Source of the DNA: an uncultured Paracoccaceae bacterium
Lineage (GTDB): Bacteria; Pseudomonadota; Alphaproteobacteria; Rhodobacterales; Rhodobacteraceae
Length of the DNA stretch: 64,000 bases
NCBI GenBank assembly: GCA_947503775.1
Contig: CANNFE010000001.1
Coordinates: 434,001 to 498,000 of the forward strand
Direction of reading: 5' to 3'
Shown here: positions 1 to 64,000 of the stretch, piece after piece
Layout of the letters: the number at the start of each line of letters is the position of its first letter
Numbering within the stretch: the stretch's first letter is position 1
Made by a program: the position numbers and the translations under genes
Notes under the pieces: generated by a model
Told to the model about the DNA's origin: nothing
The model's database searches: none
The model's input: only the letters and a program-made list of their open reading frames with translations

Positions 1-598
1 ACCAGGCCCGCACCGCGACATAGCCCGCAAAAAGCAGCACCAGCATCAGGCCCGGCAGGATCCCGGCCACGAAAAGCCGCGCGATGCTCTGCTCGGTTGC
101 CACGCCATAGACGATCAGGATGATCGAGGGCGGAATCAGCAGCCCCAGCGTCGCCGATCCCGCCAGCGTGCCCAGGATCAGCCCTTCGGGATAGCCGCGC
201 TTGGTCAGCTCCGGCACCGACATCCGCCCAATGGTCGCCGCCGTCGCCGCCGACGATCCCGAAACGGCGGCAAAGATCGCGCAGCCCAGAACGTTCACAT
301 GCAAAAGCCGCCCGGGCGCGCGCACCAGCCACGGCGCCAGCCCCGAGAACATGTCTTCGGAGAGCCGAGAGCGCAGCAGGATCTCTCCCATCAGGATAAA
401 AAGCGGCAGCGCCGCCAGCGCCCAGCTGTGGCTATGCCCCCACAGCGTCGTCGCCAGGATCAGCCCCGCAGGCGCGCCCGAAAACAGCGTGATCGCCACG
501 AACGCAACCAGCCCCAACGCCACCGCGATCCAGACGCCCGAGGCGAGCAGCGCGAACAGCACACCCAGCAGAACCAAGGCGGTAACGGGATCGCTCAC
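1..598 (-). CDS. TRAP transporter large permease DctM, truncated by window edge (C-terminal part missing)
   Basis: Minus-strand reading from GTG at 598 gives (M)SDPVTALVLLGVLFALLASGVWIAVALG...SGSSAATAATIGRMSVPELTKRGYPEGLILGTLAGSATLGLLIPPS, typical DctM; adjacent to DctQ and DctP. Confidence 0.85.
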   Translation of the reverse strand, partial: MSDPVTALVLLGVLFALLASGVWIAVALGLVAFVAITLFSGAPAGLILATTLWGHSHSWALAALPLFILMGEILLRSRLSEDMFSGLAPWLVRAPGRLLHVNVLGCAIFAAVSGSSAATAATIGRMSVPELTKRGYPEGLILGTLAGSATLGLLIPPSIILIVYGVATEQSIARLFVAGILPGLMLVLLFAGYVAVRAW

Positions 599-599
599 C

Positions 600-1127
600 T
601 CAGATCTTCCACGCTTTGCAGGACCGAAGCTCTGCCGGACGGCGCACCAGCTCAATCGCGCTGTCCAAAGCCGCGACGGTGAACAGTCCCAGCCCCAGAA
701 CCAGCGGCACCTGCACGATCCAAAGCGGCACGGCCACGATTCCCGTCGAGGTATCGCCATAGCGCAGGCTCTCCTCGATCAGACTGCCCGCGTAGAAACT
801 CGCATAGCCCCCCGCCACCGCAACGAGCGCCAGCACCGCCACGCCCAGCCAGCGCCGAACACCCGGCCCGAACCGGTCCGTGACGAGCGTCACGCGCACA
901 TGCGCGCCCTCCCGCAGTGTATGCGGCATCGCCAGAAAGGTCGCCGCCGCCAGCATGAAGCCCGCGAAATCGGCATAGGACGGGATGGTCGAGGGCAGAA
1001 CGGGTCCGAAAATCCGCGCCGACAGGTTCAGCAGGATCTGCGCGCTGATCAGCAGACAGATCCCAAGGATCATCACACCGGCAAGAAACCCGGCGCCGCG
1101 ATAGACCCCGTCGAGGATCCTGCGCAT
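600..1127 (-). CDS. TRAP transporter small permease DctQ
   Basis: 175 aa, four hydrophobic segments, typical DctQ pattern, between DctM and DctP. Confidence 0.82.
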   Translation of the reverse strand: MRRILDGVYRGAGFLAGVMILGICLLISAQILLNLSARIFGPVLPSTIPSYADFAGFMLAAATFLAMPHTLREGAHVRVTLVTDRFGPGVRRWLGVAVLALVAVAGGYASFYAGSLIEESLRYGDTSTGIVAVPLWIVQVPLVLGLGLFTVAALDSAIELVRRPAELRSCKAWKI

Positions 1128-1137
1128 AAGGCCCGCC

Positions 1138-2106
1138 CTAGTTGTTCTGATAGCCCGTCAGGATCGACTTGGCCTGATCGGACGCCGCATCCTCCCAAGT
1201 CTCCAGCATCTGCGTGCCAACGTCCAAAAGTTCGGCCATCAGCGCATCGCTCGGCGCGTAAACCTCGACCCCGTTCTCGGCCAGCACCGCCGTCTTCCCC
1301 TCGGCCTCGGCCGCCGACATCTCCCAGCCGCGCTGTTCGGCCGCCGCAGCGGCCTCCATCACCGCCGCCTGCGTCGCCTCGTCCAAACCGTCAAAGACCC
1401 GCTGGTTCACCACGACGATATTCTTGGGCAGCCACGCATTGATCGGGCTGAAATGGCTGACGAAATCCCAGGCCGAGGAATTGGCCCCGGTCGAGGGCGA
1501 CGTGATCATCGCCTCCACCTGACCCGTCGAAAAGGCCTGCGGAATGTCGGGCGCCTCCACCTGCACGGGCGCCGCGCCCACGATCTGCGCGAATTCTTCC
1601 AGCGAGGCGTTATAGGCCCGGAACCGCAATCCCCCCAGCCCGTCCACGCCCGCGATCTCTCCATTCGTGTAAAGCCCCTGCGCCGGCCACGGCACGGAAA
1701 AGAGCGGCATCAGCCCCTCTTCGGCGAGCAGCTCCGTGATCACCGGCTTCTGCGCCTCCCACAGCTTCTGCGCCTGCTCGTAGCTGGTCGCCAGAAACGG
1801 CTGCGTGTCCAGACCGTAAGCCGCATCCTCGTTCGACAGACGGCTCAGCAGAAACTCCCCGATCGGCACCTGCCGCGAGCGTACGGCATTCTTTATCTCG
1901 GCATGGGGAAAGAGCGATCCGGCCGAATGCACCGTGATGTCCAAAGCGCCATCCGTCGCCTCCCTCAGATCATCGGCGAATTGCGCGATATTCTGCGTGT
2001 GGAACGTGGCATCCCCATAAGGCGTCGGCATATCCCAGGCCTGAGCCAGGGCCCCGCCCGCGCTCAACATCATCCCCGCGACGGCAGCGATCCAGGTCTT
2101 CATCAT
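1138..2106 (-). CDS. TRAP transporter substrate-binding protein DctP
   Basis: Signal peptide MMKTWIAAVAGMMLSAGGALAQA; DctP-type sequence; start chosen at the signal peptide rather than ORF start 2271. Confidence 0.88.
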   Translation of the reverse strand: MMKTWIAAVAGMMLSAGGALAQAWDMPTPYGDATFHTQNIAQFADDLREATDGALDITVHSAGSLFPHAEIKNAVRSRQVPIGEFLLSRLSNEDAAYGLDTQPFLATSYEQAQKLWEAQKPVITELLAEEGLMPLFSVPWPAQGLYTNGEIAGVDGLGGLRFRAYNASLEEFAQIVGAAPVQVEAPDIPQAFSTGQVEAMITSPSTGANSSAWDFVSHFSPINAWLPKNIVVVNQRVFDGLDEATQAAVMEAAAAAEQRGWEMSAAEAEGKTAVLAENGVEVYAPSDALMAELLDVGTQMLETWEDAASDQAKSILTGYQNN

Positions 2107-2224
2107 CGTCTCTCCTGTCGAACCGGGGCTCTGGCAGCGGCCCCCTTCCGGCACCTCGACGGGCACCGTCTTGCATGGTGACGTAAAGTCAGCCGCAATG
2201 GCAATGGCCGATTGCCCTCGGACC

Positions 2225-2704
2225 CTAGCCCCCGTCTGGCTCCGCCAGTGAAACAGGCAGGGCTGCCGCAACCTTGGTCTGGCGCAGCACGAAATTGGTC
2301 ATCGCATTGCGCACCACACCCAGCCGCAACACCTCTTTCATGATGAAATGCTCCAGCGCCTCGGGATCGGTCTCGGCCACCTTCAGTACGTAATCGCTCT
2401 CCCCGGTGATCGACGCACACTCGATTACCTGAGCGCTCCCGTCCACGAACGCATTGAACGTCTCGACCGACACCTCGCTGTGATCGGTCAGCGAGATATG
2501 CACATAGGCAAACGCCTTCAGCCCTAGCTTCTTGCCGTCGAGAATGGCGGCATAGCGGCGGATATACCCCTCCTCCTCGAGCTTTCGGACCCGCCGCCAG
2601 CACGGCGATGGCGACAGCCCGACCGCCTGAGACAGATCCTGCATGCTTGCCCGCCCGTTCCGCTGAAGCTCCCGCAGGATCCGGCGCTCATAGACATCCA
2701 GCAT
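2225..2704 (-). CDS. Lrp/AsnC family transcriptional regulator
   Basis: MLDVYERRILRELQRNGRASMQDLSQAVGLSPSPCWRRVRKLEEEGYI.. canonical Lrp HTH plus RAM domain; divergent from phhA. Confidence 0.9.
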   Translation of the reverse strand: MLDVYERRILRELQRNGRASMQDLSQAVGLSPSPCWRRVRKLEEEGYIRRYAAILDGKKLGLKAFAYVHISLTDHSEVSVETFNAFVDGSAQVIECASITGESDYVLKVAETDPEALEHFIMKEVLRLGVVRNAMTNFVLRQTKVAAALPVSLAEPDGG

Positions 2705-2831
2705 GATCTTTCCCCCATTTTGCGCCTCAGCGGCAAAACCCACCTCAGATCTCGGCAAAACCGTCAACAACAGACAGAACCCTCCTCATTCAACATCATA
2801 TCCTGTCTTCAGACCAGTCAGGGAGGATCCG

Positions 2832-3629
2832 ATGCCAAATTCCACGAGCTACACCGCCAAGATACCGGACGAGAGCGGCCAGATCCCCTATACCGACGCC
2901 GAAAATGCCGTCTGGGCCGATCTCGTCGCCCGTCAGCAACCGAATGTCGACCGGTTCTCGGCTCCCGAATATCTCGCTGGCCAGCGCAAGCTCGACCTGC
3001 AGCACACCCGCATTCCGCAATGAAAGGACGTCTCGGCCCGGCTCCTCGATCTGACCGGCTGGCAGGTCGAGCCCGTCCCCGCGCTCATCGGTTTCAAGCA
3101 GTTCTTCGCCATGCTCGCGAACCGGACCTTCCCCGCCGCCTCCTTCATCCGCCGCCGCGAGGATTTCGACTATATCGAAGAGCCCGACATCTTTCACGAG
3201 ATCTACGGCCACACGCCGCTTCTCACCGATCCCCGCTTCGCCGCCTTCTCGCAAAAGATCGGAGAGACCGGCCGCGCCTGCGACAGCGCCGACTATGCCT
3301 GGCTGATCCGCCTTTACTGGTTCACCATCGAATTCGGCCTCATCCATTCGGGCAACGCGATCAAGGCGCTCGGCTCGGGGCTCGCCTCCTCGCCCACCGA
3401 ACTGATCCACGCGGTAGCCGGCACGGATCCGCAGCGCAAACCCTTCGACGTCATCGATATCCTGCGCACCCCCTACCGCATCGACATCCACCAGCCGATC
3501 TATTTCGTTCTCGAGGACGCGGATCAGCTCTTCGAGGCCGCCGAGCGCGACCTGCAGGCCGACATCCGCGCCGCCCGCGCGATGGGCCTGCACGCCCCGA
3601 CCTATGACCCCGAGGCAAAGGCCGGCTGA
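2832..3629 (+). pseudogene. phhA: Phenylalanine 4-monooxygenase interrupted by an in-frame TGA at 3021-3023
   Basis: Frame 2832-3629 reads MPNSTSYTAKIPDESGQIPYTDAENAVWADL...HTRIPQ*KDVSARLLDLTGWQVEPVPALIGFKQFFAMLANRTFPAASFIRRREDFDYIEEPDIFHEIYGHTPLLTDP; family hallmarks on both sides of the stop, no frameshift. Confidence 0.85.
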
Positions 3630-3701
3630 CCCAAAAAGGGGCGGATCGCGCCGCCCCTTTTGCACATCACGACACCTCTGGCATCCCCAAGCGCACCTCG
3701 A

Positions 3702-4772
3702 TCACCACGGATCCAGAAAATGCATCTCTCCCGGTGCAAGCACGATCGTCTCGACCTCAACCCCGTCCAGCACGACCGTGTAAGCGCCCGCTGGGATCTG
3801 CATCAAAGGGTGACCCTTCATGTGAAAGACCCGCCCGTCCGCGCGCCGCAGGTCGACCTCCACCCCGGGCACCAGCACGCCGATGCGCGCCAGCCCGAAA
3901 TCCCGCGCCAAGATCGTCCGAACATCGTTCGGCTCGGCAAAGAAGGGCGGCGAGGTGTAATCGGCAAAGACGAACTGATACGCCCCCGCCGGCAGCGGCT
4001 CGAACGCGGTCTTGGACAGACGCGTCAGCACCGTCCCGCTCGACGCGTCGATCACATCGACCGGCCCGGTCACATCGCCGCCCAAACGGATCTTCGCAAC
4101 CGCATCGGCCCTCTCTTCCGGCAAACGAAGGGCGGCGTCCCGGACAATCCTCTCCCGCAGCCTATCAAATGTCTGATACAGCGCATCCATCGTCTCGACC
4201 CCGTGAAACGCGCCCCCGGTGCTCTGCGCGACGCAGCTCAGGCTCTCGCGCATCCTCGCATCCACCCTGATCCCCACCACGTGAATGGTGACGTCGACCC
4301 CCTCGCGGCGCAGCTGGCGCGCCACCGCGCAGGGATCGCCGCCGCAGGTCTCGAACCCGTCGGACACCAGAACGACCGAAACCGCCGTGTCGCCCTGCCG
4401 GATCACCGCCCCCGCGCGCTGCAGGCTCGCCGCGATCGGCGTTCCCCCTCCGGGCCTGACATAGGCCAGCGAATAAAGCATATCCTCCCGCGACATCGCC
4501 CCCGGAGCGGCAATGAGCGTCACGCCATCGCACGCCCTGGGCCGCTCGTGACTATAGGACATCAGCCCCGCCTCGATCTCGTCGGGCAAGCCATCGATCA
4601 GCCCCGCCATGACATCCGTGGCCGCAGCGATCCTCGACACGCCATCGAGCGAGCGCATCATCGACCCCGACCCGTCCAAAATGAAAAGAACCCGCCCCCC
4701 GGGCGCCTCCTCCGACTGCAGGCCAGGCGCGAATGCCATGAAGGCCCCGATCAAAAAAGGTATGAAACGCAT
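3702..4772 (-). CDS. VWA domain-containing secreted protein
   Basis: Signal peptide MRFIPFLIGAFMAFAPGLQS; MIDAS-like VLFILDGSGSMMRSLDG; start chosen at signal peptide. Confidence 0.82.
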   Translation of the reverse strand: MRFIPFLIGAFMAFAPGLQSEEAPGGRVLFILDGSGSMMRSLDGVSRIAAATDVMAGLIDGLPDEIEAGLMSYSHERPRACDGVTLIAAPGAMSREDMLYSLAYVRPGGGTPIAASLQRAGAVIRQGDTAVSVVLVSDGFETCGGDPCAVARQLRREGVDVTIHVVGIRVDARMRESLSCVAQSTGGAFHGVETMDALYQTFDRLRERIVRDAALRLPEERADAVAKIRLGGDVTGPVDVIDASSGTVLTRLSKTAFEPLPAGAYQFVFADYTSPPFFAEPNDVRTILARDFGLARIGVLVPGVEVDLRRADGRVFHMKGHPLMQIPAGAYTVVLDGVEVETIVLAPGEMHFLDPW

Positions 4773-5042
4773 GAAGATCTCCAGATCTCTGAAATGTCGT
4801 AAAAGAAACAAACGCTGACGGCTGTAAAAACAGCCGAAGGTTACCCAGCGATCCCTTGATTTCCAAATGAAAAAGCACAGGACGCTCTGATCCGCCCCGC
4901 GCCGATGGACGCCATGGAGCAGCCGACGCCCCGGCCTGTGCCTTTGCCACCACATCCCTCGAAGAAGGAACATATGGTGGATGCAGCAAACATCGGATCC
5001 ACTTACAGTAGAAAGCGTCAATCGAGCAAAAGGACAACAACG

Positions 5043-5630
5043 ATGACACGCTTTACAGGTTTAGCAGCAATTCTGATTTCAGTACCCGCGCTTTTATCCG
5101 CGCAAGACAGCTTCGGCATCCCGACCGGCCCATATGTAGGCCTCACGCTGGGCAGCACCCAATACGAGGGGGACGTTGACGTCGATGGAGGCGAGTTCGG
5201 TCTCGTTGCGGGCTTCGCAGGCACGCGAAACCGTCTCTATGGCGGTCTCGAGATCGAATATGCCTTCTCGGACGTGAGCGGCGAAGATGAATCCGGCGGC
5301 GTCGAGGTTGAGCTTAAGGAAGAAGACAAATTCATCGTCAGCGCCATGCTGGGCGGCGTCGTCGCTCCGAACTTCGTCCTCTACGGCAAGGTCAGCTCGA
5401 TGGCGATCGATTACGAACTTGAAGGCAGAGGCTTCGGTCAAAGCGTCTCGTTCGAGGATGGCAGCCGCGGCACCGGGCTTGGTATCGGCGCCCAGTATTT
5501 CGCCACCCCGCAGGTTTCCGTGCGCGGCGAAGTCATGAACTTCGAAGTCGATCTCGAATTCGACGATCTTGACCTCGAAAGCGATGCCGACGGCACCATG
5601 GCCAAGCTGGGCGTGATGTATCACTTCTAA
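5043..5630 (+). CDS. Outer-membrane beta-barrel family protein
   Basis: Signal peptide ending [17 protein letters not shown]..., alternating beta strands, C-terminal LGVMYHF. Confidence 0.72.
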
Positions 5631-5656
5631 GCCTGATCCATCGCAGATATCACAAG

Positions 5657-5684
5657 AAGGGGGGCGATGGCTCCCCTTTTTCTT
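5657..5684 (+). terminator. Rho-independent terminator
   Basis: AAGGGGGGC-gatg-GCTCCCCTT followed by TTTCTTT, directly downstream of the beta-barrel gene. Confidence 0.8.
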
Positions 5685-5734
5685 TGCATCATGGACGTCG
5701 GGACCTTGGGCTCACAACAGGATTCGGCAACCGT

Positions 5735-5748
5735 TGTTAGCGCAAACA
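5735..5748. promoter_or_regulatory. LacI-type operator candidate (CceR/PckR-like) upstream of edd
   Basis: TGTTAGCGCAAACA, palindromic about a central CG; 46 bp upstream of the edd start. Confidence 0.55.
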
Positions 5749-5793
5749 CCGCATGCTAAACTCCGCTCGATCCCTCCCTTCAGGAGCAGCCCC

Positions 5794-7593
5794 ATGCCAC
5801 TCGACGACACCATCGCCCGCGTCACCGACCGGATCCGCGAACGCTCGCGCGACACTCGCACGGCCTACCTCTCCAACATGGCCCGCGCCGCCGAGGACGG
5901 CCCCCGCCGCGCGCATCTGAGCTGTGGCAACCAGGCCCATGCCTATGCCGCGATGGGCGAGGACAAGGACGCGCTCACCGGCACCGCGCCTAATATCGGC
6001 ATCATCACGGCCTACAACGACATGCTCAGCGCCCACCAACCCTTCGCCACCTATCCCGACCAGATCAAGGAGGCCGCCCGCGCAGCCGGGGCTACCGCCC
6101 AGGTCGCGGGCGGCGTGCCCGCCATGTGCGACGGCGTCACGCAAGGCCAGACTGGCATGGAGCTCTCCCTCTTCTCCCGCGACGTCATCGCGCTGGCCGC
6201 AGGCGTGGGCCTCTCGCACAACACCTTCGACGCCGCGCTCTATCTCGGCGTCTGCGACAAGATCGTCCCGGGTCTCATCATCGCCGCCGCCACCTTCGGA
6301 TACATCCCCGGCCTCTTCGTGCCCGCCGGTCCCATGACCTCGGGTCTGCCCAACGACCAAAAGGCCAAGGTCCGCCAGCAGTTCGCCGCCGGAGAGATCG
6401 GCCGCGACAAGCTGATGGAGGCCGAGATGGCCTCCTATCACGGCCCCGGCACCTGCACCTTCTACGGCACCGCCAATACCAATCAGATGCTCATGGAGTT
6501 CATGGGCCTCCACCTGCCCGGCGCCAGCTTCGTCAATCCCGGCACACCGCTGCGTGATGCGCTGACCAAGGCCGCTACCGAGCGTGCCGCCGAGATCACG
6601 GCGCTCGGCAACGCCTACACCCCCGTCAGCGAGGTCCTCGACGAGAAAGCCTTCGTCAACGGCCTCGTGGGCCTCATGGCCACCGGGGGCTCCACGAACC
6701 TTGTCATCCACCTGCCCGCCATGGCCCGCGCCGCCGGCATCCACATCACGCTCGAGGATTTCTCCGACATCTCCGAAGCCGTCCCGCAGATGGCCAAGGT
6801 CTATCCGAACGGCCTTGCCGACGTGAACCACTTTCACGCCGCCGGCGGGCTGGCCTACATGATCGGCAACCTGCTCAAATCGGGCCTTCTGCATGAGGAC
6901 GTCCGCACCGCGGCCGGCGACGGCCTCGAGCTCTACACGCAAGAGCCCAAGCTCGACGGAGACACCCTCACCTACGGCCCCGGCCCCACGGAAAGTCAGA
7001 ACGACCGCATCCTCCGCCCCGCCTCCGACCCCTTCTCGCCGCATGGCGGGCTCACCCAGCTCAAGGGCAATCTCGGCACCGGCGTCATCAAGACCTCCGC
7101 CGTCGACCCCTCCCGCCACATCATTGAGGCGCCTGCCCGCGTCTTCCACGACCAGCACGCCGTCAAGGCCGCCTTCCAGAACGGAGAATTCACCTCCGAC
7201 ACCATCGTCGTCCTGCGCTTCCAGGGCCCTAAATCCAACGGCATGCCGGAACTGCACGCCCTGACGCCCGTCCTGTCCGTTCTGCAGGACCGAGGGCTCA
7301 AGGTTGCCCTCGTCACCGACGGCCGCATGTCGGGCGCCTCAGGGAAGGTCCCGTCCGCCATCCATGTCTGCCCCGAAGCGGCGGCGGGTGGCCCCCTCGC
7401 CTATCTCCAGGACGGAGACATCGTCCGCCTCGACGCCACCACCGGCACAATCGAAACCCACGCCGATCTGACTGCCCGCCAGCCCGCCAAACCCGACCTC
7501 AGCGGCAACGGCACCGGCGTCGGCCGCGAGCTGTTCGAGGCCTTCCGCAAGAACTGCGGCATGGCCAGCGCAGGCGCGGGGGTGGTGGTGTGA
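5794..7593 (+). CDS. edd: Phosphogluconate dehydratase (Entner-Doudoroff)
   Basis: 599 aa; [65 protein letters not shown]... characteristic of Edd. Confidence 0.96.
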
Positions 7594-7616
7594 AGTCAAG
7601 TGCTCAAGGTTAGAAG

Positions 7617-7631
7617 TTAACGTTTTGTTAA
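7617..7631. promoter_or_regulatory. CtrA-like full site TTAA-N7-TTAA
   Basis: TTAACGTTTTGTTAA; AT-rich context raises chance occurrence. Confidence 0.25.
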
Positions 7632-7693
7632 TACGTATGACCGATTACTAGTTATGTTTTAGTGGTTGATTCTAAGATATTAGACTCATTTTT

Positions 7694-8512
7694 TTGGAAG
7701 TGCGAGCATTGGAAGAGAAAGAGGCGCAAAATTTTAATATTAGAGATATTGAGCTAGCGAGGGTCGAAGCGAAGATTGAGACGATAGATAGTTTACTTTC
7801 AAGTATTCATACAAAAGAGCATAAGGGAGTGTGGACTATTGGTATTTTTGCCAGCTTATTTACTCTTATATCACTTAGCTTTAATACTTGGAATACTAGC
7901 CTCTTCGACAGCGCAATAAAAGACGCGAAAAGAGAAATAGAGGTACTCGCGGGCATACTCAAGCCTGAGTCTGCATTTGTTCATGGCCTGCAGGGCCTCG
8001 ACGATAGCAATATTTTGATGGAAGCAGTAATAATTCCATCCTCTATTGAAGGTATCAAGTATTTTACGGTTACGCTTAGCGGTACAGTGATCGTAGGTGT
8101 CGAAGGAGGTCCTGGTCGTATTCTTGGATACAGCGGAGCAACTCAAGGGCCAATAGCGCAATTCGAGACCCGAACCTTTCACGGCGAGCTATCAGAAACG
8201 CAGAAGCAAAAGAGCGAGCTAGGCAGTTTTGACACAGAGGGGCTTGAGAACGGAAGAATCGTAACGGAAACCGCACCAATTCATGTAAACATTTATCGTA
8301 GGTCCAAATTTTTTAGTTGCGGTGAGGCAGCTAAGGCGATCGACGAACTAATTTCACTAGGAAACGATGTTGGCAAAGTTGGCATTGTTCCTTTTTTCTC
8401 TGGAATAGATGAACCTTTAGAGGAACACATTTTTTTTAATGTAACTATTGTCCGGGGAGATAACCCAACCTGCGAAAAGATGTCTGCAATGGCAAAATGG
8501 AACTTTCAGTGA
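7694..8512 (+). CDS. Hypothetical membrane-anchored protein in an AT-rich insert
   Basis: 272 aa from TTG (GTG 7700 possible); coiled N-terminus, one TM segment (VWTIGIFASLFTLISLSF), soluble C-terminal domain; composition strongly AT-rich relative to neighbours. Confidence 0.62.
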   Translation: MEVRALEEKEAQNFNIRDIELARVEAKIETIDSLLSSIHTKEHKGVWTIGIFASLFTLISLSFNTWNTSLFDSAIKDAKREIEVLAGILKPESAFVHGLQGLDDSNILMEAVIIPSSIEGIKYFTVTLSGTVIVGVEGGPGRILGYSGATQGPIAQFETRTFHGELSETQKQKSELGSFDTEGLENGRIVTETAPIHVNIYRRSKFFSCGEAAKAIDELISLGNDVGKVGIVPFFSGIDEPLEEHIFFNVTIVRGDNPTCEKMSAMAKWNFQ

Positions 8513-8724
8513 TGACGTTGCTTCTCCTCAACAACCATATGGTGGGTGATTTCACCCATCATTCAAATCCACCACAGATCGCGGGACAGACCGGTCCACA
8601 CACACTTAAGCCTCTTTGACGTCCCGGACCTGACCCCGGATCTCTCTCTTACCACACGCGGACCCATTGCAACTGTCTCCACCAAACCCTACCCCCCCAC
8701 CCCCACTTCGGCTAAACCACCTCC

Positions 8725-9330
8725 ATGCCCACCTTCCTCACCTCCGAAGCCGACCTCGTCGCCCTCTACGGCACGCCGAAACCCGCCTCAACGGTCAAGG
8801 TCGCCCGCCACCTCACCCCAGAATACCGCGCCTGGATCGAAGCCGCGCCGTTCTGCGCTCTGGCCACTGTCGGGCCCGAGGGGACCGATTGCTCCCCGCG
8901 CGGCGATGATGGTGCTGTCGTGCAGATCGTCGGCGACACCACGCTCGCCCTGCCCGACCGGCGCGGCAACGACCGGCTCGACACGCTGCGCAACATCATC
9001 CGCGATCCGCGCCTGTCGCTGATGTTCCTCGTCCCAGGCTCGGCCACCGTGATCCGCATCAACGGCACCGGCCGCATCGCCGCCGATCCCGAGACGCTCG
9101 CCCGCTTCGCCGTTCAGGGCGCAGAGCCGCGCAGCGTTCTCTTCATCGAGATCCGCGAGGTCTATTTCCAATGCGCCCGCGCCGTTCTGCGCGCAGGCCT
9201 CTGGACCGGGCAAGACGCACCGGACCTGCCCAGCCCGGGAGAGATCCTGTCCACCATGAGCGAAGGAGAGGTCGGCGGCCCCGCCTATGACGCAGCCTGG
9301 CCTGCCCGCGCCGCCAAGACGATGTGGTAG
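8725..9330 (+). CDS. Pyridoxamine 5'-phosphate oxidase-family FMN-binding protein
   Basis: FCALATVGPEGTDCSPRGDDGAVVQIVGDTTLALPDRRGNDRLDTLRNIIRDPRLSLMFLVPG typical PPOX split-barrel fold. Confidence 0.82.
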   Translation: MPTFLTSEADLVALYGTPKPASTVKVARHLTPEYRAWIEAAPFCALATVGPEGTDCSPRGDDGAVVQIVGDTTLALPDRRGNDRLDTLRNIIRDPRLSLMFLVPGSATVIRINGTGRIAADPETLARFAVQGAEPRSVLFIEIREVYFQCARAVLRAGLWTGQDAPDLPSPGEILSTMSEGEVGGPAYDAAWPARAAKTMW

Positions 9331-9490
9331 GCGCGATCCGGCCCCCGGGACGTCGTCAAACCAAAGCGCATCCAAAGGCCGTTGCAGGCCTGCCAAGGCG
9401 CGCCGTCAGAACTCTGCTCCGCCGGGAAAATGGCTAGGATCCGGTCCCAAGCCGGTCTACTGATCTGAAAAAGCAGAACAAGGTCAGATC

Positions 9491-9778
9491 ATGCGCCGCA
9501 CGCCCCTCTTTATCCTTCTGGCGTCCATCCTCATCGCAGGCTGCACCCCGATGCCCGCCGACCGCACGGTGGTCCAGGGCGCCGGACCGGACGAGTTGCT
9601 CAAGCTCCGGGCCGGCCCCGGCCTTGGTCACCGCGTCATCCTGGGCTTGCCCGACGGAACCTCGCTCAACCGCCGCGACTGCGTCACCGAGGTCGGCCAA
9701 CTCTGGTGCCGCGTCTCCCTCACCGACGCCCCGAGGATCACCGGCTACGTCTCCGCCGACTATCTGTCGACGCGCTAA
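9491..9778 (+). CDS. SH3-domain lipoprotein
   Basis: Lipobox LIAGC; LKLRAGPGLGHRVILGLPDGT..VTEVGQLWCRVSL....GYVSADYL bacterial SH3 pattern. Confidence 0.75.
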   Translation: MRRTPLFILLASILIAGCTPMPADRTVVQGAGPDELLKLRAGPGLGHRVILGLPDGTSLNRRDCVTEVGQLWCRVSLTDAPRITGYVSADYLSTR

Positions 9779-9896
9779 CCGTGTTTTGTCCTCGCTGAGC
9801 GCAAAGAGCTGCGAACGGACCAGAAGGAACGATCGCCTCAACCTGCCCTTTTGAGCCAGTTGCGCAGGCCCGCCGTCCAGACGAGCCGGGCCGAGG

Positions 9897-10184
9897 TCAG
9901 TTCGACGGACAGGACCCCGGCGTCGGAGGCTCGGATTGAGGTGTCATTCCCCCGCGGGACATCTCCGCAAAGTACTCCATCGCAGCTGGGATCGGCCCAT
10001 AGCGTTCGATATATTCAGATAGTAGCCTTTCAAGCTGCTCAAGCCGTCCCGGTCCAGTCACGTCCAACGTCCTCGTAGAGATTGATTTAACAGACCTTAC
10101 ACTTGCTAAAATTTGAGAGACATTGATCAGTTTCGATTTTCTTGAATGGACTGATCGAACGTCGATGGATGATTTATGTACCAT
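9897..10184 (-). CDS. Possible small hypothetical protein
   Basis: ORF MVHKSSIDVRSV...TGPGRLEQLERLLSEYIERYGPIPAAMEYFAEMSRGGM; only the C-terminal half looks protein-like. Confidence 0.22.
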   Translation of the reverse strand: MVHKSSIDVRSVHSRKSKLINVSQILASVRSVKSISTRTLDVTGPGRLEQLERLLSEYIERYGPIPAAMEYFAEMSRGGMTPQSEPPTPGSCPSN

Positions 10185-10382
10185 ACGATCCTTGCATTGG
10201 CCTTGGATCACAGCAGCGGAGGCTCCGCGAAACACCCCCGGATTGCGCTCGCTGCGCCGCACCGCCGACAAAAACTGCGCATGTCGACTGCGCCCGCCGA
10301 GCGACCGCCATCCATGGTCGCCCAACCGACATCGCCAAGATCAAGCGGTCATCCCCCCGGGCCACAAGATCGCTTTACCTGA

Positions 10383-10402
10383 CGCATAAGCGCCGACTTA
10401 TG
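10383..10402. repeat. Intergenic palindrome, element copy 1
   Basis: GCATAAGCGCCGACTTATGG; near-identical to the inverse of 33831-33849. Confidence 0.6.
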
Positions 10403-10518
10403 GGACAGCAGAGCGAGAATTTCAGAAATATCGATAATCCCACCGCATATCCAACATTGTCACTATATTCGGGAAAATCCGCATCGTGCGCTTCGTTAAC
10501 CACGGGATCGGTGCGATT

Positions 10519-10582
10519 TGCCTCCTCCCATATGCCGACGGAATGCCGCCCGGATGCCGACAGCCTGATTTTCCCGATGCCG
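10519..10582 (+). repeat. Intergenic repeat: TTGCCTCCTCCC followed by ATGCCG boxes at 10532, 10543, 10554 and 10577, copy 1
   Basis: Three ATGCCG hexamers spaced exactly 11 bp plus a further one; homologous block at 33703-33749 (minus). Confidence 0.65.
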
Positions 10583-10685
10583 CGGCGTTAACCGTCATGT
10601 CGCTCCCCGGCTAAGCGTCGATGCGTCTTGCCCTTCCATCTGGCAGCCAATCCGTTACGTCTAGCGATAAAAGAAGGAGCCCCCG

Positions 10686-11327
10686 ATGACCCCGGACGAC
10701 ATGAGCAACGCCACCGAAGAGCTATGCCGGAAGGCCCCGGTCATCCCGGTTCTGATCGTCGAAAAAGTCAGTGATGCCAGACCCTTGGCCGAGGCTCTCG
10801 TCGCTGGCGGCCTGCCCTGTCTTGAGGTTACGTTGCGCACCGATGCCGCTCTGGAGGTTATCGCCGAGATGGCGCAAGTGGCGGGCGGACAGGTCGGCGC
10901 AGGAACGCTCCTGACCCCGCAAGACGTTGAAAACGCAAAGAAAGCGGGCGCGACCTTCGGCGTCTCTCCCGGCGCGACAGACCGGATCCTCGATGCAGCC
11001 CAGGCCAATGACCTGCCCCTCCTGCCGGGCGCTGCAACCGCAACCGAGGCCATGCAACTCCTTGAAAAGGGTTACAGAATCCAGAAATTCTTCCCCGCCG
11101 AAGCCAATGGAGGCGCCCCGGCCCTCAAGGCGCTCTCATCTCCGCTTCCGCAGATCCGCTTTTGCCCGACCGGCGGCGTCAGCCTGGCCAATGCGCCCGA
11201 TTATCTGGGGCTCTCCAACACGCTTTGCGTCGGCGGAAGCTGGGTCGCACCCGGCAAAGCGGTTGAGGCAAAGGATTGGAAAGAAATAGAAAATCTGGCC
11301 CAAGAGGCCGTCACTCGCCTGTCCTAG
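10686..11327 (+). CDS. eda: KDPG aldolase (2-dehydro-3-deoxyphosphogluconate aldolase)
   Basis: PVIPVLIVEKVSDARPLAEALVAGGLPCLEVTLRT...KKAGATFGVSPGATD...LPLLPGAATATEAMQLLEKGY.IQKFFPAE. Confidence 0.95.
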   Translation: MTPDDMSNATEELCRKAPVIPVLIVEKVSDARPLAEALVAGGLPCLEVTLRTDAALEVIAEMAQVAGGQVGAGTLLTPQDVENAKKAGATFGVSPGATDRILDAAQANDLPLLPGAATATEAMQLLEKGYRIQKFFPAEANGGAPALKALSSPLPQIRFCPTGGVSLANAPDYLGLSNTLCVGGSWVAPGKAVEAKDWKEIENLAQEAVTRLS

Positions 11328-11580
11328 CCCGCCGCCCCCCGCGCCGTCGCGGCTCGGCCATCGCGCCCAGCCCATCGCGCAGAACCTGCGTCATCGGATG
11401 GTCTGGCTCGAGTATTCCATAGGACATCAACAGGGTCTCGATCCGCGGCCTGACCGGTTCCCCGTCCGGCACATTGAGAACCCAGTCAAGAAAGATCGAC
11501 CGGCATTCAGGCAACGTGATGCCCTCTATGCGATAGGCTTCGCGCATCAGACCCTTGGGATCGATGTCCTTGTTTGTCAT
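11311..11580 (-). CDS. Conserved-looking small hypothetical protein
   Basis: MTNKDIDPKGLMREAYRIEGITLPECRSIFLDWVLNVPDGE..; tail overlaps the eda tail convergently by 17 bp. Confidence 0.6.
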   Translation of the reverse strand: MTNKDIDPKGLMREAYRIEGITLPECRSIFLDWVLNVPDGEPVRPRIETLLMSYGILEPDHPMTQVLRDGLGAMAEPRRRGGRRARTGE

Positions 11581-11619
11581 GGCGTTTTTCCCCTGCTGAG
11601 GGATGACTTAGGGCGCCCC

Positions 11620-14337
11620 TCAGGGCCCGGCAAGGGCAGCGGAAATCCTGGCATCTGCGTCATCGGTCCGTTCGTCCAAGGCCGCTTTCAAAGCCTCCAT
11701 CGTCTCGAACCCGGTCTCTCTAAGCAGGAATGTTCTGGCGCCTTCTCCCGCTGTATCGGGATCGAAGCGACCCGCAGTCAGCAGCCGAATTCCGGTCTGA
11801 AGCGTCCGCAGAAATCCAGCAATCTCGGCAAGCCTGTCTTCCCCGGCAGCGGTCAGCTGAGGCGCGATCCTCCGCTCCGCAGAGCCGGATCGAAGCGTCA
11901 TTGCTTGAGCGAAAAGTTCAATATCCTGAAGGTGTCCCGGTCCGTCCTTAAAGTTCCAGGCATCCCCTGCTTTCGCCTCGAAAAGCCGCCGGCGCATATC
12001 GGCAAGATCGGTCAGAACCGCCTCCCGCCGACCAACATCGGCCAGCAGGTCCCTGCGGAACGCCTCGAATTCGGTGCTCAGTTCATCAGGCCCCGCGACA
12101 GCCCGGGCGCGGGTGAGCGCAAGGTGCTCCCACGTCCAGGCCTCGTTCCGCTGATAGCTCTGAAACGCCGTCCAGCCCGTCGCCACAGGCCCCTGTCGCC
12201 CGGACGGGCGCAGGCGCATATCGACCTCGTATAGGCGGCCCTCCGCCATCGGCGCAGACAGGGCCGTCACCAGGGCCTGCGTCAGTCGCGCATAATAAAC
12301 CCGGGCCGCCAAGGGACGCCGGCCGTCTGACTCCGCATCAGGCGCAGCGTCATAAATCACCAGCAAATCAAGGTCCGATGTCGCAGTCAGCCATTGCGCC
12401 CCGAGCGATCCCATCGCAACGACAAGGGCCGCCCCACCCCGAACGCGCCCGTGTTTGGCGGCGAATTCATCCGAAACGACCGGATAAAGCACCCGCACGA
12501 CCGCATCGGCCAGATCGGCGTAACTTGCAGCCGCCTCATCGGCATCGATCAGACCGCGCAGGTGATGAACGCCGACGCGAAAATGCCACTCCCGCGCCCA
12601 GCGGCGGGCCGTGTCGAGTTTGCGCTCGTAATCTCCTTCGGCGTCAAGGACTTGCAGCAGTGAAGCATACAGCCCCTCAACACCGGGCCAAGCGACAAAG
12701 AACTCCCCGCCAATGACCGCATCAAGCACACCGGAATGGCGCGACAGATAGGCCGCAAGCGCCGGAGAGGTCGCGCAGATATCCACGATGAGCGAAACAA
12801 GTTGCGGATTGGCCTCGAAAAGCGAAAACAGCTGAACGCCTGCTGGAAGACCGCGCAGAAAACTGTCGAACTGGTTCAGCGCCTCATCCGGGCGGGCCGC
12901 CCGGCGCAGTTGATCCAAGAGGTCGGGTTTGAGCCGATCGAAAATCTCGACCGCGCGCAGCGACCGAAGTGCGGGGTAAGTGGTCCATCGATCCACCATC
13001 TCTGCCCCGAAATCCGGCACCGGCGAAGTGTGCCCCTTTGCGGGTTCGAAAAAGTCGTCCGTCAGCTCCAAGACGGCGTCGAACCTGTCTTTCAGCTCCG
13101 CCTTCAGATCGGCTGCATCCCTGTCCATGAAGGCAGCAAGGTGATCAAACCCCTCGTCCCCCGTCGGCAGGACATGGGTTTGGGCATCGCGGATCATCTG
13201 CAGACGATGCTCGACCTCACGATTGGCCCGATAATGATCGATCAGCGCCGCAACCGTTTCGGGCGGGACCCACCCTGCTTCCGCTAGGCGGCCGAGCGCT
13301 TCGACCGTTCCGCGCACACGAAGGGACGGATCGCGTCCTCCGGCAATCAGTTGCCGGGTCTGGGTGAAGAACTCGATCTCGCGAATACCGCCCCGTCCCA
13401 GCTTAAGATCATATCCATCAAGCTTGCGTCCATGCAGCCCTTTGTGCTTGCGGATCTTGAGCCGCATATCATGGGCATCCTGGATCGCCGCAAAGTCGAG
13501 ATGTTTGCGCCAGACGAACGGGGTCAGTGTCCTCAGAAACCGCGCGCCAGCCTCGAGATCGCCGGCGCCGGGCCGCGCCTTGATATAGGCGGCGCGTTCC
13601 CAGGTACGCCCGACGCTTTCATAATAACGCTCTGCCGCCTCCATAGAAAGGCAGACCGGGGTGACGCTGGCATCCGGACGCAGCCGCAGATCGGTGCGAA
13701 AGACATAACCATCGGCCGTGCGATCATTCAAAAGAGCCGCCATCTTTCGAGTGACGCGGATCAAGGCCGCGCGTGCATCGGCATAGTCACACGGGTCATA
13801 CTGCGTCTCATCGAAGAGACAGATGAGATCGATATCCGATGAGTAATTCAGCTCTCTCGCGCCCATCTTCCCCATGGCCAGAACGGTCAAACCGGCCATC
13901 TGAGAAGTACCAGGCAGCCGCTTTCGCCGGCGCTCTGCGTCGATCAAAGCCGGCAGAGACGCAGCGATGGCGGCATCCGCAAGATCGGTCAGCCAGCCTG
14001 TCACCTGATCAAGCGTCCAGACCCCGCCCAGATCGGCAATCGCCGTCATGAGCGCAGTCCGGCGTTTCGCCTGCCGCAGACGCGGCCCAAGATCGGCAAG
14101 CGGAACGCAGAGTGTATCAAGCTCTGTTCGGCAGGCCTCTTCAGGGTGTTCCAGCGCCGCGCGGAACCACGCCTCTTCCTGGCGCAGAAGGTCTGACAGG
14201 TAGGGACTGCATCCCGCCGCACCGCGCAACAGCGCCTTAAGCTCAGGTTTCTGATCGGGAAAAAGAAGCGCGATATCGTCCCCACGGGAGGGATCGAACG
14301 GGCGCGGGCTTCGGGTGATCCGTGCGGCAAAGCTCAT
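11620..14337 (-). CDS. glnE: Bifunctional glutamine-synthetase adenylyltransferase/deadenylase
   Basis: 905 aa; YSSDIDLICLFDE and ATSDLDLLVIYD nucleotidyltransferase motifs; GLGRGGIREIEFFTQ. Confidence 0.95.
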   Translation of the reverse strand: MSFAARITRSPRPFDPSRGDDIALLFPDQKPELKALLRGAAGCSPYLSDLLRQEEAWFRAALEHPEEACRTELDTLCVPLADLGPRLRQAKRRTALMTAIADLGGVWTLDQVTGWLTDLADAAIAASLPALIDAERRRKRLPGTSQMAGLTVLAMGKMGARELNYSSDIDLICLFDETQYDPCDYADARAALIRVTRKMAALLNDRTADGYVFRTDLRLRPDASVTPVCLSMEAAERYYESVGRTWERAAYIKARPGAGDLEAGARFLRTLTPFVWRKHLDFAAIQDAHDMRLKIRKHKGLHGRKLDGYDLKLGRGGIREIEFFTQTRQLIAGGRDPSLRVRGTVEALGRLAEAGWVPPETVAALIDHYRANREVEHRLQMIRDAQTHVLPTGDEGFDHLAAFMDRDAADLKAELKDRFDAVLELTDDFFEPAKGHTSPVPDFGAEMVDRWTTYPALRSLRAVEIFDRLKPDLLDQLRRAARPDEALNQFDSFLRGLPAGVQLFSLFEANPQLVSLIVDICATSPALAAYLSRHSGVLDAVIGGEFFVAWPGVEGLYASLLQVLDAEGDYERKLDTARRWAREWHFRVGVHHLRGLIDADEAAASYADLADAVVRVLYPVVSDEFAAKHGRVRGGAALVVAMGSLGAQWLTATSDLDLLVIYDAAPDAESDGRRPLAARVYYARLTQALVTALSAPMAEGRLYEVDMRLRPSGRQGPVATGWTAFQSYQRNEAWTWEHLALTRARAVAGPDELSTEFEAFRRDLLADVGRREAVLTDLADMRRRLFEAKAGDAWNFKDGPGHLQDIELFAQAMTLRSGSAERRIAPQLTAAGEDRLAEIAGFLRTLQTGIRLLTAGRFDPDTAGEGARTFLLRETGFETMEALKAALDERTDDADARISAALAGP

Positions 14338-14393
14338 GAAATCAAGTGTGACGGCTCTGTCGATCCAGGGTCAACGCGTTTCTATCGCGTTCA

Positions 14394-14412
14394 ATGTAAA
14401 AAACTTTCACAT
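14394..14412. promoter_or_regulatory. Operator-like inverted repeat, site 1
   Basis: ATGTAAA-AAACT-TTCACAT (6/7 arm match). Confidence 0.45.
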
Positions 14413-14452
14413 TGCCTCTTGATCGAGAGAATACCCGTTCCCATCTTCATGG

Positions 14453-14471
14453 ATGTGAAACACCTTCACAT
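14453..14471. promoter_or_regulatory. Operator-like inverted repeat, site 2
   Basis: ATGTGAA-ACACC-TTCACAT, perfect 7-bp arms. Confidence 0.55.
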
Positions 14472-14510
14472 AGAACTGCACCGCACTTTTGCTCAACAAA
14501 GGAGACCTGA

Positions 14511-14951
14511 ATGTACACCGCCTCGACTTACCCGCAAACCGCTCCGATGCGTCGGCCGAACTGGTTTGCCCGATCCGAAGCCTGGCTCGACGAGCGCGGC
14601 AAAGGCGCCTGGATTGCCGCGATGGTTTTGGGCTTCATCTTTGTCTGGCCCGTGGGTCTCGCGCTGCTGGCCTATATGATCTTTGGCAAGCGGATGTTCT
14701 CTGGCCATGGGTGCGCCTCTCGCAGAACGCATCACCCGCGCCGGTCGACAGGCAATAGCGCGTTCGACGCCTACAAGGCCGACACGTTGCGCCGCCTCGA
14801 GGACGAGCAGGCCAGCTTTGAGCAGTTCCTCGAGCGTCTGCGCGATGCAAAGGACAAGGCCGAGTTCGACCAGTTCATGGATGAACGCGCCCGCCGCCGC
14901 GACGATGAGGACGAGGACGACCAAGAGACACCGAACGGTCAGCCTGCCTGA
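14511..14951 (+). CDS. DUF2852-type membrane protein
   Basis: WLDERGKGAWIAAMVLGFIFVWPVGLALLAYMIFGKRMF followed by a charged C-terminus. Confidence 0.75.
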   Translation: MYTASTYPQTAPMRRPNWFARSEAWLDERGKGAWIAAMVLGFIFVWPVGLALLAYMIFGKRMFSGHGCASRRTHHPRRSTGNSAFDAYKADTLRRLEDEQASFEQFLERLRDAKDKAEFDQFMDERARRRDDEDEDDQETPNGQPA

Positions 14952-15014
14952 TCTTACGATATGACGAGCGGCCCCTTATATGGGCCGCTCAAGCCCCATG
15001 ATCCGGAGACTGAA

Positions 15015-15458
15015 ATGTCCGCTATTCTGACCCGCCTGCCCGACCCGGTTCATGCGCCGGATTTCTACGAAAGCGTCACGATCAAAAGAGCCCTGGCCTG
15101 GGGTGTCGATGTCACCCTCGTGGCAATCTTTTGCGTTCTGCTTCTTCCGTTCACGGCATTTCTGGGTCTGTTCGTCTTTCCCGCGATGATGCTTGTTGTC
15201 GGGGGGATCTATCGGTGGGTGACGATCTCGGCCCGCTCGGGCACATGGGGCATGCGGCTGATGGGGATCGAGCTGAGAAACAGCGACGGAGACCGTCTGA
15301 GCAGTGACCAGGCTTTCATGCACACGGCGATTTACACTGGCGCAGTTCTTGTGGCGCCGCTTCAGCTTATCTCGGTCGTCTCGATCCTGATGACGCCGCG
15401 CGGACAAGGCCTGCCCGATTTGGTCCTCGGAACGGCCATGCTCAACCGGACGGTGTAG
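15015..15458 (+). CDS. RDD family membrane protein
   Basis: TIKRALAWGVDVTLVAIFCVLLLPF...SGTWGMRLMGIELRNSDG RDD pattern. Confidence 0.8.
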   Translation: MSAILTRLPDPVHAPDFYESVTIKRALAWGVDVTLVAIFCVLLLPFTAFLGLFVFPAMMLVVGGIYRWVTISARSGTWGMRLMGIELRNSDGDRLSSDQAFMHTAIYTGAVLVAPLQLISVVSILMTPRGQGLPDLVLGTAMLNRTV

Positions 15459-15493
15459 GTCGCCCTTCAGGTTCGCGGGATGCGACCAAAGGC

Positions 15494-15508
15494 TTAAGGA
15501 TCATTTAA
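15494..15508. promoter_or_regulatory. CtrA-like full site TTAA-N7-TTAA upstream of bpt
   Basis: TTAAGGATCATTTAA, 74 bp upstream of the assigned bpt start. Confidence 0.4.
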
Positions 15509-15581
15509 GCTTAAAGGCAAAGTCATCTTGGCCTTTGAGAAACGGCGCGCTAGTCTTTGGGGATCAACCTTAAGAAGTGTT

Positions 15582-16397
15582 ATGCGCCACACTCTTCCAA
15601 TTGCCCCTCAATTCTACGTCACGGCCCCCCAGCCGTGCCCGTATCTTGATGGCCGGATGGAACGGAAGCTGTTCACTGCCTTGCAAACCGACAATGCGGA
15701 AAAGCTGAATGACACGCTCTCAAGGCAGGGATTTCGCCGATCCCAGAATGTCCTTTATCGGCCGGCCTGCTCTGAATGCACGGCCTGCCTGTCGGCCCGG
15801 ATCCGCGTGGCCGACTTCAAACCCTCGAAAAGCCAGCGCCGCATCCTCAAACGCAACGGGGATCTCATTCGCAAGGTCAGCTCTCCCTGGGCGACCGACG
15901 ATCAGTACGCACTTTTTCGAACCTATCTCGACAGCCGCCATTCCGATGGCGGCATGGCGGATATGGATATCTACGAATTTGCCGCGATGATCGAGGAAAC
16001 GCCGATCCGCAGCCGGGTTGTCGAATATCATGAACAGGACGTGCTGCGCGGCGTCTGCCTGACAGATGTGCTCGAGGATGGTCTGTCGATGGTCTACAGC
16101 TTCTTCGATCCCAGGCTGGAGAAACGATCGCTTGGAACCCAGTTGATCCTCGATCATGTGGACATCGCCCGCGAGGCGGAGCTGCCATATGTCTATCTGG
16201 GCTACTGGGTCCCCGGATCGCCCAAGATGGGATATAAAAGCCGGTTCGGCGCGCTCGAGGTCTATCGCGGAGGAGAGTGGCAGCGTCTGACCGATCCATC
16301 GCATTTTGCCAGAGAAGCGCATCCGCTCTCTGTCGATCCGATCGCCGAACAAGTGGCCCGCATCCAACTGCCGGACAGTCGCCCCGCCAGCAAGTGA
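15582..16397 (+). CDS. bpt: Aspartate/glutamate leucyltransferase (arginyltransferase family, N-end rule)
   Basis: [17 protein letters not shown]...[46 protein letters not shown]. Confidence 0.93.
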
Positions 16398-16822
16398 CGC
16401 GGTCTCATCTGCACGCGGTTGCTCTTGTCGTTCCGGGCTACGATGCCGGGATCGCGTTTTATGTCGATGTGCTGGGGTTCGACCTGAAATGCGATGAGGA
16501 TCTGGGCGGCGGCAAACGGTGGGTGATCGTCGGCCCGAAGGGTGCCGAAACCGGGCTTCTCCTCGCGAGGGCGGTCACACCGGAGCAGTCGGCTGCTGTC
16601 GGCCGGCAAACCGGTGGGCGGGTCGGATTCTTTTTGCATACGGATGAGTTCAGCAGCGAGCATCGGCGGCTCGTCGAGGCAGGCGTCGATTTTGAGGAAA
16701 CGCCCCGGCACGAACCTTACGGAACGGTGGCCGTTTTCCGCGATCCGTTTGGAAATCGCTGGGATCTGTTGCAGCTTCTAGAGCAAGGCTTACCACATCC
16801 GGGCGCAGGCAAAATCTTCTAG
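16394..16822 (+). CDS. VOC family (glyoxalase/bleomycin resistance-like) protein
   Basis: [27 protein letters not shown]...[21 protein letters not shown] start overlaps bpt stop. Confidence 0.85.
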
Positions 16823-16886
16823 AAGATTTTGTAGCCACTCTCCTTCCAGGAAGGAGAGTGGTCCAAGATTTTTCTAGAAAAATCTT
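16810..16886. repeat. Three consecutive perfect palindromes between convergent genes
   Basis: CAAAATCTTCTAGAAGATTTTG (16810-16831), CCACTCTCCTTCCAGGAAGGAGAGTGG (16835-16861), AAGATTTTTCTAGAAAAATCTT (16865-16886). Confidence 0.85.
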
Positions 16887-16897
16887 CCCCCCGACGG

Positions 16898-19249
16898 CTA
16901 GTTCAGGAGATTGGGAACGATCGTCACCACCCCCGGGAAGAGGGCCAGCAAAGTCAGGCCGATCACCTGGATGAAAACGAAGGGGATCACTCCCGCATAG
17001 ATATGGCCCGTGGTCACTTCCTTGGGCGCAACGCCCCGAAGATAAAAGAGCGCAAACCCGAAAGGCGGCGTCAGGAAAGAGGTCTGAAGATTGACCGCGA
17101 TCATGATCGTCACCCATTTGGGATCCATCGTACCCCCATAGATCACGGGACCTACGATCGGAACGACGATGTAGATGATCTCAAGAAAATCGAGCACGAA
17201 CCCCAGGATAAAGAGGACCAGCATCACGATCAGAAAAACCGTGAATTCGTTGTCAAAGCTTCTGAGGAATTGCTGGATGTAATGCTCTCCGCCGAAAGAG
17301 ATCACGACGAGGTTCAGCAACTGAGAGCCGATAAGGATCGTAAAGACCATGCTCGTGACCTTGGCCGTCTCGCGCACAACCGGTGTCAGAACGCCGCCGA
17401 GCCAAAGGACGGCGCAGCTGTAAAGAATGCCGAACATGGCGAAGAGAAAGCAGCTGAAAGCCGCAAGGAAGGCTGCCCAGCTTTGGAAATCCGCGCCAGG
17501 CCGGTTCACGCGCAGGTCGAAATTCACTCCGATGAGGATCATCGTCACGATCGCAAGCGTCGTCAGAATGACGATTATACCCGACCGATCCTGGTCCTTG
17601 AGGCGTCTGTAGGCCGCCAGAAGAAGCGCTCCGCCGGCGCCGAGCGCGGCGGCGGGTGTGGGGTTGGTGATGCCTCCAAGGATCGAGCCGAGAACCGCGA
17701 CGATCAGAACGAGAGGCGGGAAAACGACGCGCAAAAGCTCGTTCCGGCCCAGCAGAACCGCCGCCTTGGCGCAGCCGTAAAGAGCGAGCATCAGCGGGAT
17801 GGCGAGGATTAGCGTTCGCACTCCCGGCCGCATGGTCGGCCCCATCAGGACGATGTCCGCGATAAGAGCGAGAACAATACCGATCCCGCCGATGATCAGC
17901 GGCCTTGGATCAGCGGTCGGGGCAACCCCGCGCGCAACCGTCAGCCACAGGGCGAGCAAAAGGAACCCGACGGCGAGCCCCGTGCCGATGGGTGGTGCGT
18001 TGTCGATCCGCGCCTGCATCCGTTCGAGCCGTTCTTCGGGCGTGAGCTCTCTGGCCTGCTCGACGCCGCCGGCCTCGTTGATGGCGGCCTGCTCGGCCAA
18101 GGCAGTATCCCAGGCGCTCTGCCCATGCAGCTCGATCATGGCCTCCGCACATTGGGGCGAGACATTCGTGCGCAACGACGCGGATTGACCGGCATCCGAA
18201 AAGCTGTCGACGCGAATGGACTGGCTGCCGACGATATTGACCTGCCCCAAAGCGATCACGCCGATGATCAGGGCGGCAGGAATACCGAGGAACCAGGTGA
18301 GCGCCTCGTTCCGGGTGATAATCTCACCATTGGCGCTGCCCATCTCGACCGCGGGCGCTTTGGACGGATTGAGCAGCGCATATCCAAACGCATAGAGGCC
18401 GTAGAGAAGCGCAAGCAGGATCCCCGGCAGCAATGCCGCCTGAAAGAGCGTTCCAACCGAGACGACTGCAGGCTCGCCCAGATAGGTCAGCGCATCCGAA
18501 CAGCCGACATCCTGCGCGCGCTGTTCCTGGGCGGCCGAGTAGAGATCCCCGGCCAAGGTGCCCAGAAGAACGATGACGATGGAGGGCGGAATGATCTGCC
18601 CCAGCGTACCGGAGGCGGCAATCACGCCCGTGGAAAGCTGCGGCGAATACCCGTTCTTGAGCATTGTCGGCAGCGACAGAAGGCCCATCGTCACCACGGT
18701 CGCCCCGACGATGCCGGTCGAGGCGGCAAGGAAAGCGCCCACAACGACGACCGAAACGGCCAGACCGCCGGGCAGCGGGCCAAAGACCCGGGCCATGGTC
18801 TTGAGAAGATCGTCGGCGATCCGCGACCGCTCCAGCGTGATGCCCATCAGAACGAACATCAGAACGGCCAAAAGCGTCTCGATGGATTGACCGGCCAGCA
18901 CGCGTTCGTTGATGCGGTTCACGATAAAGGAGACATTGCGGTCCAGCGCCGTCTCCCAGCCCTGAATGAAAACAGGCTCTCCGATCCGCGGCAGGTCTGG
19001 GTATCGGAAAACCGATATCGTGTCGGGTCTCAATCCCTCAGCGACAAGAGCCCTATACTGCTCGGACGAGGTATCGATAGCCTGATGGATCAGCAGGCCC
19101 GCGCTGTCGAGCGCCGCTATGATGGCAAAGGAGATGATGGCAGAGCCACCAATGGCAAAGGCCACCGGAAAACCCGACAGGATCCCGGCAAAGAGCGTCA
19201 GAAAGACGATGAGGAGCCCGATTTCAACTCCGTCTAGACCGAATAGCAT
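16898..19249 (-). CDS. TRAP transporter large permease DctM, extended form (783 aa)
   Basis: N- and C-terminal DctM blocks (GFPVAFAIGGSAII.., IPPSIVIVLLGTLAGDLYSAA, FLTPPFGFALFYLRGVAP) separated by a long insert. Confidence 0.87.
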   Translation of the reverse strand: MLFGLDGVEIGLLIVFLTLFAGILSGFPVAFAIGGSAIISFAIIAALDSAGLLIHQAIDTSSEQYRALVAEGLRPDTISVFRYPDLPRIGEPVFIQGWETALDRNVSFIVNRINERVLAGQSIETLLAVLMFVLMGITLERSRIADDLLKTMARVFGPLPGGLAVSVVVVGAFLAASTGIVGATVVTMGLLSLPTMLKNGYSPQLSTGVIAASGTLGQIIPPSIVIVLLGTLAGDLYSAAQEQRAQDVGCSDALTYLGEPAVVSVGTLFQAALLPGILLALLYGLYAFGYALLNPSKAPAVEMGSANGEIITRNEALTWFLGIPAALIIGVIALGQVNIVGSQSIRVDSFSDAGQSASLRTNVSPQCAEAMIELHGQSAWDTALAEQAAINEAGGVEQARELTPEERLERMQARIDNAPPIGTGLAVGFLLLALWLTVARGVAPTADPRPLIIGGIGIVLALIADIVLMGPTMRPGVRTLILAIPLMLALYGCAKAAVLLGRNELLRVVFPPLVLIVAVLGSILGGITNPTPAAALGAGGALLLAAYRRLKDQDRSGIIVILTTLAIVTMILIGVNFDLRVNRPGADFQSWAAFLAAFSCFLFAMFGILYSCAVLWLGGVLTPVVRETAKVTSMVFTILIGSQLLNLVVISFGGEHYIQQFLRSFDNEFTVFLIVMLVLFILGFVLDFLEIIYIVVPIVGPVIYGGTMDPKWVTIMIAVNLQTSFLTPPFGFALFYLRGVAPKEVTTGHIYAGVIPFVFIQVIGLTLLALFPGVVTIVPNLLN

Positions 19250-19261
19250 ACCGTCCGCCCC

Positions 19262-20245
19262 TTATTGCCGTGCGAGATGCTCGGGCGCGGCCATTTCGAC
19301 CTCACCTGGTTCAAGAACGTCTCTGTCGAGATATTTGCCGGCGCTGTCTTCGCCCTCTTTCCACTCCAGGAAGGAGCGGAAGAAAAAGGCAATGCCTTGC
19401 AGAAAGACGAGGCCTGCAAAGGCCACTAGCAGCACTTTGAACAGGAAGTAGGCGTCGAACCCGTTGGGAGAGAAGCCGATTGTCTCGACATTCCAGCGTA
19501 GGGCGCGGCTTTTCATCATCAGCCGATCCAGCGTGTCCGATGCCGATGGGTTCGGTGTCACCAGGTGGCGCCAGAGGAAGAACCAGCCATAGAGCCAGAC
19601 TAGGATGGCAACTGGCATCATGAAGACCAGCGAGCCAAACATATCGATGACCCGCTTGGCCCGGTGGCCAATGGCGGAATAGACCAGATCGACGCGCACA
19701 TGGCCGCCTTGCACGAAGGTGTAGGTGCAGCACAATGTCACCACGAGCGCGTTCTCGAACTTCAGCATTTCAGCCCACCAGCTGATATCCTTTGTGAAGG
19801 AGGTGCCGATACCGAGTGAGATCTGCGACGCCGTGAAAATCCGCTGCATGAAAACGATAAGGATCTGCTGGAGCACCATCAGAAGACCGGCCCAGGCGAA
19901 GATGCGACCGATCAGGTTCGCCCCTCCTTCGAGGCCTCGCACGACGCCCCACATGAATTCATTTCGGATGAACCCGATGATCGCGATCACCAATACGATC
20001 AGCAGCACCGCAAAGAAAAATTCGACCGAGCCGCCGAAGTAGATGAAACGCATGAGCGCTTCTTTGTCAGACCAGTTGAGCCAGGCCGCAGGCTGCGCGA
20101 GTGCCGCGCCTATGTTGTAGAAGGCTTCAAGAAGATTGCCGAAAAACCACTGTATCGCGCCGCTCTCTTGAAATGCATCCAGACAGCTGAGCGTGTCTTC
20201 ATCGCGGGCCCGAAAAAATCCGGTGCAGGCGGTTTCGTTTTCCAT
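19262..20245 (-). CDS. TRAP transporter small permease DctQ, extended form
   Basis: DctQ core (LKFENALVVTLCCTYTFVQGGHVRVDLVYS) with extra N-terminal hydrophobic region; between DctM and DctP. Confidence 0.82.
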   Translation of the reverse strand: MENETACTGFFRARDEDTLSCLDAFQESGAIQWFFGNLLEAFYNIGAALAQPAAWLNWSDKEALMRFIYFGGSVEFFFAVLLIVLVIAIIGFIRNEFMWGVVRGLEGGANLIGRIFAWAGLLMVLQQILIVFMQRIFTASQISLGIGTSFTKDISWWAEMLKFENALVVTLCCTYTFVQGGHVRVDLVYSAIGHRAKRVIDMFGSLVFMMPVAILVWLYGWFFLWRHLVTPNPSASDTLDRLMMKSRALRWNVETIGFSPNGFDAYFLFKVLLVAFAGLVFLQGIAFFFRSFLEWKEGEDSAGKYLDRDVLEPGEVEMAAPEHLARQ

Positions 20246-20372
20246 GGTAAAGCCCCCGATAGAACAAGGCCGCTCCAAGCACTATGTGCATCCCTGCGGT
20301 CTTGTTTTTCGTCAGGCCCTTCCCGGATGGAAAGGGCCTGACGCGATCGTCGTGCGGATTTTATCCGGGCAA

Positions 20373-21455
20373 TCAGCCCAGGATACGATCCCGCTGGGTC
20401 CGGTACACACCCTCGGAGCGCGTGATCCAGTTGGAAGAGGAGCGCATCGACTCCATCGCACTTCCATGGATCTGAGCGTAAAGCTCGTCATCCATATACT
20501 GGTTGAGCGTTTCCTCAGCCGCAGTGCCCATCGCATCCCAGACGCTGTCGGGGAATTCGAGGATCTTCACACCACCGGACTGCAGACGCTGAAGCGCCGA
20601 ACCATTGTTGGCGAGGAACTGAGCAAGGTTCCATTGGTGCGCTTCGGCGCTGGCGATCTCGATGATCTTCTGCTGCGCGGGTGTCAGCTCGTCAAAGACG
20701 TCGCGGTTCGTCGCAAGCGACAGACCTGCGCCGGGCTCGTGGAAGCCTGCAGCATAGTAAAACTGCGTGATTTCCTGGAAACCGGCCTTTTCGTCGGCCC
20801 AGGGTCCGATCCATTCGGTGCCGTCGATCGCACCCGAAGCGAGCGCTTGATAGACTTCCGCACCCGGAAGGTTCTGAACCGATGCACCCATCTTGCCAAG
20901 TGCTTCGCCGCCAAGACCCGGCATCCGGAACTTCAGACCGTTGAAATCGCCCGGTCCGGTAATCTCCTGACGGAACCAGCCGCCAGCCTGCGCACCCGTG
21001 TTGCCCGCCAGGAACGACTTCAGACCGAAGATCTGACCCAGTTCGTCGTGCAGGTCCATGCCGCCGCCGAAATGATACCAATTGGTCAATTCCTGCGCTG
21101 TCATGCCGAAGGGCACGGCGGTAAAGAACGCGTAGCCCGGGTGCTGACCGACGAAGTAGTAGTCAGCGCCATGATACATGTCCGCCTGACCGGCGGTCAC
21201 GGCGTCGAAAACTTCGAATGCGCCAACGAGCTCGCCGGCGGCTTTGACGTCGATGGTCAGCTGGCCATCGGACATTTCGGTAATCGTGTCGGCGACACGT
21301 TGAGCCGCATCAAAGACGCCAGCAAGTCCGCGGCCCCACGTGGTGACCATGGTCAATGTGCGATTGCCCTGTGCGTAAGCCGGTGCTGCCAGCGTGGTCG
21401 CTGCTGCTGCCGAGCCGCCCAGAGCCGACGTCTTCAGAAAAGAACGACGATCCAT
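20373..21455 (-). CDS. TRAP transporter substrate-binding protein DctP (Tat-type signal)
   Basis: MDRRSFLKTSALGGSAAAATTLAAPAYAQGNRTLTMVTTWGRGL...; RRSFLK twin-arginine motif. Confidence 0.88.
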   Translation of the reverse strand: MDRRSFLKTSALGGSAAAATTLAAPAYAQGNRTLTMVTTWGRGLAGVFDAAQRVADTITEMSDGQLTIDVKAAGELVGAFEVFDAVTAGQADMYHGADYYFVGQHPGYAFFTAVPFGMTAQELTNWYHFGGGMDLHDELGQIFGLKSFLAGNTGAQAGGWFRQEITGPGDFNGLKFRMPGLGGEALGKMGASVQNLPGAEVYQALASGAIDGTEWIGPWADEKAGFQEITQFYYAAGFHEPGAGLSLATNRDVFDELTPAQQKIIEIASAEAHQWNLAQFLANNGSALQRLQSGGVKILEFPDSVWDAMGTAAEETLNQYMDDELYAQIHGSAMESMRSSSNWITRSEGVYRTQRDRILG

Positions 21456-21624
21456 AGGTGGTATCCTCCCATTTTTATAAGAACCTGCCCCCTCCCCCGG
21501 GGACTGGCCAACTCGTTGCAAGTGGCGCGAGACTAGCGTCTGAGACCGGGGTGTAAATAGCTGAAAAGCGCTTCCATTTGGCGCATTTGCCTGATCTTTC
21601 ATCGATATTTGAAGAGACACCTCA

Positions 21625-21638
21625 TGTTAGCGATCACA
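21625..21638. promoter_or_regulatory. CceR/PckR-like operator candidate between the TRAP operon and ilv leader
   Basis: TGTTAGCGATCACA; matches the left arm of the edd/fbaB sites exactly. Confidence 0.35.
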
Positions 21639-21803
21639 GACCGCGCCTCGGTCGAAAAGAGCACGCATTTCCAGATTCGGCACTCACATTGACCTGCCTG
21701 AAAGGAAATTGCGAAAAATCGCACGTCTGCGACACAATCTCCAAAGAGCTGTTGACCTTAATGAGGAAGACCGGCATAGCTGCATCTCACGATGGAGAAG
21801 ATG

Positions 21804-21851
21804 ATGAAGCTCGTACTCATTCTTGTAGGACAAAGGCGCATGGGTCGATAA
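21804..21851 (+). CDS. ilv leader peptide MKLVLILVGQRRMGR
   Basis: Small ORF preceded by GGAG; six consecutive branched-chain codons (LVLILV); followed by mutually exclusive hairpins. Confidence 0.8.
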   Translation: MKLVLILVGQRRMGR

Positions 21852-21905
21852 TCGACAACCAGACCGGTTCCCATGCGCCCCCGATACAATCGGGGGCTTT
21901 TTTTT
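21835..21905 (+). promoter_or_regulatory. Transcription attenuator of ilvI
   Basis: Antiterminator GGCGCATGGG (21835-21844) with CCCATGCGCC (21870-21879) versus terminator GCCCCCGA-tacaa-TCGGGGGC (21877-21897) plus T8. Confidence 0.85.
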
Positions 21906-21959
21906 GCCCAACGCATGTATGATGACGCGCAAAACTGACGACAAACGGAGATCTTCAAG

Positions 21960-23705
21960 ATGACACGTCAGATGACCGGAGCAAAAATGGTGGTTCAAGC
22001 GCTGAAGGATCAGGGCGTGGACACGGTATTTGGATATCCCGGTGGCGCTGTCCTTCCGATCTATGACGAGATTTTCCAGCAGAACGAGATCCAGCATATC
22101 CTTGTCCGGCACGAGCAAGGTGCGGTCCACGCCGCCGAAGGCTATGCCCGCTCGACCGGAAAGCCGGGCGTTGCGCTGGTCACGTCCGGCCCCGGGGCGA
22201 CCAATGCGGTCACCGGCCTCACGGATGCCTTGATGGATTCGATCCCGATCATCGTGCTGACCGGGCAGGTTCCGACTTTCATGATCGGCTCCGATGCCTT
22301 TCAGGAGGCCGACACAGTCGGGATCACCCGCCCCTGCACCAAGCACAATTGGCTGGTCAAAGAGACCGACCGTCTGTCCGCCACGATCCACGAAGCGTTC
22401 CATGTCGCAACCCACGGCCGTCCGGGGCCGGTTCTGATCGACATTCCCAAGGATGTTCAATTCGCAACGGGCGCCTACAGCCCGGCCCATGCGGTCGAAA
22501 CGCATTACGCTCCGCGGACCGACGGCGATCCCGAGGCGATCGATGCGCTCGTCGACCTGATAGAGACAGCGACGCGCCCTGTCTTCTATACGGGCGGCGG
22601 CGTCATCAATTCAGGCCCCGAGGCGAGCCAGCTGCTTCGCGAGCTTGTCGCCGAAACCGATTTTCCGATCACCTCGACCCTGATGGGGCTCGGCGCCTAT
22701 CCCGCTTCCGGCAAGAACTGGCTGGGCATGCTGGGGATGCACGGCCTCTACGAGGCCAACATGGCGATGCATGACTGCGATCTCATGATCAATATCGGCG
22801 CCCGTTTCGATGACCGCATCACGGGGCGCACCGATGCGTTCAGTCCCAAATCGAAAAAGGCGCATATCGATATCGATCCCTCCTCGATCAACAAGGTCAT
22901 CCATGTCGATGTCCCGATCCTGGGCGATGTCGCGACCGTGCTGAAGGCCGTTCTGGCGCGCTGGAAAGAGCGTGGATCGAAAACCGCCGATATCAGCGCG
23001 TGGTGGGACGAGATCAAGGAATGGCGCAAGATCAACTGCCTGGCCTTCACCCAGGAAGGTCCGTCGATCAAACCGCAATACGCTCTGGAACGGCTCGAGG
23101 CGCTGACGAAGGATCATGATCGGTACATCTGCACCGAGGTCGGCCAGCACCAGATGTGGGCCGCGCAGTATCTTGGCTTCGAAGAGCCGAACCGATGGAT
23201 GACCTCCGGCGGGCTCGGGACGATGGGCTACGGTCACCCCGCCTCCATCGGCGTGCAACTGGCACATCCCGATGCGCTCGTCATCAATGTCGCGGGCGAG
23301 GCGTCCTGGCTGATGAACATGCAGGAGATGGGAACGTCGGTCCAATACCGCCTGCCCGTCAAACAGTTCATCCTGAATAACGAGCGGCTCGGCATGGTGC
23401 GCCAATGGCAGGAGCTGCTGCATGGCGAGCGCTATTCGCAAAGCTGGTCTGAGGCCCTGCCCGACTTCGTCAAACTGGCCGAGGCCTTTGGGGCCAAGGG
23501 GATCATGGTGTCGGACCCCGCCGATCTGGACGACGCGATCCAAGAGATGATCAATCACGACGGCCCGGTTCTCTTCGATTGCCTGGTGGAGAAACACGAG
23601 AACTGCTTCCCAATGATCCCCTCGGGCAAAGCGCATAACGAGATGCTGCTTGCCAATGCTCAGACCCAAGGTCAGATCACGGCCACGGGGGCAGTGCTTG
23701 TCTAG
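21960..23705 (+). CDS. ilvI: Acetolactate synthase large subunit
   Basis: MTRQMTGAKMVVQALKDQGVDTVFGYPGGAVLPIYDEI... 581 aa, TPP-binding motifs. Confidence 0.95.
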   Translation: MTRQMTGAKMVVQALKDQGVDTVFGYPGGAVLPIYDEIFQQNEIQHILVRHEQGAVHAAEGYARSTGKPGVALVTSGPGATNAVTGLTDALMDSIPIIVLTGQVPTFMIGSDAFQEADTVGITRPCTKHNWLVKETDRLSATIHEAFHVATHGRPGPVLIDIPKDVQFATGAYSPAHAVETHYAPRTDGDPEAIDALVDLIETATRPVFYTGGGVINSGPEASQLLRELVAETDFPITSTLMGLGAYPASGKNWLGMLGMHGLYEANMAMHDCDLMINIGARFDDRITGRTDAFSPKSKKAHIDIDPSSINKVIHVDVPILGDVATVLKAVLARWKERGSKTADISAWWDEIKEWRKINCLAFTQEGPSIKPQYALERLEALTKDHDRYICTEVGQHQMWAAQYLGFEEPNRWMTSGGLGTMGYGHPASIGVQLAHPDALVINVAGEASWLMNMQEMGTSVQYRLPVKQFILNNERLGMVRQWQELLHGERYSQSWSEALPDFVKLAEAFGAKGIMVSDPADLDDAIQEMINHDGPVLFDCLVEKHENCFPMIPSGKAHNEMLLANAQTQGQITATGAVLV

Positions 23706-23718
23706 TAAAGGTGATCGG

Positions 23719-24573
23719 ATGAGCGAGACATCGACCCTCGAACAGAAAGAGATCGTGACCGTAGACACCTGCTTCGGTCCGATCGAAGCCTATGAGAACG
23801 ACCTCATCACCGAACATCTCGAGCAATTCGGGAATCTCACCAGACCAGAATTCGCCTTCGCAACGAGTGTCGTGACGCCCCACACCAAGATGTTCGATCT
23901 TGGCGCGCATATCGGCACGTTCTCGATGACAGCCATGGCCAAGATGTCCTCCAGAGCGCAGATCTTGGCGGTCGAGGGAAGCCCTGCCACCGCGGCTATT
24001 TTAAGTCGAAATATCAACCGTCTAACGCTGACGGCGAGTGGAACCCAGATCGATGAGCGACCGCACGTTACGGTCTTAAACGCCCTAATGGTCCCGTCCC
24101 GAGACCGGTTCTCCCTGGCAGAGAACGAGACCAATACCGGCGCCAGCAGGCTTTCTCTGGAACAACACGGGGCAGGTTCCGAAACAGAGATCCCGCAGTT
24201 CGGGATCGATCAGCTTGTCGAGAAATATTTCCGGCCCGATTACATCAAGATCGACCTGGAGAGTATAGAAGGTCTGCTTCTTGGCTCCTCCACATATGTT
24301 TCAGCGACCAAGCCGCTGATCTACATGGAAGTTGCCAGACATGCGATGGGCAGTTTCGGAACAAAACTGACTGACCTCGATGCGTTCATGAAGAAGCTCG
24401 GATACGTCTTTTACGTGAACGATTTCGACCGAAACGGCCCTCATGACATCTTCAGAGTTCGCCGCATCAACGATCTTGCAACATATAGAAAGTTCTTCGA
24501 CGTCCTATGCGTGCCCGAAAGCAGCGAGTTGAGCGGTACCTTTAGCCGGTATTTCGGGACGCGAGGCTGCTGA
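23719..24573 (+). CDS. FkbM family methyltransferase
   Basis: KMFDLGAHIGTFSMTAMAK...ILAVEGSPATAAILSRNI...PDYIKIDLESIEGLLLGSS. Confidence 0.85.
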   Translation: MSETSTLEQKEIVTVDTCFGPIEAYENDLITEHLEQFGNLTRPEFAFATSVVTPHTKMFDLGAHIGTFSMTAMAKMSSRAQILAVEGSPATAAILSRNINRLTLTASGTQIDERPHVTVLNALMVPSRDRFSLAENETNTGASRLSLEQHGAGSETEIPQFGIDQLVEKYFRPDYIKIDLESIEGLLLGSSTYVSATKPLIYMEVARHAMGSFGTKLTDLDAFMKKLGYVFYVNDFDRNGPHDIFRVRRINDLATYRKFFDVLCVPESSELSGTFSRYFGTRGC

Positions 24574-24660
24574 AATGCTAAGTCTAAGCTTCAACGTGGC
24601 CATAGCAATTCGCCTCAGTCAAGATTTGCAGCTCCCTCAGCAGTCCGGGGTCCCGAAGAG

Positions 24661-25050
24661 ATGATCGAGAAGAAAGATCGCTCCAAGGGTTTCGACCCCG
24701 CAAGGCGCAAAGCAAAAGACAATGCGCGTCAACGCAAGATCGCGGCCAACAGCTCTGACAAGGCCGCCCGCAAGCATGCCAGAAAGCTAAAGGCAATGGA
24801 GAACCGTCGTATCAGGCGGATCGGAAAGGTCGGTCTTGCGGAACGTCCTGAAGAATATGCGGATGCCCTTCGCCCTTCCCATCGCCATAAAGACAGACAC
24901 TGGGGCACCGAGAACGCAGCCAAACGCAGAGCACAGCGCACCGAAGAGCGCGCTTTACTTGATGAAACAGCTGGTCAGCCCCCCTCCGGCCGAAGCCGCG
25001 TTTCGCTGATCCGAATGGGTTTGCGGAACTATAACAAGGAAGAAGAATGA
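24661..25050 (+). CDS. Small highly basic hypothetical protein
   Basis: 129 aa, K/R-rich; directly precedes ilvH. Confidence 0.55.
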   Translation: MIEKKDRSKGFDPARRKAKDNARQRKIAANSSDKAARKHARKLKAMENRRIRRIGKVGLAERPEEYADALRPSHRHKDRHWGTENAAKRRAQRTEERALLDETAGQPPSGRSRVSLIRMGLRNYNKEEE

Positions 25051-25053
25051 GAT

Positions 25054-25611
25054 ATGTCAGCCCTAAAGATCAAAAAAGGCGCCACAAGCCACTCTGCCTA
25101 TAACCTGAGGCCTGCTTTTTCCGAAACGATCGAGCGGCACACCCTCGCGGTCGTCGTCGGCAACGAGCCGGGCGTTCTGGCGCGGGTGATCGGGCTTTTC
25201 TCCGGACGCGGCTACAACATCGAGAGCCTGACGGTCGCCGAAATCGATCATGAGGGGCACCGCTCGCGCATCACGATCGTCACGACCGGCACGCCGCAGG
25301 TGATCGAGCAGATCCGTGCGCAGCTTGGCCGGATCGTCTCGGTGCACGAGGTTCACGATCTCACGGTGGAGGGACCATCCGTGGAGCGGGAGCTGGCTTT
25401 GCTAAAGGTGAAGGGAACGGGCGACAAACGGCTCGAGGCGATGAGGATGGCCGATATCTTTCGGGCCAAGGCCGTCGACAGCACGCTGGAAAGCTTTGTT
25501 TTCGAGCTGACCGGAACACCCGAAAAGATCGATGCCTTCATCGATCTGATGCGTCCGCTTGGTCTGTCGGATATTGCGCGAACCGGTGTTGCCGCCTTGT
25601 CGCGAGGTTAA
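25054..25611 (+). CDS. ilvH: Acetolactate synthase small subunit
   Basis: HTLAVVVGNEPGVLARVIGLFSGRGYNIESLTVAEIDHEGHRSRITIVTTG ACT domain. Confidence 0.95.
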   Translation: MSALKIKKGATSHSAYNLRPAFSETIERHTLAVVVGNEPGVLARVIGLFSGRGYNIESLTVAEIDHEGHRSRITIVTTGTPQVIEQIRAQLGRIVSVHEVHDLTVEGPSVERELALLKVKGTGDKRLEAMRMADIFRAKAVDSTLESFVFELTGTPEKIDAFIDLMRPLGLSDIARTGVAALSRG

Positions 25612-25614
25612 AAT

Positions 25615-25656
25615 CCGCCGCCTCCCGGGGGGAAGATAGAGAGGGGAAGGCGGCGG
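25615..25656. terminator. Convergent hairpin between ilvH and the EF-hand gene
   Basis: CCGCCGCCT ... AGGCGGCGG, 9-bp perfect stem. Confidence 0.5.
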
Positions 25657-25665
25657 AAGTCGGTC

Positions 25666-25908
25666 TTAGCCGCCCGAGGGGACGAGACCGTTGGCTTCGG
25701 CTGCCGCCATTTCCTCGACATCGGCCGCACCATCGGCGTTCACGTCGATTGCCGTGAACAGGTCTTCCGTCATGTCGGGATATGCAGCGGTCAGCTCGGG
25801 GTAGCTGTAAAGCCCGTCACCATCGGTATCGATCGCCGGATCGACTTCCTGAGCGATGGCGGGAAGGGCAAAACCAATTGCAGCAAGGGTCAAGACAAGC
25901 TTTTTCAT
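25666..25908 (-). CDS. Secreted EF-hand protein
   Basis: Signal peptide; DTDGDGLYSYPEL and DVNADGAADVEEM EF-hand loops. Confidence 0.8.
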   Translation of the reverse strand: MKKLVLTLAAIGFALPAIAQEVDPAIDTDGDGLYSYPELTAAYPDMTEDLFTAIDVNADGAADVEEMAAAEANGLVPSGG

Positions 25909-26189
25909 TGTAAGTACTCCTGTTGATCACTGTTAAGAGAACCGCCTGTATCTGCGTCCTCGAGATCAATCTGACAGCAGCCCGCACCGCATCGCCACCC
26001 CGACTACCGATTGCACGATATCCACGCGGAGCTTCGCTTGACGGCCCATTTTTGAGGCGCGGCTTTCCGCGCGAAGGGGGTCCGGGGGCCTTTTTCGGCG
26101 GATTGACACCATGAAAAACAGGAGGTCTGAGCGGCGCGTGGCCGGATTTGGCCGATCTGAAAGAGCCGAAAAGCGAATCGGGGACCCGG

Positions 26190-27305
26190 CTAGAAAGCGA
26201 TTTTTGACAGATTTTCGGGATCTGTGATCGATCCGCCGCAGCACGGGGCCGCGACGCCTGTCGATCCGGGTGCGGATATGGGCCATCCTTGCACGCTTCG
26301 CGCGGCGAGAAAGGCGAAGGCCTGCGCTTCGAGCATGTCACCATCAAGACCGAAGGCCTCGACAGGGTCGACAAGCGTTCCGGCCCGCTCCGCGATCATC
26401 GACATCAGCACCGGATTGCGCCTCCCGCCGCCGGTGACCAGCACCCGGTTCGGGCGGGACGGGCATTGGGCGAACCCTGCACTCACGGTTGCAGCGGTGA
26501 TGGCGCAAAGCGTTGCTGCGGCATCCGCATCGGGCAAAGCCCCAACACGCTCCGTCAGGTCGGCGACATCCAGACGATCCAATGACTTTGGCGGGACCTT
26601 CGCATAAAACGGGTCGGTCAGGACAGCGGCGACGATATCCTCGCGGACCCGGCCGGTTGCGGAAAGCTGGCCGTCGCGATCCTCGGGCAGACCGCAGCGC
26701 AGGGTCATCAAATCGTTGAGCGGCGCATTCGCGGGCCCGGTGTCAAAGGCAAGCAGCGCCCCGTCCTCTGCCGGATCCAGGATCCGGGGATTGCACCAGG
26801 TCAGATTGGCGATGCCCCCTAGGTTGAGAAAGGCGACAGGCTCGTCCGCCCCCATCCAGCGGGCGCAGGCGTGGTGATAGAAAGGCGCCAGCGGCGCCCC
26901 CTGCCCCCCGGCCGCGACATCCGCCGATCTGAAATCCCAGACCACGGGCGCGCCCAGCTTTTCGGCAAGCCGGTCGCCAGAGCCAACCTGCAAAGTTCTG
27001 CCGTTTGCCGGATCATGGGACAATGTCTGCCCATGAAAGCCGACAAGTTCGATCTTTTCGAAACGCGACAGAAGGTCGATATGCGCCGAGGTCACGACAT
27101 CCGCCGCCGCATCGACCTCAGGACCCGCCCAAAGCCCGAAGCCCGCCCGGATCACGTCCCGCTCCTCTTCCGTATATTCGCGATAATCGCTTGGCCCAAA
27201 GGAGATGATCCGCTCCCCGTCCGTTTCGATCACTGCGGCATCGACACCGTCGAGCGATGTGCCCGACATGGACCCAAGAACGCGCCGGACAGACCCTTTC
27301 GACAT
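26190..27305 (-). CDS. anmK: Anhydro-N-acetylmuramic acid kinase
   Basis: VLGSMSGTSLDGVDAAV...LVGFHGQTLSHDP...LLAFDTGPANAPLNDL. Confidence 0.94.
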   Translation of the reverse strand: MSKGSVRRVLGSMSGTSLDGVDAAVIETDGERIISFGPSDYREYTEEERDVIRAGFGLWAGPEVDAAADVVTSAHIDLLSRFEKIELVGFHGQTLSHDPANGRTLQVGSGDRLAEKLGAPVVWDFRSADVAAGGQGAPLAPFYHHACARWMGADEPVAFLNLGGIANLTWCNPRILDPAEDGALLAFDTGPANAPLNDLMTLRCGLPEDRDGQLSATGRVREDIVAAVLTDPFYAKVPPKSLDRLDVADLTERVGALPDADAAATLCAITAATVSAGFAQCPSRPNRVLVTGGGRRNPVLMSMIAERAGTLVDPVEAFGLDGDMLEAQAFAFLAARSVQGWPISAPGSTGVAAPCCGGSITDPENLSKIAF

Positions 27306-27371
27306 GCTGCTTTCCCTGACCACGGACCGCCACTATAGAAGGCCTCACCCGCAAATCTAGAGAACGGTCCC

Positions 27372-28625
27372 ATGACATACCATCCGAAATCGGACTTCAT
27401 CGCCATCATGATGGAGCGCGGCTTCGTCGCCGATTGCACAGATTATCAGGGCCTTGACGAGGCTTTGGCCAAGGGAACCGTTGCGGGATATATCGGCTTT
27501 GATGCGACTGCCTCCTCGCTGCATGTCGGCTCGTTGATCCAGATCATGCTTTTGCGCTGGCTGCAAAAGACCGGTCACAGGCCGATCACGCTCATGGGCG
27601 GCGGCACAACGAAGGTCGGCGATCCGAGTTTCCGCTCGGATGAGCGTCCCCTCCTTGGACCAGAGCAGATCGACGAGAATATCGCCGGTATCCGCAAGGT
27701 CTTTGCGGGATATCTGACCTATGGTGACGGTCCAACGGACGCGATGATGATCAACAACGCCGAATGGCTGGACGATCTGAACTACCTCGATTTCTTGCGG
27801 GATATCGGTCGGCATTTCTCGATCAATCGAATGCTGTCCTTCGACAGTGTCAAGTCGCGGCTGGATCGCGAGCAATCACTGTCTTTCCTCGAATTCAACT
27901 ACATGATCCTGCAAGCCTATGACTTCCTGGAGCTCAACCGGCGCTATGGCTGCCTTCTGCAGATGGGCGGCTCGGACCAGTGGGGCAATATCGTCAACGG
28001 CATCGACCTGACCCGCCGGGTTCTCGATCACGAGATCTATGGGCTGACCTCGCCTCTTTTGACGACGTCCGATGGGCGCAAGATGGGGAAATCGGCCGGC
28101 GGCGCAGTCTGGCTGGATAGCGATCTGCTGTCGCCCTACGAGTTCTGGCAGTACTGGCGCAACACCACCGATGCCGATACGGGCCGGTTCCTCAAGCTCT
28201 ACACCGAGCTTCCTATCGAGGACTGCGAACGGCTCGGCGCGCTCGAGGGGGCCGAGATCAACGAAGCCAAGATCCGTCTTGCCAACGAGGTGACGACGCT
28301 TCTTCACGGAGCCGAGGCGGCGAAGGCGGCCGAGACGACGGCGCGCGAGGTGTTCGAAAAAGGCGGGGTTGGAGATGATCTTCCAACGCTATCGCTTAGC
28401 TCGGACGATCTGGGCGACGGCATTTCCGTGGTTCAGCTTCTGGTGCGGTCGGGGCTTGCCCCCTCCGGCAAGGAGGCCAAACGCATGATCGAAGGCGGCG
28501 GCGCGCGGCTGGATGACCAACCGCTGACGGATACAGGCCGGTTCTTCGACCGCGAGGCTTTGTCCTCACCGCTTAAGCTGAGCGCCGGAAAAAAGCGGCA
28601 CGCCTTGATCCGGCTGGAGGACTGA
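27372..28625 (+). CDS. tyrS: Tyrosyl-tRNA synthetase
   Basis: [33 protein letters not shown]-terminal S4-like domain. Confidence 0.97.
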
Positions 28626-28651
28626 CGCCACCAGCGTCACGGCAGCCGATA

Positions 28652-28683
28652 GATCCCCGCAGAGCATATGATCTGCGGGGATC
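28652..28683. terminator. Convergent hairpin between tyrS and PPIase
   Basis: GATCCCCGCAGA-gcatatga-TCTGCGGGGATC, perfect 12-bp arms. Confidence 0.7.
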
Positions 28684-28688
28684 GTTCG

Positions 28689-29237
28689 TTATTCCGTGAC
28701 GCTCACGGATTGCATGACATCCGCCTCGCCGACAACAGCGCCGTTGCCGCCTGTTCCGCGCTTGATCGCGTCAAGCGTCTCCAGCCCGTCGGTGACTTCG
28801 CCGACAACTGTGTATTGCCCATTCAGATGCGGGGCCGCGTCGAACATGATGAAAAACTGGCTGTTGGCCGAATTAAGATCATCCCGGCTGCGCGCCATCC
28901 CAACCGTTCCCCGATCGAAGGAGCGATCGGAAAACTCCGCTTCAAGATCCGGCCGCGACGATCCGCCGGTGCCAGCCCGGTTCAGATCACCCGAGGCCAG
29001 ACCGAATTCGACATCGCCCGTCTGGGCCATGAAGCCGTCGATCACGCGGTGAAAGACCACCCCGTCATAGGCGCCTTCGCTGGCCAAGGCGGTGATCTGT
29101 TCGACATGGTTCGGCGCCACATCCTCGAAGAGATCGATGGTGATCGTGCCTTTCGCTTCTCCGGCAACCTCGATCTGCAGGCCCGTCGCCGCGGCCGGAC
29201 CGGCCGCCAGCATCGCCAGGATCAGAACACTACGCAT
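28689..29237 (-). CDS. Secreted cyclophilin-type peptidyl-prolyl cis-trans isomerase
   Basis: Signal peptide; [19 protein letters not shown]...[11 protein letters not shown]. Confidence 0.92.
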   Translation of the reverse strand: MRSVLILAMLAAGPAAATGLQIEVAGEAKGTITIDLFEDVAPNHVEQITALASEGAYDGVVFHRVIDGFMAQTGDVEFGLASGDLNRAGTGGSSRPDLEAEFSDRSFDRGTVGMARSRDDLNSANSQFFIMFDAAPHLNGQYTVVGEVTDGLETLDAIKRGTGGNGAVVGEADVMQSVSVTE

Positions 29238-29736
29238 CGGCAGCCACCTTCACGCTGACCATCCGGTCCGGGCTCATGGGCGGCTCGCCTCGGTTGATCT
29301 TGTCGACATGCTCCATCCCTTCGATGACACGGCCATAGACGGTGTATTGTCCGTTCAGGAAATGGTTGTCACTGAAGTTGATGAAGAATTGCGAATTGGC
29401 CGAGTTGGGACTCTGCGAGCGTGCGGCGCCAAGCGTTCCCCTGTCATGCGGAAGCTTTGAAAACTCGGCAGGCAAATCCGGCAGATCCGACCCGCCCGTC
29501 CCGGCAGAGCGGATGTTGAAATCCTTCTCCATATTGCCATTCGCGACATCACCCGTCTGCGCCATGAACCCGTCGATCACCCGGTGGAAGGCCACGTTGT
29601 CATAGGCTCCGGACCGGGCAAGCTCTTTCATCCGTTCCGCGTGCTTGGGCGCCACGTCGGAATAAAGCTCGATCATGACCGGGCCATCCTTCAGTTCGAT
29701 GATGATCGTATTTTCGGGGTCTTTGATGTCGGCCAT
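29230..29736 (-). CDS. Cytoplasmic cyclophilin-type peptidyl-prolyl cis-trans isomerase
   Basis: [24 protein letters not shown]...[11 protein letters not shown]; overlaps the start of the downstream paralogue. Confidence 0.93.
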
Positions 29737-29862
29737 CTGGGCCTCCTTGAACTTTCAGTTGGAGCGAACCTAGGGCCCAGCCCCTCCTTTGCCAAGGCTG
29801 AGACCTTGACCGATGCCCATCCTCGGGCGATCAACCGCTTAACATCAAGAAGGAGCCTCGGC

Positions 29863-31056
29863 ATGGGATGGACCAGCCTCGACGATCTCGATCTGGCGGA
29901 CAAACGCGTTCTGGTGCGGGTCGATATCAACGTGCCGATGGAGGATGGCAACGTCACCGATGCGACCCGGATCGAACGGATCGCACCCACGATAGCCGAT
30001 ATTCTCTCGAAGGGCGGGCGCCCCATCCTGCTTGCGCATTTCGGGCGTCCGAAGGGCGAACGGGTGCCCGAGATGTCGCTGCGACCACTTCTGCCCGCAC
30101 TCAAAGAGACCTTTGGCGTGCCGGTCCGGTTTGCCGCAGATTGCATCGGAGCCGAAGCACAATCGGCGGCCGGCGCTCTGCCGGCAGGAGAGGTCCTTCT
30201 TCTTGAAAACACACGCTTTCACAGCGGGGAAGAGGGCAACGATCCGGATTTTGCCGCCGATCTTGCAAAGATCGGGGAGGCCTATGTCAACGATGCCTTT
30301 TCCGCCGCGCACCGTGCGCATGCCTCGACCGAAGGTATCGCGCGCCTGCTGCCGTCTGCGGCAGGCCGATTGATGGAGCGTGAGCTCAAGGCGCTCGAAC
30401 AGGCGCTCGAGGATCCCGAACGTCCTCTGATCGCGGTGGTCGGGGGGGCCAAGGTGTCGACCAAGCTCGATCTGCTGTCGCATATCGTCACCCGGGTCGA
30501 TACGCTCGTGATCGGGGGCGGTATGGCGAACACGTTTCTGGCCGCTCAAGGGCACGAGATCGGGACATCCCTTGCGGAAAGAGAGATGACGGACACCGCC
30601 TTGAAGATCATCGAAGCGGCGGAAAAGGCCGGGTGCCGAATCCTCTTGCCGGTCGATATCGTCGTCGCCCGCACCTTTGAGGCCCATGCCGATCACGAGA
30701 CCGTCGAGGCCTCCACCTGCCCTGAGGATGCGATGATCCTCGATGCCGGGCCAAAGACCGTGGACGAGATCAAGACGGCGATCGACAGCTCCAAGACCTT
30801 GATCTGGAACGGTCCTTTGGGCGCGTTCGAGCTTGAGCCCTTCGATGCGGCGACCGTCGCCGCAGCTCGGCATGCGGCGGACCGGACCGCCGAGGGTGCA
30901 CTGGTTTCCGTCGCGGGGGGAGGAGATACGGTGGCCGCGCTCAACGCTGCGGAGGTGGCGGAGCGATTCAGCTATGTCTCGACGGCGGGCGGGGCCTTTC
31001 TGGAATGGATGGAAGGCAAGACCTTGCCCGGAGTCGCGGCTCTGCAAACGCGCTGA
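29863..31056 (+). CDS. pgk: Phosphoglycerate kinase
   Basis: [34 protein letters not shown]...[16 protein letters not shown]. Confidence 0.96.
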
Positions 31057-31102
31057 TACGTTTTTTCGACTTTTCCTAATATATTACAAAAGGATTTTGT
31101 AC

Positions 31103-32662
31103 ATGAAATTAGCAACTTACGCTCTCACAGCGGCCTCTTTCGCCCTTTGGACGCCCGCGCTGCAGGCGCAGGAAACAGATCAGCCCAGCCTGCTGGATTT
31201 GCTCACGCTCGAGTCGCTGGCCACGCGTTTTCTGCAAAGCGGCGTGTCGATGGCGCGATCCGTTGCCGACATCACCTATGACGGTCTAAGCGCCGATCCC
31301 TATACCAGCCGGTACAGCCTTGTCGGCCTGGTGGTGCGCCCTGATCTGGAGGACATCGCCGGGGCAGACTGTTCGATCTCGACCGAGCGTCTGATCCTCA
31401 GCGGCGCGCCCCTCACCTCGATCGAGACAATCCGACTGACCGCGACGTTGGATGAAGTTGTCATTGATTACGATTGCTTACCACGCGAAGTTCGTCCTGT
31501 TGTCGGCATGGCGGGGATTGAGGATATCGGCATTCCACGGCTGCGGTTCGATATCGAATACCACATTCCATCCGGGCAGGTTCAAACCTCCATGATCGCC
31601 GATGTCGCCGACCTCATCTCGATCTCGGGCCATATGGATGCCGATTATGTCAGCTATCGGATGGCTCCCCAGACCGGCGAGACGAGGATCCGGGTCGATC
31701 TGGAGGGGCTGCGGCTCAGCATCGAGGATCAGGGGATCTGGAGCCGGGTGGAGCAGATTGTCCCGCAAGAGGCGCGCAGCGGGGAGGCATTGGCGGAGCT
31801 TGTTGAAGATATTCTAACCGATGCGTTCACCGGATCGAACGATCCTCTCGATCCCGACCTGTCGCCAGAGCAGGTTCAATTTATCGCGCAAGCCACTGAT
31901 ATCGCATCCGATTTCGAAACAGAGCCTCGCCGGATCATTCTGAATATGCAGCCGTCAGGCCCCATCCGGATAGGCCCGGAAGAGGACTTTGACACCAAGG
32001 GGCTGTTCTCGGATCTGAACCCGCAGCTGACAACGCAACTGCCGGAGCTGTCGCAAGCGCTGCCGCTGGATCTGCTGGAAAGCGCGATCTCGGGTGATCT
32101 TGAGGATGGCGAGCGGCTCGACATCGGGACGGCGCTTGCCAGCGGGGTCGGGGCGCCGCGTGATCAGAGCCTTGCCCGCGATATCCTCGCGCCGATCGCG
32201 GACGCCTCGCCCGAGGCGGCCCTCTTGATGGCCGAGCTGACGGAGGATCGCGACGAGGCCTATCTTTATGCGAGGACCGCCGCCGCCACAGGGATGGGGG
32301 AAGCCCTCAGCCTCATGGATCGCTTTGAAAAAAAGATTACTTTTCAGGATCTTGTGAGGCTTCAAAGCACGGACCAGATCGATGCGTCGATCTACGGATC
32401 GGTCGGGGCCATGCGCCAGCAGGCCCTTTCGCGACTTATCGGGACGCGCCTGCCGCGCAGCTATGAGCGGGCCTATTATTGGGCGGTTCTGGCCGCTGCG
32501 GCGGGGGACCGCCCGTCGGCGGATCTGAGGGACGAGATAGACGAGATGATGCGCGCCCGGGGCGCTGAAGAGGCGTGGCAGCCGATCGCGGCCCGGATCA
32601 GCCGCGCGGCCCTTCAGACATGGATCGATCGCGATCTGCCGGAGGCGCTGTCGTCCGAGTGA
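31103..32662 (+). CDS. Secreted hypothetical protein (519 aa)
   Basis: Signal peptide MKLATYALTAASFALWTPALQAQ; C-terminal helical-repeat-like region (GALSRLIGTRLP..AYYWAVLAAAAGD). Confidence 0.75.
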   Translation: MKLATYALTAASFALWTPALQAQETDQPSLLDLLTLESLATRFLQSGVSMARSVADITYDGLSADPYTSRYSLVGLVVRPDLEDIAGADCSISTERLILSGAPLTSIETIRLTATLDEVVIDYDCLPREVRPVVGMAGIEDIGIPRLRFDIEYHIPSGQVQTSMIADVADLISISGHMDADYVSYRMAPQTGETRIRVDLEGLRLSIEDQGIWSRVEQIVPQEARSGEALAELVEDILTDAFTGSNDPLDPDLSPEQVQFIAQATDIASDFETEPRRIILNMQPSGPIRIGPEEDFDTKGLFSDLNPQLTTQLPELSQALPLDLLESAISGDLEDGERLDIGTALASGVGAPRDQSLARDILAPIADASPEAALLMAELTEDRDEAYLYARTAAATGMGEALSLMDRFEKKITFQDLVRLQSTDQIDASIYGSVGAMRQQALSRLIGTRLPRSYERAYYWAVLAAAAGDRPSADLRDEIDEMMRARGAEEAWQPIAARISRAALQTWIDRDLPEALSSE

Positions 32663-32670
32663 GCGGAAGA

Positions 32671-32684
32671 TGTTAGCGAAAACA
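32671..32684. promoter_or_regulatory. CceR/PckR-like operator candidate, fbaB site 1
   Basis: TGTTAGCGAAAACA. Confidence 0.5.
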
Positions 32685-32692
32685 GGGACTTC

Positions 32693-32706
32693 TGTTGGCG
32701 CTAACC
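32693..32706. promoter_or_regulatory. CceR/PckR-like operator candidate, fbaB site 2
   Basis: TGTTGGCGCTAACC; 22 bp centre-to-centre from site 1. Confidence 0.5.
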
Positions 32707-32768
32707 ATTTGCAACTGGCCCCGTCGCGGGTCAGGACGGCAGGGAACACGGCAAAAGAGGGTAGAGCT

Positions 32769-33698
32769 ATGAAAGCGACGCGCGCGGTACAGAAGATCCT
32801 GGCGAATTACGAAGGTGAAGCTCCGGGCGTGAAGGCCAATCTGTGCCGGATGCTGATGACCGGCAAGCTTGGCGGCACCGGCAAGATGATAATTTTGCCG
32901 GTAGATCAAGGGTTTGAGCACGGGCCTGCGCGATCCTTTGCGCCCAATCCCGATGGGTATGACCCGCATTACCACTACAAATTGGCCCTCGATGCGGGGC
33001 TCAATGCCTATGCGGCGCCGCTTGGCATGCTCGAGGCGGGGGCGGATACCTTTGCCGGTCAGATCCCGACGATCCTCAAGGTGAACTCGGCTAACTCCTT
33101 GATGCCAAACGCACAATCCAAGGATCAGGCCATTACGGCAAGCGTCGATGATGCGTTGCGGATCGGGGCATCGGCAATCGGGTTCACGATCTACCCGGGT
33201 TCGTCCTCGGGCCTGGAAATGTTTCAGGAAATCAAGGAGATGCGGCGCGAAGCCCAGTCGAAAGGCGTGGCGACTGTGATCTGGTCCTATCCGCGCGGCG
33301 AGGCGCTCGACAAGGATGGTGAGACGGCGATCGACATTGCGGCCTATGCCGCGCAGATCGCCGCCTTGCTGGGGGCGCATATCATCAAGATCAAGCTCTC
33401 GACCGATCATCTGTCGCTGCCCGAGGCGAAAAAAGTCTACGAATCCCAAGGGATAGCCATCAAGGAGCAAGCAGAGCGCGTGCGCCATTGCGTGCAGTCG
33501 GCCTTTAACGGGCGGCGGATTATGGTCTTTTCCGGCGGATCGAAAAAGGGCGAAGACGACGTCTTCGACGATGCGCGGGCGATCCGGGACGGGGGCGGGA
33601 ACGGCTCGATCATCGGGCGGAACTCGTTCCAGAGAAGCCGGGACGACGCGCTCACGATGCTCGGCAAGCTGGTGGATATTTACCGCGACAAGGCCTGA
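32769..33698 (+). CDS. fbaB: Class I fructose-bisphosphate aldolase (FbaB type)
   Basis: KMIILPVDQGFEHGPARSFAPNPDGYDPHYHYKLALDAGLNAYAAPLG... Confidence 0.92.
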   Translation: MKATRAVQKILANYEGEAPGVKANLCRMLMTGKLGGTGKMIILPVDQGFEHGPARSFAPNPDGYDPHYHYKLALDAGLNAYAAPLGMLEAGADTFAGQIPTILKVNSANSLMPNAQSKDQAITASVDDALRIGASAIGFTIYPGSSSGLEMFQEIKEMRREAQSKGVATVIWSYPRGEALDKDGETAIDIAAYAAQIAALLGAHIIKIKLSTDHLSLPEAKKVYESQGIAIKEQAERVRHCVQSAFNGRRIMVFSGGSKKGEDDVFDDARAIRDGGGNGSIIGRNSFQRSRDDALTMLGKLVDIYRDKA

Positions 33699-33702
33699 CT
33701 CC

Positions 33703-33749
33703 GGCAGGCGGCATTGCGTCGGCATCCGGGCGGCATCCGGGAGGAGGCA
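33703..33749 (-). repeat. Intergenic repeat with three ATGCCG boxes at 11-bp spacing, copy 2
   Basis: CGGCAT at 33709, 33720 and 33731; minus strand reads TTGCCTCCTCCCGGATGCCGCCCGGATGCCGACGCAATGCCGCC. Confidence 0.65.
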
Positions 33750-33803
33750 ATTGTGGCAAACCGCCGGTTTGGCGCCGAAACGGGGCTGAAACCGGTAAAA
33801 CCC

Positions 33804-33849
33804 ATAAGCGCGGGCTTATGGATGCGGTTTTGCATAAGTCGTCGCTTAT
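33804..33849. repeat. Two palindromes of the CATAAG..CTTATG family, copy 2
   Basis: CCATAAGC-GCGG-GCTTATGG (perfect 8-bp arms) and GCATAAGTCGTCGCTTATC. Confidence 0.65.
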
Positions 33850-33868
33850 CTATCCCGCCCATCGCCGG

Positions 33869-35452
33869 TTAGGCCGGGCCGAGACGCTCCAGAATTGCAT
33901 CGTCATCGATCCCGGTCATGGCGCCCGGAGTGAGGCCGCGATTAGCTTCGAGGCGGGTTGCGATATAACCGTCGGCGACCGGACCCGGCGCGGTTCTGAG
34001 CAGGACGGATGCCGTCAGAAGCGTCGCGGCCCGTTCAGTAAAGAGGCGGGCATCGATTTCCTCTACCCCGCCCCCGAACCGGCCGTCATGCGCGGCGAGC
34101 GCGGCGTCGTATCGCCGGTCCGCGCCGGTGGCGGCGGCCAGGTCCAGGCGGAGGGCCTCCGCGGCCTCGGGATCGCGGGTAAGGCTGCGCAGGACGTCGA
34201 GGCAGATGACATTGCCCGAGCCCTCCCAGATCCCGTTGAGCGGCGCCTCGCGGTAGAGCATGGGCATCGGGGTCTCTTCGACATAGCCCATGCCGCCGAG
34301 CACCTCCATCGCCTCGGCGGTGACGACCGGGCAGCGCTTGTTCGAGAGGTACTTGGCCAGCGCCACTGCGATCCGGGCGAAGGGGCGCTGCGCGGGATCG
34401 TCGAACGCAGCGGCAACGCGCAGACCGAGCGCCGTCGCGCCCTCCCAATCGAGTGCGAGATCGGCGAGGACGCGGCGCATGAGCGGCTGATCGATGAGCT
34501 TGCGCTGGAAGGCGGTGCGACGGGCGGTCCACCAATGGGCCTCGGCGAGTGCGGCGCGCATGATCCCGGCGGGCGCCATGGCGGTGTCGAGCCGGGTGTG
34601 ATGGACCATCTCGATGATGGTGGCCACGCCGCGTCCCTCCTCCCCGAGGCGATAGGCCAGGGCGCCGTGATATTCGATCTCGGCCGAGGCGTTGGCGTGA
34701 TTGCCGAGTTTGTCCTTGAGCCGCATCAGGTGGATCGCGTTGGGACCGTGATCCAGCCAGCGGGGGACGAGAAAGCAGGTCAGGCCGGCCGGTGCCTGCG
34801 CCAGGGTGAGAAAGCCGTCGGACATGGGCGCCGAGCAAAACCATTTATGGCCGGTCAGCCGGTAGTGATCGCCCGCCGGTTCGGCCCGGGTCGTGTTGGC
34901 GCGCACGTCCGAGCCGCCCTGCTTTTCGGTCATCGCCATGCCGAGCGTCGCGGCGCCCTTGGTCTCGATAGGCCGCGCGGCGGGGTGATAGCCGCGCGCG
35001 GTCAGCTTGGGGATCCACGTGGCCGCCAGATCGGGATCGGCGCGCAGGGCGGGCACGGCGGCATAGCTCATCGTCATCGGGCAGCAGACGCCTGGTTCGA
35101 TCTGGGTCACCAGATAGACCAGCGCAGCATGGGTCGCGTGGCTGCCGCCGGTCCAGGGGGCGGCGGAGTAGCCCGCCTCCATCCCCAGCGTCATCAGGCG
35201 GTGATAGGCGGGATGAAACTCAACCACGTCGGATCGCCGCCCGGTCCGGTCGAAGGCGATCAGCCGGGGCGGCATGCGCCGCGCTTCTTCCCCGAGCGTC
35301 CAGGCATCCAGTTCGGCGGCGGCGCGCCCGAACGCCTCTTGCGGGATGCCGCCCTGGGCAGCGAGGTGCTGCTGAAGGGTCGGATCGTCCGCCCAGGGAT
35401 CGCGCGGCCCCGTCCGGTGCGGCTGGTTGAAAACCTCATGCGTGGCAGACAT
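33869..35452 (-). CDS. AidB-like acyl-CoA dehydrogenase family protein
   Basis: MSATHEVFNQPHRTGPRDPWADDPTLQQHLAA...MTEKQGGSDVRANTT...MEVLGGMGYVEETPMPMLYREAPLNGIWEGSGNV. Confidence 0.9.
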   Translation of the reverse strand: MSATHEVFNQPHRTGPRDPWADDPTLQQHLAAQGGIPQEAFGRAAAELDAWTLGEEARRMPPRLIAFDRTGRRSDVVEFHPAYHRLMTLGMEAGYSAAPWTGGSHATHAALVYLVTQIEPGVCCPMTMSYAAVPALRADPDLAATWIPKLTARGYHPAARPIETKGAATLGMAMTEKQGGSDVRANTTRAEPAGDHYRLTGHKWFCSAPMSDGFLTLAQAPAGLTCFLVPRWLDHGPNAIHLMRLKDKLGNHANASAEIEYHGALAYRLGEEGRGVATIIEMVHHTRLDTAMAPAGIMRAALAEAHWWTARRTAFQRKLIDQPLMRRVLADLALDWEGATALGLRVAAAFDDPAQRPFARIAVALAKYLSNKRCPVVTAEAMEVLGGMGYVEETPMPMLYREAPLNGIWEGSGNVICLDVLRSLTRDPEAAEALRLDLAAATGADRRYDAALAAHDGRFGGGVEEIDARLFTERAATLLTASVLLRTAPGPVADGYIATRLEANRGLTPGAMTGIDDDAILERLGPA

Positions 35453-35554
35453 GCGCAAAGCCTAGCGAAAGGGGATTCACAAAGCGAATCGGATATGCGA
35501 GTCTGCCTTGAACCGAAGGCGTTCAGATCTTCGGCACTGAGGCATTGGCAGGTT

Positions 35555-35854
35555 ATGACAGTACGGTCGCGATCGGCGTTGGGCGGTCTTCTTTACGGCG
35601 GAGGCACATTGCTTCTGGCGCTTTATTTTACCTTTGCCGCGGTGCAAGGCGATTATGGCCTGTTTCGCCGGGCCGAGATCGATGCCGAGGCCGCGCAACT
35701 GACGGCCGAGCTTGAGGCGCTGAACCACGACGTGGCCGAGATGGAGATCCTCACCCGGCGCTTGTCGGACGATTTTCTGGACCTGGATCTGCTGGACGAG
35801 CGCGCGCGCGACATGCTGGGCATGGTGCGCGCAGACGAGATCGTTATTCGCTGA
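35555..35854 (+). CDS. Septum formation initiator family protein (FtsB/DivIC)
   Basis: 99 aa, N-terminal TM then coiled coil, LDLDLLDERARDMLGMVRADEIVI. Confidence 0.85.
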   Translation: MTVRSRSALGGLLYGGGTLLLALYFTFAAVQGDYGLFRRAEIDAEAAQLTAELEALNHDVAEMEILTRRLSDDFLDLDLLDERARDMLGMVRADEIVIR

Positions 35855-35966
35855 AGAAACTCCCCATTTTCAAGGAACCGGACCGGCACGAGAGGCTTGT
35901 CTCGCCAAGGGAAATGCGACCGAAGGAATTGGGGGTCGCAATCCTGAAAAGGCTGGGCTAGGGATT

Positions 35967-35980
35967 GTTTAGCGTTAAAC
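35967..35980. promoter_or_regulatory. CceR/PckR-like operator candidate upstream of pdhA
   Basis: GTTTAGCGTTAAAC, palindromic about central CG. Confidence 0.4.
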
Positions 35981-36012
35981 TATCCTCAAACCTCGCCCCA
36001 GGGAGGTGCCGA

Positions 36013-37029
36013 ATGGCCGCACGCAAGACGACGAAAAAGCCCAATATCTCGGCCGAAGAGCTGACGCATTACTACCGGGAGATGCTCCTAATCCGGCGGT
36101 TCGAGGAGAAGGCGGGTCAGCTTTACGGGATGGGGCTGATCGGCGGCTTTTGCCATCTTTACATCGGTCAGGAAGCGGTCGTCGTGGGCCTTGAGGCGGC
36201 GGCGGAGGAGGGCGACAAGCGCGTGACATCCTACCGCGACCACGGGCATATGCTGGCCTGCGGCATGGATCCCAAGGGCGTCATGGCCGAGCTGACGGGC
36301 CGCGAGGGCGGGTATTCGCGCGGCAAGGGCGGCTCGATGCATATGTTCTCGAAGGAAAAGCATTTCTATGGCGGGCACGGGATCGTGGCTGCGCAGGTGC
36401 CGATCGGCGCGGGGCTTGCCTTTTCGGACAAGTATCGGGGCGATGACCGCGTGACGTTTACCTATTTCGGCGACGGGGCGGCCAATCAGGGGCAGGTCTA
36501 CGAGACCTACAACATGGCCGAGCTGTGGGATCTGCCGGTCGTCTTCGTGATCGAGAACAACCAATATGCGATGGGCACCTCCGTCAAGCGGTCGACCAAG
36601 TCGCCGTCCTTGTGGGAGCGTGGGGCGGCCTATGGCATCCCGGGCGAAGAGGTCGACGGGATGGACGTGCTGGCCGTCAAGGCGGCTGGAGAGAAGGCGG
36701 TCGCGCACTGCCGCGCCGGGAAGGGCCCCTACATCCTCGAGGTGAAGACCTACCGCTATCGCGGCCATTCGATGTCGGATCCGGCCAAGTACCGCACCCG
36801 CGAGGAAGTCCAGAAGATGCGCGAGGAGCGCGATCCGATCGAGGGCGTCAAGCAGATGCTGCTGACCGGCAAACATGCCAGCGAGGACGATCTCAAGGCG
36901 ATCGACAAGGAGATCAAGGATATCGTCAACGAAGCGGCGGAGTTCTCCAAGGAAAGCCCCGAGCCCGATGTCAGCGAGCTTTGGACCGATATCCTGACCG
37001 ACGAAGTGCCGCAGGAGGTATCGGCTTGA
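36013..37029 (+). CDS. pdhA: Pyruvate dehydrogenase E1 alpha
   Basis: LIRRFEEKAGQLYGMGLIGGFCHLYIGQEAV...TYRYRGHSMSDPAKYRT. Confidence 0.96.
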   Translation: MAARKTTKKPNISAEELTHYYREMLLIRRFEEKAGQLYGMGLIGGFCHLYIGQEAVVVGLEAAAEEGDKRVTSYRDHGHMLACGMDPKGVMAELTGREGGYSRGKGGSMHMFSKEKHFYGGHGIVAAQVPIGAGLAFSDKYRGDDRVTFTYFGDGAANQGQVYETYNMAELWDLPVVFVIENNQYAMGTSVKRSTKSPSLWERGAAYGIPGEEVDGMDVLAVKAAGEKAVAHCRAGKGPYILEVKTYRYRGHSMSDPAKYRTREEVQKMREERDPIEGVKQMLLTGKHASEDDLKAIDKEIKDIVNEAAEFSKESPEPDVSELWTDILTDEVPQEVSA

Positions 37030-37032
37030 TCC

Positions 37033-37485
37033 GTGGAGCCCTCCGACCTGCCATCGATCCCGTTTCCGCCGTTCTGGGTTCTGCTGCTTGGCATCGCACT
37101 TGTCGTGGTCATCTCTCCGGTTGTCGCTCTGGTGGTTCGCAAGGTGATGCGCCCGCAGGTCGATCTGCCCTTTGCTCAGACGCTGGAAATCGTGGGGTCC
37201 GCCCTGCTCGCCTGGATGGTAACCGCGCTGGTGATCGCACCCCTCCTGCTCTTTCTGACGGGGCTGAGCCGCGTCTTTCCATCGGTCGCGGGTGGCGCGC
37301 CGCTGGGCATCCTCGCCTACTGGCTGACGTTTCGATACCTGATCGGGCGGCACGTGCCGGGGGGCACTCCAACCGGGCGCGCCACGATCTGGGGCGTGGT
37401 CACGGCGCTCGGCGTGCAGGCCGGGCTGGCTTTCCTCTTTTTCGCGATCGTGTCCGCGATGTTTTCGGGCCATTCGGGCCTGTAA
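37033..37485 (+). CDS. Small integral membrane protein of unknown function inside the pdh operon
   Basis: GTG start; three to four hydrophobic segments; 3 bp after pdhA. Confidence 0.65.
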   Translation: MEPSDLPSIPFPPFWVLLLGIALVVVISPVVALVVRKVMRPQVDLPFAQTLEIVGSALLAWMVTALVIAPLLLFLTGLSRVFPSVAGGAPLGILAYWLTFRYLIGRHVPGGTPTGRATIWGVVTALGVQAGLAFLFFAIVSAMFSGHSGL

Positions 37486-37524
37486 CGGCGGATCCTGGCA
37501 TTCCCCCCTCTTCGGAGATCTTCC

Positions 37525-38901
37525 ATGGCAACTGAAATCCTCATGCCCGCCCTGTCCCCGACGATGGAGGAAGGCACGCTCGCCAAATGGCTCAAGAAGG
37601 AGGGCGATGCGGTTTCTTCGGGCGATATCATCGCCGAGATCGAAACCGACAAGGCGACGATGGAGTTCGAGGCCGTCGATGAGGGCATCCTCGGCAAGAT
37701 CCTGGTCGAGGAAGGCACCGAGGGGGTCAAGGTGAACGCCCCCATCGCCGTGCTGGTCGAGGACGGAGAGGACGCCTCCGATGTCGAGGTGTCCGAGGCG
37801 CCGGCCCAGGCCCCTGCCCCGGCCGACAAGGAGCAATCCTCCGAAACCGCGCCTGCCGCCGCAAAAAGCCATCCCGAGCCGCAGGTCGACCGCTCGCCGG
37901 ACTGGGCCGAGGGCACCGAGCTGAAATCGATGACGGTCCGCGAGGCGCTGCGGGATGCGATGGCCGAAGAGATGCGCAGCACCGACGAGGTCTTCGTCAT
38001 GGGCGAGGAGGTCGCCGAATATCAGGGCGCCTACAAGATCACCCAAGGTCTGCTGGACGAGTTCGGCGACAAGCGGGTGATCGACACACCGATCACCGAA
38101 CACGGTTTTGCCGGTCTGGGCGTCGGCGCGGCCTTCGGCGGCCTGCGCCCGATCGTGGAGTTCATGACGTTCAACTTCGCCATGCAAGCCATTGACCAGA
38201 TTATCAATTCGGCAGCCAAGACGCTCTATATGTCAGGCGGTCAGATGGGCTGCCCCATCGTCTTTCGCGGCCCGAATGGCGCGGCGGCCCGGGTGGGCGC
38301 GCAGCATTCCCAGGACTACGCGGCCTGGTATTCGATGGTCCCCGGCCTGAAGGTCGCGATGCCCTATACGGCCGCGGATGCGAAGGGGCTTCTGAAAAGC
38401 GCCATTCGCGATCCCAACCCGGTGATCTTTCTGGAAAACGAGATCCTTTACGGCCGCTCCTTCGACGTGCCCGTGCTCGATGATTTCACGGTCCCCTTCG
38501 GCAAGGCGCGGATCGCCCGGACAGGCTCGGACGTGACGATCGTCAGCTTCGGGATCGGCATGACCTATGCGATGGAGGCGGCCGAGCGGCTGGCAGGCGA
38601 CGGGATCGAGGCGGAGGTGATCGACCTGCGCACCCTGCGCCCGATGGATCGCGGCGCGATCATCGAAAGCGTCAAGAAAACCAACCGCTGCGTGACGGTC
38701 GAGGAAGGCTGGCCTGTCGGCTCGATCGGGAACCATATCTCGGCGGTGCTGATGGAAGAGGCGTTCGACTATCTCGACGCGCCGGTCATCAACTGCACAG
38801 GCAAGGACGTGCCGATGCCCTATGCGGCCAACCTCGAAAAGCTGGCGCTGGTGACCACCGACGAAGTGGTCGAGGCGGCGCGGAAGGTGACCTATTCGTG
38901 A
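37525..38901 (+). CDS. pdhB: Pyruvate dehydrogenase E1 beta with N-terminal lipoyl domain
   Basis: [86 protein letters not shown]. Confidence 0.96.
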
Positions 38902-39161
38902 GCGTCCGGATCGATGTGAGGGGCCGCGATGCGGCGGCAGAGACCTACCGGCTGACCGTGCTTCTGCCGGGCGGTCCGGTCGATGTGGCGCTGCCGGAGC
39001 GACTGGCCGGGCAGGCTCCGTCGCACCAGACGGCCTACGACTTCATCGCCAGCCGCAGCGCCGCCATCGCCGCCGCGACCGAGGCTCGCCTGGCAGGCCG
39101 GACGCCCCGCGCACCTTATGATACTCTCACCCTGATCGGGGAGCCGACCCATGCCGACTGA
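38898..39161 (+). CDS. Small protein in pdh operon, unknown function
   Basis: 87 aa, overlaps pdhB stop (4 bp) and pdhC start (11 bp). Confidence 0.65.
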
Positions 39162-40494
39162 AATCCTGATGCCCGCGCTCTCGCCCACTATGGAAGAGGG
39201 CACGCTTGCCAAATGGCTGGTCAAGGAGGGCGACACCGTCTCTTCGGGCGATCTTCTGGCCGAGATCGAGACCGACAAGGCCACGATGGAATTCGAGGCC
39301 GTCGACGAGGGCACGGTCGGCAAGATCCTCGTCGCGGACGGCACCGAAGGCGTCAAGGTGAACTCGCCCATCGCGGTGCTCCTCGAGGATGGCGAAAGCG
39401 CGGAGGATATCGGCGACGTCTCCTCCGAGCCGAAGGACGCGCCTGCCTCCGCCGAAGCCGCTCCGGCGGAGCCGTCGGCGCAGACCGAACCGGCCGAGGG
39501 CTATGGCCGCAATGGCGCAGCGCAGGATGCAGAAAGAGACCCCGGATCAAGTCCGGGGCGCGCCCCGTCAGGCCGCGTCTTCGCCTCCCCTCTCGCCCGC
39601 CGGATCGCCAAGGACAAGGGGCTCGATCTGGCCGCGATCAAGGGATCCGGGCCGAAAGGGCGGATCATCAAGGCGGATGTGGAGGGCCACGAGCCGTCCA
39701 AATCCGTCCCGGCGTCCGAGGCCGCACCCCGCGCCGCAAGCGAGGCCCCTAAGGCAGCCGCCGGTCCGTCAGCGCAGGCCGTGCTCAAAATGTACGAGGA
39801 TCGCGACACCGAGGAGGTCACGCTCGACGGGATGCGCAAGACGATCGCGGCCCGCCTGACCGAGGCCAAGCAGACGATCCCGCATTTCTACCTGCGCCGC
39901 GATATCCAGCTTGACGCGTTGCTCAAATTCCGCGGCGATCTGAACAAACAGCTCGAGGGCCGCGGCGTGAAGCTGTCGGTCAACGATTTCATCATCAAGG
40001 CGGGGGCCCTGGCCCTCCAAGCCGTGCCCGACGCCAATGCCGTCTGGGCCGAGGACCGGATCCTTAAGCTCAAACCCTCCGATGTCGCGGTCGCCGTTGC
40101 CATCGAAGGCGGTCTCTTCACCCCTGTCCTCAGGGACGCGCATCTCAAATCCCTCTCGGCGCTCTCCGCCGAGATGAAAGATCTGGCCACCCGCGCCCGC
40201 GACCGCAAGCTCGCACCGCATGAATATCAGGGCGGCAGCTTTGCGATTTCGAACCTCGGGATGTTCGGGATCGACAATTTCGACGCGGTCATCAACCCGC
40301 CGCATGGCTCGATCCTGGCGGTCGGCGCGGGCACCAAGAAGCCGATCGTCGGCAAGGACGGAGAGCTCACCACCGCCACCGTCATGTCGGTCACGCTCAG
40401 CGTCGATCATCGGGTCATCGATGGCGCGCTCGGGGCGGAGTTCCTGCAGGCCATGGTCGACAACCTCGAAAACCCGGTCGTCATGCTGGCCTGA
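39151..40494 (+). CDS. pdhC: Dihydrolipoamide acetyltransferase E2
   Basis: Lipoyl domain, E3-binding [29 protein letters not shown], catalytic [20 protein letters not shown]. Confidence 0.96.
39540..39558. repeat. Palindromic repeat embedded in the pdhC linker
   Basis: CCCCGGA-TCAAG-TCCGGGG, in frame, encodes (D)PGSSPG. Confidence 0.7.
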
Positions 40495-40496
40495 GG

Positions 40497-40560
40497 TCCA
40501 TCTTCACCTGGCGCGAAATATGCCGGGGATTTTCAAGGGGCAGCGCCCCTTGAAGGCCTG
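40497..40560 (-). repeat. Intergenic hairpin element between convergent pdhC and cysE
   Basis: TTCAAGGGGC-AGC-GCCCCTTGAA (40532-40554); minus strand continues CCCCGGCATATTTCGCGCCAGGTGAAGATGG. Confidence 0.6.
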
Positions 40561-40609
40561 CGTGGCCTGAACGCAAAAGGATCTCGCGTGGCGCAGCCAC
40601 TCCGGCGGA

Positions 40610-41413
40610 TCACTGGCCCAAAAGCTGATCCATGGTCACGGAAGGCTGCGAGCAGCCCGCCTCGCCCACGATCCGGGCGGGAACGCCCGCCACGGTCTTC
40701 ATCGGCGGCACGTCTTCCAGTACCACCGATCCGGCCGCGATCCGGCTGCAATGGCCAACGGTGATATTGCCCAGCACCTTCGCCCCCGCGCCGATCAGCA
40801 CGCCGTTCTCGATCTTGGGATGACGATCGTCATCCTCCTTGCCGGTCCCGCCCAGCGTCACCGAATGCAGCATCGAGACATTGTCGCCCACGACCGCCGT
40901 CTCTCCGATGACGATGGAATGGGCGTGATCGATCATGATCCCGCGCCCGATCCGGGCGGCCGGATGGATATCGATGCCGAAGACTTCGCTCACGCGCATC
41001 TGCACGAAATAGGCCAGATCCCGGTGCCCCTCCTCCCACAGCCAATGGCCCAGCCGGTAGGCCTGAACCGCCTGAAATCCTTTGAAATACAAAAGCGGCT
41101 GCATCAGCCGGTGGCAGGCGGGATCGCGTTCATAGACCGCCACCAGATCGGCGCGCGCGGCCGCGATCAACGCTCCATCTTCGGCGAAGGCCTCGTCAGC
41201 CAACTCGCGCAGGATCTGCTCGGACATCTCCGCCGAGGCCAGTTTCAGCGAAATCCGGAAGGCGAGCGCGCCCTCCAAAGACCGGTGATGCAGGATCGAG
41301 GAATGGACAAGGCCGCCCAAAAGCGGCTCGGACCGAACGGCCTCTTCGGCTTCGGTCTCGATACGGGACCAGACAGGATCGATCTGGGCCAGGCTCTTTT
41401 TGACGGTCGCCAT
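40610..41413 (-). CDS. cysE: Serine O-acetyltransferase
   Basis: DIHPAARIGRGIMIDHAHSIVIGETAVVGDNVSMLHSVTLGGTGKEDDDRHPKI left-handed beta-helix hexapeptides. Confidence 0.95.
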   Translation of the reverse strand: MATVKKSLAQIDPVWSRIETEAEEAVRSEPLLGGLVHSSILHHRSLEGALAFRISLKLASAEMSEQILRELADEAFAEDGALIAAARADLVAVYERDPACHRLMQPLLYFKGFQAVQAYRLGHWLWEEGHRDLAYFVQMRVSEVFGIDIHPAARIGRGIMIDHAHSIVIGETAVVGDNVSMLHSVTLGGTGKEDDDRHPKIENGVLIGAGAKVLGNITVGHCSRIAAGSVVLEDVPPMKTVAGVPARIVGEAGCSQPSVTMDQLLGQ

Positions 41414-41491
41414 CTCGGGATCTCCTCGCTCGTGTCCCTGATTATGGCAAATAGGCGTTTGCTGCCAAGATCAAAGATGTGGACAAGGATA

Positions 41492-41812
41492 TCACGATTT
41501 GGAATGCCGGTCGCTGCGGCGGGCGGGAACCTGCCTCCAATCGTCCAGACCGGTCAGCGCGGTGCGCAGGATATCGGTCCAGACGGGGTCGTAACGAGGC
41601 CGCGCAGGCGCCAGAGCGCCGGCCAGCGCGGCCGCCGCCAGCGTGCCGTCCCCCCAATCGGGATGGGCCCGCCCTGTCCGCCGGCGCCAAAGATCGGCCA
41701 TATGCGCGCGTTCGCATAAGGCGCGCATCGCGGCGGGCCGCTCGGGCGCGGGCAGGCGCAAAAGCGCCCGCGCCGCAAGGTCGATATCGACAGAAAGAAC
41801 CGCGCGCATCAC
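41492..41812 (-). CDS. Small hypothetical protein at the distal end of the GTA cluster
   Basis: 106 aa; ATGA-type overlap with the g15 stop. Confidence 0.6.
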   Translation of the reverse strand: MMRAVLSVDIDLAARALLRLPAPERPAAMRALCERAHMADLWRRRTGRAHPDWGDGTLAAAALAGALAPARPRYDPVWTDILRTALTGLDDWRQVPARRSDRHSKS

Positions 41813-44800
41813 AAGGCGAAGGTCCGCCGGACAAAGGGCCCTGGCCCGAACCGGTCCGAGACCTGCGCCACGCCGATCTGGACCGATCCGGCAATGCCAT
41901 CCGCCGCCTGCGCGGCCGCCGTGTAGCGCCAGTTCGGCGCGTCCAGCAGGACCTCGCGCAGAACCGCTTCGGCCCGGTAGACCCGCAGGATGTATTGCTC
42001 GCGATCCTCGCCCAGCGGCACGTCGAGACCCGCCCAGCTGTCCCCGTCAATCCGGGTTCTGCGGATCCATGTCAGATCCAGATCGGTGCCAGAGAGAGCG
42101 CCGGACAGATGACCCGGGCGATAGGGCCGCAGACCGTTCCCCTGAAACGTCTGGACAAGATAATCATAGGCCGGATCGTCGATGGGCCGCTGCGCCGGTC
42201 CATAGCGGAAATGCTGCTCGCCCCCCCTCAGCGACGCGGGCATCTCAAGCTGCCGGGGCGCCCCATCAAGAAGCACGAACCGCGATCCCGGCGGCCAATC
42301 CGCCGGAGCGATCCCGTCGCTGCCCGCCTGACCGCGTAGGCGCAGCGTCAGATCATAGGTCTCCTCGCCCACCAGGGTCGCGGTAGCGAACTGAAAGACC
42401 TCCCAGCGATCCGGCGATCCGTCCCCGATGGCCGCGACATTGGCGCCCGAGAAGAGACGCTCCAGCGCGACGCTGCTCAACTCTCCACGGACCAGCTTGA
42501 CCCTGAGCCCGGCCCCCCGGTCCAGCACGCCGGGTCTGGCCTGAAAGAGCGGCGTCTGCGTAATCCCGACCACGGACCGCGCGGCGAAGATATCGCTCAG
42601 CGCGTAGTCGCTGTCCTGCGTCGAGCCATAGAGCGCGACCGATCCCGGCCATGGCACCCCGGTAAAGGCCACATGCGGCGCATGGGGAGCCTCGTCCCCG
42701 CTCAGAAGCGGCAGATCGAGGAAGGTGGCCGCAACCGGCACCGGCGCCAGGAAGGCGCTTTTTGGAACGCCCTCCTCGAGCAATTCATGCGGGCGATAGG
42801 TCTCGGGCTCGACCCGCGTCGCCTCGATCATCTGGGCCTCTGTCTGCTCGACCCGGTCGACCCGGAAGAGCCCGCGCTCGGGCACCTGAACGACATCGCC
42901 CGCGCCCACATCGAGCCGCGAGGGCGGCAGCGTGAGCGTGAGCGTGTCGCGCGCCACCCGCGCTTCGGAGAGCCAGCGTTCGGCGATCCGCTGCCCTTCG
43001 GCGCGGGTCAGGACCAAGGACAGATCCGATTGCGAAACTGAGGCCGACCCATCGCCCGGAAAGACCGCTTCGGAGGAGGCCACCGCATAGCTGTCATCGC
43101 CTTCGACATAGCTTACCCGCACGCGGCCCGATGTTTCGGCCTCGGGCAGGCGCACCGCCTCCACCGGTCCGTCCGCATCCGCCTCTTGTACCAGATGATC
43201 GAGCGTCACAGCCCGGCTTTCGCGCCCGGTCCGGGTCTGAAAGACGATCTTGCCGTCCCGCTCGACCGCATCGAAGCCGTAGGCGATCATGAGCGGCTGA
43301 AGCGCCGCCCGCGCCGTTGTCACATCGCTGAGGGCATAGCCGCGCACGAGCCCCCACAGCTCGGACGTGTCGTAGTCGCTGAGGCCTGCACGTTCGCAAA
43401 TTTCCTCGACCACCGAGGCAAGCGGACGGGCCGACGCGCGCCCCGTGATCCAATGACCGCGCGCGTGATTGGCCCCGTCGCTCCAGGTGTCGCGGTCGTT
43501 GGGGAAGAACGGAAAGGGCCGCGCGTCCCAGGCCCAGACATGGGACCGGTTGAACCGAAGCAAGCGAACGCCTGTTTCGGGCAGGATCGGATTGTTCCAT
43601 TCCTGCGAATAGAAAAGGAACATCGCCCGCAGATATTGCAGTTGCATGAAATCGTCGCGCAGCCCGTTCGAATAGCGGGGCAGGCTGGATTCCGAGGATT
43701 TCGGGTCGACGAATTTGTTGGGCTGGTTGGTGCCCTTGTCGATGGCCGCGCAGCCCAGCTCGGTGAACCAGATCTGCTTTGATCCCGGCACCCAAGGGGT
43801 CGGATCGGACTGGCGCACCCCGCCGATGCGGTTGTGATGCGCATTCGACCACCAGCCCTTGAGATCCTTGTAGCGAAAGACCCAAGGTTCGTTATAGGCG
43901 CCATCGGTGATCGGCGTGCGGATCTGCGCGGCCCGCGCTTCGGGCGAATGGTAGTACCAGTCGTAGCCCTCCCCGCCCGCGATATTCGAGGTCAGGTATT
44001 GGAGGTTGTAGATCGATCCCCAATGGGCATCGGCGTGATCTTCGCCATCGCGCCAGTCCGAGAGCGGCATGTAATTGTCAATGCCGATGAAATCGATCGC
44101 GTCATCCGCCCAAAGCGGGTCGAGATGGAAAAAGACATCGCCCGATCCATCCTGGGGATGGTAGCCGAAATATTCCGACCAGTCGGCGGCATAGCCAATA
44201 TTGGTCTCGGGCCCGAGGATCGCGCGCACCTCGCGGGCCAGCCGGACAAGCTCGGCGACCGCCGGAAAGCTGTTCCCGGCCCCGCGGATCTGCGTCAGGC
44301 CGCGCATTTCGGAGCCGATGCAAAAGCTGTCGATCCCGCCCGCCGCCGCGCAAAGATGCGCGTAATGCAGAATGAAGCGGCGATAGGACCATTCGGGCGG
44401 TCCGGAATAGGTGATCGTCGAGCCATCGCGGCGGAAATGCTCGGGGCGCGCCTCGCCAAAGAACGCGGCGACCTCGGCGTCGGCCGCCGCCGTGCCATCG
44501 GTCGAGCCGGGCTGGCCCGGCGCCTTGAGCGTCGTGATCCGCCCGCGCCAGGGCAGCACCGCCTGATCGGGCGCATCGCTGTAAGGATCTGCGCGTCCGT
44601 TTCCGGCAAGCTGCTCCATCAGGATGAACGGATAAAAGACGACGCGCTTTTGCTGGCCCGCCAGATGCTGGATCGACTGGATCACCGACGCATCCGACGG
44701 CGTGCCGCCATAGACCGGCCTTCCCTCCTCGGTCGGCACGACCTCGGCCTGGCTGCGACCGGTTCCCGAAACCTGCCAGCCTCCGCCCCCATCCGAGCGT

Positions 44801-45714
44801 TCGACCTTGGGTTTCAGCCGGCAATTGCCCGCCCGCAGATCGTCCCCGAACCACGACACGATCAGCGAGACCGAGACGCATTTCGGCACCTCTTCGACCA
44901 GCGCCTCGACCGAGGTGACGAAATCGGTCTTGCCCGACGGCGTGTTAATATTGGCGATCTCGGTGCGGCCATACTCGATCTGCCGCCGCACCGGAGAGGT
45001 GGCGAGCGAAAACTCACCGCTGCCCGGCATCATTGCGACAGCCTGCACGATCTGCGGGATATCCTGGGGCGGCAGATCCTCGGGCACCGGGCGCATCACC
45101 TCGAACGAGAGCTGCGGGATCCGGTTGCCGAACTGGCCAAGCGGCAGATCGTCGAGCACGACATAGGCCGTCCCGCGATAGGCGGGGACATTGCCCGCCC
45201 CCTCGATCGCCTCGATCTTGGCGTCGGGAAGCTGATCGGCGCTGCCCGTATAGACGCGCATGTTCAGATCGTCGCGCGCGATCTCGATCCCATCGGCCCA
45301 GACCCGCCCGACGCGGCTGATCTCGCCATCGCACAAGGCAAGCGCCATGTTGACGTAGTAGCTGTATTCCTTGGTCTTGGGCTGGCTCGGCGCGCCGCCT
45401 TTGCCGCCGCCGCCTCCGCCCGATGTCTTCGTCCTTTCGCGAAACTTCGACGCCCAGATCACCTGGCCAGAGATCCGCATCCGTCCGAAGACGCGCGGGA
45501 TCGCCGTCCCTTCGCTGGCGCCCGTCAGACGGAACCGGTCGACGCGCCCGACCTCGACCGTCTGGCTGCCCGATCCCATGAGGCGCTGGTCGATCACCCG
45601 GCCAAGCGCCGCCCCGGCGGCCCGCCCGATGACGGCTGTCGAAAGGCCAAGGACCGATCCGCCGATCGTGCCGCCAATGGCCATGCCCGCCGCGGAAAGA
45701 ACAAGTGTCGCCAT
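41809..45714 (-). CDS. GTA host specificity / baseplate megatron protein (RcGTA g15-like)
   Basis: 1301 aa; FTELGCAAIDKGTNQPNKFVDPKSSESSLPRYSNG TIM-barrel region typical of GTA g15. Confidence 0.93.
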   Translation of the reverse strand: MATLVLSAAGMAIGGTIGGSVLGLSTAVIGRAAGAALGRVIDQRLMGSGSQTVEVGRVDRFRLTGASEGTAIPRVFGRMRISGQVIWASKFRERTKTSGGGGGGKGGAPSQPKTKEYSYYVNMALALCDGEISRVGRVWADGIEIARDDLNMRVYTGSADQLPDAKIEAIEGAGNVPAYRGTAYVVLDDLPLGQFGNRIPQLSFEVMRPVPEDLPPQDIPQIVQAVAMMPGSGEFSLATSPVRRQIEYGRTEIANINTPSGKTDFVTSVEALVEEVPKCVSVSLIVSWFGDDLRAGNCRLKPKVERSDGGGGWQVSGTGRSQAEVVPTEEGRPVYGGTPSDASVIQSIQHLAGQQKRVVFYPFILMEQLAGNGRADPYSDAPDQAVLPWRGRITTLKAPGQPGSTDGTAAADAEVAAFFGEARPEHFRRDGSTITYSGPPEWSYRRFILHYAHLCAAAGGIDSFCIGSEMRGLTQIRGAGNSFPAVAELVRLAREVRAILGPETNIGYAADWSEYFGYHPQDGSGDVFFHLDPLWADDAIDFIGIDNYMPLSDWRDGEDHADAHWGSIYNLQYLTSNIAGGEGYDWYYHSPEARAAQIRTPITDGAYNEPWVFRYKDLKGWWSNAHHNRIGGVRQSDPTPWVPGSKQIWFTELGCAAIDKGTNQPNKFVDPKSSESSLPRYSNGLRDDFMQLQYLRAMFLFYSQEWNNPILPETGVRLLRFNRSHVWAWDARPFPFFPNDRDTWSDGANHARGHWITGRASARPLASVVEEICERAGLSDYDTSELWGLVRGYALSDVTTARAALQPLMIAYGFDAVERDGKIVFQTRTGRESRAVTLDHLVQEADADGPVEAVRLPEAETSGRVRVSYVEGDDSYAVASSEAVFPGDGSASVSQSDLSLVLTRAEGQRIAERWLSEARVARDTLTLTLPPSRLDVGAGDVVQVPERGLFRVDRVEQTEAQMIEATRVEPETYRPHELLEEGVPKSAFLAPVPVAATFLDLPLLSGDEAPHAPHVAFTGVPWPGSVALYGSTQDSDYALSDIFAARSVVGITQTPLFQARPGVLDRGAGLRVKLVRGELSSVALERLFSGANVAAIGDGSPDRWEVFQFATATLVGEETYDLTLRLRGQAGSDGIAPADWPPGSRFVLLDGAPRQLEMPASLRGGEQHFRYGPAQRPIDDPAYDYLVQTFQGNGLRPYRPGHLSGALSGTDLDLTWIRRTRIDGDSWAGLDVPLGEDREQYILRVYRAEAVLREVLLDAPNWRYTAAAQAADGIAGSVQIGVAQVSDRFGPGPFVRRTFAL

Positions 45715-46148
45715 CAGATAGTCCTTTCAGGAAAGGCAAACCGCGCCACGATCCGGCGGCGCCAAGGTGCGCTCAGCGGGCTTTCGACCACGCCGTGCCC
45801 GGAATAGGCGTGAATGAACGAGGCTTCGGCGCAGATGCGCGCCTGAAGCCCAAGATGCTTGGCCACCGCGCCGGGCCGCATCCGAAAAAGGAGGACATCT
45901 CCGGGCGCCTCATCGACAAGATCGCGCGCCTCAAGATGCCGCACAGCCGCGCGCCAGAGCACCTCGTCGCCCTGCGGCTCGGACCAGTCGGCGCTGTAGG
46001 GCGGCACGCGTTCGGGCTCGGATCCATAGCAGTCGCGCCAGACGCCGCGCAGCAGGCCAAGGCAATCCGTGCCCGCCCCCTTGACCGAGGCCTGATGCAG
46101 GTAAGGCGTGCCGATCCAATCGCGCGCCGCCGCGACGACCGCGCTCAT
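45714..46148 (-). CDS. NlpC/P60-type GTA cell-wall peptidase (g14-like)
   Basis: ARDWIGTPYLHQASVKGAGTDCLGLLRGVWRDCYG. Confidence 0.9.
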   Translation of the reverse strand: MSAVVAAARDWIGTPYLHQASVKGAGTDCLGLLRGVWRDCYGSEPERVPPYSADWSEPQGDEVLWRAAVRHLEARDLVDEAPGDVLLFRMRPGAVAKHLGLQARICAEASFIHAYSGHGVVESPLSAPWRRRIVARFAFPERTI

Positions 46149-47023
46149 CGCGTCCGGCTCCCGCCGCTATTGTCACCCGAACGCGTCGGTACGCTGATCA
46201 GCCAGTCCTCGCCGGGGATATCCGGAAAGCCCTGAAAGTTGAGGTAGTTGTTGAACTTGAGCCGACAGGTCTCGGCCCGCTTGTCGCAGCCTGCCGTCAT
46301 CCGCAGCGTATCGCCCTCGGCCACATCCGCCCGGATCGGAGCCCAAAGCTCCACCACGCGCACCCCGTCGATGACGCGGTCATGCTTGATGACACCCGAC
46401 AGCCCCACGGCCGCGCCGTTCGTCAGCGTCAGCGTGCCGCGCTCGAACCAGCGGTCCTCGAAATCCAGAAGACCGGGAAAGCGAAAAACCTGACCCTCCG
46501 TCTCCGCGCTCGCAATTTGGGTCGTTACATAGCCGTCCGCGCTAAGATCGAAGCGGCAGTCCTCATCGCCCAGAACCGCGCCGCAGCCGCGCTGAAAGAC
46601 GCGGCCCATCGGCTCGTTCAGCTTTTCGGCCAGACCGCGCAGCTCGGCGTGGAAGGCGCCGCCCTGACGCCGGATCTCTCCGATCGAGCCCTTGAACTGC
46701 AGCATCCGCTCGCTGACATCGGACCAGTTGACCAGCCAGGCGCGCACCTCGGCGCCATCGAAGCGCCCCGCCTCGATATCGGCCTCGCGGATCGACGCAT
46801 CGCTCAGCGCGCCCATCGCCTCGGTATTGTCCACGGACAGGCCGGTCGTCTGGCTCAGCGCCTTGGCGGTCAGACCGCTATCGGCCCGGAACGAGATATC
46901 CTCGAAGCTCAACTCGACATCGTGATCGGTAAATCCCAGAACCGTCCCGTCCGCCCGCGTCACCGCCCAGCAGCGACAAACCGTGGTCGTCCCGGTCCCG
47001 AGATGCTCCAGAAGCGCGCTCAT
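46145..47023 (-). CDS. DUF2163 GTA tail hub protein (g13-like)
   Basis: TTTVCRCWAVTRADGTVLGFTDHDVELSFEDISF; position. Confidence 0.88.
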   Translation of the reverse strand: MSALLEHLGTGTTTVCRCWAVTRADGTVLGFTDHDVELSFEDISFRADSGLTAKALSQTTGLSVDNTEAMGALSDASIREADIEAGRFDGAEVRAWLVNWSDVSERMLQFKGSIGEIRRQGGAFHAELRGLAEKLNEPMGRVFQRGCGAVLGDEDCRFDLSADGYVTTQIASAETEGQVFRFPGLLDFEDRWFERGTLTLTNGAAVGLSGVIKHDRVIDGVRVVELWAPIRADVAEGDTLRMTAGCDKRAETCRLKFNNYLNFQGFPDIPGEDWLISVPTRSGDNSGGSRTR

Positions 47024-47655
47024 ACCCGCACCTCGACGATGGGCACGTTCGGCACTTCGCCCGCGCGAAAGCTGGCGACCGAGGTCTGGATCCGGTCGAT
47101 ATCGAACCGCACCGGCACGTCGAATTCAAAGCCGGCCCGGATCGTCGCCCCCTTGGTGGGCGGTTCGGTAAAGGACACAAGCCCCGTCGCCAGGTCGATC
47201 TCGAAATCGATGCTTTCCTGAAGCTCGACCTGCCCCAGCGCGATCCGCACCGTGCCCGCAACCGGTTTGCGGATCGGACGGGCATAGCACTGCTCGCCCG
47301 ACGCATAGTCCTTGATCAGGGGAAAGACATCTTGCTGATCAGGCGTCCCATACCCGATAATTTGGTCAAAGGCCGTCACCTCCTTGGAGGGCAGGCTCGA
47401 CTTGAAATCCCCCCAGTCCTTCCAGCGAAACCCGAACAGCTGCCCCTGACGCGCCTCGAAGAACGCGATCAGTGCCTCGACATCATCCAGCGACCGCAGA
47501 CCCACGCCCGCATCGTAGCGCCTGCGCGAATCCCTCCAGGGCGTGTTGCGCTCTTCGAACCCGTTGGCCAGCGTCACGACCTCCGTGCGCCGCTCGGGGC
47601 CCCCGACCGAGCCAAAGCTCAGCGCGGCGGGAAATCTCACCTCGTGAAAGCTCAT
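47020..47655 (-). CDS. DUF2460 / TIGR02217 GTA distal tail protein (g12-like)
   Basis: MSFHEVRFPAALSFGSVGGPERRTEVVTLANGFEERNTPWRDSRRRYDAGVG. Confidence 0.92.
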   Translation of the reverse strand: MSFHEVRFPAALSFGSVGGPERRTEVVTLANGFEERNTPWRDSRRRYDAGVGLRSLDDVEALIAFFEARQGQLFGFRWKDWGDFKSSLPSKEVTAFDQIIGYGTPDQQDVFPLIKDYASGEQCYARPIRKPVAGTVRIALGQVELQESIDFEIDLATGLVSFTEPPTKGATIRAGFEFDVPVRFDIDRIQTSVASFRAGEVPNVPIVEVRV

Positions 47656-47665
47656 CTACTGCTCC

Positions 47666-48316
47666 TCATGCGTTGCGCTGGCCGCGGCCCAGCATCCGGC
47701 TCATCTGAGCGGCGATCTGACCCTGGCTGCGCTGGAACCCGACGACATCGGGTGTTGTGATGTTCATGACGACCTGCGACGCGCCGCCGCCCTGCGCGCG
47801 CACGCCCAGACGCCCGTCGGCGCCGCGCGTCAGCGGCATGATCGCCTCGGGCCCCGCCTCGCCCATCAGGCCCATGCCGCCGCGCATCGGAAAGGTCACC
47901 GGCCCGCTGACGACGCCGCCCTTGGCAAAGGGCGTCACCCGCCCCGAGGTGAAGGCGCCGCCTTTCTCGAACGGCATCAGCCCGCTGACGATCGAGTTGA
48001 TCCCGTCCGAGATCAGCCCGCCGAAATGATCCGTCACCGGACGCATCGCGCTGTTGTAGGCGGTGTCGATGATCGACCGGCCCAGCACATCAAGCGCATC
48101 GGCCAGCTTCATCCCGTCAAAGGCCAGCCCATCAAAGGCGCGCCTGAGGCCCCGGCTGATCCCGCTTTCCAGATTGCCCAGATCGCGCACCGTGCCGTCC
48201 ATCCCGCCGCGCAGGCTCGCCAGTTCGGCGCCAAAGGCCGCCGTCATGCGGCTTGCCTCGCCCAGATCGCTCTCCAGCCCGTTCAGCTCCGAGCCAAGCT
48301 CGTCATAGTCCGCCAT
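47666..48316 (-). CDS. GTA phage tail tape-measure protein (g11-like)
   Basis: GGVVSGPVTFPMRGGMGLMGEAGPEAIMPLTRGADGRLGV; start at MADYDELGSE. Confidence 0.85.
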   Translation of the reverse strand: MADYDELGSELNGLESDLGEASRMTAAFGAELASLRGGMDGTVRDLGNLESGISRGLRRAFDGLAFDGMKLADALDVLGRSIIDTAYNSAMRPVTDHFGGLISDGINSIVSGLMPFEKGGAFTSGRVTPFAKGGVVSGPVTFPMRGGMGLMGEAGPEAIMPLTRGADGRLGVRAQGGGASQVVMNITTPDVVGFQRSQGQIAAQMSRMLGRGQRNA

Positions 48317-48509
48317 CCTGTCCTCCGTCCGCGTCGGGATATGCCGCCGCCAGTTCCTCAAGCCGGGACCGCCCCAGCGGCGCCTCAGCCGCGCTGCGTC
48401 CCAGCACAAACATCAGCTCTGCCGGGCTCAGCGCCCAGAACTCTGCCGGCCGCAAACCGGCACCATGCAGCCCGGCCCGCATCAGGCCGGGCCAGTCGAG
48501 CCCCCTCAT
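48303..48509 (-). CDS. GTA tail assembly chaperone-like small protein (g10.1-like)
   Basis: MRGLDWPGLMRAGLHGAGLRPAEFWALSPAELMFVLG; start overlaps g10 stop (ATGA). Confidence 0.8.
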   Translation of the reverse strand: MRGLDWPGLMRAGLHGAGLRPAEFWALSPAELMFVLGRSAAEAPLGRSRLEELAAAYPDADGGQDGGL

Positions 48510-48820
48510 GGCTGCGAAAAAGCCCGCGCCAAAAGCGCCGCCGCCGCCTTAGCCGCGCCCACCGGGCCGCCTTCGATCTCGGCGGTCAGCAGATCCGCCC
48601 GGCGCCCTTGCCAGCCGCCACCGCGTAGGCCCGCCACGACCAGCGCCATGACATCGCCCGCGCGGAACCCGCCCGCCTCGAACCGCTCGACCAGATCGAC
48701 GATCCCCTCGCTTTCAAGCTCGGCCTCCAGTTCGGCCAGCGCGCCCAGCGTCAGCTTGCAGACATGCCGCTGGCCATCGATCACCAGGCTCACCTCTCCT
48801 GCGAAGGGATTGCCCATCAC
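48506..48820 (-). CDS. GTA family protein g10-like
   Basis: NPFAGEVSLVIDGQRHVCKLTLGALAELEAELESEGIVDLVERFEAGGF. Confidence 0.85.
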   Translation of the reverse strand: MMGNPFAGEVSLVIDGQRHVCKLTLGALAELEAELESEGIVDLVERFEAGGFRAGDVMALVVAGLRGGGWQGRRADLLTAEIEGGPVGAAKAAAALLARAFSQP

Positions 48821-49230
48821 AAAGCCACGAAGCTCAGCTCACCGGCCGAGGCCATGCTCAGCTCATAGGTCGCCTCGCCCTGAAGCTGGCCCGCATATTC
48901 GATCGACGCGATCTGGAACGCGCCTTCGATCGTGCCGAAATCAGGGATGATGACCTGAAAGTTCGGCACCTCTCCATCGAAAAAGACCTGCCGGATCCGC
49001 TCGTCCGTCGCCGCATCCTTGAAGATGCCCGACCCCGAGAGCGCCGCGCTTTTCACGCCCGCGCCGCCCAGCAATTCGCGCCAGCCGCCCTGGCTTTCCA
49101 GCGAGGTCACATCGACGCTTTCCGCGTTGAAGCTGATCCGCGTCGCCCGCAACCCGGCGGCGGTCTCAAACAGGCCATCGCCTGTCATGTCGATCTTGAT
49201 AAGAAGGTCCTTGCCGTTCTGAGCCGCCAT
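48817..49230 (-). CDS. Phage major tail protein TP901-1-like (GTA g9-like)
   Basis: MAAQNGKDLLIKIDMTGDGLFETAAGLRATRISFNAESVDVTSLESQGGWRELLGGAG. Confidence 0.9.
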   Translation of the reverse strand: MAAQNGKDLLIKIDMTGDGLFETAAGLRATRISFNAESVDVTSLESQGGWRELLGGAGVKSAALSGSGIFKDAATDERIRQVFFDGEVPNFQVIIPDFGTIEGAFQIASIEYAGQLQGEATYELSMASAGELSFVAL

Positions 49231-49254
49231 GAACTTTACTCCATAAGTCGTTGA

Positions 49255-49647
49255 TTAAGCGTCGTCGTCGACGATCGCGCGAAAGATGAGATCGATCCGC
49301 CGGACCCCCTCCTGAGAGGTCCGCCGCGCCCGGGCTCGCAGGAAATCCAGCGCGACCAGCGTGCCGCGCTCGAGCGTCAGATCGGCATCCGAGAGAAGAT
49401 CGCTGATCTCTCCGGCCACCGCCTTGGCGCCGCGAAACCCGCTGGCATCGCTGATCACCGAAACAGTGAAATCGTGCCGCGCGACCTTCGCGCCCGCCCC
49501 CGACCGGTCGCGGACCGTCTCCGGGCCCAGCGTCACGTAAAGCTCGGGCAGAGGTCCGGCGGGCAGCGCATCGAAAACCGGCGCGCTGATCGCCTCCAGC
49601 GCCCCGTAAACGGCGGCCTGCAGCGCCTGCGAGATGGCATAGCTCAT
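49255..49647 (-). CDS. DUF3168 tail terminator (GTA g8-like)
   Basis: MSYAISQALQAAVYGALEAISAPVFDALPAGPLPELYVTLG. Confidence 0.87.
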   Translation of the reverse strand: MSYAISQALQAAVYGALEAISAPVFDALPAGPLPELYVTLGPETVRDRSGAGAKVARHDFTVSVISDASGFRGAKAVAGEISDLLSDADLTLERGTLVALDFLRARARRTSQEGVRRIDLIFRAIVDDDA

Positions 49648-49976
49648 ACGGTCACCTCCTCGGCGCTGCAGACCAGATACCGGCGGCTCGCATCGCGCTC
49701 GGCGACCGCATCGATCCGGTAGAACCGGCCGCCGTCGCGGAACCGCTGCCCAGGGGCAGGCCGCGACCGCGCACCCACGGGCGCGGCCCGCACGGTGATC
49801 CGGTAGGGCACGGCCGAGACCGCCGTCGTCACGCCTGCCTTGGCGCGTCCCCGCCCCGGCGTGATCTCGGCCCAGAGCGATCCGAGGATCTCCCAGCTCG
49901 AGCTGTAGCCCCCCGCCCCATCCGGCGCCTCGACCCGGTGCTCAAGAACCAGCGCGCGGTTCAGATGCGGGATCAT
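49644..49976 (-). CDS. Head-tail adaptor (GTA g7-like)
   Basis: MIPHLNRALVLEHRVEAPDGAGGYSSSWEILGSLWAEI. Confidence 0.85.
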   Translation of the reverse strand: MIPHLNRALVLEHRVEAPDGAGGYSSSWEILGSLWAEITPGRGRAKAGVTTAVSAVPYRITVRAAPVGARSRPAPGQRFRDGGRFYRIDAVAERDASRRYLVCSAEEVTV

Positions 49977-50572
49977 CGCGCCGCTCCCGGCCCGATCCGG
50001 CGGGCCTTGTAGCGCTCGATCAACGCGGTCACGCCGAACGGCATGCAGCCATCGCCCAAAGCGGTCTCGTGGCGGTATTCGTAGTAATGCGCGGCCAGCA
50101 GCAGCACCGCCTGCGCCAGATCGGACGGCAGCGCGTCCCAGCTTGCGCCATAGCCCGCGCGCAGCCGGATCATCACCGCCCCGCCCACCGGGATCGCGGG
50201 CAACGCGCCCGACACCGCCACGAGCCAGGGCACCTGCGCATCCGGCTCCAGCCGAAGGCTCGAGGCGGCAACCGCGCTCTCCGATCCGTCCCGCGCCACC
50301 GCGCGGACCGACGTGATCTCCTGCACCGGTGCCAAGGGCAGCGGCTGCGCGCCGGTATTGCGCCACATCGTCAGACGCAGCAAAAAGTCCCGCGTGATCA
50401 GCGCCTTGCCGGTTCGCCCTTCAATCCCGGCAATCGCGGCACGCAAGAAACTCTCCAGCACGCCATCCTGCAATCCGGTCTCGCCAAAGCCCGTGCCAAG
50501 CCGCAGGTGGTCTTTGAATTGCGCGACCGGCAGCGCGCCCACGGGCACGGCGGTCTCTTCGGTCAACATCAT
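49973..50572 (-). CDS. Head-tail connector (GTA g6-like)
   Basis: MMLTEETAVPVGALPVAQFKDHLRLGTGFGE..; phage gp6-like. Confidence 0.85.
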   Translation of the reverse strand: MMLTEETAVPVGALPVAQFKDHLRLGTGFGETGLQDGVLESFLRAAIAGIEGRTGKALITRDFLLRLTMWRNTGAQPLPLAPVQEITSVRAVARDGSESAVAASSLRLEPDAQVPWLVAVSGALPAIPVGGAVMIRLRAGYGASWDALPSDLAQAVLLLAAHYYEYRHETALGDGCMPFGVTALIERYKARRIGPGAAR

Positions 50573-50684
50573 CGTCGGTCTCCAGCAAAAGGCCGTTCAG
50601 GTCAGGTGGGCGCACGCCACCGCACCCCTCGGACGGAAGGAAGCAGCTAGACGGTGCGGCTTGCCTCATGGCGTGCGCCCGTCG

Positions 50685-50722
50685 GGATGGACCGGCTCTG
50701 ACCGAGCCGGACCACCCCATCC
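50685..50722 (-). terminator. Hairpin downstream of the capsid gene, possible attenuator or processing site
   Basis: CCGGCTC-tgacc-GAGCCGG inside GGATGG...CCATCC, between g5 and g6. Confidence 0.45.
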
Positions 50723-50733
50723 GCAGGTCCCGC

Positions 50734-51915
50734 TTAGGTGGTCGACGCCTTGAGGACCTTGATCGCAGCGAAATCGCTCACATCCCCGCCCACACGCTTG
50801 GTCGCGTAGAAAAGAACATGCGGCTTGGCCGAGAACGGATCGCGCAGGATACGCAGGTCGGGCCGCTCGGCGACGGTATAGCCGGTCGCGAAATCGCCGA
50901 AGGCGATCGAGTGGGATCCGGACGCCAGATCGGGCATGTCCTCGGCGATCAGAACGGGATAGCCGACCAGCCGCGCAGGCTCTCCGGCGGCCAGACCGTC
51001 GGACCACAGGAAGCGGCCGTCATTGTCCTTGAGCTTGCGGATCTTGCCCGCCGTCTTGGAGTTCATCACGAATGTGCCGTTGGCGCGGTATTCGGCGCCC
51101 AGCGCATAAACCAGCTCGATGATCGCATCGGCATCCGTGATGTCGCCATCGCTGCCCGAGGGTACATAACCCAGCTCGCCCCATTCCTCGGTGCCATCGG
51201 CCACGATGGGATGACCCAGGAACCCTTTGGGCTTGTCGACACCGTCGCCCGAGACGAAGGCCTGCGCCTCGGAGCGGGCGAATTTCTGCGCGATCCGGCC
51301 CGCGAGCCACCCCTCGATATCGAAGGCCGCATCATCGAGCAGCCGCTGCGACGCCTTGGGCAGAGCCGACAGCTCATGGAGCGGGATCGAAATCCGGTCG
51401 ATGCGCGGCGTATCCGTCTCCGTCACGCCGCCCGCTTCGGCGACCCAGCCTGCGCCCATTTCGGTGTGATCGACGAGCACGTCAAAGGATGTGCTTTCGA
51501 CCTGCACGACATTGGCGATAGACCGCAGGGAGGCGGTCGAGCTCAGCGTCGATTTCACCGTCTCGGAGGTCTGCGGATCGACCAGATAGCCGCCATCAGC
51601 CGCAACAGAGGTGCCCAGCGCCTTGCCTTCCAGCTCCAGCCCGCGCAGCCCGTCATCATCGCCCGAGCGCAGATAGGCGGCAAAGGCCTTCTGATGGGGC
51701 TGGCCCTCTTCGGCCTTGGTGTCCAGAAGCGGGCGGCGCGCCGCCAGGGTCTTGCGATCGAGTAGGGTCATACGGTCGTCCTGCCTTTGAAGTTTGGTTT
51801 GAATGTCGTCCTTGAACGTCTTGATCTCGCTGGCGAACCCGCTCATCGCGGCCGCCAGATCGCTGGCCGGAGACACAAGCTCCCCGGCCCGAGCCTTCAT
51901 CTCGGTCTTGCTCAT
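50734..51915 (-). CDS. HK97-type major capsid protein (GTA g5-like)
   Basis: 393 aa; GGYLVDPQTSETVKSTLSSTASLRSIANVVQVESTSFDVLVDHTEMGAGWVAE. Confidence 0.94.
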   Translation of the reverse strand: MSKTEMKARAGELVSPASDLAAAMSGFASEIKTFKDDIQTKLQRQDDRMTLLDRKTLAARRPLLDTKAEEGQPHQKAFAAYLRSGDDDGLRGLELEGKALGTSVAADGGYLVDPQTSETVKSTLSSTASLRSIANVVQVESTSFDVLVDHTEMGAGWVAEAGGVTETDTPRIDRISIPLHELSALPKASQRLLDDAAFDIEGWLAGRIAQKFARSEAQAFVSGDGVDKPKGFLGHPIVADGTEEWGELGYVPSGSDGDITDADAIIELVYALGAEYRANGTFVMNSKTAGKIRKLKDNDGRFLWSDGLAAGEPARLVGYPVLIAEDMPDLASGSHSIAFGDFATGYTVAERPDLRILRDPFSAKPHVLFYATKRVGGDVSDFAAIKVLKASTT

Positions 51916-51948
51916 TCTTGATCCTCTGTCAGTTTCGAGAGTGCCGGC

Positions 51949-52503
51949 TCAGGTCCCGGCAAGCAGACGGCGTCCTTCCTCGATCGCCGCCGCCAGATCG
52001 CGCATCCGGGCCGCTTCGGGATCCTCTCCCTTGGCGTCCACGCGCGCTTGAGGAAGCATCGGGAACGTCACCAGCGACACTTCCCAAAGCTCCAGTTCCG
52101 ACAAGAGCCGTTCGCCCTTCGCCGATGTTCCCGCCTTCACCGTCCGGTAGCCGATCGAGAGCCCGTCGATAGCCCCCGCCGCGACCAAAGCCGCCGCCTC
52201 CCGCGCCTGCGCTACCTCGTCCAGAAGGCGTCCTTTGACGTAAAGGCCTCGCTTGTCTTCGCGCACCTCGTCCCAGACGCCGATAGGCTGCGCCGGATCG
52301 TGCTGCCACAGCATCTTGACCCGTCCGCCCGCCTCCGTCAGCCGCGTCAGCGACGCGCCATAGGCCCCCGCCTCGACGATATCGCCGCCCTGATCGCAGA
52401 CCCCGAAAAGCGAGGCATAGCCTTCGATCACCGCGCCTCCGGCCGCCGCTTCGCGCACCGAAACCTCGCCGCCCAGGCGGCAGAATTTGTGTTCCAGATC
52501 CAT
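51949..52503 (-). CDS. HK97-family prohead protease (GTA g4-like)
   Basis: VIEGYASLFGVCDQGGDIVEAGAYGASL...DGLSIGYRTVKA. Confidence 0.92.
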   Translation of the reverse strand: MDLEHKFCRLGGEVSVREAAAGGAVIEGYASLFGVCDQGGDIVEAGAYGASLTRLTEAGGRVKMLWQHDPAQPIGVWDEVREDKRGLYVKGRLLDEVAQAREAAALVAAGAIDGLSIGYRTVKAGTSAKGERLLSELELWEVSLVTFPMLPQARVDAKGEDPEAARMRDLAAAIEEGRRLLAGT

Positions 52504-52514
52504 GCTCGTTCCCC

Positions 52515-52742
52515 CTATGGCGCCACAGTCAGGATCGACTGAAACGCTTGCGCCAAAATCACGCCCACCACGCCGTAGACGGTGAGCCACAGCCGCTTGT
52601 CGAGCCGCTCCATCATCGCTTCGATCTTCTCCAGCCGCGTATCGAGCTGCGCGAATTGCAGCGCCGCGATCCGCTCATGCGCCGCGATCCGCATACCGGG
52701 CGCGCAATCGAAAGCCTCGAACCCGAAACGCTCCTCGCTCAC
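52515..52742 (-). CDS. GTA g3.5-like small membrane-associated protein
   Basis: GTG start overlapping portal stop; ...RLEKIEAMMERLDKRLWLTVYGVVGVILAQAFQSI. Confidence 0.75.
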   Translation of the reverse strand: MSEERFGFEAFDCAPGMRIAAHERIAALQFAQLDTRLEKIEAMMERLDKRLWLTVYGVVGVILAQAFQSILTVAP

Positions 52743-53896
52743 GTCTCCATCTCCCGCGGCGGCAAGCCCAGTAGACGCCGCTTCTCGGCCTCTGTCAGGA
52801 ACTCGGCCTCCCCGACGCGCCGCCAAAGCGCCTCTCGCTCCATCGACAGCGCCGGCACGCCGTCCAGATCCGGCGCGAGCGTCAACGTCTCGCCCATGAA
52901 ATCGGACAGCCAGTCGCCCAGCGCGCCCAGCGCCCGGCTGGCAAAGGGCAGCACCGTCAGCCGGTAGAAGGCCCGGTTCGCCTCGGCGTAATTGGCATAG
53001 GTCGCATCCCCGGGGATCCCCAGCAGCATCGGAGGCACCCCGAACGCGACCGAGATCTCCCGCGCCGCCGCTTCCTTGGTCTGCTGAAATTCCATATCCG
53101 ATGGCGAAAAGCCCATCGGCTTCCAGTCCAGCCCGCCTTCCAGCAGCATCGGCCGCCCCGCATTGCGCGCGCCCTGATGCTGGCTCTCCATCTCCGATTG
53201 CAGCCGGTCGAACTGATCGGCCGACAACTGCCCCTGCCCATCGATACCCCGGTAGACGATCGCGCCCGAGGGCCGCGCCGCATTGTCCAGCAGCGCCTTC
53301 GACCAGCGCGACGCCGCATTATGCACATCGATGGCCTGCGCCGCCGCCTGCATCGGGCTCAGCCCGTAATGGTCGTCCTGCGGATGAAAGCTCCGGACAT
53401 GGCAGATCGGAGAGACCCCGCCGCTCAGATCGAACCGATGCTTGCGCCCGCCCACGGCATATTCGTAAGCCACCGGCCAGCCATCGGCGCCGGGCACCAG
53501 GCTTATCCGGTCCGAGCGCAGCACATGCAGCTCCACCGGACGCTCCTCGCCCACGGCCTCCACATAGCCGTTGCCGGTCAGCAGGATCTGCCCGTATAGC
53601 GCCTCGAGGAACGCCTCGCCGCCCTGCCCCAGATTGGGCCGCGCCAGCAGATCGATCATCGGATGTTCGGCATAGCGCGTCTGCCGGTCCTGCAGGCCCA
53701 GCGGCAGCGTCGCCGCGGCCTCGGCGATCAGCTTGACCGCGCGAAAGCCCACCGGATTTCCGGAAAATCCCGTCCGCGTCAGCGAGGCGGCATCGCGCGG
53801 GCTCCACGCCACGCGGCCCGCGCTGGCATGCGCGATCACCCGGCCCGTCGCCGAGGCTTTCGCCTGGGGTGCGCTGCGCTTCAGAAAGTCGAACAT
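52739..53896 (-). CDS. Phage portal protein (GTA g3-like)
   Basis: MFDFLKRSAPQAKASATG...VGFRAVKLIAEAAATLPLGL...VAFGVPPMLLGIPGDATYANYAEANRAFY. Confidence 0.93.
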   Translation of the reverse strand: MFDFLKRSAPQAKASATGRVIAHASAGRVAWSPRDAASLTRTGFSGNPVGFRAVKLIAEAAATLPLGLQDRQTRYAEHPMIDLLARPNLGQGGEAFLEALYGQILLTGNGYVEAVGEERPVELHVLRSDRISLVPGADGWPVAYEYAVGGRKHRFDLSGGVSPICHVRSFHPQDDHYGLSPMQAAAQAIDVHNAASRWSKALLDNAARPSGAIVYRGIDGQGQLSADQFDRLQSEMESQHQGARNAGRPMLLEGGLDWKPMGFSPSDMEFQQTKEAAAREISVAFGVPPMLLGIPGDATYANYAEANRAFYRLTVLPFASRALGALGDWLSDFMGETLTLAPDLDGVPALSMEREALWRRVGEAEFLTEAEKRRLLGLPPREMET

Positions 53897-54017
53897 GCCC
53901 GTCTCCTCGAATCCCGACCTCGCGTTTCCGCGTCGTTGAAAGAGGTTTTGACGGCAAAGCCTGAACGAGCCCTGACAGCTCCGCGCGGTGGGTGTTGCGG
54001 CCCGGAGGGGCGCAGCC

Positions 54018-54707
54018 TCAGACCGAGACCAGCCCCAGCACCTCGCTCCGATCCGCCTCGCTGCGGGGGCGATCATGGATCACCGCCCCGCCGCGCATCA
54101 CGACGATCCGGTCGGCGATCTCCCAGGCGAATTCGAACCGCTGCTCGACCAGAACGATGGCCATGTCGCCTTGCGCCTTCAGACGCGCGATCACCCGCCC
54201 GATCTCGGCGATGATCGAGGGCTGGATGCCTTCGGTCGGCTCGTCCAGCAGTAAAACCCGGGGCCGCGTGACCAAAGCGCGCGCGATCGCCAGTTGCTGC
54301 TGCTGCCCGCCCGACAGATCCCCGCCCCGGCGGCCCGCCATCTCGCGCAGGATCGGGAACAGCTCAAACACCGTCTCGGGCACGGCCCGCTCGGCGCGCG
54401 GCAGACAGGCGAACCCGGTCTCGAGGTTTTCCTGCACGGTCAGCAGCGGGAAGATCTCGCGCCCCTGCGGCACGTAAGCCAGCCCCGCCCGCGCCCGGGC
54501 CTGCGCCCCGCGCGGCAGCGCCGCCCCATCTAGCCGCACCTGCCCGCCCGACGGATGCCGCCCGGCCAAGGCCGACAAAAGCGAGGTCTTGCCGACCCCG
54601 TTCAGACCCATCACCGCCGTCACCTCGCCCACGCGGGCACCGAAATCGACGCCGTTCAGCACCGTCGCACCGCCATAGGCCAGCGTCAGATGATCCGCCT
54701 CCAGCAT
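54018..54707 (-). CDS. urtE: Urea-type ABC transporter ATP-binding protein UrtE
   Basis: MLEADHLTLAYGGATVLNGVDFGARVGEVTAVMGLNGVGKTSLL; LSGGQQQQLAIARALVTRPRVLLLDEPTEGIQPSII. Confidence 0.92.
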   Translation of the reverse strand: MLEADHLTLAYGGATVLNGVDFGARVGEVTAVMGLNGVGKTSLLSALAGRHPSGGQVRLDGAALPRGAQARARAGLAYVPQGREIFPLLTVQENLETGFACLPRAERAVPETVFELFPILREMAGRRGGDLSGGQQQQLAIARALVTRPRVLLLDEPTEGIQPSIIAEIGRVIARLKAQGDMAIVLVEQRFEFAWEIADRIVVMRGGAVIHDRPRSEADRSEVLGLVSV

Positions 54708-55444
54708 CAGCCCCGCCCCAGATAGACGTCGATCACCTGCGGATCGGCCGTCACGTGATCCAGCGATCCCTCGGCCAGTACCCGCCCTTCATGCAGAACG
54801 GTCACGCGGCAATTCAGGCGGCGCACGAATTCCATGTCATGCTCGACGACGACGACAGCGCGCGTCTTGGCGGCCTCGCGCAGGATCGTCGTTGTCTTCT
54901 CGCGCTCGGACGGGGTCATCCCGGCAGCCGGCTCGTCCACCAGCAAAAGGCGCGGCTCGGAGGCAAGAAGCATCCCGATCTCGAGCCACTGCTTTTGCCC
55001 GTGGCTCAGCTCGCCCGCCCGGCGATCCAGCGCCCCCTTCAGCCCCACATCGGCCGCCAGCGCGGGAATACGCTCCGGGTCGGCCCCCGCCCGCGCCAGA
55101 ACGCGCAAGGGCCGCCGCACCGCCCTCAGCGCAAGGGCGAGGTTTTCCCAAACGCTCTGATCCTCGAAGACCGTGGGCTTTTGAAACTTGCGCCCGATCC
55201 CCTCGCGCGCGATGCGGCTTTCGGACAGGCGCGTCAGATCGAGGATCCGCTCGCCCCAGCGAATGGTCCCGCTATCGGGCCGCGTCTTGCCGGTGACCAG
55301 ATCCATGAAGGTCGTCTTGCCCGCTCCGTTCGGGCCGATCACGGCGCGCATCTCGGGCTCTCCGATCGCAAAAGACAGACCGTCGATCGCCTTGAACCCG
55401 TCAAAGGATTTCGACACGCCCGACACTTCAAGCAGCGCGCTCAT
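54707..55444 (-). CDS. urtD: Urea-type ABC transporter ATP-binding protein UrtD
   Basis: AVIGPNGAGKTTFMDLVTGKTRPDSG...ELSHGQKQWLEIGMLLASEPRLLLVDEPAAGMT. Confidence 0.92.
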   Translation of the reverse strand: MSALLEVSGVSKSFDGFKAIDGLSFAIGEPEMRAVIGPNGAGKTTFMDLVTGKTRPDSGTIRWGERILDLTRLSESRIAREGIGRKFQKPTVFEDQSVWENLALALRAVRRPLRVLARAGADPERIPALAADVGLKGALDRRAGELSHGQKQWLEIGMLLASEPRLLLVDEPAAGMTPSEREKTTTILREAAKTRAVVVVEHDMEFVRRLNCRVTVLHEGRVLAEGSLDHVTADPQVIDVYLGRG

Positions 55445-56646
55445 TCGCCCGGCTCTGCCCGGGCAGCCTCCAGCGTCCGCGCCGGCGCCTCGGGGCGGCG
55501 ACGCGCCAGCCGCAGGACAAGCCCCGCCAGCCCTTGGGGCGCGAGCAGCGTGACCGCCACGAAGCCAAGCCCCAGCAGCACGAGCCACCAATCGGTCCAA
55601 CGGATGACGTAGACGCCCAGATCGATATCCGGCGCCCCGCCCCCGGTGAACCACGACGACAGAAGCGACACCGCCGCCGCTCCCAGGATCGCGCCCCACA
55701 GATGCCCGCGCCCGCCGATGGCGACCCAGACCGCCAGATAGATCGAGGCGATGGGCGCGATCTCGGCCGGGTTCACGATGCCCGCCTGCGGATAATAAAG
55801 CGCCCCCGCCACGCCGCAGGCCATGGAGGTGCCAGTAAAGACCACCAGCTTGAAGCCTTCCACGTCATAGCCCAGAAACCGTAGCCGCGCCTCGTCGTCG
55901 CGGATCGCCCGCAAGGCCGAGCCGAAGCGGGCGGCCACCGTCCAGCGGGCAAGAACGTAAAAGCCCCCCAGCGCCGCGGCAGAGGCCCAGAGGAACCACA
56001 GCGACAGCGTCGATTGCGGCACATGGGTCAGGCCCGGGATGTTCTGCAGACCCGACAGGCCGTTATTGCCGCGCAGCCCGCTATCGTTCTGAAAGAGCCA
56101 GAGCGACAGGGCCAGCGTGCCCGCCTGCGTCAGGATCGACAGGTAGACCCCCGTCACCCGGCTGCGAAAGGCGAGCCAGCCAAAGACCAGCGCCAGAAGG
56201 CCGGGGACCAGCACGACGGCCAGAAGCTGCACCCAGAGCATATCGGCAAAGACCCACATCCACGGAAACGTGTCCGAGCCGACGACACCGAAGATCTGCG
56301 TCGCCGCCGCCTGATCGACCTCCGCCGGGGTCGGCGGCAGCGGCCTCTGGGCCAGTTGGGCGGCCACGACGTCTTCGGTGCGCGCGCGCATCAGCCACAT
56401 GCCGATCGCATAGCCTCCGATCCCGAAAAAGGCCATGTGCCCGAGGCTGAGAATGCCGGTATAGCCCCAGACCAGATCCATCGCGACGGCGGCCAGACAC
56501 AGGCACAGCGTCTTGCCCAGCGTCTTGACGAAGGAGGTCGAGATCAGGCCCGCCTCGGCCATCAACGTGGCCCCCAGCGTCAGGACGGCCAGGCAGGACA
56601 GGACGGCGATCACGTCCGGGCGGCGGATGAGGGGCGTGCGGGTCAT
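55441..56646 (-). CDS. urtC: Urea-type ABC transporter permease UrtC
   Basis: DLVWGYTGILSLGHMAFFGIGGYAIGMWLMR; LivM-like, operon position. Confidence 0.92.
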   Translation of the reverse strand: MTRTPLIRRPDVIAVLSCLAVLTLGATLMAEAGLISTSFVKTLGKTLCLCLAAVAMDLVWGYTGILSLGHMAFFGIGGYAIGMWLMRARTEDVVAAQLAQRPLPPTPAEVDQAAATQIFGVVGSDTFPWMWVFADMLWVQLLAVVLVPGLLALVFGWLAFRSRVTGVYLSILTQAGTLALSLWLFQNDSGLRGNNGLSGLQNIPGLTHVPQSTLSLWFLWASAAALGGFYVLARWTVAARFGSALRAIRDDEARLRFLGYDVEGFKLVVFTGTSMACGVAGALYYPQAGIVNPAEIAPIASIYLAVWVAIGGRGHLWGAILGAAAVSLLSSWFTGGGAPDIDLGVYVIRWTDWWLVLLGLGFVAVTLLAPQGLAGLVLRLARRRPEAPARTLEAARAEPGE

Positions 56647-56740
56647 GGGGCTGCGCCCCTTGGCAGGCCGGGCCGGGGGCGCTGCCCCCGCGCGCGAGGC
56701 GCGCTCCCCCGAGGTATTTCTGGCAAGATGAGGAGGATCA
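56643..56740. repeat. GC-rich hairpin element between urtB and urtC
   Basis: GGGGCTGCGCCCC, GGGGGCGCTGCCCCC, GCGCGCGAGGCGCGC followed by CCCCCGAGGTATTTCTGGCAAGATGAGGAGG. Confidence 0.6.
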
Positions 56741-58663
56741 TTGCGCGAAGCGTCCCTTTTGCGGAACGATCCCGCGGGGGCGGATCTGGATGAAGGCGAT
56801 GATGAAGAGGATCATGAAGGTCTGCGCCGCCAGCGTGTTCGAGGGGTTCAGCCACTCGATCCCCTTTTGCAGCCCGCCGATCAGGCCGGCGCCCGCCAGC
56901 GTGCCGAAGACGCTGCCAACGCCGCCCACGACGACCGTCATGAAGCTTTGCACGATATAGCCCGCCCCCATCTCGGACGTGACCTGCGCATAAAGCCCGA
57001 TCGCCACGCCCGCCACGCCCGCGATACCCGAGCCCAGCCCGAAGGTCAGCATCCCGATCCGGCCGGGATCGATGCCCATGCTGGCGGCCATACCCGGGTT
57101 CTGCGTCACCGCCCGGACCTCGAGCCCCAGCCGGGTCCGGCGCAGTAGGGCAACGATGGCCGCCAGAAAGACCAGCGCCAGCACGAAAATCGCCACCCGG
57201 ATCCAGGAGATCGAGATCGCATCCGAGATGATCCACGAGCCCGCCAGCCAGTCCGGCGATGTCAGGGGCCGCGCCTGCGTGCCAAAGACGTTCTTGGCGA
57301 TCTGCTGCAGCGCCACCGAGATCCCGAAGGTCGCCAGCAGCGTCTCGAGCGGGCGGTGCATCAGATGGCGGATCACCAGCCGTTCAAGCGCCACGCCCGC
57401 CAGTCCCGCCGTGCAGAAGGCCAGCGGCAGCGCCACGATCAGGCTGAGCGTGTAGTCGGGGATGATCGTCTGCACGACATAGCCGGTATACGCGCCGATC
57501 ATGATGAACTCACCATGGGCCATGTTGATGACGCCCATCACCCCGAAGGTGACGGCCAATCCGATCGCCGCCAGAAAATAGATCGAGGCCAGCGACAGCG
57601 CATCGAGCCCCAGATCCACCGCCCCATGCCGCGCCAGCCGCGCCGATTGCGCGGCGCTGGCGGCCTCGGCTGCGGCGATCACGCCCGCATCGGCCTCGCG
57701 GTAGATATCGAGAACGGCGTGGGACGCCAGCGCCTCGGCGATGGCCGCCTCGGCCGGGCGCGGCCGGGCGGCGCCGCCTGCGGCCAGCGCCTCATAGGCC
57801 TCCCAGCGGGCGGCCTCGCTCTCCAACGTGGCGACGGGCCGCCCGGCGACCATCCCATCGGTGATCGCGACGGTCAGGGCCATATCGCGGGCCATGCGCG
57901 TGACCGGCGCAGGCGCCAGACCGGCCTCGACCAGCAGCGCCAGGCGCTCGGCCTCGTCCAGATCGGACGGGCCGGCGACGATCGCGCCCTCGGGCGCCGC
58001 GCCGCCTTCGGCGACGATGCGATCGGTGGCAAGGATCCGCGACAGGACGGCGCGATCCTGAACCGACGCGCCCAGCCGGTCGATGGCGGCGATGCGCGCG
58101 GCGGGATCCTCGCCGAACCGGGCCGTCAGGCGCCGCTCGAGATCGGTCTTCAGCGCGCGGATCGCCGGATCGGGCTCGTCCTCGATCGAGGCGCGCAAGG
58201 CGGGCAGCAGCGCCGCGTCGGGATCCCGCTCGAGCGAGGCGAGCGCGGCCCGCCGCGCGCCGGGCCGAGGATCGGAAAGCTGGAACTGCACCAAAGCGGC
58301 CGCGATCACCCCGCGCACGCCCGCATTCGGTTTGAGCTGCCTGGCCGCGCGCCGGTCCACCGTCCCGGCCTCGGCGCCGCTGTCGATATCGGTCAGTGCC
58401 CAGACATCGCCCTCGCGCTGGCCGTAGTAAAAAAGCCCGTCCTCGGCGCGCACGACGCCCTTGTCCTGCCAGGCTTCCAGAAAGGGCTGCAGGTTCGGCG
58501 AGCCGTTGGCGGCCAGCGTCTCGAGCACCTCTTCGACATGGCGGCGCGAGGCGCGCTCCACCCGCTCGGCCTCGGCCTGAAGCGCCGGTTGCAGATCCTG
58601 CGCGAGGACAGGACCAGGCCCCAGCAGCATCAGGGCAAGTGCAAGGCGAAGGATCAGGGTCAT
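56738..58663 (-). CDS. urtB: Urea-type ABC transporter permease UrtB with long N-terminal domain
   Basis: Signal peptide MTLILRLALALMLLGPGPVLAQ; LASIYFLAAIGLAVTFGVMGVINMAHGEFIMIGAYTGYVVQ. Confidence 0.93.
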   Translation of the reverse strand: MTLILRLALALMLLGPGPVLAQDLQPALQAEAERVERASRRHVEEVLETLAANGSPNLQPFLEAWQDKGVVRAEDGLFYYGQREGDVWALTDIDSGAEAGTVDRRAARQLKPNAGVRGVIAAALVQFQLSDPRPGARRAALASLERDPDAALLPALRASIEDEPDPAIRALKTDLERRLTARFGEDPAARIAAIDRLGASVQDRAVLSRILATDRIVAEGGAAPEGAIVAGPSDLDEAERLALLVEAGLAPAPVTRMARDMALTVAITDGMVAGRPVATLESEAARWEAYEALAAGGAARPRPAEAAIAEALASHAVLDIYREADAGVIAAAEAASAAQSARLARHGAVDLGLDALSLASIYFLAAIGLAVTFGVMGVINMAHGEFIMIGAYTGYVVQTIIPDYTLSLIVALPLAFCTAGLAGVALERLVIRHLMHRPLETLLATFGISVALQQIAKNVFGTQARPLTSPDWLAGSWIISDAISISWIRVAIFVLALVFLAAIVALLRRTRLGLEVRAVTQNPGMAASMGIDPGRIGMLTFGLGSGIAGVAGVAIGLYAQVTSEMGAGYIVQSFMTVVVGGVGSVFGTLAGAGLIGGLQKGIEWLNPSNTLAAQTFMILFIIAFIQIRPRGIVPQKGRFAQ

Positions 58664-58739
58664 GTCTCGTCCCGGGCCACCAAAAGGAGACCCCGCGCCG
58701 CCCATAAAACGCGGCGCGGGGCCTGAACCACGGATCCGG

Positions 58740-60020
58740 TCAGTAATTCGACTGGATCTGCACGCAGCTCTCGGTCTGAGTGTTGTACATCCCGCAGCCC
58801 AGACCCGGCCAATCGGAGGTGAGAACCGCCGATTCGGGCAGGTAATCGGTCCAGGCATCGCCCGGCACTTCCTCGGTCTGGCTGACGATGTCGAACTGAC
58901 CGTCCTCGGTGATCTCGCCGATCAGCACGGGCTTGGTCAGGTGGTGGTTGGGCAGCATCACCGCCGTGCCGCCGGTCAGGTTCTCGACCTCCTGACCATA
59001 CATCGCATCGCGCACGGCATCGACCTCTACGGTGCCTGCCTGCTCGGCGGCCTGCACCCACATGTTGAAGCCGATATAATGGGCCTCCATCGGATCGTTG
59101 GTCACACGATCCTCGCCCATCCGGGCCTTCCAGGCGGCGACCCATTCCTCGTTGGCGGCGGTATCGGCAGACTGAAAGTAGTTCCAGGCGGCCAGATGAC
59201 CGACCAGATCGGCGGTATCGAGGCCCGACAGTTCTTCCTCACCGACCGAGAAGGCGACAACCGGAATGTCGGAGGCATCGACGCCCTGCGCAGCCAGCTC
59301 CTTGTAAAAGCCGACATTGGCGTCGCCGTTGATGGTGGAGATGACGCCGACGGGACGCCCCTCATCGGCCATCGCGACCACGTCCGACACGATGGTCGCC
59401 CAGTCCGAATGACCGAAAGGCGTGTAGTTGATGAAGATATCCTCCTCGGCCACGCCGTTCTGGCCCAGATAGGCCTCCAGGATGTTGTTGGTCGTCCGCG
59501 GATAGACATAGTCGGTGCCCAGAAGTGCGAAGCGTTCGATGCCCAGCTCTTCAAGGAAGTAATCGACCGCCGGGATCGCCTGCTGATTGGGCGCGGCCCC
59601 GGTGTAAAAGACGTTCTTGGAGCTTTCCTCGCCCTCATATTGCACCGGGTAGAACAGCAGCCCGTTCAGTTCCTCGATCACCGGCAGCACCGATTTGCGG
59701 CTGACCGACGTCCAGTTGCCAAAGATCACGTCGACCTCGTGGACAGTCAGCAGCTCCCGCGCCTTTTCCGCAAACAGCGGCCAGTCCGAGGCCGGATCGA
59801 CGACCACCGCCTCAAGATCGCAGCCCAGAAGGCCACCGGCCTCGTTCTGCTGCTCGACCAGCATCTCGACCGTGTCCTTCAGCGTGGTCTCCGAAATGGC
59901 CATCGTTCCGGACAGCGAGTGCAGAACGCCCACCTTGATCGGGCAACTGGCCTCCTGGGCGGCGGCTGCGGAAGACAGCGCAAGAACGGCGGCCCCGCCG
60001 CAAAGCATGTGTCGGATCAT
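58740..60020 (-). CDS. urtA: Urea ABC transporter substrate-binding protein
   Basis: CPIKVGVLHSLSGTMAISETTLKDTVEMLVEQQNEAGGLLG...FYPVQYEGEESSKNVFYTGAAPNQQAIPAVDY. Confidence 0.95.
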   Translation of the reverse strand: MIRHMLCGGAAVLALSSAAAAQEASCPIKVGVLHSLSGTMAISETTLKDTVEMLVEQQNEAGGLLGCDLEAVVVDPASDWPLFAEKARELLTVHEVDVIFGNWTSVSRKSVLPVIEELNGLLFYPVQYEGEESSKNVFYTGAAPNQQAIPAVDYFLEELGIERFALLGTDYVYPRTTNNILEAYLGQNGVAEEDIFINYTPFGHSDWATIVSDVVAMADEGRPVGVISTINGDANVGFYKELAAQGVDASDIPVVAFSVGEEELSGLDTADLVGHLAAWNYFQSADTAANEEWVAAWKARMGEDRVTNDPMEAHYIGFNMWVQAAEQAGTVEVDAVRDAMYGQEVENLTGGTAVMLPNHHLTKPVLIGEITEDGQFDIVSQTEEVPGDAWTDYLPESAVLTSDWPGLGCGMYNTQTESCVQIQSNY

Positions 60021-60276
60021 CGAAAAACTCCCCTTCTAACGGTGCACGAACCCTGTGCCGGAAAAACCGACAGGATGAGGAGCGTGGGTGCAATCCGCGG
60101 GGGCCCATCAACGGGACGCCGCCGGGGATTGCCGCTTTTTTGGGCGAAGCGGCACGAGATCTGCTGTCCCTGCGGCGAAACCGGGACGCCGGGAGGCGCC
60201 TTTTCCAAGGGCAAATGCCGGGAACCGGCCCGATCTGCCGATCAAAGAGGCATATGCCTGCCGCCGCCGCGCCGTC

Positions 60277-61104
60277 TTAGCCCAGCTCCAGCGTTCCGAC
60301 CGAATAGACCGCATCGCCCCGGGGCGGCGGCGTGCCGCGATACATCCGCGCGGTCCGAAAGCCCGGCGCCAGTCCCATCGCAAGGCAGCGTTCCGCCAGC
60401 CCGTCCGAGCCGCCGGGCAGATCCACGATCACCTCCGGCCCCATCTCGGCCGCCGCATGACAAAGCAGCGCCACCGCCGCCTCCACATCCGGCGCGACCA
60501 GCGGCCCGATCTTCGCGCCCCTCCGGCACCGGCGGATCGTCACCGACCCTGTGATCCCCCCGCCGCCTTCATGCACGAAGGTCCGCCGGGTCTCGCGCTC
60601 TGCGAACCAGGCGGTCATGAAGGCCGGTTTCGCCGCCCCCGACGCCCCCGCCTCCAGCGCGATCAGCGCCGGCAGATCCGCCTCCGCCGCAGGCCGGATC
60701 CCGGCCTCGCGCTGCCCTCGCAGCTCTCCGCCATAGCGAACCGTCTCGCCCGCCTGCGCAAAACCCGAGCGCAGGTAATTGCCCTGCTGCTCCGGCACCC
60801 CGTCCAGCCCGATCACGCGGTCCGCCGCATGGGCGATCGCATGGCGCCAAAGGCCGTACCCGATCCCGCGCCCGCGATGCGACGCCAGACAAAGATAAAG
60901 CCCCAGAAAGGCGAATGCGGCGCTGTGGTTCACCACCGAAATCGCCGCCACCGGCCTGTCGTCCTCTTCGGCCAGAAAGAACCCGCCCGGATCGGCGGCA
61001 AAAAACGCCTCCGCATCCTCCAGACCGGGGTTCCACCCCTCCTCCGCCGCCCAGTCCAGCACTGCCTCAAGATCGCGCACGTCCATCCTCCGGTGCCGGA
61101 TCAT
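60277..61104 (-). CDS. GNAT family N-acetyltransferase
   Basis: LYLCLASHRGRGIGYGLWRHAIAHA acetyl-CoA binding motif; 275 aa. Confidence 0.82.
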   Translation of the reverse strand: MIRHRRMDVRDLEAVLDWAAEEGWNPGLEDAEAFFAADPGGFFLAEEDDRPVAAISVVNHSAAFAFLGLYLCLASHRGRGIGYGLWRHAIAHAADRVIGLDGVPEQQGNYLRSGFAQAGETVRYGGELRGQREAGIRPAAEADLPALIALEAGASGAAKPAFMTAWFAERETRRTFVHEGGGGITGSVTIRRCRRGAKIGPLVAPDVEAAVALLCHAAAEMGPEVIVDLPGGSDGLAERCLAMGLAPGFRTARMYRGTPPPRGDAVYSVGTLELG

Positions 61105-61241
61105 CCGCCAAGCGCCCCGCGCAGCGACAACGTCCGATGCTCTCTCGGATCCACCAGATATCCCTTCATCAGCCTCTCCGCCTCGGCCCCGTCGCCCGCC
61201 CGCAGCGCCTTATGCGCATGCCACCCGCACAGCGCCTTCCG
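61101..61241 (-). pseudogene. Possible C-terminal remnant of a GntR/FCD-type regulator
   Basis: Open frame without start: RKALCGWHAHKALRAGDGAEAERLMKGYLVDPREHRTLSLRGALGG*, stop overlaps GNAT start; in-frame stop upstream. Confidence 0.35.
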
Positions 61242-61246
61242 TCAAA

Positions 61247-61258
61247 ATCGTATACGAT
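61247..61258. promoter_or_regulatory. GntR-like operator candidate
   Basis: Perfect palindrome ATCGTATACGAT. Confidence 0.4.
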
Positions 61259-61399
61259 CCACGCCCATTTCGCACACTTTCGCAAGACGGCGCCGCTCAG
61301 GAAACGGGCAATCGTCGCACGGGCAGCTCCCCGAATGCCCCAACCCGTCGCCAATCCGCGCCGTTCCGCAAAGACTGCGAAAGCAGCGGGAGACCTCAC

Positions 61400-62383
61400 A
61401 TGCGATCCGATCTCGACCTCGAACTGGTCGGCCTGACCAAGCGCTATGGCGACACCGTCGCGGTGGACGGGATCGACCATCTCTTTCGCACCGGCAGCTA
61501 TGTCTGCCTGCTCGGCCCCTCGGGCTGCGGCAAATCCTCGACCCTGCGGATGATCGCGGGCCACGAGGCGGCGACAGACGGCGCGATCCTTCTGGCGGGC
61601 CGCGATATCTCGCACCTGCCCCCCGCCAAGCGCGGCACCGCGATGATGTTCCAGAACTACGCGCTTTTCCCGCATCTGAGCGTGCGCGACAACGTCGCCT
61701 TCAGCCTGCGGATGTCCGGCATGCCCGCCGCCGCCCGCCATGCCCGCGCGATGGAGCTGCTAGAGCTCGTGGACATGACCGCCTTCGCACCCCGCCTGCC
61801 CGCCCAGCTTTCGGGCGGCCAGCAGCAGCGCGTCGCGCTCGCCCGCGCCCTGATCACCGAACCGCAGGTTCTCCTTCTTGATGAGCCCTTGAGCGCGCTC
61901 GATCCCTTCTTGCGCGTGCGCATGCGCGCAGAGCTGCGGCGCCTGCAACGCGAACTTGGCATCACCTTCCTGCATGTCACCCACGGTCAGGACGAGGCGC
62001 TCGCGCTCGCCGACGAGATCGTCGTGATGAACGACGCCCGGATCGAACAGGCAGGGCCAGCGCGCGAGGTCTTCGACGCGCCGCGCACCGCCTTCGTCGC
62101 CCGCTTCATCGGGGCCCATAACGTCATCGCGCTGGCCGAAGGGCGCATCGCCATCCGCTCGGACGAGCTGCGCCTGACCGCGCCTCAGGCCGCCCGCCTC
62201 GAAGGGCGCATCACCGGCATCGAATATCAGGGCACCCATGTCGCGCTGACCGCCGCCATCGCCGGCGATCAGGAAGTGACGGCCCTTCTGACGGACAGGG
62301 ATTTCTTCGGCGCGCCGAAGGAGCCGGGCGAGGCGGTCGGCCTCGGCTGGGACGACCGGGCGGCACACAAGCTGCACGCCTGA
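61400..62383 (+). CDS. ABC transporter ATP-binding protein, polyamine (PotA) type
   Basis: LLGPSGCGKSSTLRMIAGHE...LSGGQQQRVALARALITEPQVLLLDEPLSALD; C-terminal TOBE. Confidence 0.93.
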   Translation: MRSDLDLELVGLTKRYGDTVAVDGIDHLFRTGSYVCLLGPSGCGKSSTLRMIAGHEAATDGAILLAGRDISHLPPAKRGTAMMFQNYALFPHLSVRDNVAFSLRMSGMPAAARHARAMELLELVDMTAFAPRLPAQLSGGQQQRVALARALITEPQVLLLDEPLSALDPFLRVRMRAELRRLQRELGITFLHVTHGQDEALALADEIVVMNDARIEQAGPAREVFDAPRTAFVARFIGAHNVIALAEGRIAIRSDELRLTAPQAARLEGRITGIEYQGTHVALTAAIAGDQEVTALLTDRDFFGAPKEPGEAVGLGWDDRAAHKLHA

Positions 62384-62416
62384 CAAAAAACGAAAAAACC
62401 AACGGGAAACACGACT

Positions 62417-63691
62417 ATGACATCCATCTCAAAGGTCCGCTATTCGCGCCGCTCCATGCTCAAGACCGGCGCCGCCGCCATGGCAGGCGCCACCCTGCCC
62501 GCCCCCATGGTCTGGGGTCAGCAGACAAAGGACATCACCCTGCGCCAGTTCGGCACCGGCGTGTCGAACCTCAACGACGTGGCCAACAAGGTCAAAGAGG
62601 ATCTCGGCTTCACGCTGGAAATGACGGCACTGGATTCCGACAGCGTCACCCAGCGCGCCGCGACCCAGCCGGGGAGCTTCGACATCGCCGATATCGAATA
62701 CTGGATCTGCAAGAAGGTCTGGCCCACGGGCAACCTGCAGGCGATGGAGACCGCGCGGATCGCCAATTACGACAAGATCGTCGGCATCTTCCGCAACGGG
62801 CTTCTGACCCCGGACAGCACCATCGCCCAGGGCACCGCGCCCCATACGGTGGGGTTCGTCGAAGGCCCCGGCGGCACCGAATTCGTGGACGAGGAATCCG
62901 GCTGGATGACGCTGATCCCCACGATCTACAACGCCGATACGCTGGGCATCCGCCCCGACCTGATCGGCCGCCCGATCTCCAACTGGTCCGAGCTTCTGAA
63001 CCCCGAATTCGCGGGCAAGGCGTCGATCCTCGACATCTCCTCCATCGGGATCATGGACATGGCCATGGTCTGCGAATCGATGGGAGAGATCACCTATGCC
63101 GACAAGGGCAACATGACCCGCGAGGAGATCGACCAGACCATCGCGATCTTCACCGAAGCCAAGCAGAACGGCCAGTTCCGCGCCTTCTGGAAAAGCTTCG
63201 ATGAAAGTGTCAACCTCATGGCCTCGGGCGAGGTCGTGATCCAGTCCATGTGGTCGCCCGCCATCACGGCCGTCAAATCCCGCGGCATCCCCTGCATCTA
63301 CCAGCCCCTCGAAGAGGGCTATCGCAGCTGGGGCGGCGGCATCGGCCTCTCCTCCAATCTAAGCGGCATGGAGCTCGATGCGGCCTACGACTATATCAAC
63401 TGGTATCTCTCCGGCTGGGTCGGCGGCTATCTGATGCGGCAGGGCTATTACTCTGCGGTGCCCGAGACCTCCAGGGACTTCATGACCGAAAACGAATGGG
63501 GCTACTGGTTCGAAGGCAAGGAAGCCACCGACGTCATCACCTCCCCCACCGGCGACGCGCTGGCCCAGGCCGGCGAGGTGCGCGACGGCGGCTCCTTCCA
63601 AGAGCGTATGGGCGCCGTCGCCTGCTGGAACGCGGTGATGGACGAAAACCAGTACATGGTCCGCAAATGGAACGAGTTCATCGCCGCCTGA
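62417..63691 (+). CDS. ABC transporter extracellular substrate-binding protein, polyamine type, Tat signal
   Basis: RYSRRSMLKTGAAAMAGATLPAPMVWG; PotD-like, next to PotA-like ATPase. Confidence 0.88.
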   Translation: MTSISKVRYSRRSMLKTGAAAMAGATLPAPMVWGQQTKDITLRQFGTGVSNLNDVANKVKEDLGFTLEMTALDSDSVTQRAATQPGSFDIADIEYWICKKVWPTGNLQAMETARIANYDKIVGIFRNGLLTPDSTIAQGTAPHTVGFVEGPGGTEFVDEESGWMTLIPTIYNADTLGIRPDLIGRPISNWSELLNPEFAGKASILDISSIGIMDMAMVCESMGEITYADKGNMTREEIDQTIAIFTEAKQNGQFRAFWKSFDESVNLMASGEVVIQSMWSPAITAVKSRGIPCIYQPLEEGYRSWGGGIGLSSNLSGMELDAAYDYINWYLSGWVGGYLMRQGYYSAVPETSRDFMTENEWGYWFEGKEATDVITSPTGDALAQAGEVRDGGSFQERMGAVACWNAVMDENQYMVRKWNEFIAA

Positions 63692-63755
63692 TCCATCCCG
63701 GTCCCCGCCCCGGCCCACCTCCGGGGCCGGGGCATCCCTCTCCGACAGGCCCAGA

Positions 63756-64000
63756 ATGACCGAGCAGACCGCCTCCCTCGACGCCCCCGCCGCCGCGCGG
63801 GCCAAGCCCCGGCGCGCGCCCTCGCGCCATGCGGCCGGATGGCTTCTGGCCGCGCCGCTGGCGGCGGTCCTCGGCCTCTTTCTGGTCCTGCCGATCCTGA
63901 TGATCGCCATCGTCAGCTTCTGGGGCGCCACCGAATTCTCGATCTACCCGGCCTTCCAGTTCGACAACTACGCCTTTCTCTTCGGCTCGGACGTGACCTA
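63756..64000 (+). CDS. ABC transporter permease (PotB type), truncated by window edge
   Basis: MTEQTASLDAPAAARAKPRRAPSRHAAGWLLAAPLAAVLGLFLVLPILMIAIVSFW.. Confidence 0.8.
   Translation, partial: MTEQTASLDAPAAARAKPRRAPSRHAAGWLLAAPLAAVLGLFLVLPILMIAIVSFWGATEFSIYPAFQFDNYAFLFGSDVT

Follow-up and report, generated by a model that had tools for sequence, protein, structure and literature searches.

The acetolactate synthase gene ilvI of an uncultured Paracoccaceae bacterium is preceded by a short reading frame and a terminator-like hairpin, and the question is whether this leader controls ilvI, in response to what signal, and by what change of structure. The analysis covered a stretch of 64,000 nt (hereafter, the window). 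The best explanation, in our view, is control of ilvI by a ribosome-mediated attenuator for branched-chain amino acids (probability about 0.87), under which ilvI(H) expression would increase upon scarcity of charged tRNA for Leu, Val or Ile. The elements of the locus are as follows.

21752–21757, plus strand: –35 box TTGACC of the leader promoter, at the family-wide TTGAC position
21775–21780, plus strand: probable –10 box CATAGC, spacer of 17 nt, aligned with CATAATGT of relatives
21794–21797, plus strand: Shine-Dalgarno sequence GGAG of the leader ORF, from the sequence, 6 nt to the ATG at 21804
21804–21851, plus strand: leader peptide ORF MKLVLILVGQRRMGR, 15 aa; Leu/Val/Ile run and RMGR end kept family-wide, GTA/CTA enriched
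21835–21844, plus strand: P1 5' strand GGCGCATGGG, within leader codons (sequence, family conservation, covariation)
21845–21856, plus strand: P2 hairpin TCGA-TAA-TCGA(C), whose loop holds the stop codon of the leader (fold; covaries in the family and in Hyphomicrobiales)
21857–21869, plus strand: P3 hairpin AACC-AGACC-GGTT, third arm of the junction (fold; less regular among relatives)
21870–21879, plus strand: P1 3' strand CCCATGCGCC, perfect 10-bp match to 21835–21844 (sequence, covariation)
21877–21905, plus strand: intrinsic terminator, stem of 8–9 bp and T8 (sequence, terminator scan, covariation)
21960–23705, plus strand: ilvI, acetolactate synthase large subunit (Pfam TPP enzyme domains; orthologues in 121/121 family genomes)
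25054–25611, plus strand: ilvH, acetolactate synthase small subunit (Pfam ALS_ss_C)

The leader ORF reads ATG AAG CTC GTA CTC ATT CTT GTA GGA CAA AGG CGC ATG GGT CGA TAA, with six Leu/Val/Ile codons in a row; further in-frame ATGs are present at 21801 and 21792, and the position of GGAG suits the start at 21804. The terminator consists of GCCCCCGA-TACAA-TCGGGGGC (21877–21897) followed by T8 (21898–21905), and was also recovered by a terminator scan. A Leu/Val/Ile-rich leader ORF and an intrinsic terminator are thus both found in the sequence, as an attenuator would require. An earlier note on this DNA had named the codon run, the perfect 10-bp pairing inside the 3' codons of the leader, the terminator with its TACAA loop and T8, and the location upstream of ilvI, and all of these are confirmed. 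Its statement that every component is visible holds for the elements that it named, but it had overlooked the hairpin around the stop codon, the three-way junction, and the relation to the Rfam family RF02502 described below.

Transcription of the leader probably starts near 21787. The CATAGC box was not called by a generic sigma-70 scan of the window; in the family, 97 of the 98 leaders have TTGAC ahead of P1, compared to 8.3 in shuffled sequences, and nearly always at a distance of 80–95 nt, with a CATAATGT-like box about 17 nt after it. The position of the promoter is therefore conserved, and the –35 box would place it upstream of the leader ORF, so that the leader would be part of the ilv transcript. 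The earlier note had held that a transcription start downstream of 21804, or loss of the branched-chain codons or of the hairpins in relatives, would speak against attenuation; neither is seen, as, so far as sequence tells, the promoter lies upstream of the ORF, and the codons, the stem and the terminator are kept family-wide.

In the interval between ilvI and ilvH (23716–25050 of the window) there are an ORF for a FkbM-type methyltransferase and a 129-aa ORF without a Pfam match, and these two ORFs have matches in none of 30 sampled relatives. IlvH is encoded downstream of ilvI, within the stretch examined, in 26 of the 30.

For the analysis of conservation, IlvI orthologues were searched for in 121 family genomes, all of them positive, and 111 regions upstream of ilvI, including that of the window, were read; these were picked irrespective of the presence of GCGCATGG. 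The family is probably Rhodobacteraceae, judging by its gene content and by named hits adjacent to ilvI. This sequence is found at the expected site in 92 of the 111 regions, and the layout of P1 and terminator fits 98. The latter constitute the alignment A1 of family leaders; as a stem of 6 bp or longer was the criterion of choice, the following enrichment is partly circular: a perfect helix of at least 8 bp ending at the terminator is observed in 85 of the 98 leaders, against 1.7 in shuffles. The arrangement is far beyond chance, and the encoded peptide usually ends with LVVIVGxxRMGR.

Covariation in related leaders, proposed in the earlier note as a check, is indeed observed for P1, P2 and the terminator. 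In alignment A1 pairing is retained in 92% of cells for P1, 85% for P2 and 93% for the terminator. Double changes occur in 9 of the 13 pairs of P1 and P2, compared to 3.3 in shuffles (0/500 shuffles reach this value), and in 5 of the 8 terminator pairs (1/500 shuffles). In individual leaders P1 is rebuilt in other sequence, as GGTGCATGGG/CCCATGCACC in L141 and GCGCAGTCGC/GCGACTGCGC in L160. At the same time, P1 is near-constant, most of its pairs varying in few leaders only, and the conservation of its sequence exceeds what pairing requires. The Arg codon of the leader RMGR is almost always CGC (a count anchored on GCGCATGG). That RMGR is conserved chiefly as a peptide is a weak explanation, because of this preference and because the base preceding CGC is invariably G even when the codon changes.

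Codon usage in the leaders is distinctive. Relative to a background of the window genes and the loci of relatives, GTA constitutes 52% of Val codons versus 8% (p=8e-58), and CTA, 34% of Leu codons versus 2% (p=2e-34), as would fit a role of slow codons in sharpening the sensor. On average, Leu, Val and Ile account for 5 of the 9 codons preceding the stem.

No comparable leader was found upstream of ilvI at 28 loci from other alphaproteobacterial families, nor at 28 loci from the G107 order. The pattern GCGCATGG-N-CCATGCGC, considered as a class-wide sign of the leader, yields mostly chance matches in coding DNA, and therefore was not counted as evidence of breadth. Ahead of an ilvI-like gene in L007 (1501–1624, family f70) lies a leader, MSLLIVPCAPNEGLA, whose P1-like stem is unrelated in sequence and is separated from the terminator.

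The proposed course of events is as follows. Transcription would begin at approximately 21787, and the 15-aa leader would be translated at once. With ample branched-chain amino acids, the ribosome would proceed to the stop codon at 21849 and mask the 5' strand of P1, which would leave the complete terminator free to form and to end transcription at about 21905. Under shortage it would stall in the LVLILV run, which includes the rare GTA codons, and P1 with the inner hairpins would then form a three-way junction abutting the terminator. The junction would remove the three basal pairs of the terminator beside the U-tract, perhaps with the aid of crowding in the RNA exit channel, and the polymerase would read into ilvI.

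The calculated structures are consistent with this scheme in part. The leader region folds better than its shuffles (z = –2.89), and in the minimum free energy fold P1 closes P2 and P3 into a three-way junction, with a shortened terminator alongside. Folding in two ribosome states, a calculated equilibrium with assumed ribosome footprints, gives for the outermost terminator pair a probability of 0.37 with a stalled ribosome versus 0.97 with a ribosome at the stop codon, for the second pair 0.61 versus 0.99, and for the third 0.86 versus 0.99; from the fourth pair inward the values are about 0.94 or more versus 0.99. The earlier note had proposed that stalling frees an antiterminator and completion of translation leads to termination. 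The attenuator itself agrees with the conserved codons, and with the stem and terminator with their compensatory changes, but the stalled fold leaves all but the basal one to three pairs in place. Similarly, the suggested overlap between the antiterminator and the 5' arm of the terminator exists, but is limited to GCC (21877–21879, 3 nt). As the basal pairs adjoin the U-tract, where they matter most, the simple model is reasonable for the window, and we somewhat favor loss of these pairs, caused by the stalled ribosome and the three-way junction, as the switch operating there.

The model does not extend to all relatives. The overlap of P1 and terminator is 1–3 nt in 90 family leaders, while in seven divergent ones a compensated P1 lies 3–5 nt from the terminator, with zero overlap, and in Hyphomicrobiales leaders the gap is 8–11 nt. 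In both of the latter sets folding predicts that the terminator forms whether the ribosome is stalled or at the stop codon. Since P1 is clear of the terminator there, strand exchange cannot be the whole mechanism, and base-pair exclusion, judged from the folding models, is not general to the module; the description of the locus as a textbook case of mutually exclusive hairpins is right only in part and not supported as worded.

These same observations suit a different switch, compatible with attenuation as such, in which P1 acts on RNA polymerase: the junction, formed only upon stalling, would be a put-like pause or antitermination element or would block the exit channel, and the terminator would never refold. 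The near-invariance of the P1 sequence, despite existing compensated variants, points in the same direction. On the other hand, most family members, the window included, have conserved an overlap of 1–3 nt, and the contact with polymerase is hypothetical; we regard this switch as unlikely, if worth serious consideration. Whichever the switch, about a hundred natural variants are available for probing how a stalled ribosome may block an intrinsic terminator when stem and terminator have hardly any strand in common.

The polarity of the switch could also be the opposite, with P1 serving as a pause or protector hairpin and read-through occurring when P1 is absent. In the trp 1:2 hairpin the leader stop codon lies between the strands, as it does in P1, and an alternative antiterminator pairing to the terminator 5' arm, sought by eye and by folding, was not found, nor was a conserved one seen. 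However, starvation would then silence ilvI, unless stalling at the last Val codons masks P1 and another pairing exists, and folding shows none. We consider such reversal highly improbable, and retain starvation-induced read-through as the proposed direction.

A search of the window against Rfam yielded no match at the gathering threshold. A lax search retrieved, together with chance-level sRNAs, RF02502 (“Rhizobiales sRNA Atu_C8”) with 27 bits (E 0.0024), below the cut-off of 50 bits. The likeness is nevertheless detailed: the P1 strands of RF02502, GCGCAUGGG and CCCAUGCGC, are identical to those of the window, and the family has a Leu/Val/Ile leader ORF ending with RMG, a stop-codon hairpin and a terminator in the same layout. 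It differs in being annotated as an sRNA, not an attenuator, and in the 8–11 nt spacing between P1 and terminator, which overlap in the window. The Hyphomicrobiales loci were collected by a pattern scan of named genomes with selection by exact P1, and are among the matches listed. About 26 of the analysed ones lie, among the matches listed, roughly 100–170 nt upstream of ilvI, and their P2 covaries at 5 of 7 pairs. All 15 scanned leaders of the Hyphomicrobiales type exceed the RF02502 cut-off (79–128 bits); eight of them precede ilvI, and seven are of the MFS type (Bcr/CflA-like). A model built from Hyphomicrobiales (R1) matched only G107 in the class-wide sample.

RF02502 matches with a leader ORF, located before ilvI or an MFS gene, are found in L227, L233, L242, L231 and L006; L006 and its relatives belong to family f107.

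The typing of RF02502 as an sRNA gene raises the possibility that the leader is mainly a trans-acting small RNA, in its terminated form and, e.g., via the GCGCAUGGG strand, with minor control of ilvI. The extreme conservation of P1 would agree with such a role, and in S. meliloti an attenuator product, rnTrpL, also acts in trans (PMC7298713). This reading is nonetheless very unlikely: in the family the leader is immediately followed by ilvI, in Hyphomicrobiales by ilvI or an MFS gene, the P1 helix would hide the seed, and the enrichment of Leu/Val/Ile and of rare codons would have no explanation. Rather, the typing of RF02502 as an sRNA gene probably needs revision, the family covering leaders of the attenuator kind; a public annotation would thereby be corrected, from an “orphan sRNA” to a leader with an ORF.

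Branched-chain amino acid attenuators of Alphaproteobacteria are already known in kind (PMC4117421; PMC2573895; PMC6123439). Attenuation of ilv operons was described in Caulobacter, and the C. crescentus ilvBN/ilvIH leaders resemble that of the window, by description, in tandem Ile/Val codons, an intrinsic terminator and the ilv operon context (PMC4117421). A cis-regulatory element of S. meliloti ilvIH is listed, citing Vitreschak 2004, in PMC2573895. The trp, leu and ilv attenuators of E. coli share a leader peptide rich in the regulating amino acid, a terminator, and a hairpin around the leader stop (PMC6123439), but their antiterminator and terminator have a long strand in common, in contrast to 1–3 nt or none in the family studied here. 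In the open-licence literature we found no description of the relation to RF02502, of a three-way junction that hardly overlaps the terminator, or of copies at efflux genes.

The latter were observed repeatedly. Other Hyphomicrobiales loci among the listed matches of the pattern scan are upstream of an MFS gene. A model built from the window's family (R2) matched ten genomes of the class, four from the family itself and six from other families, and all six other-family loci precede a Bcr/CflA-like gene, some having a mismatched P1 and few Leu/Val/Ile codons. Three of the MFS proteins, of which one is encoded at a G107-type locus and two at R2 loci, score above the curated TIGR00710 cut-off (Bcr/CflA efflux), while the remaining MFS genes were assigned by sequence resemblance alone. 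As the module occurs upstream of both ilvI and Bcr/CflA-like genes, two types of genes would be served. Tentatively, one may suggest a single alphaproteobacterial attenuator module, with branched-chain codons in the leader, the leader stop codon in a hairpin of a ribosome-gated three-way junction, and a near-invariant outer stem, but no strand exchange, which controls acetolactate synthase and a Bcr/CflA pump, RF02502 being this module and not a stand-alone sRNA. If so, blocking branched-chain amino acid synthesis or translation would switch on the target enzyme together with an exporter, hinting that Alphaproteobacteria may regulate amino acid synthesis and drug efflux jointly.

Leaders of the module before Bcr/CflA-type MFS efflux genes are present in several alphaproteobacterial families (L352–L357, L231, L006); for leaders of the window's type, six families besides its own are involved. 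In Sinorhizobium sp. A49 (L228, 1174–3093) the module is located ahead of an ABC transporter gene with fused membrane and ATPase domains.
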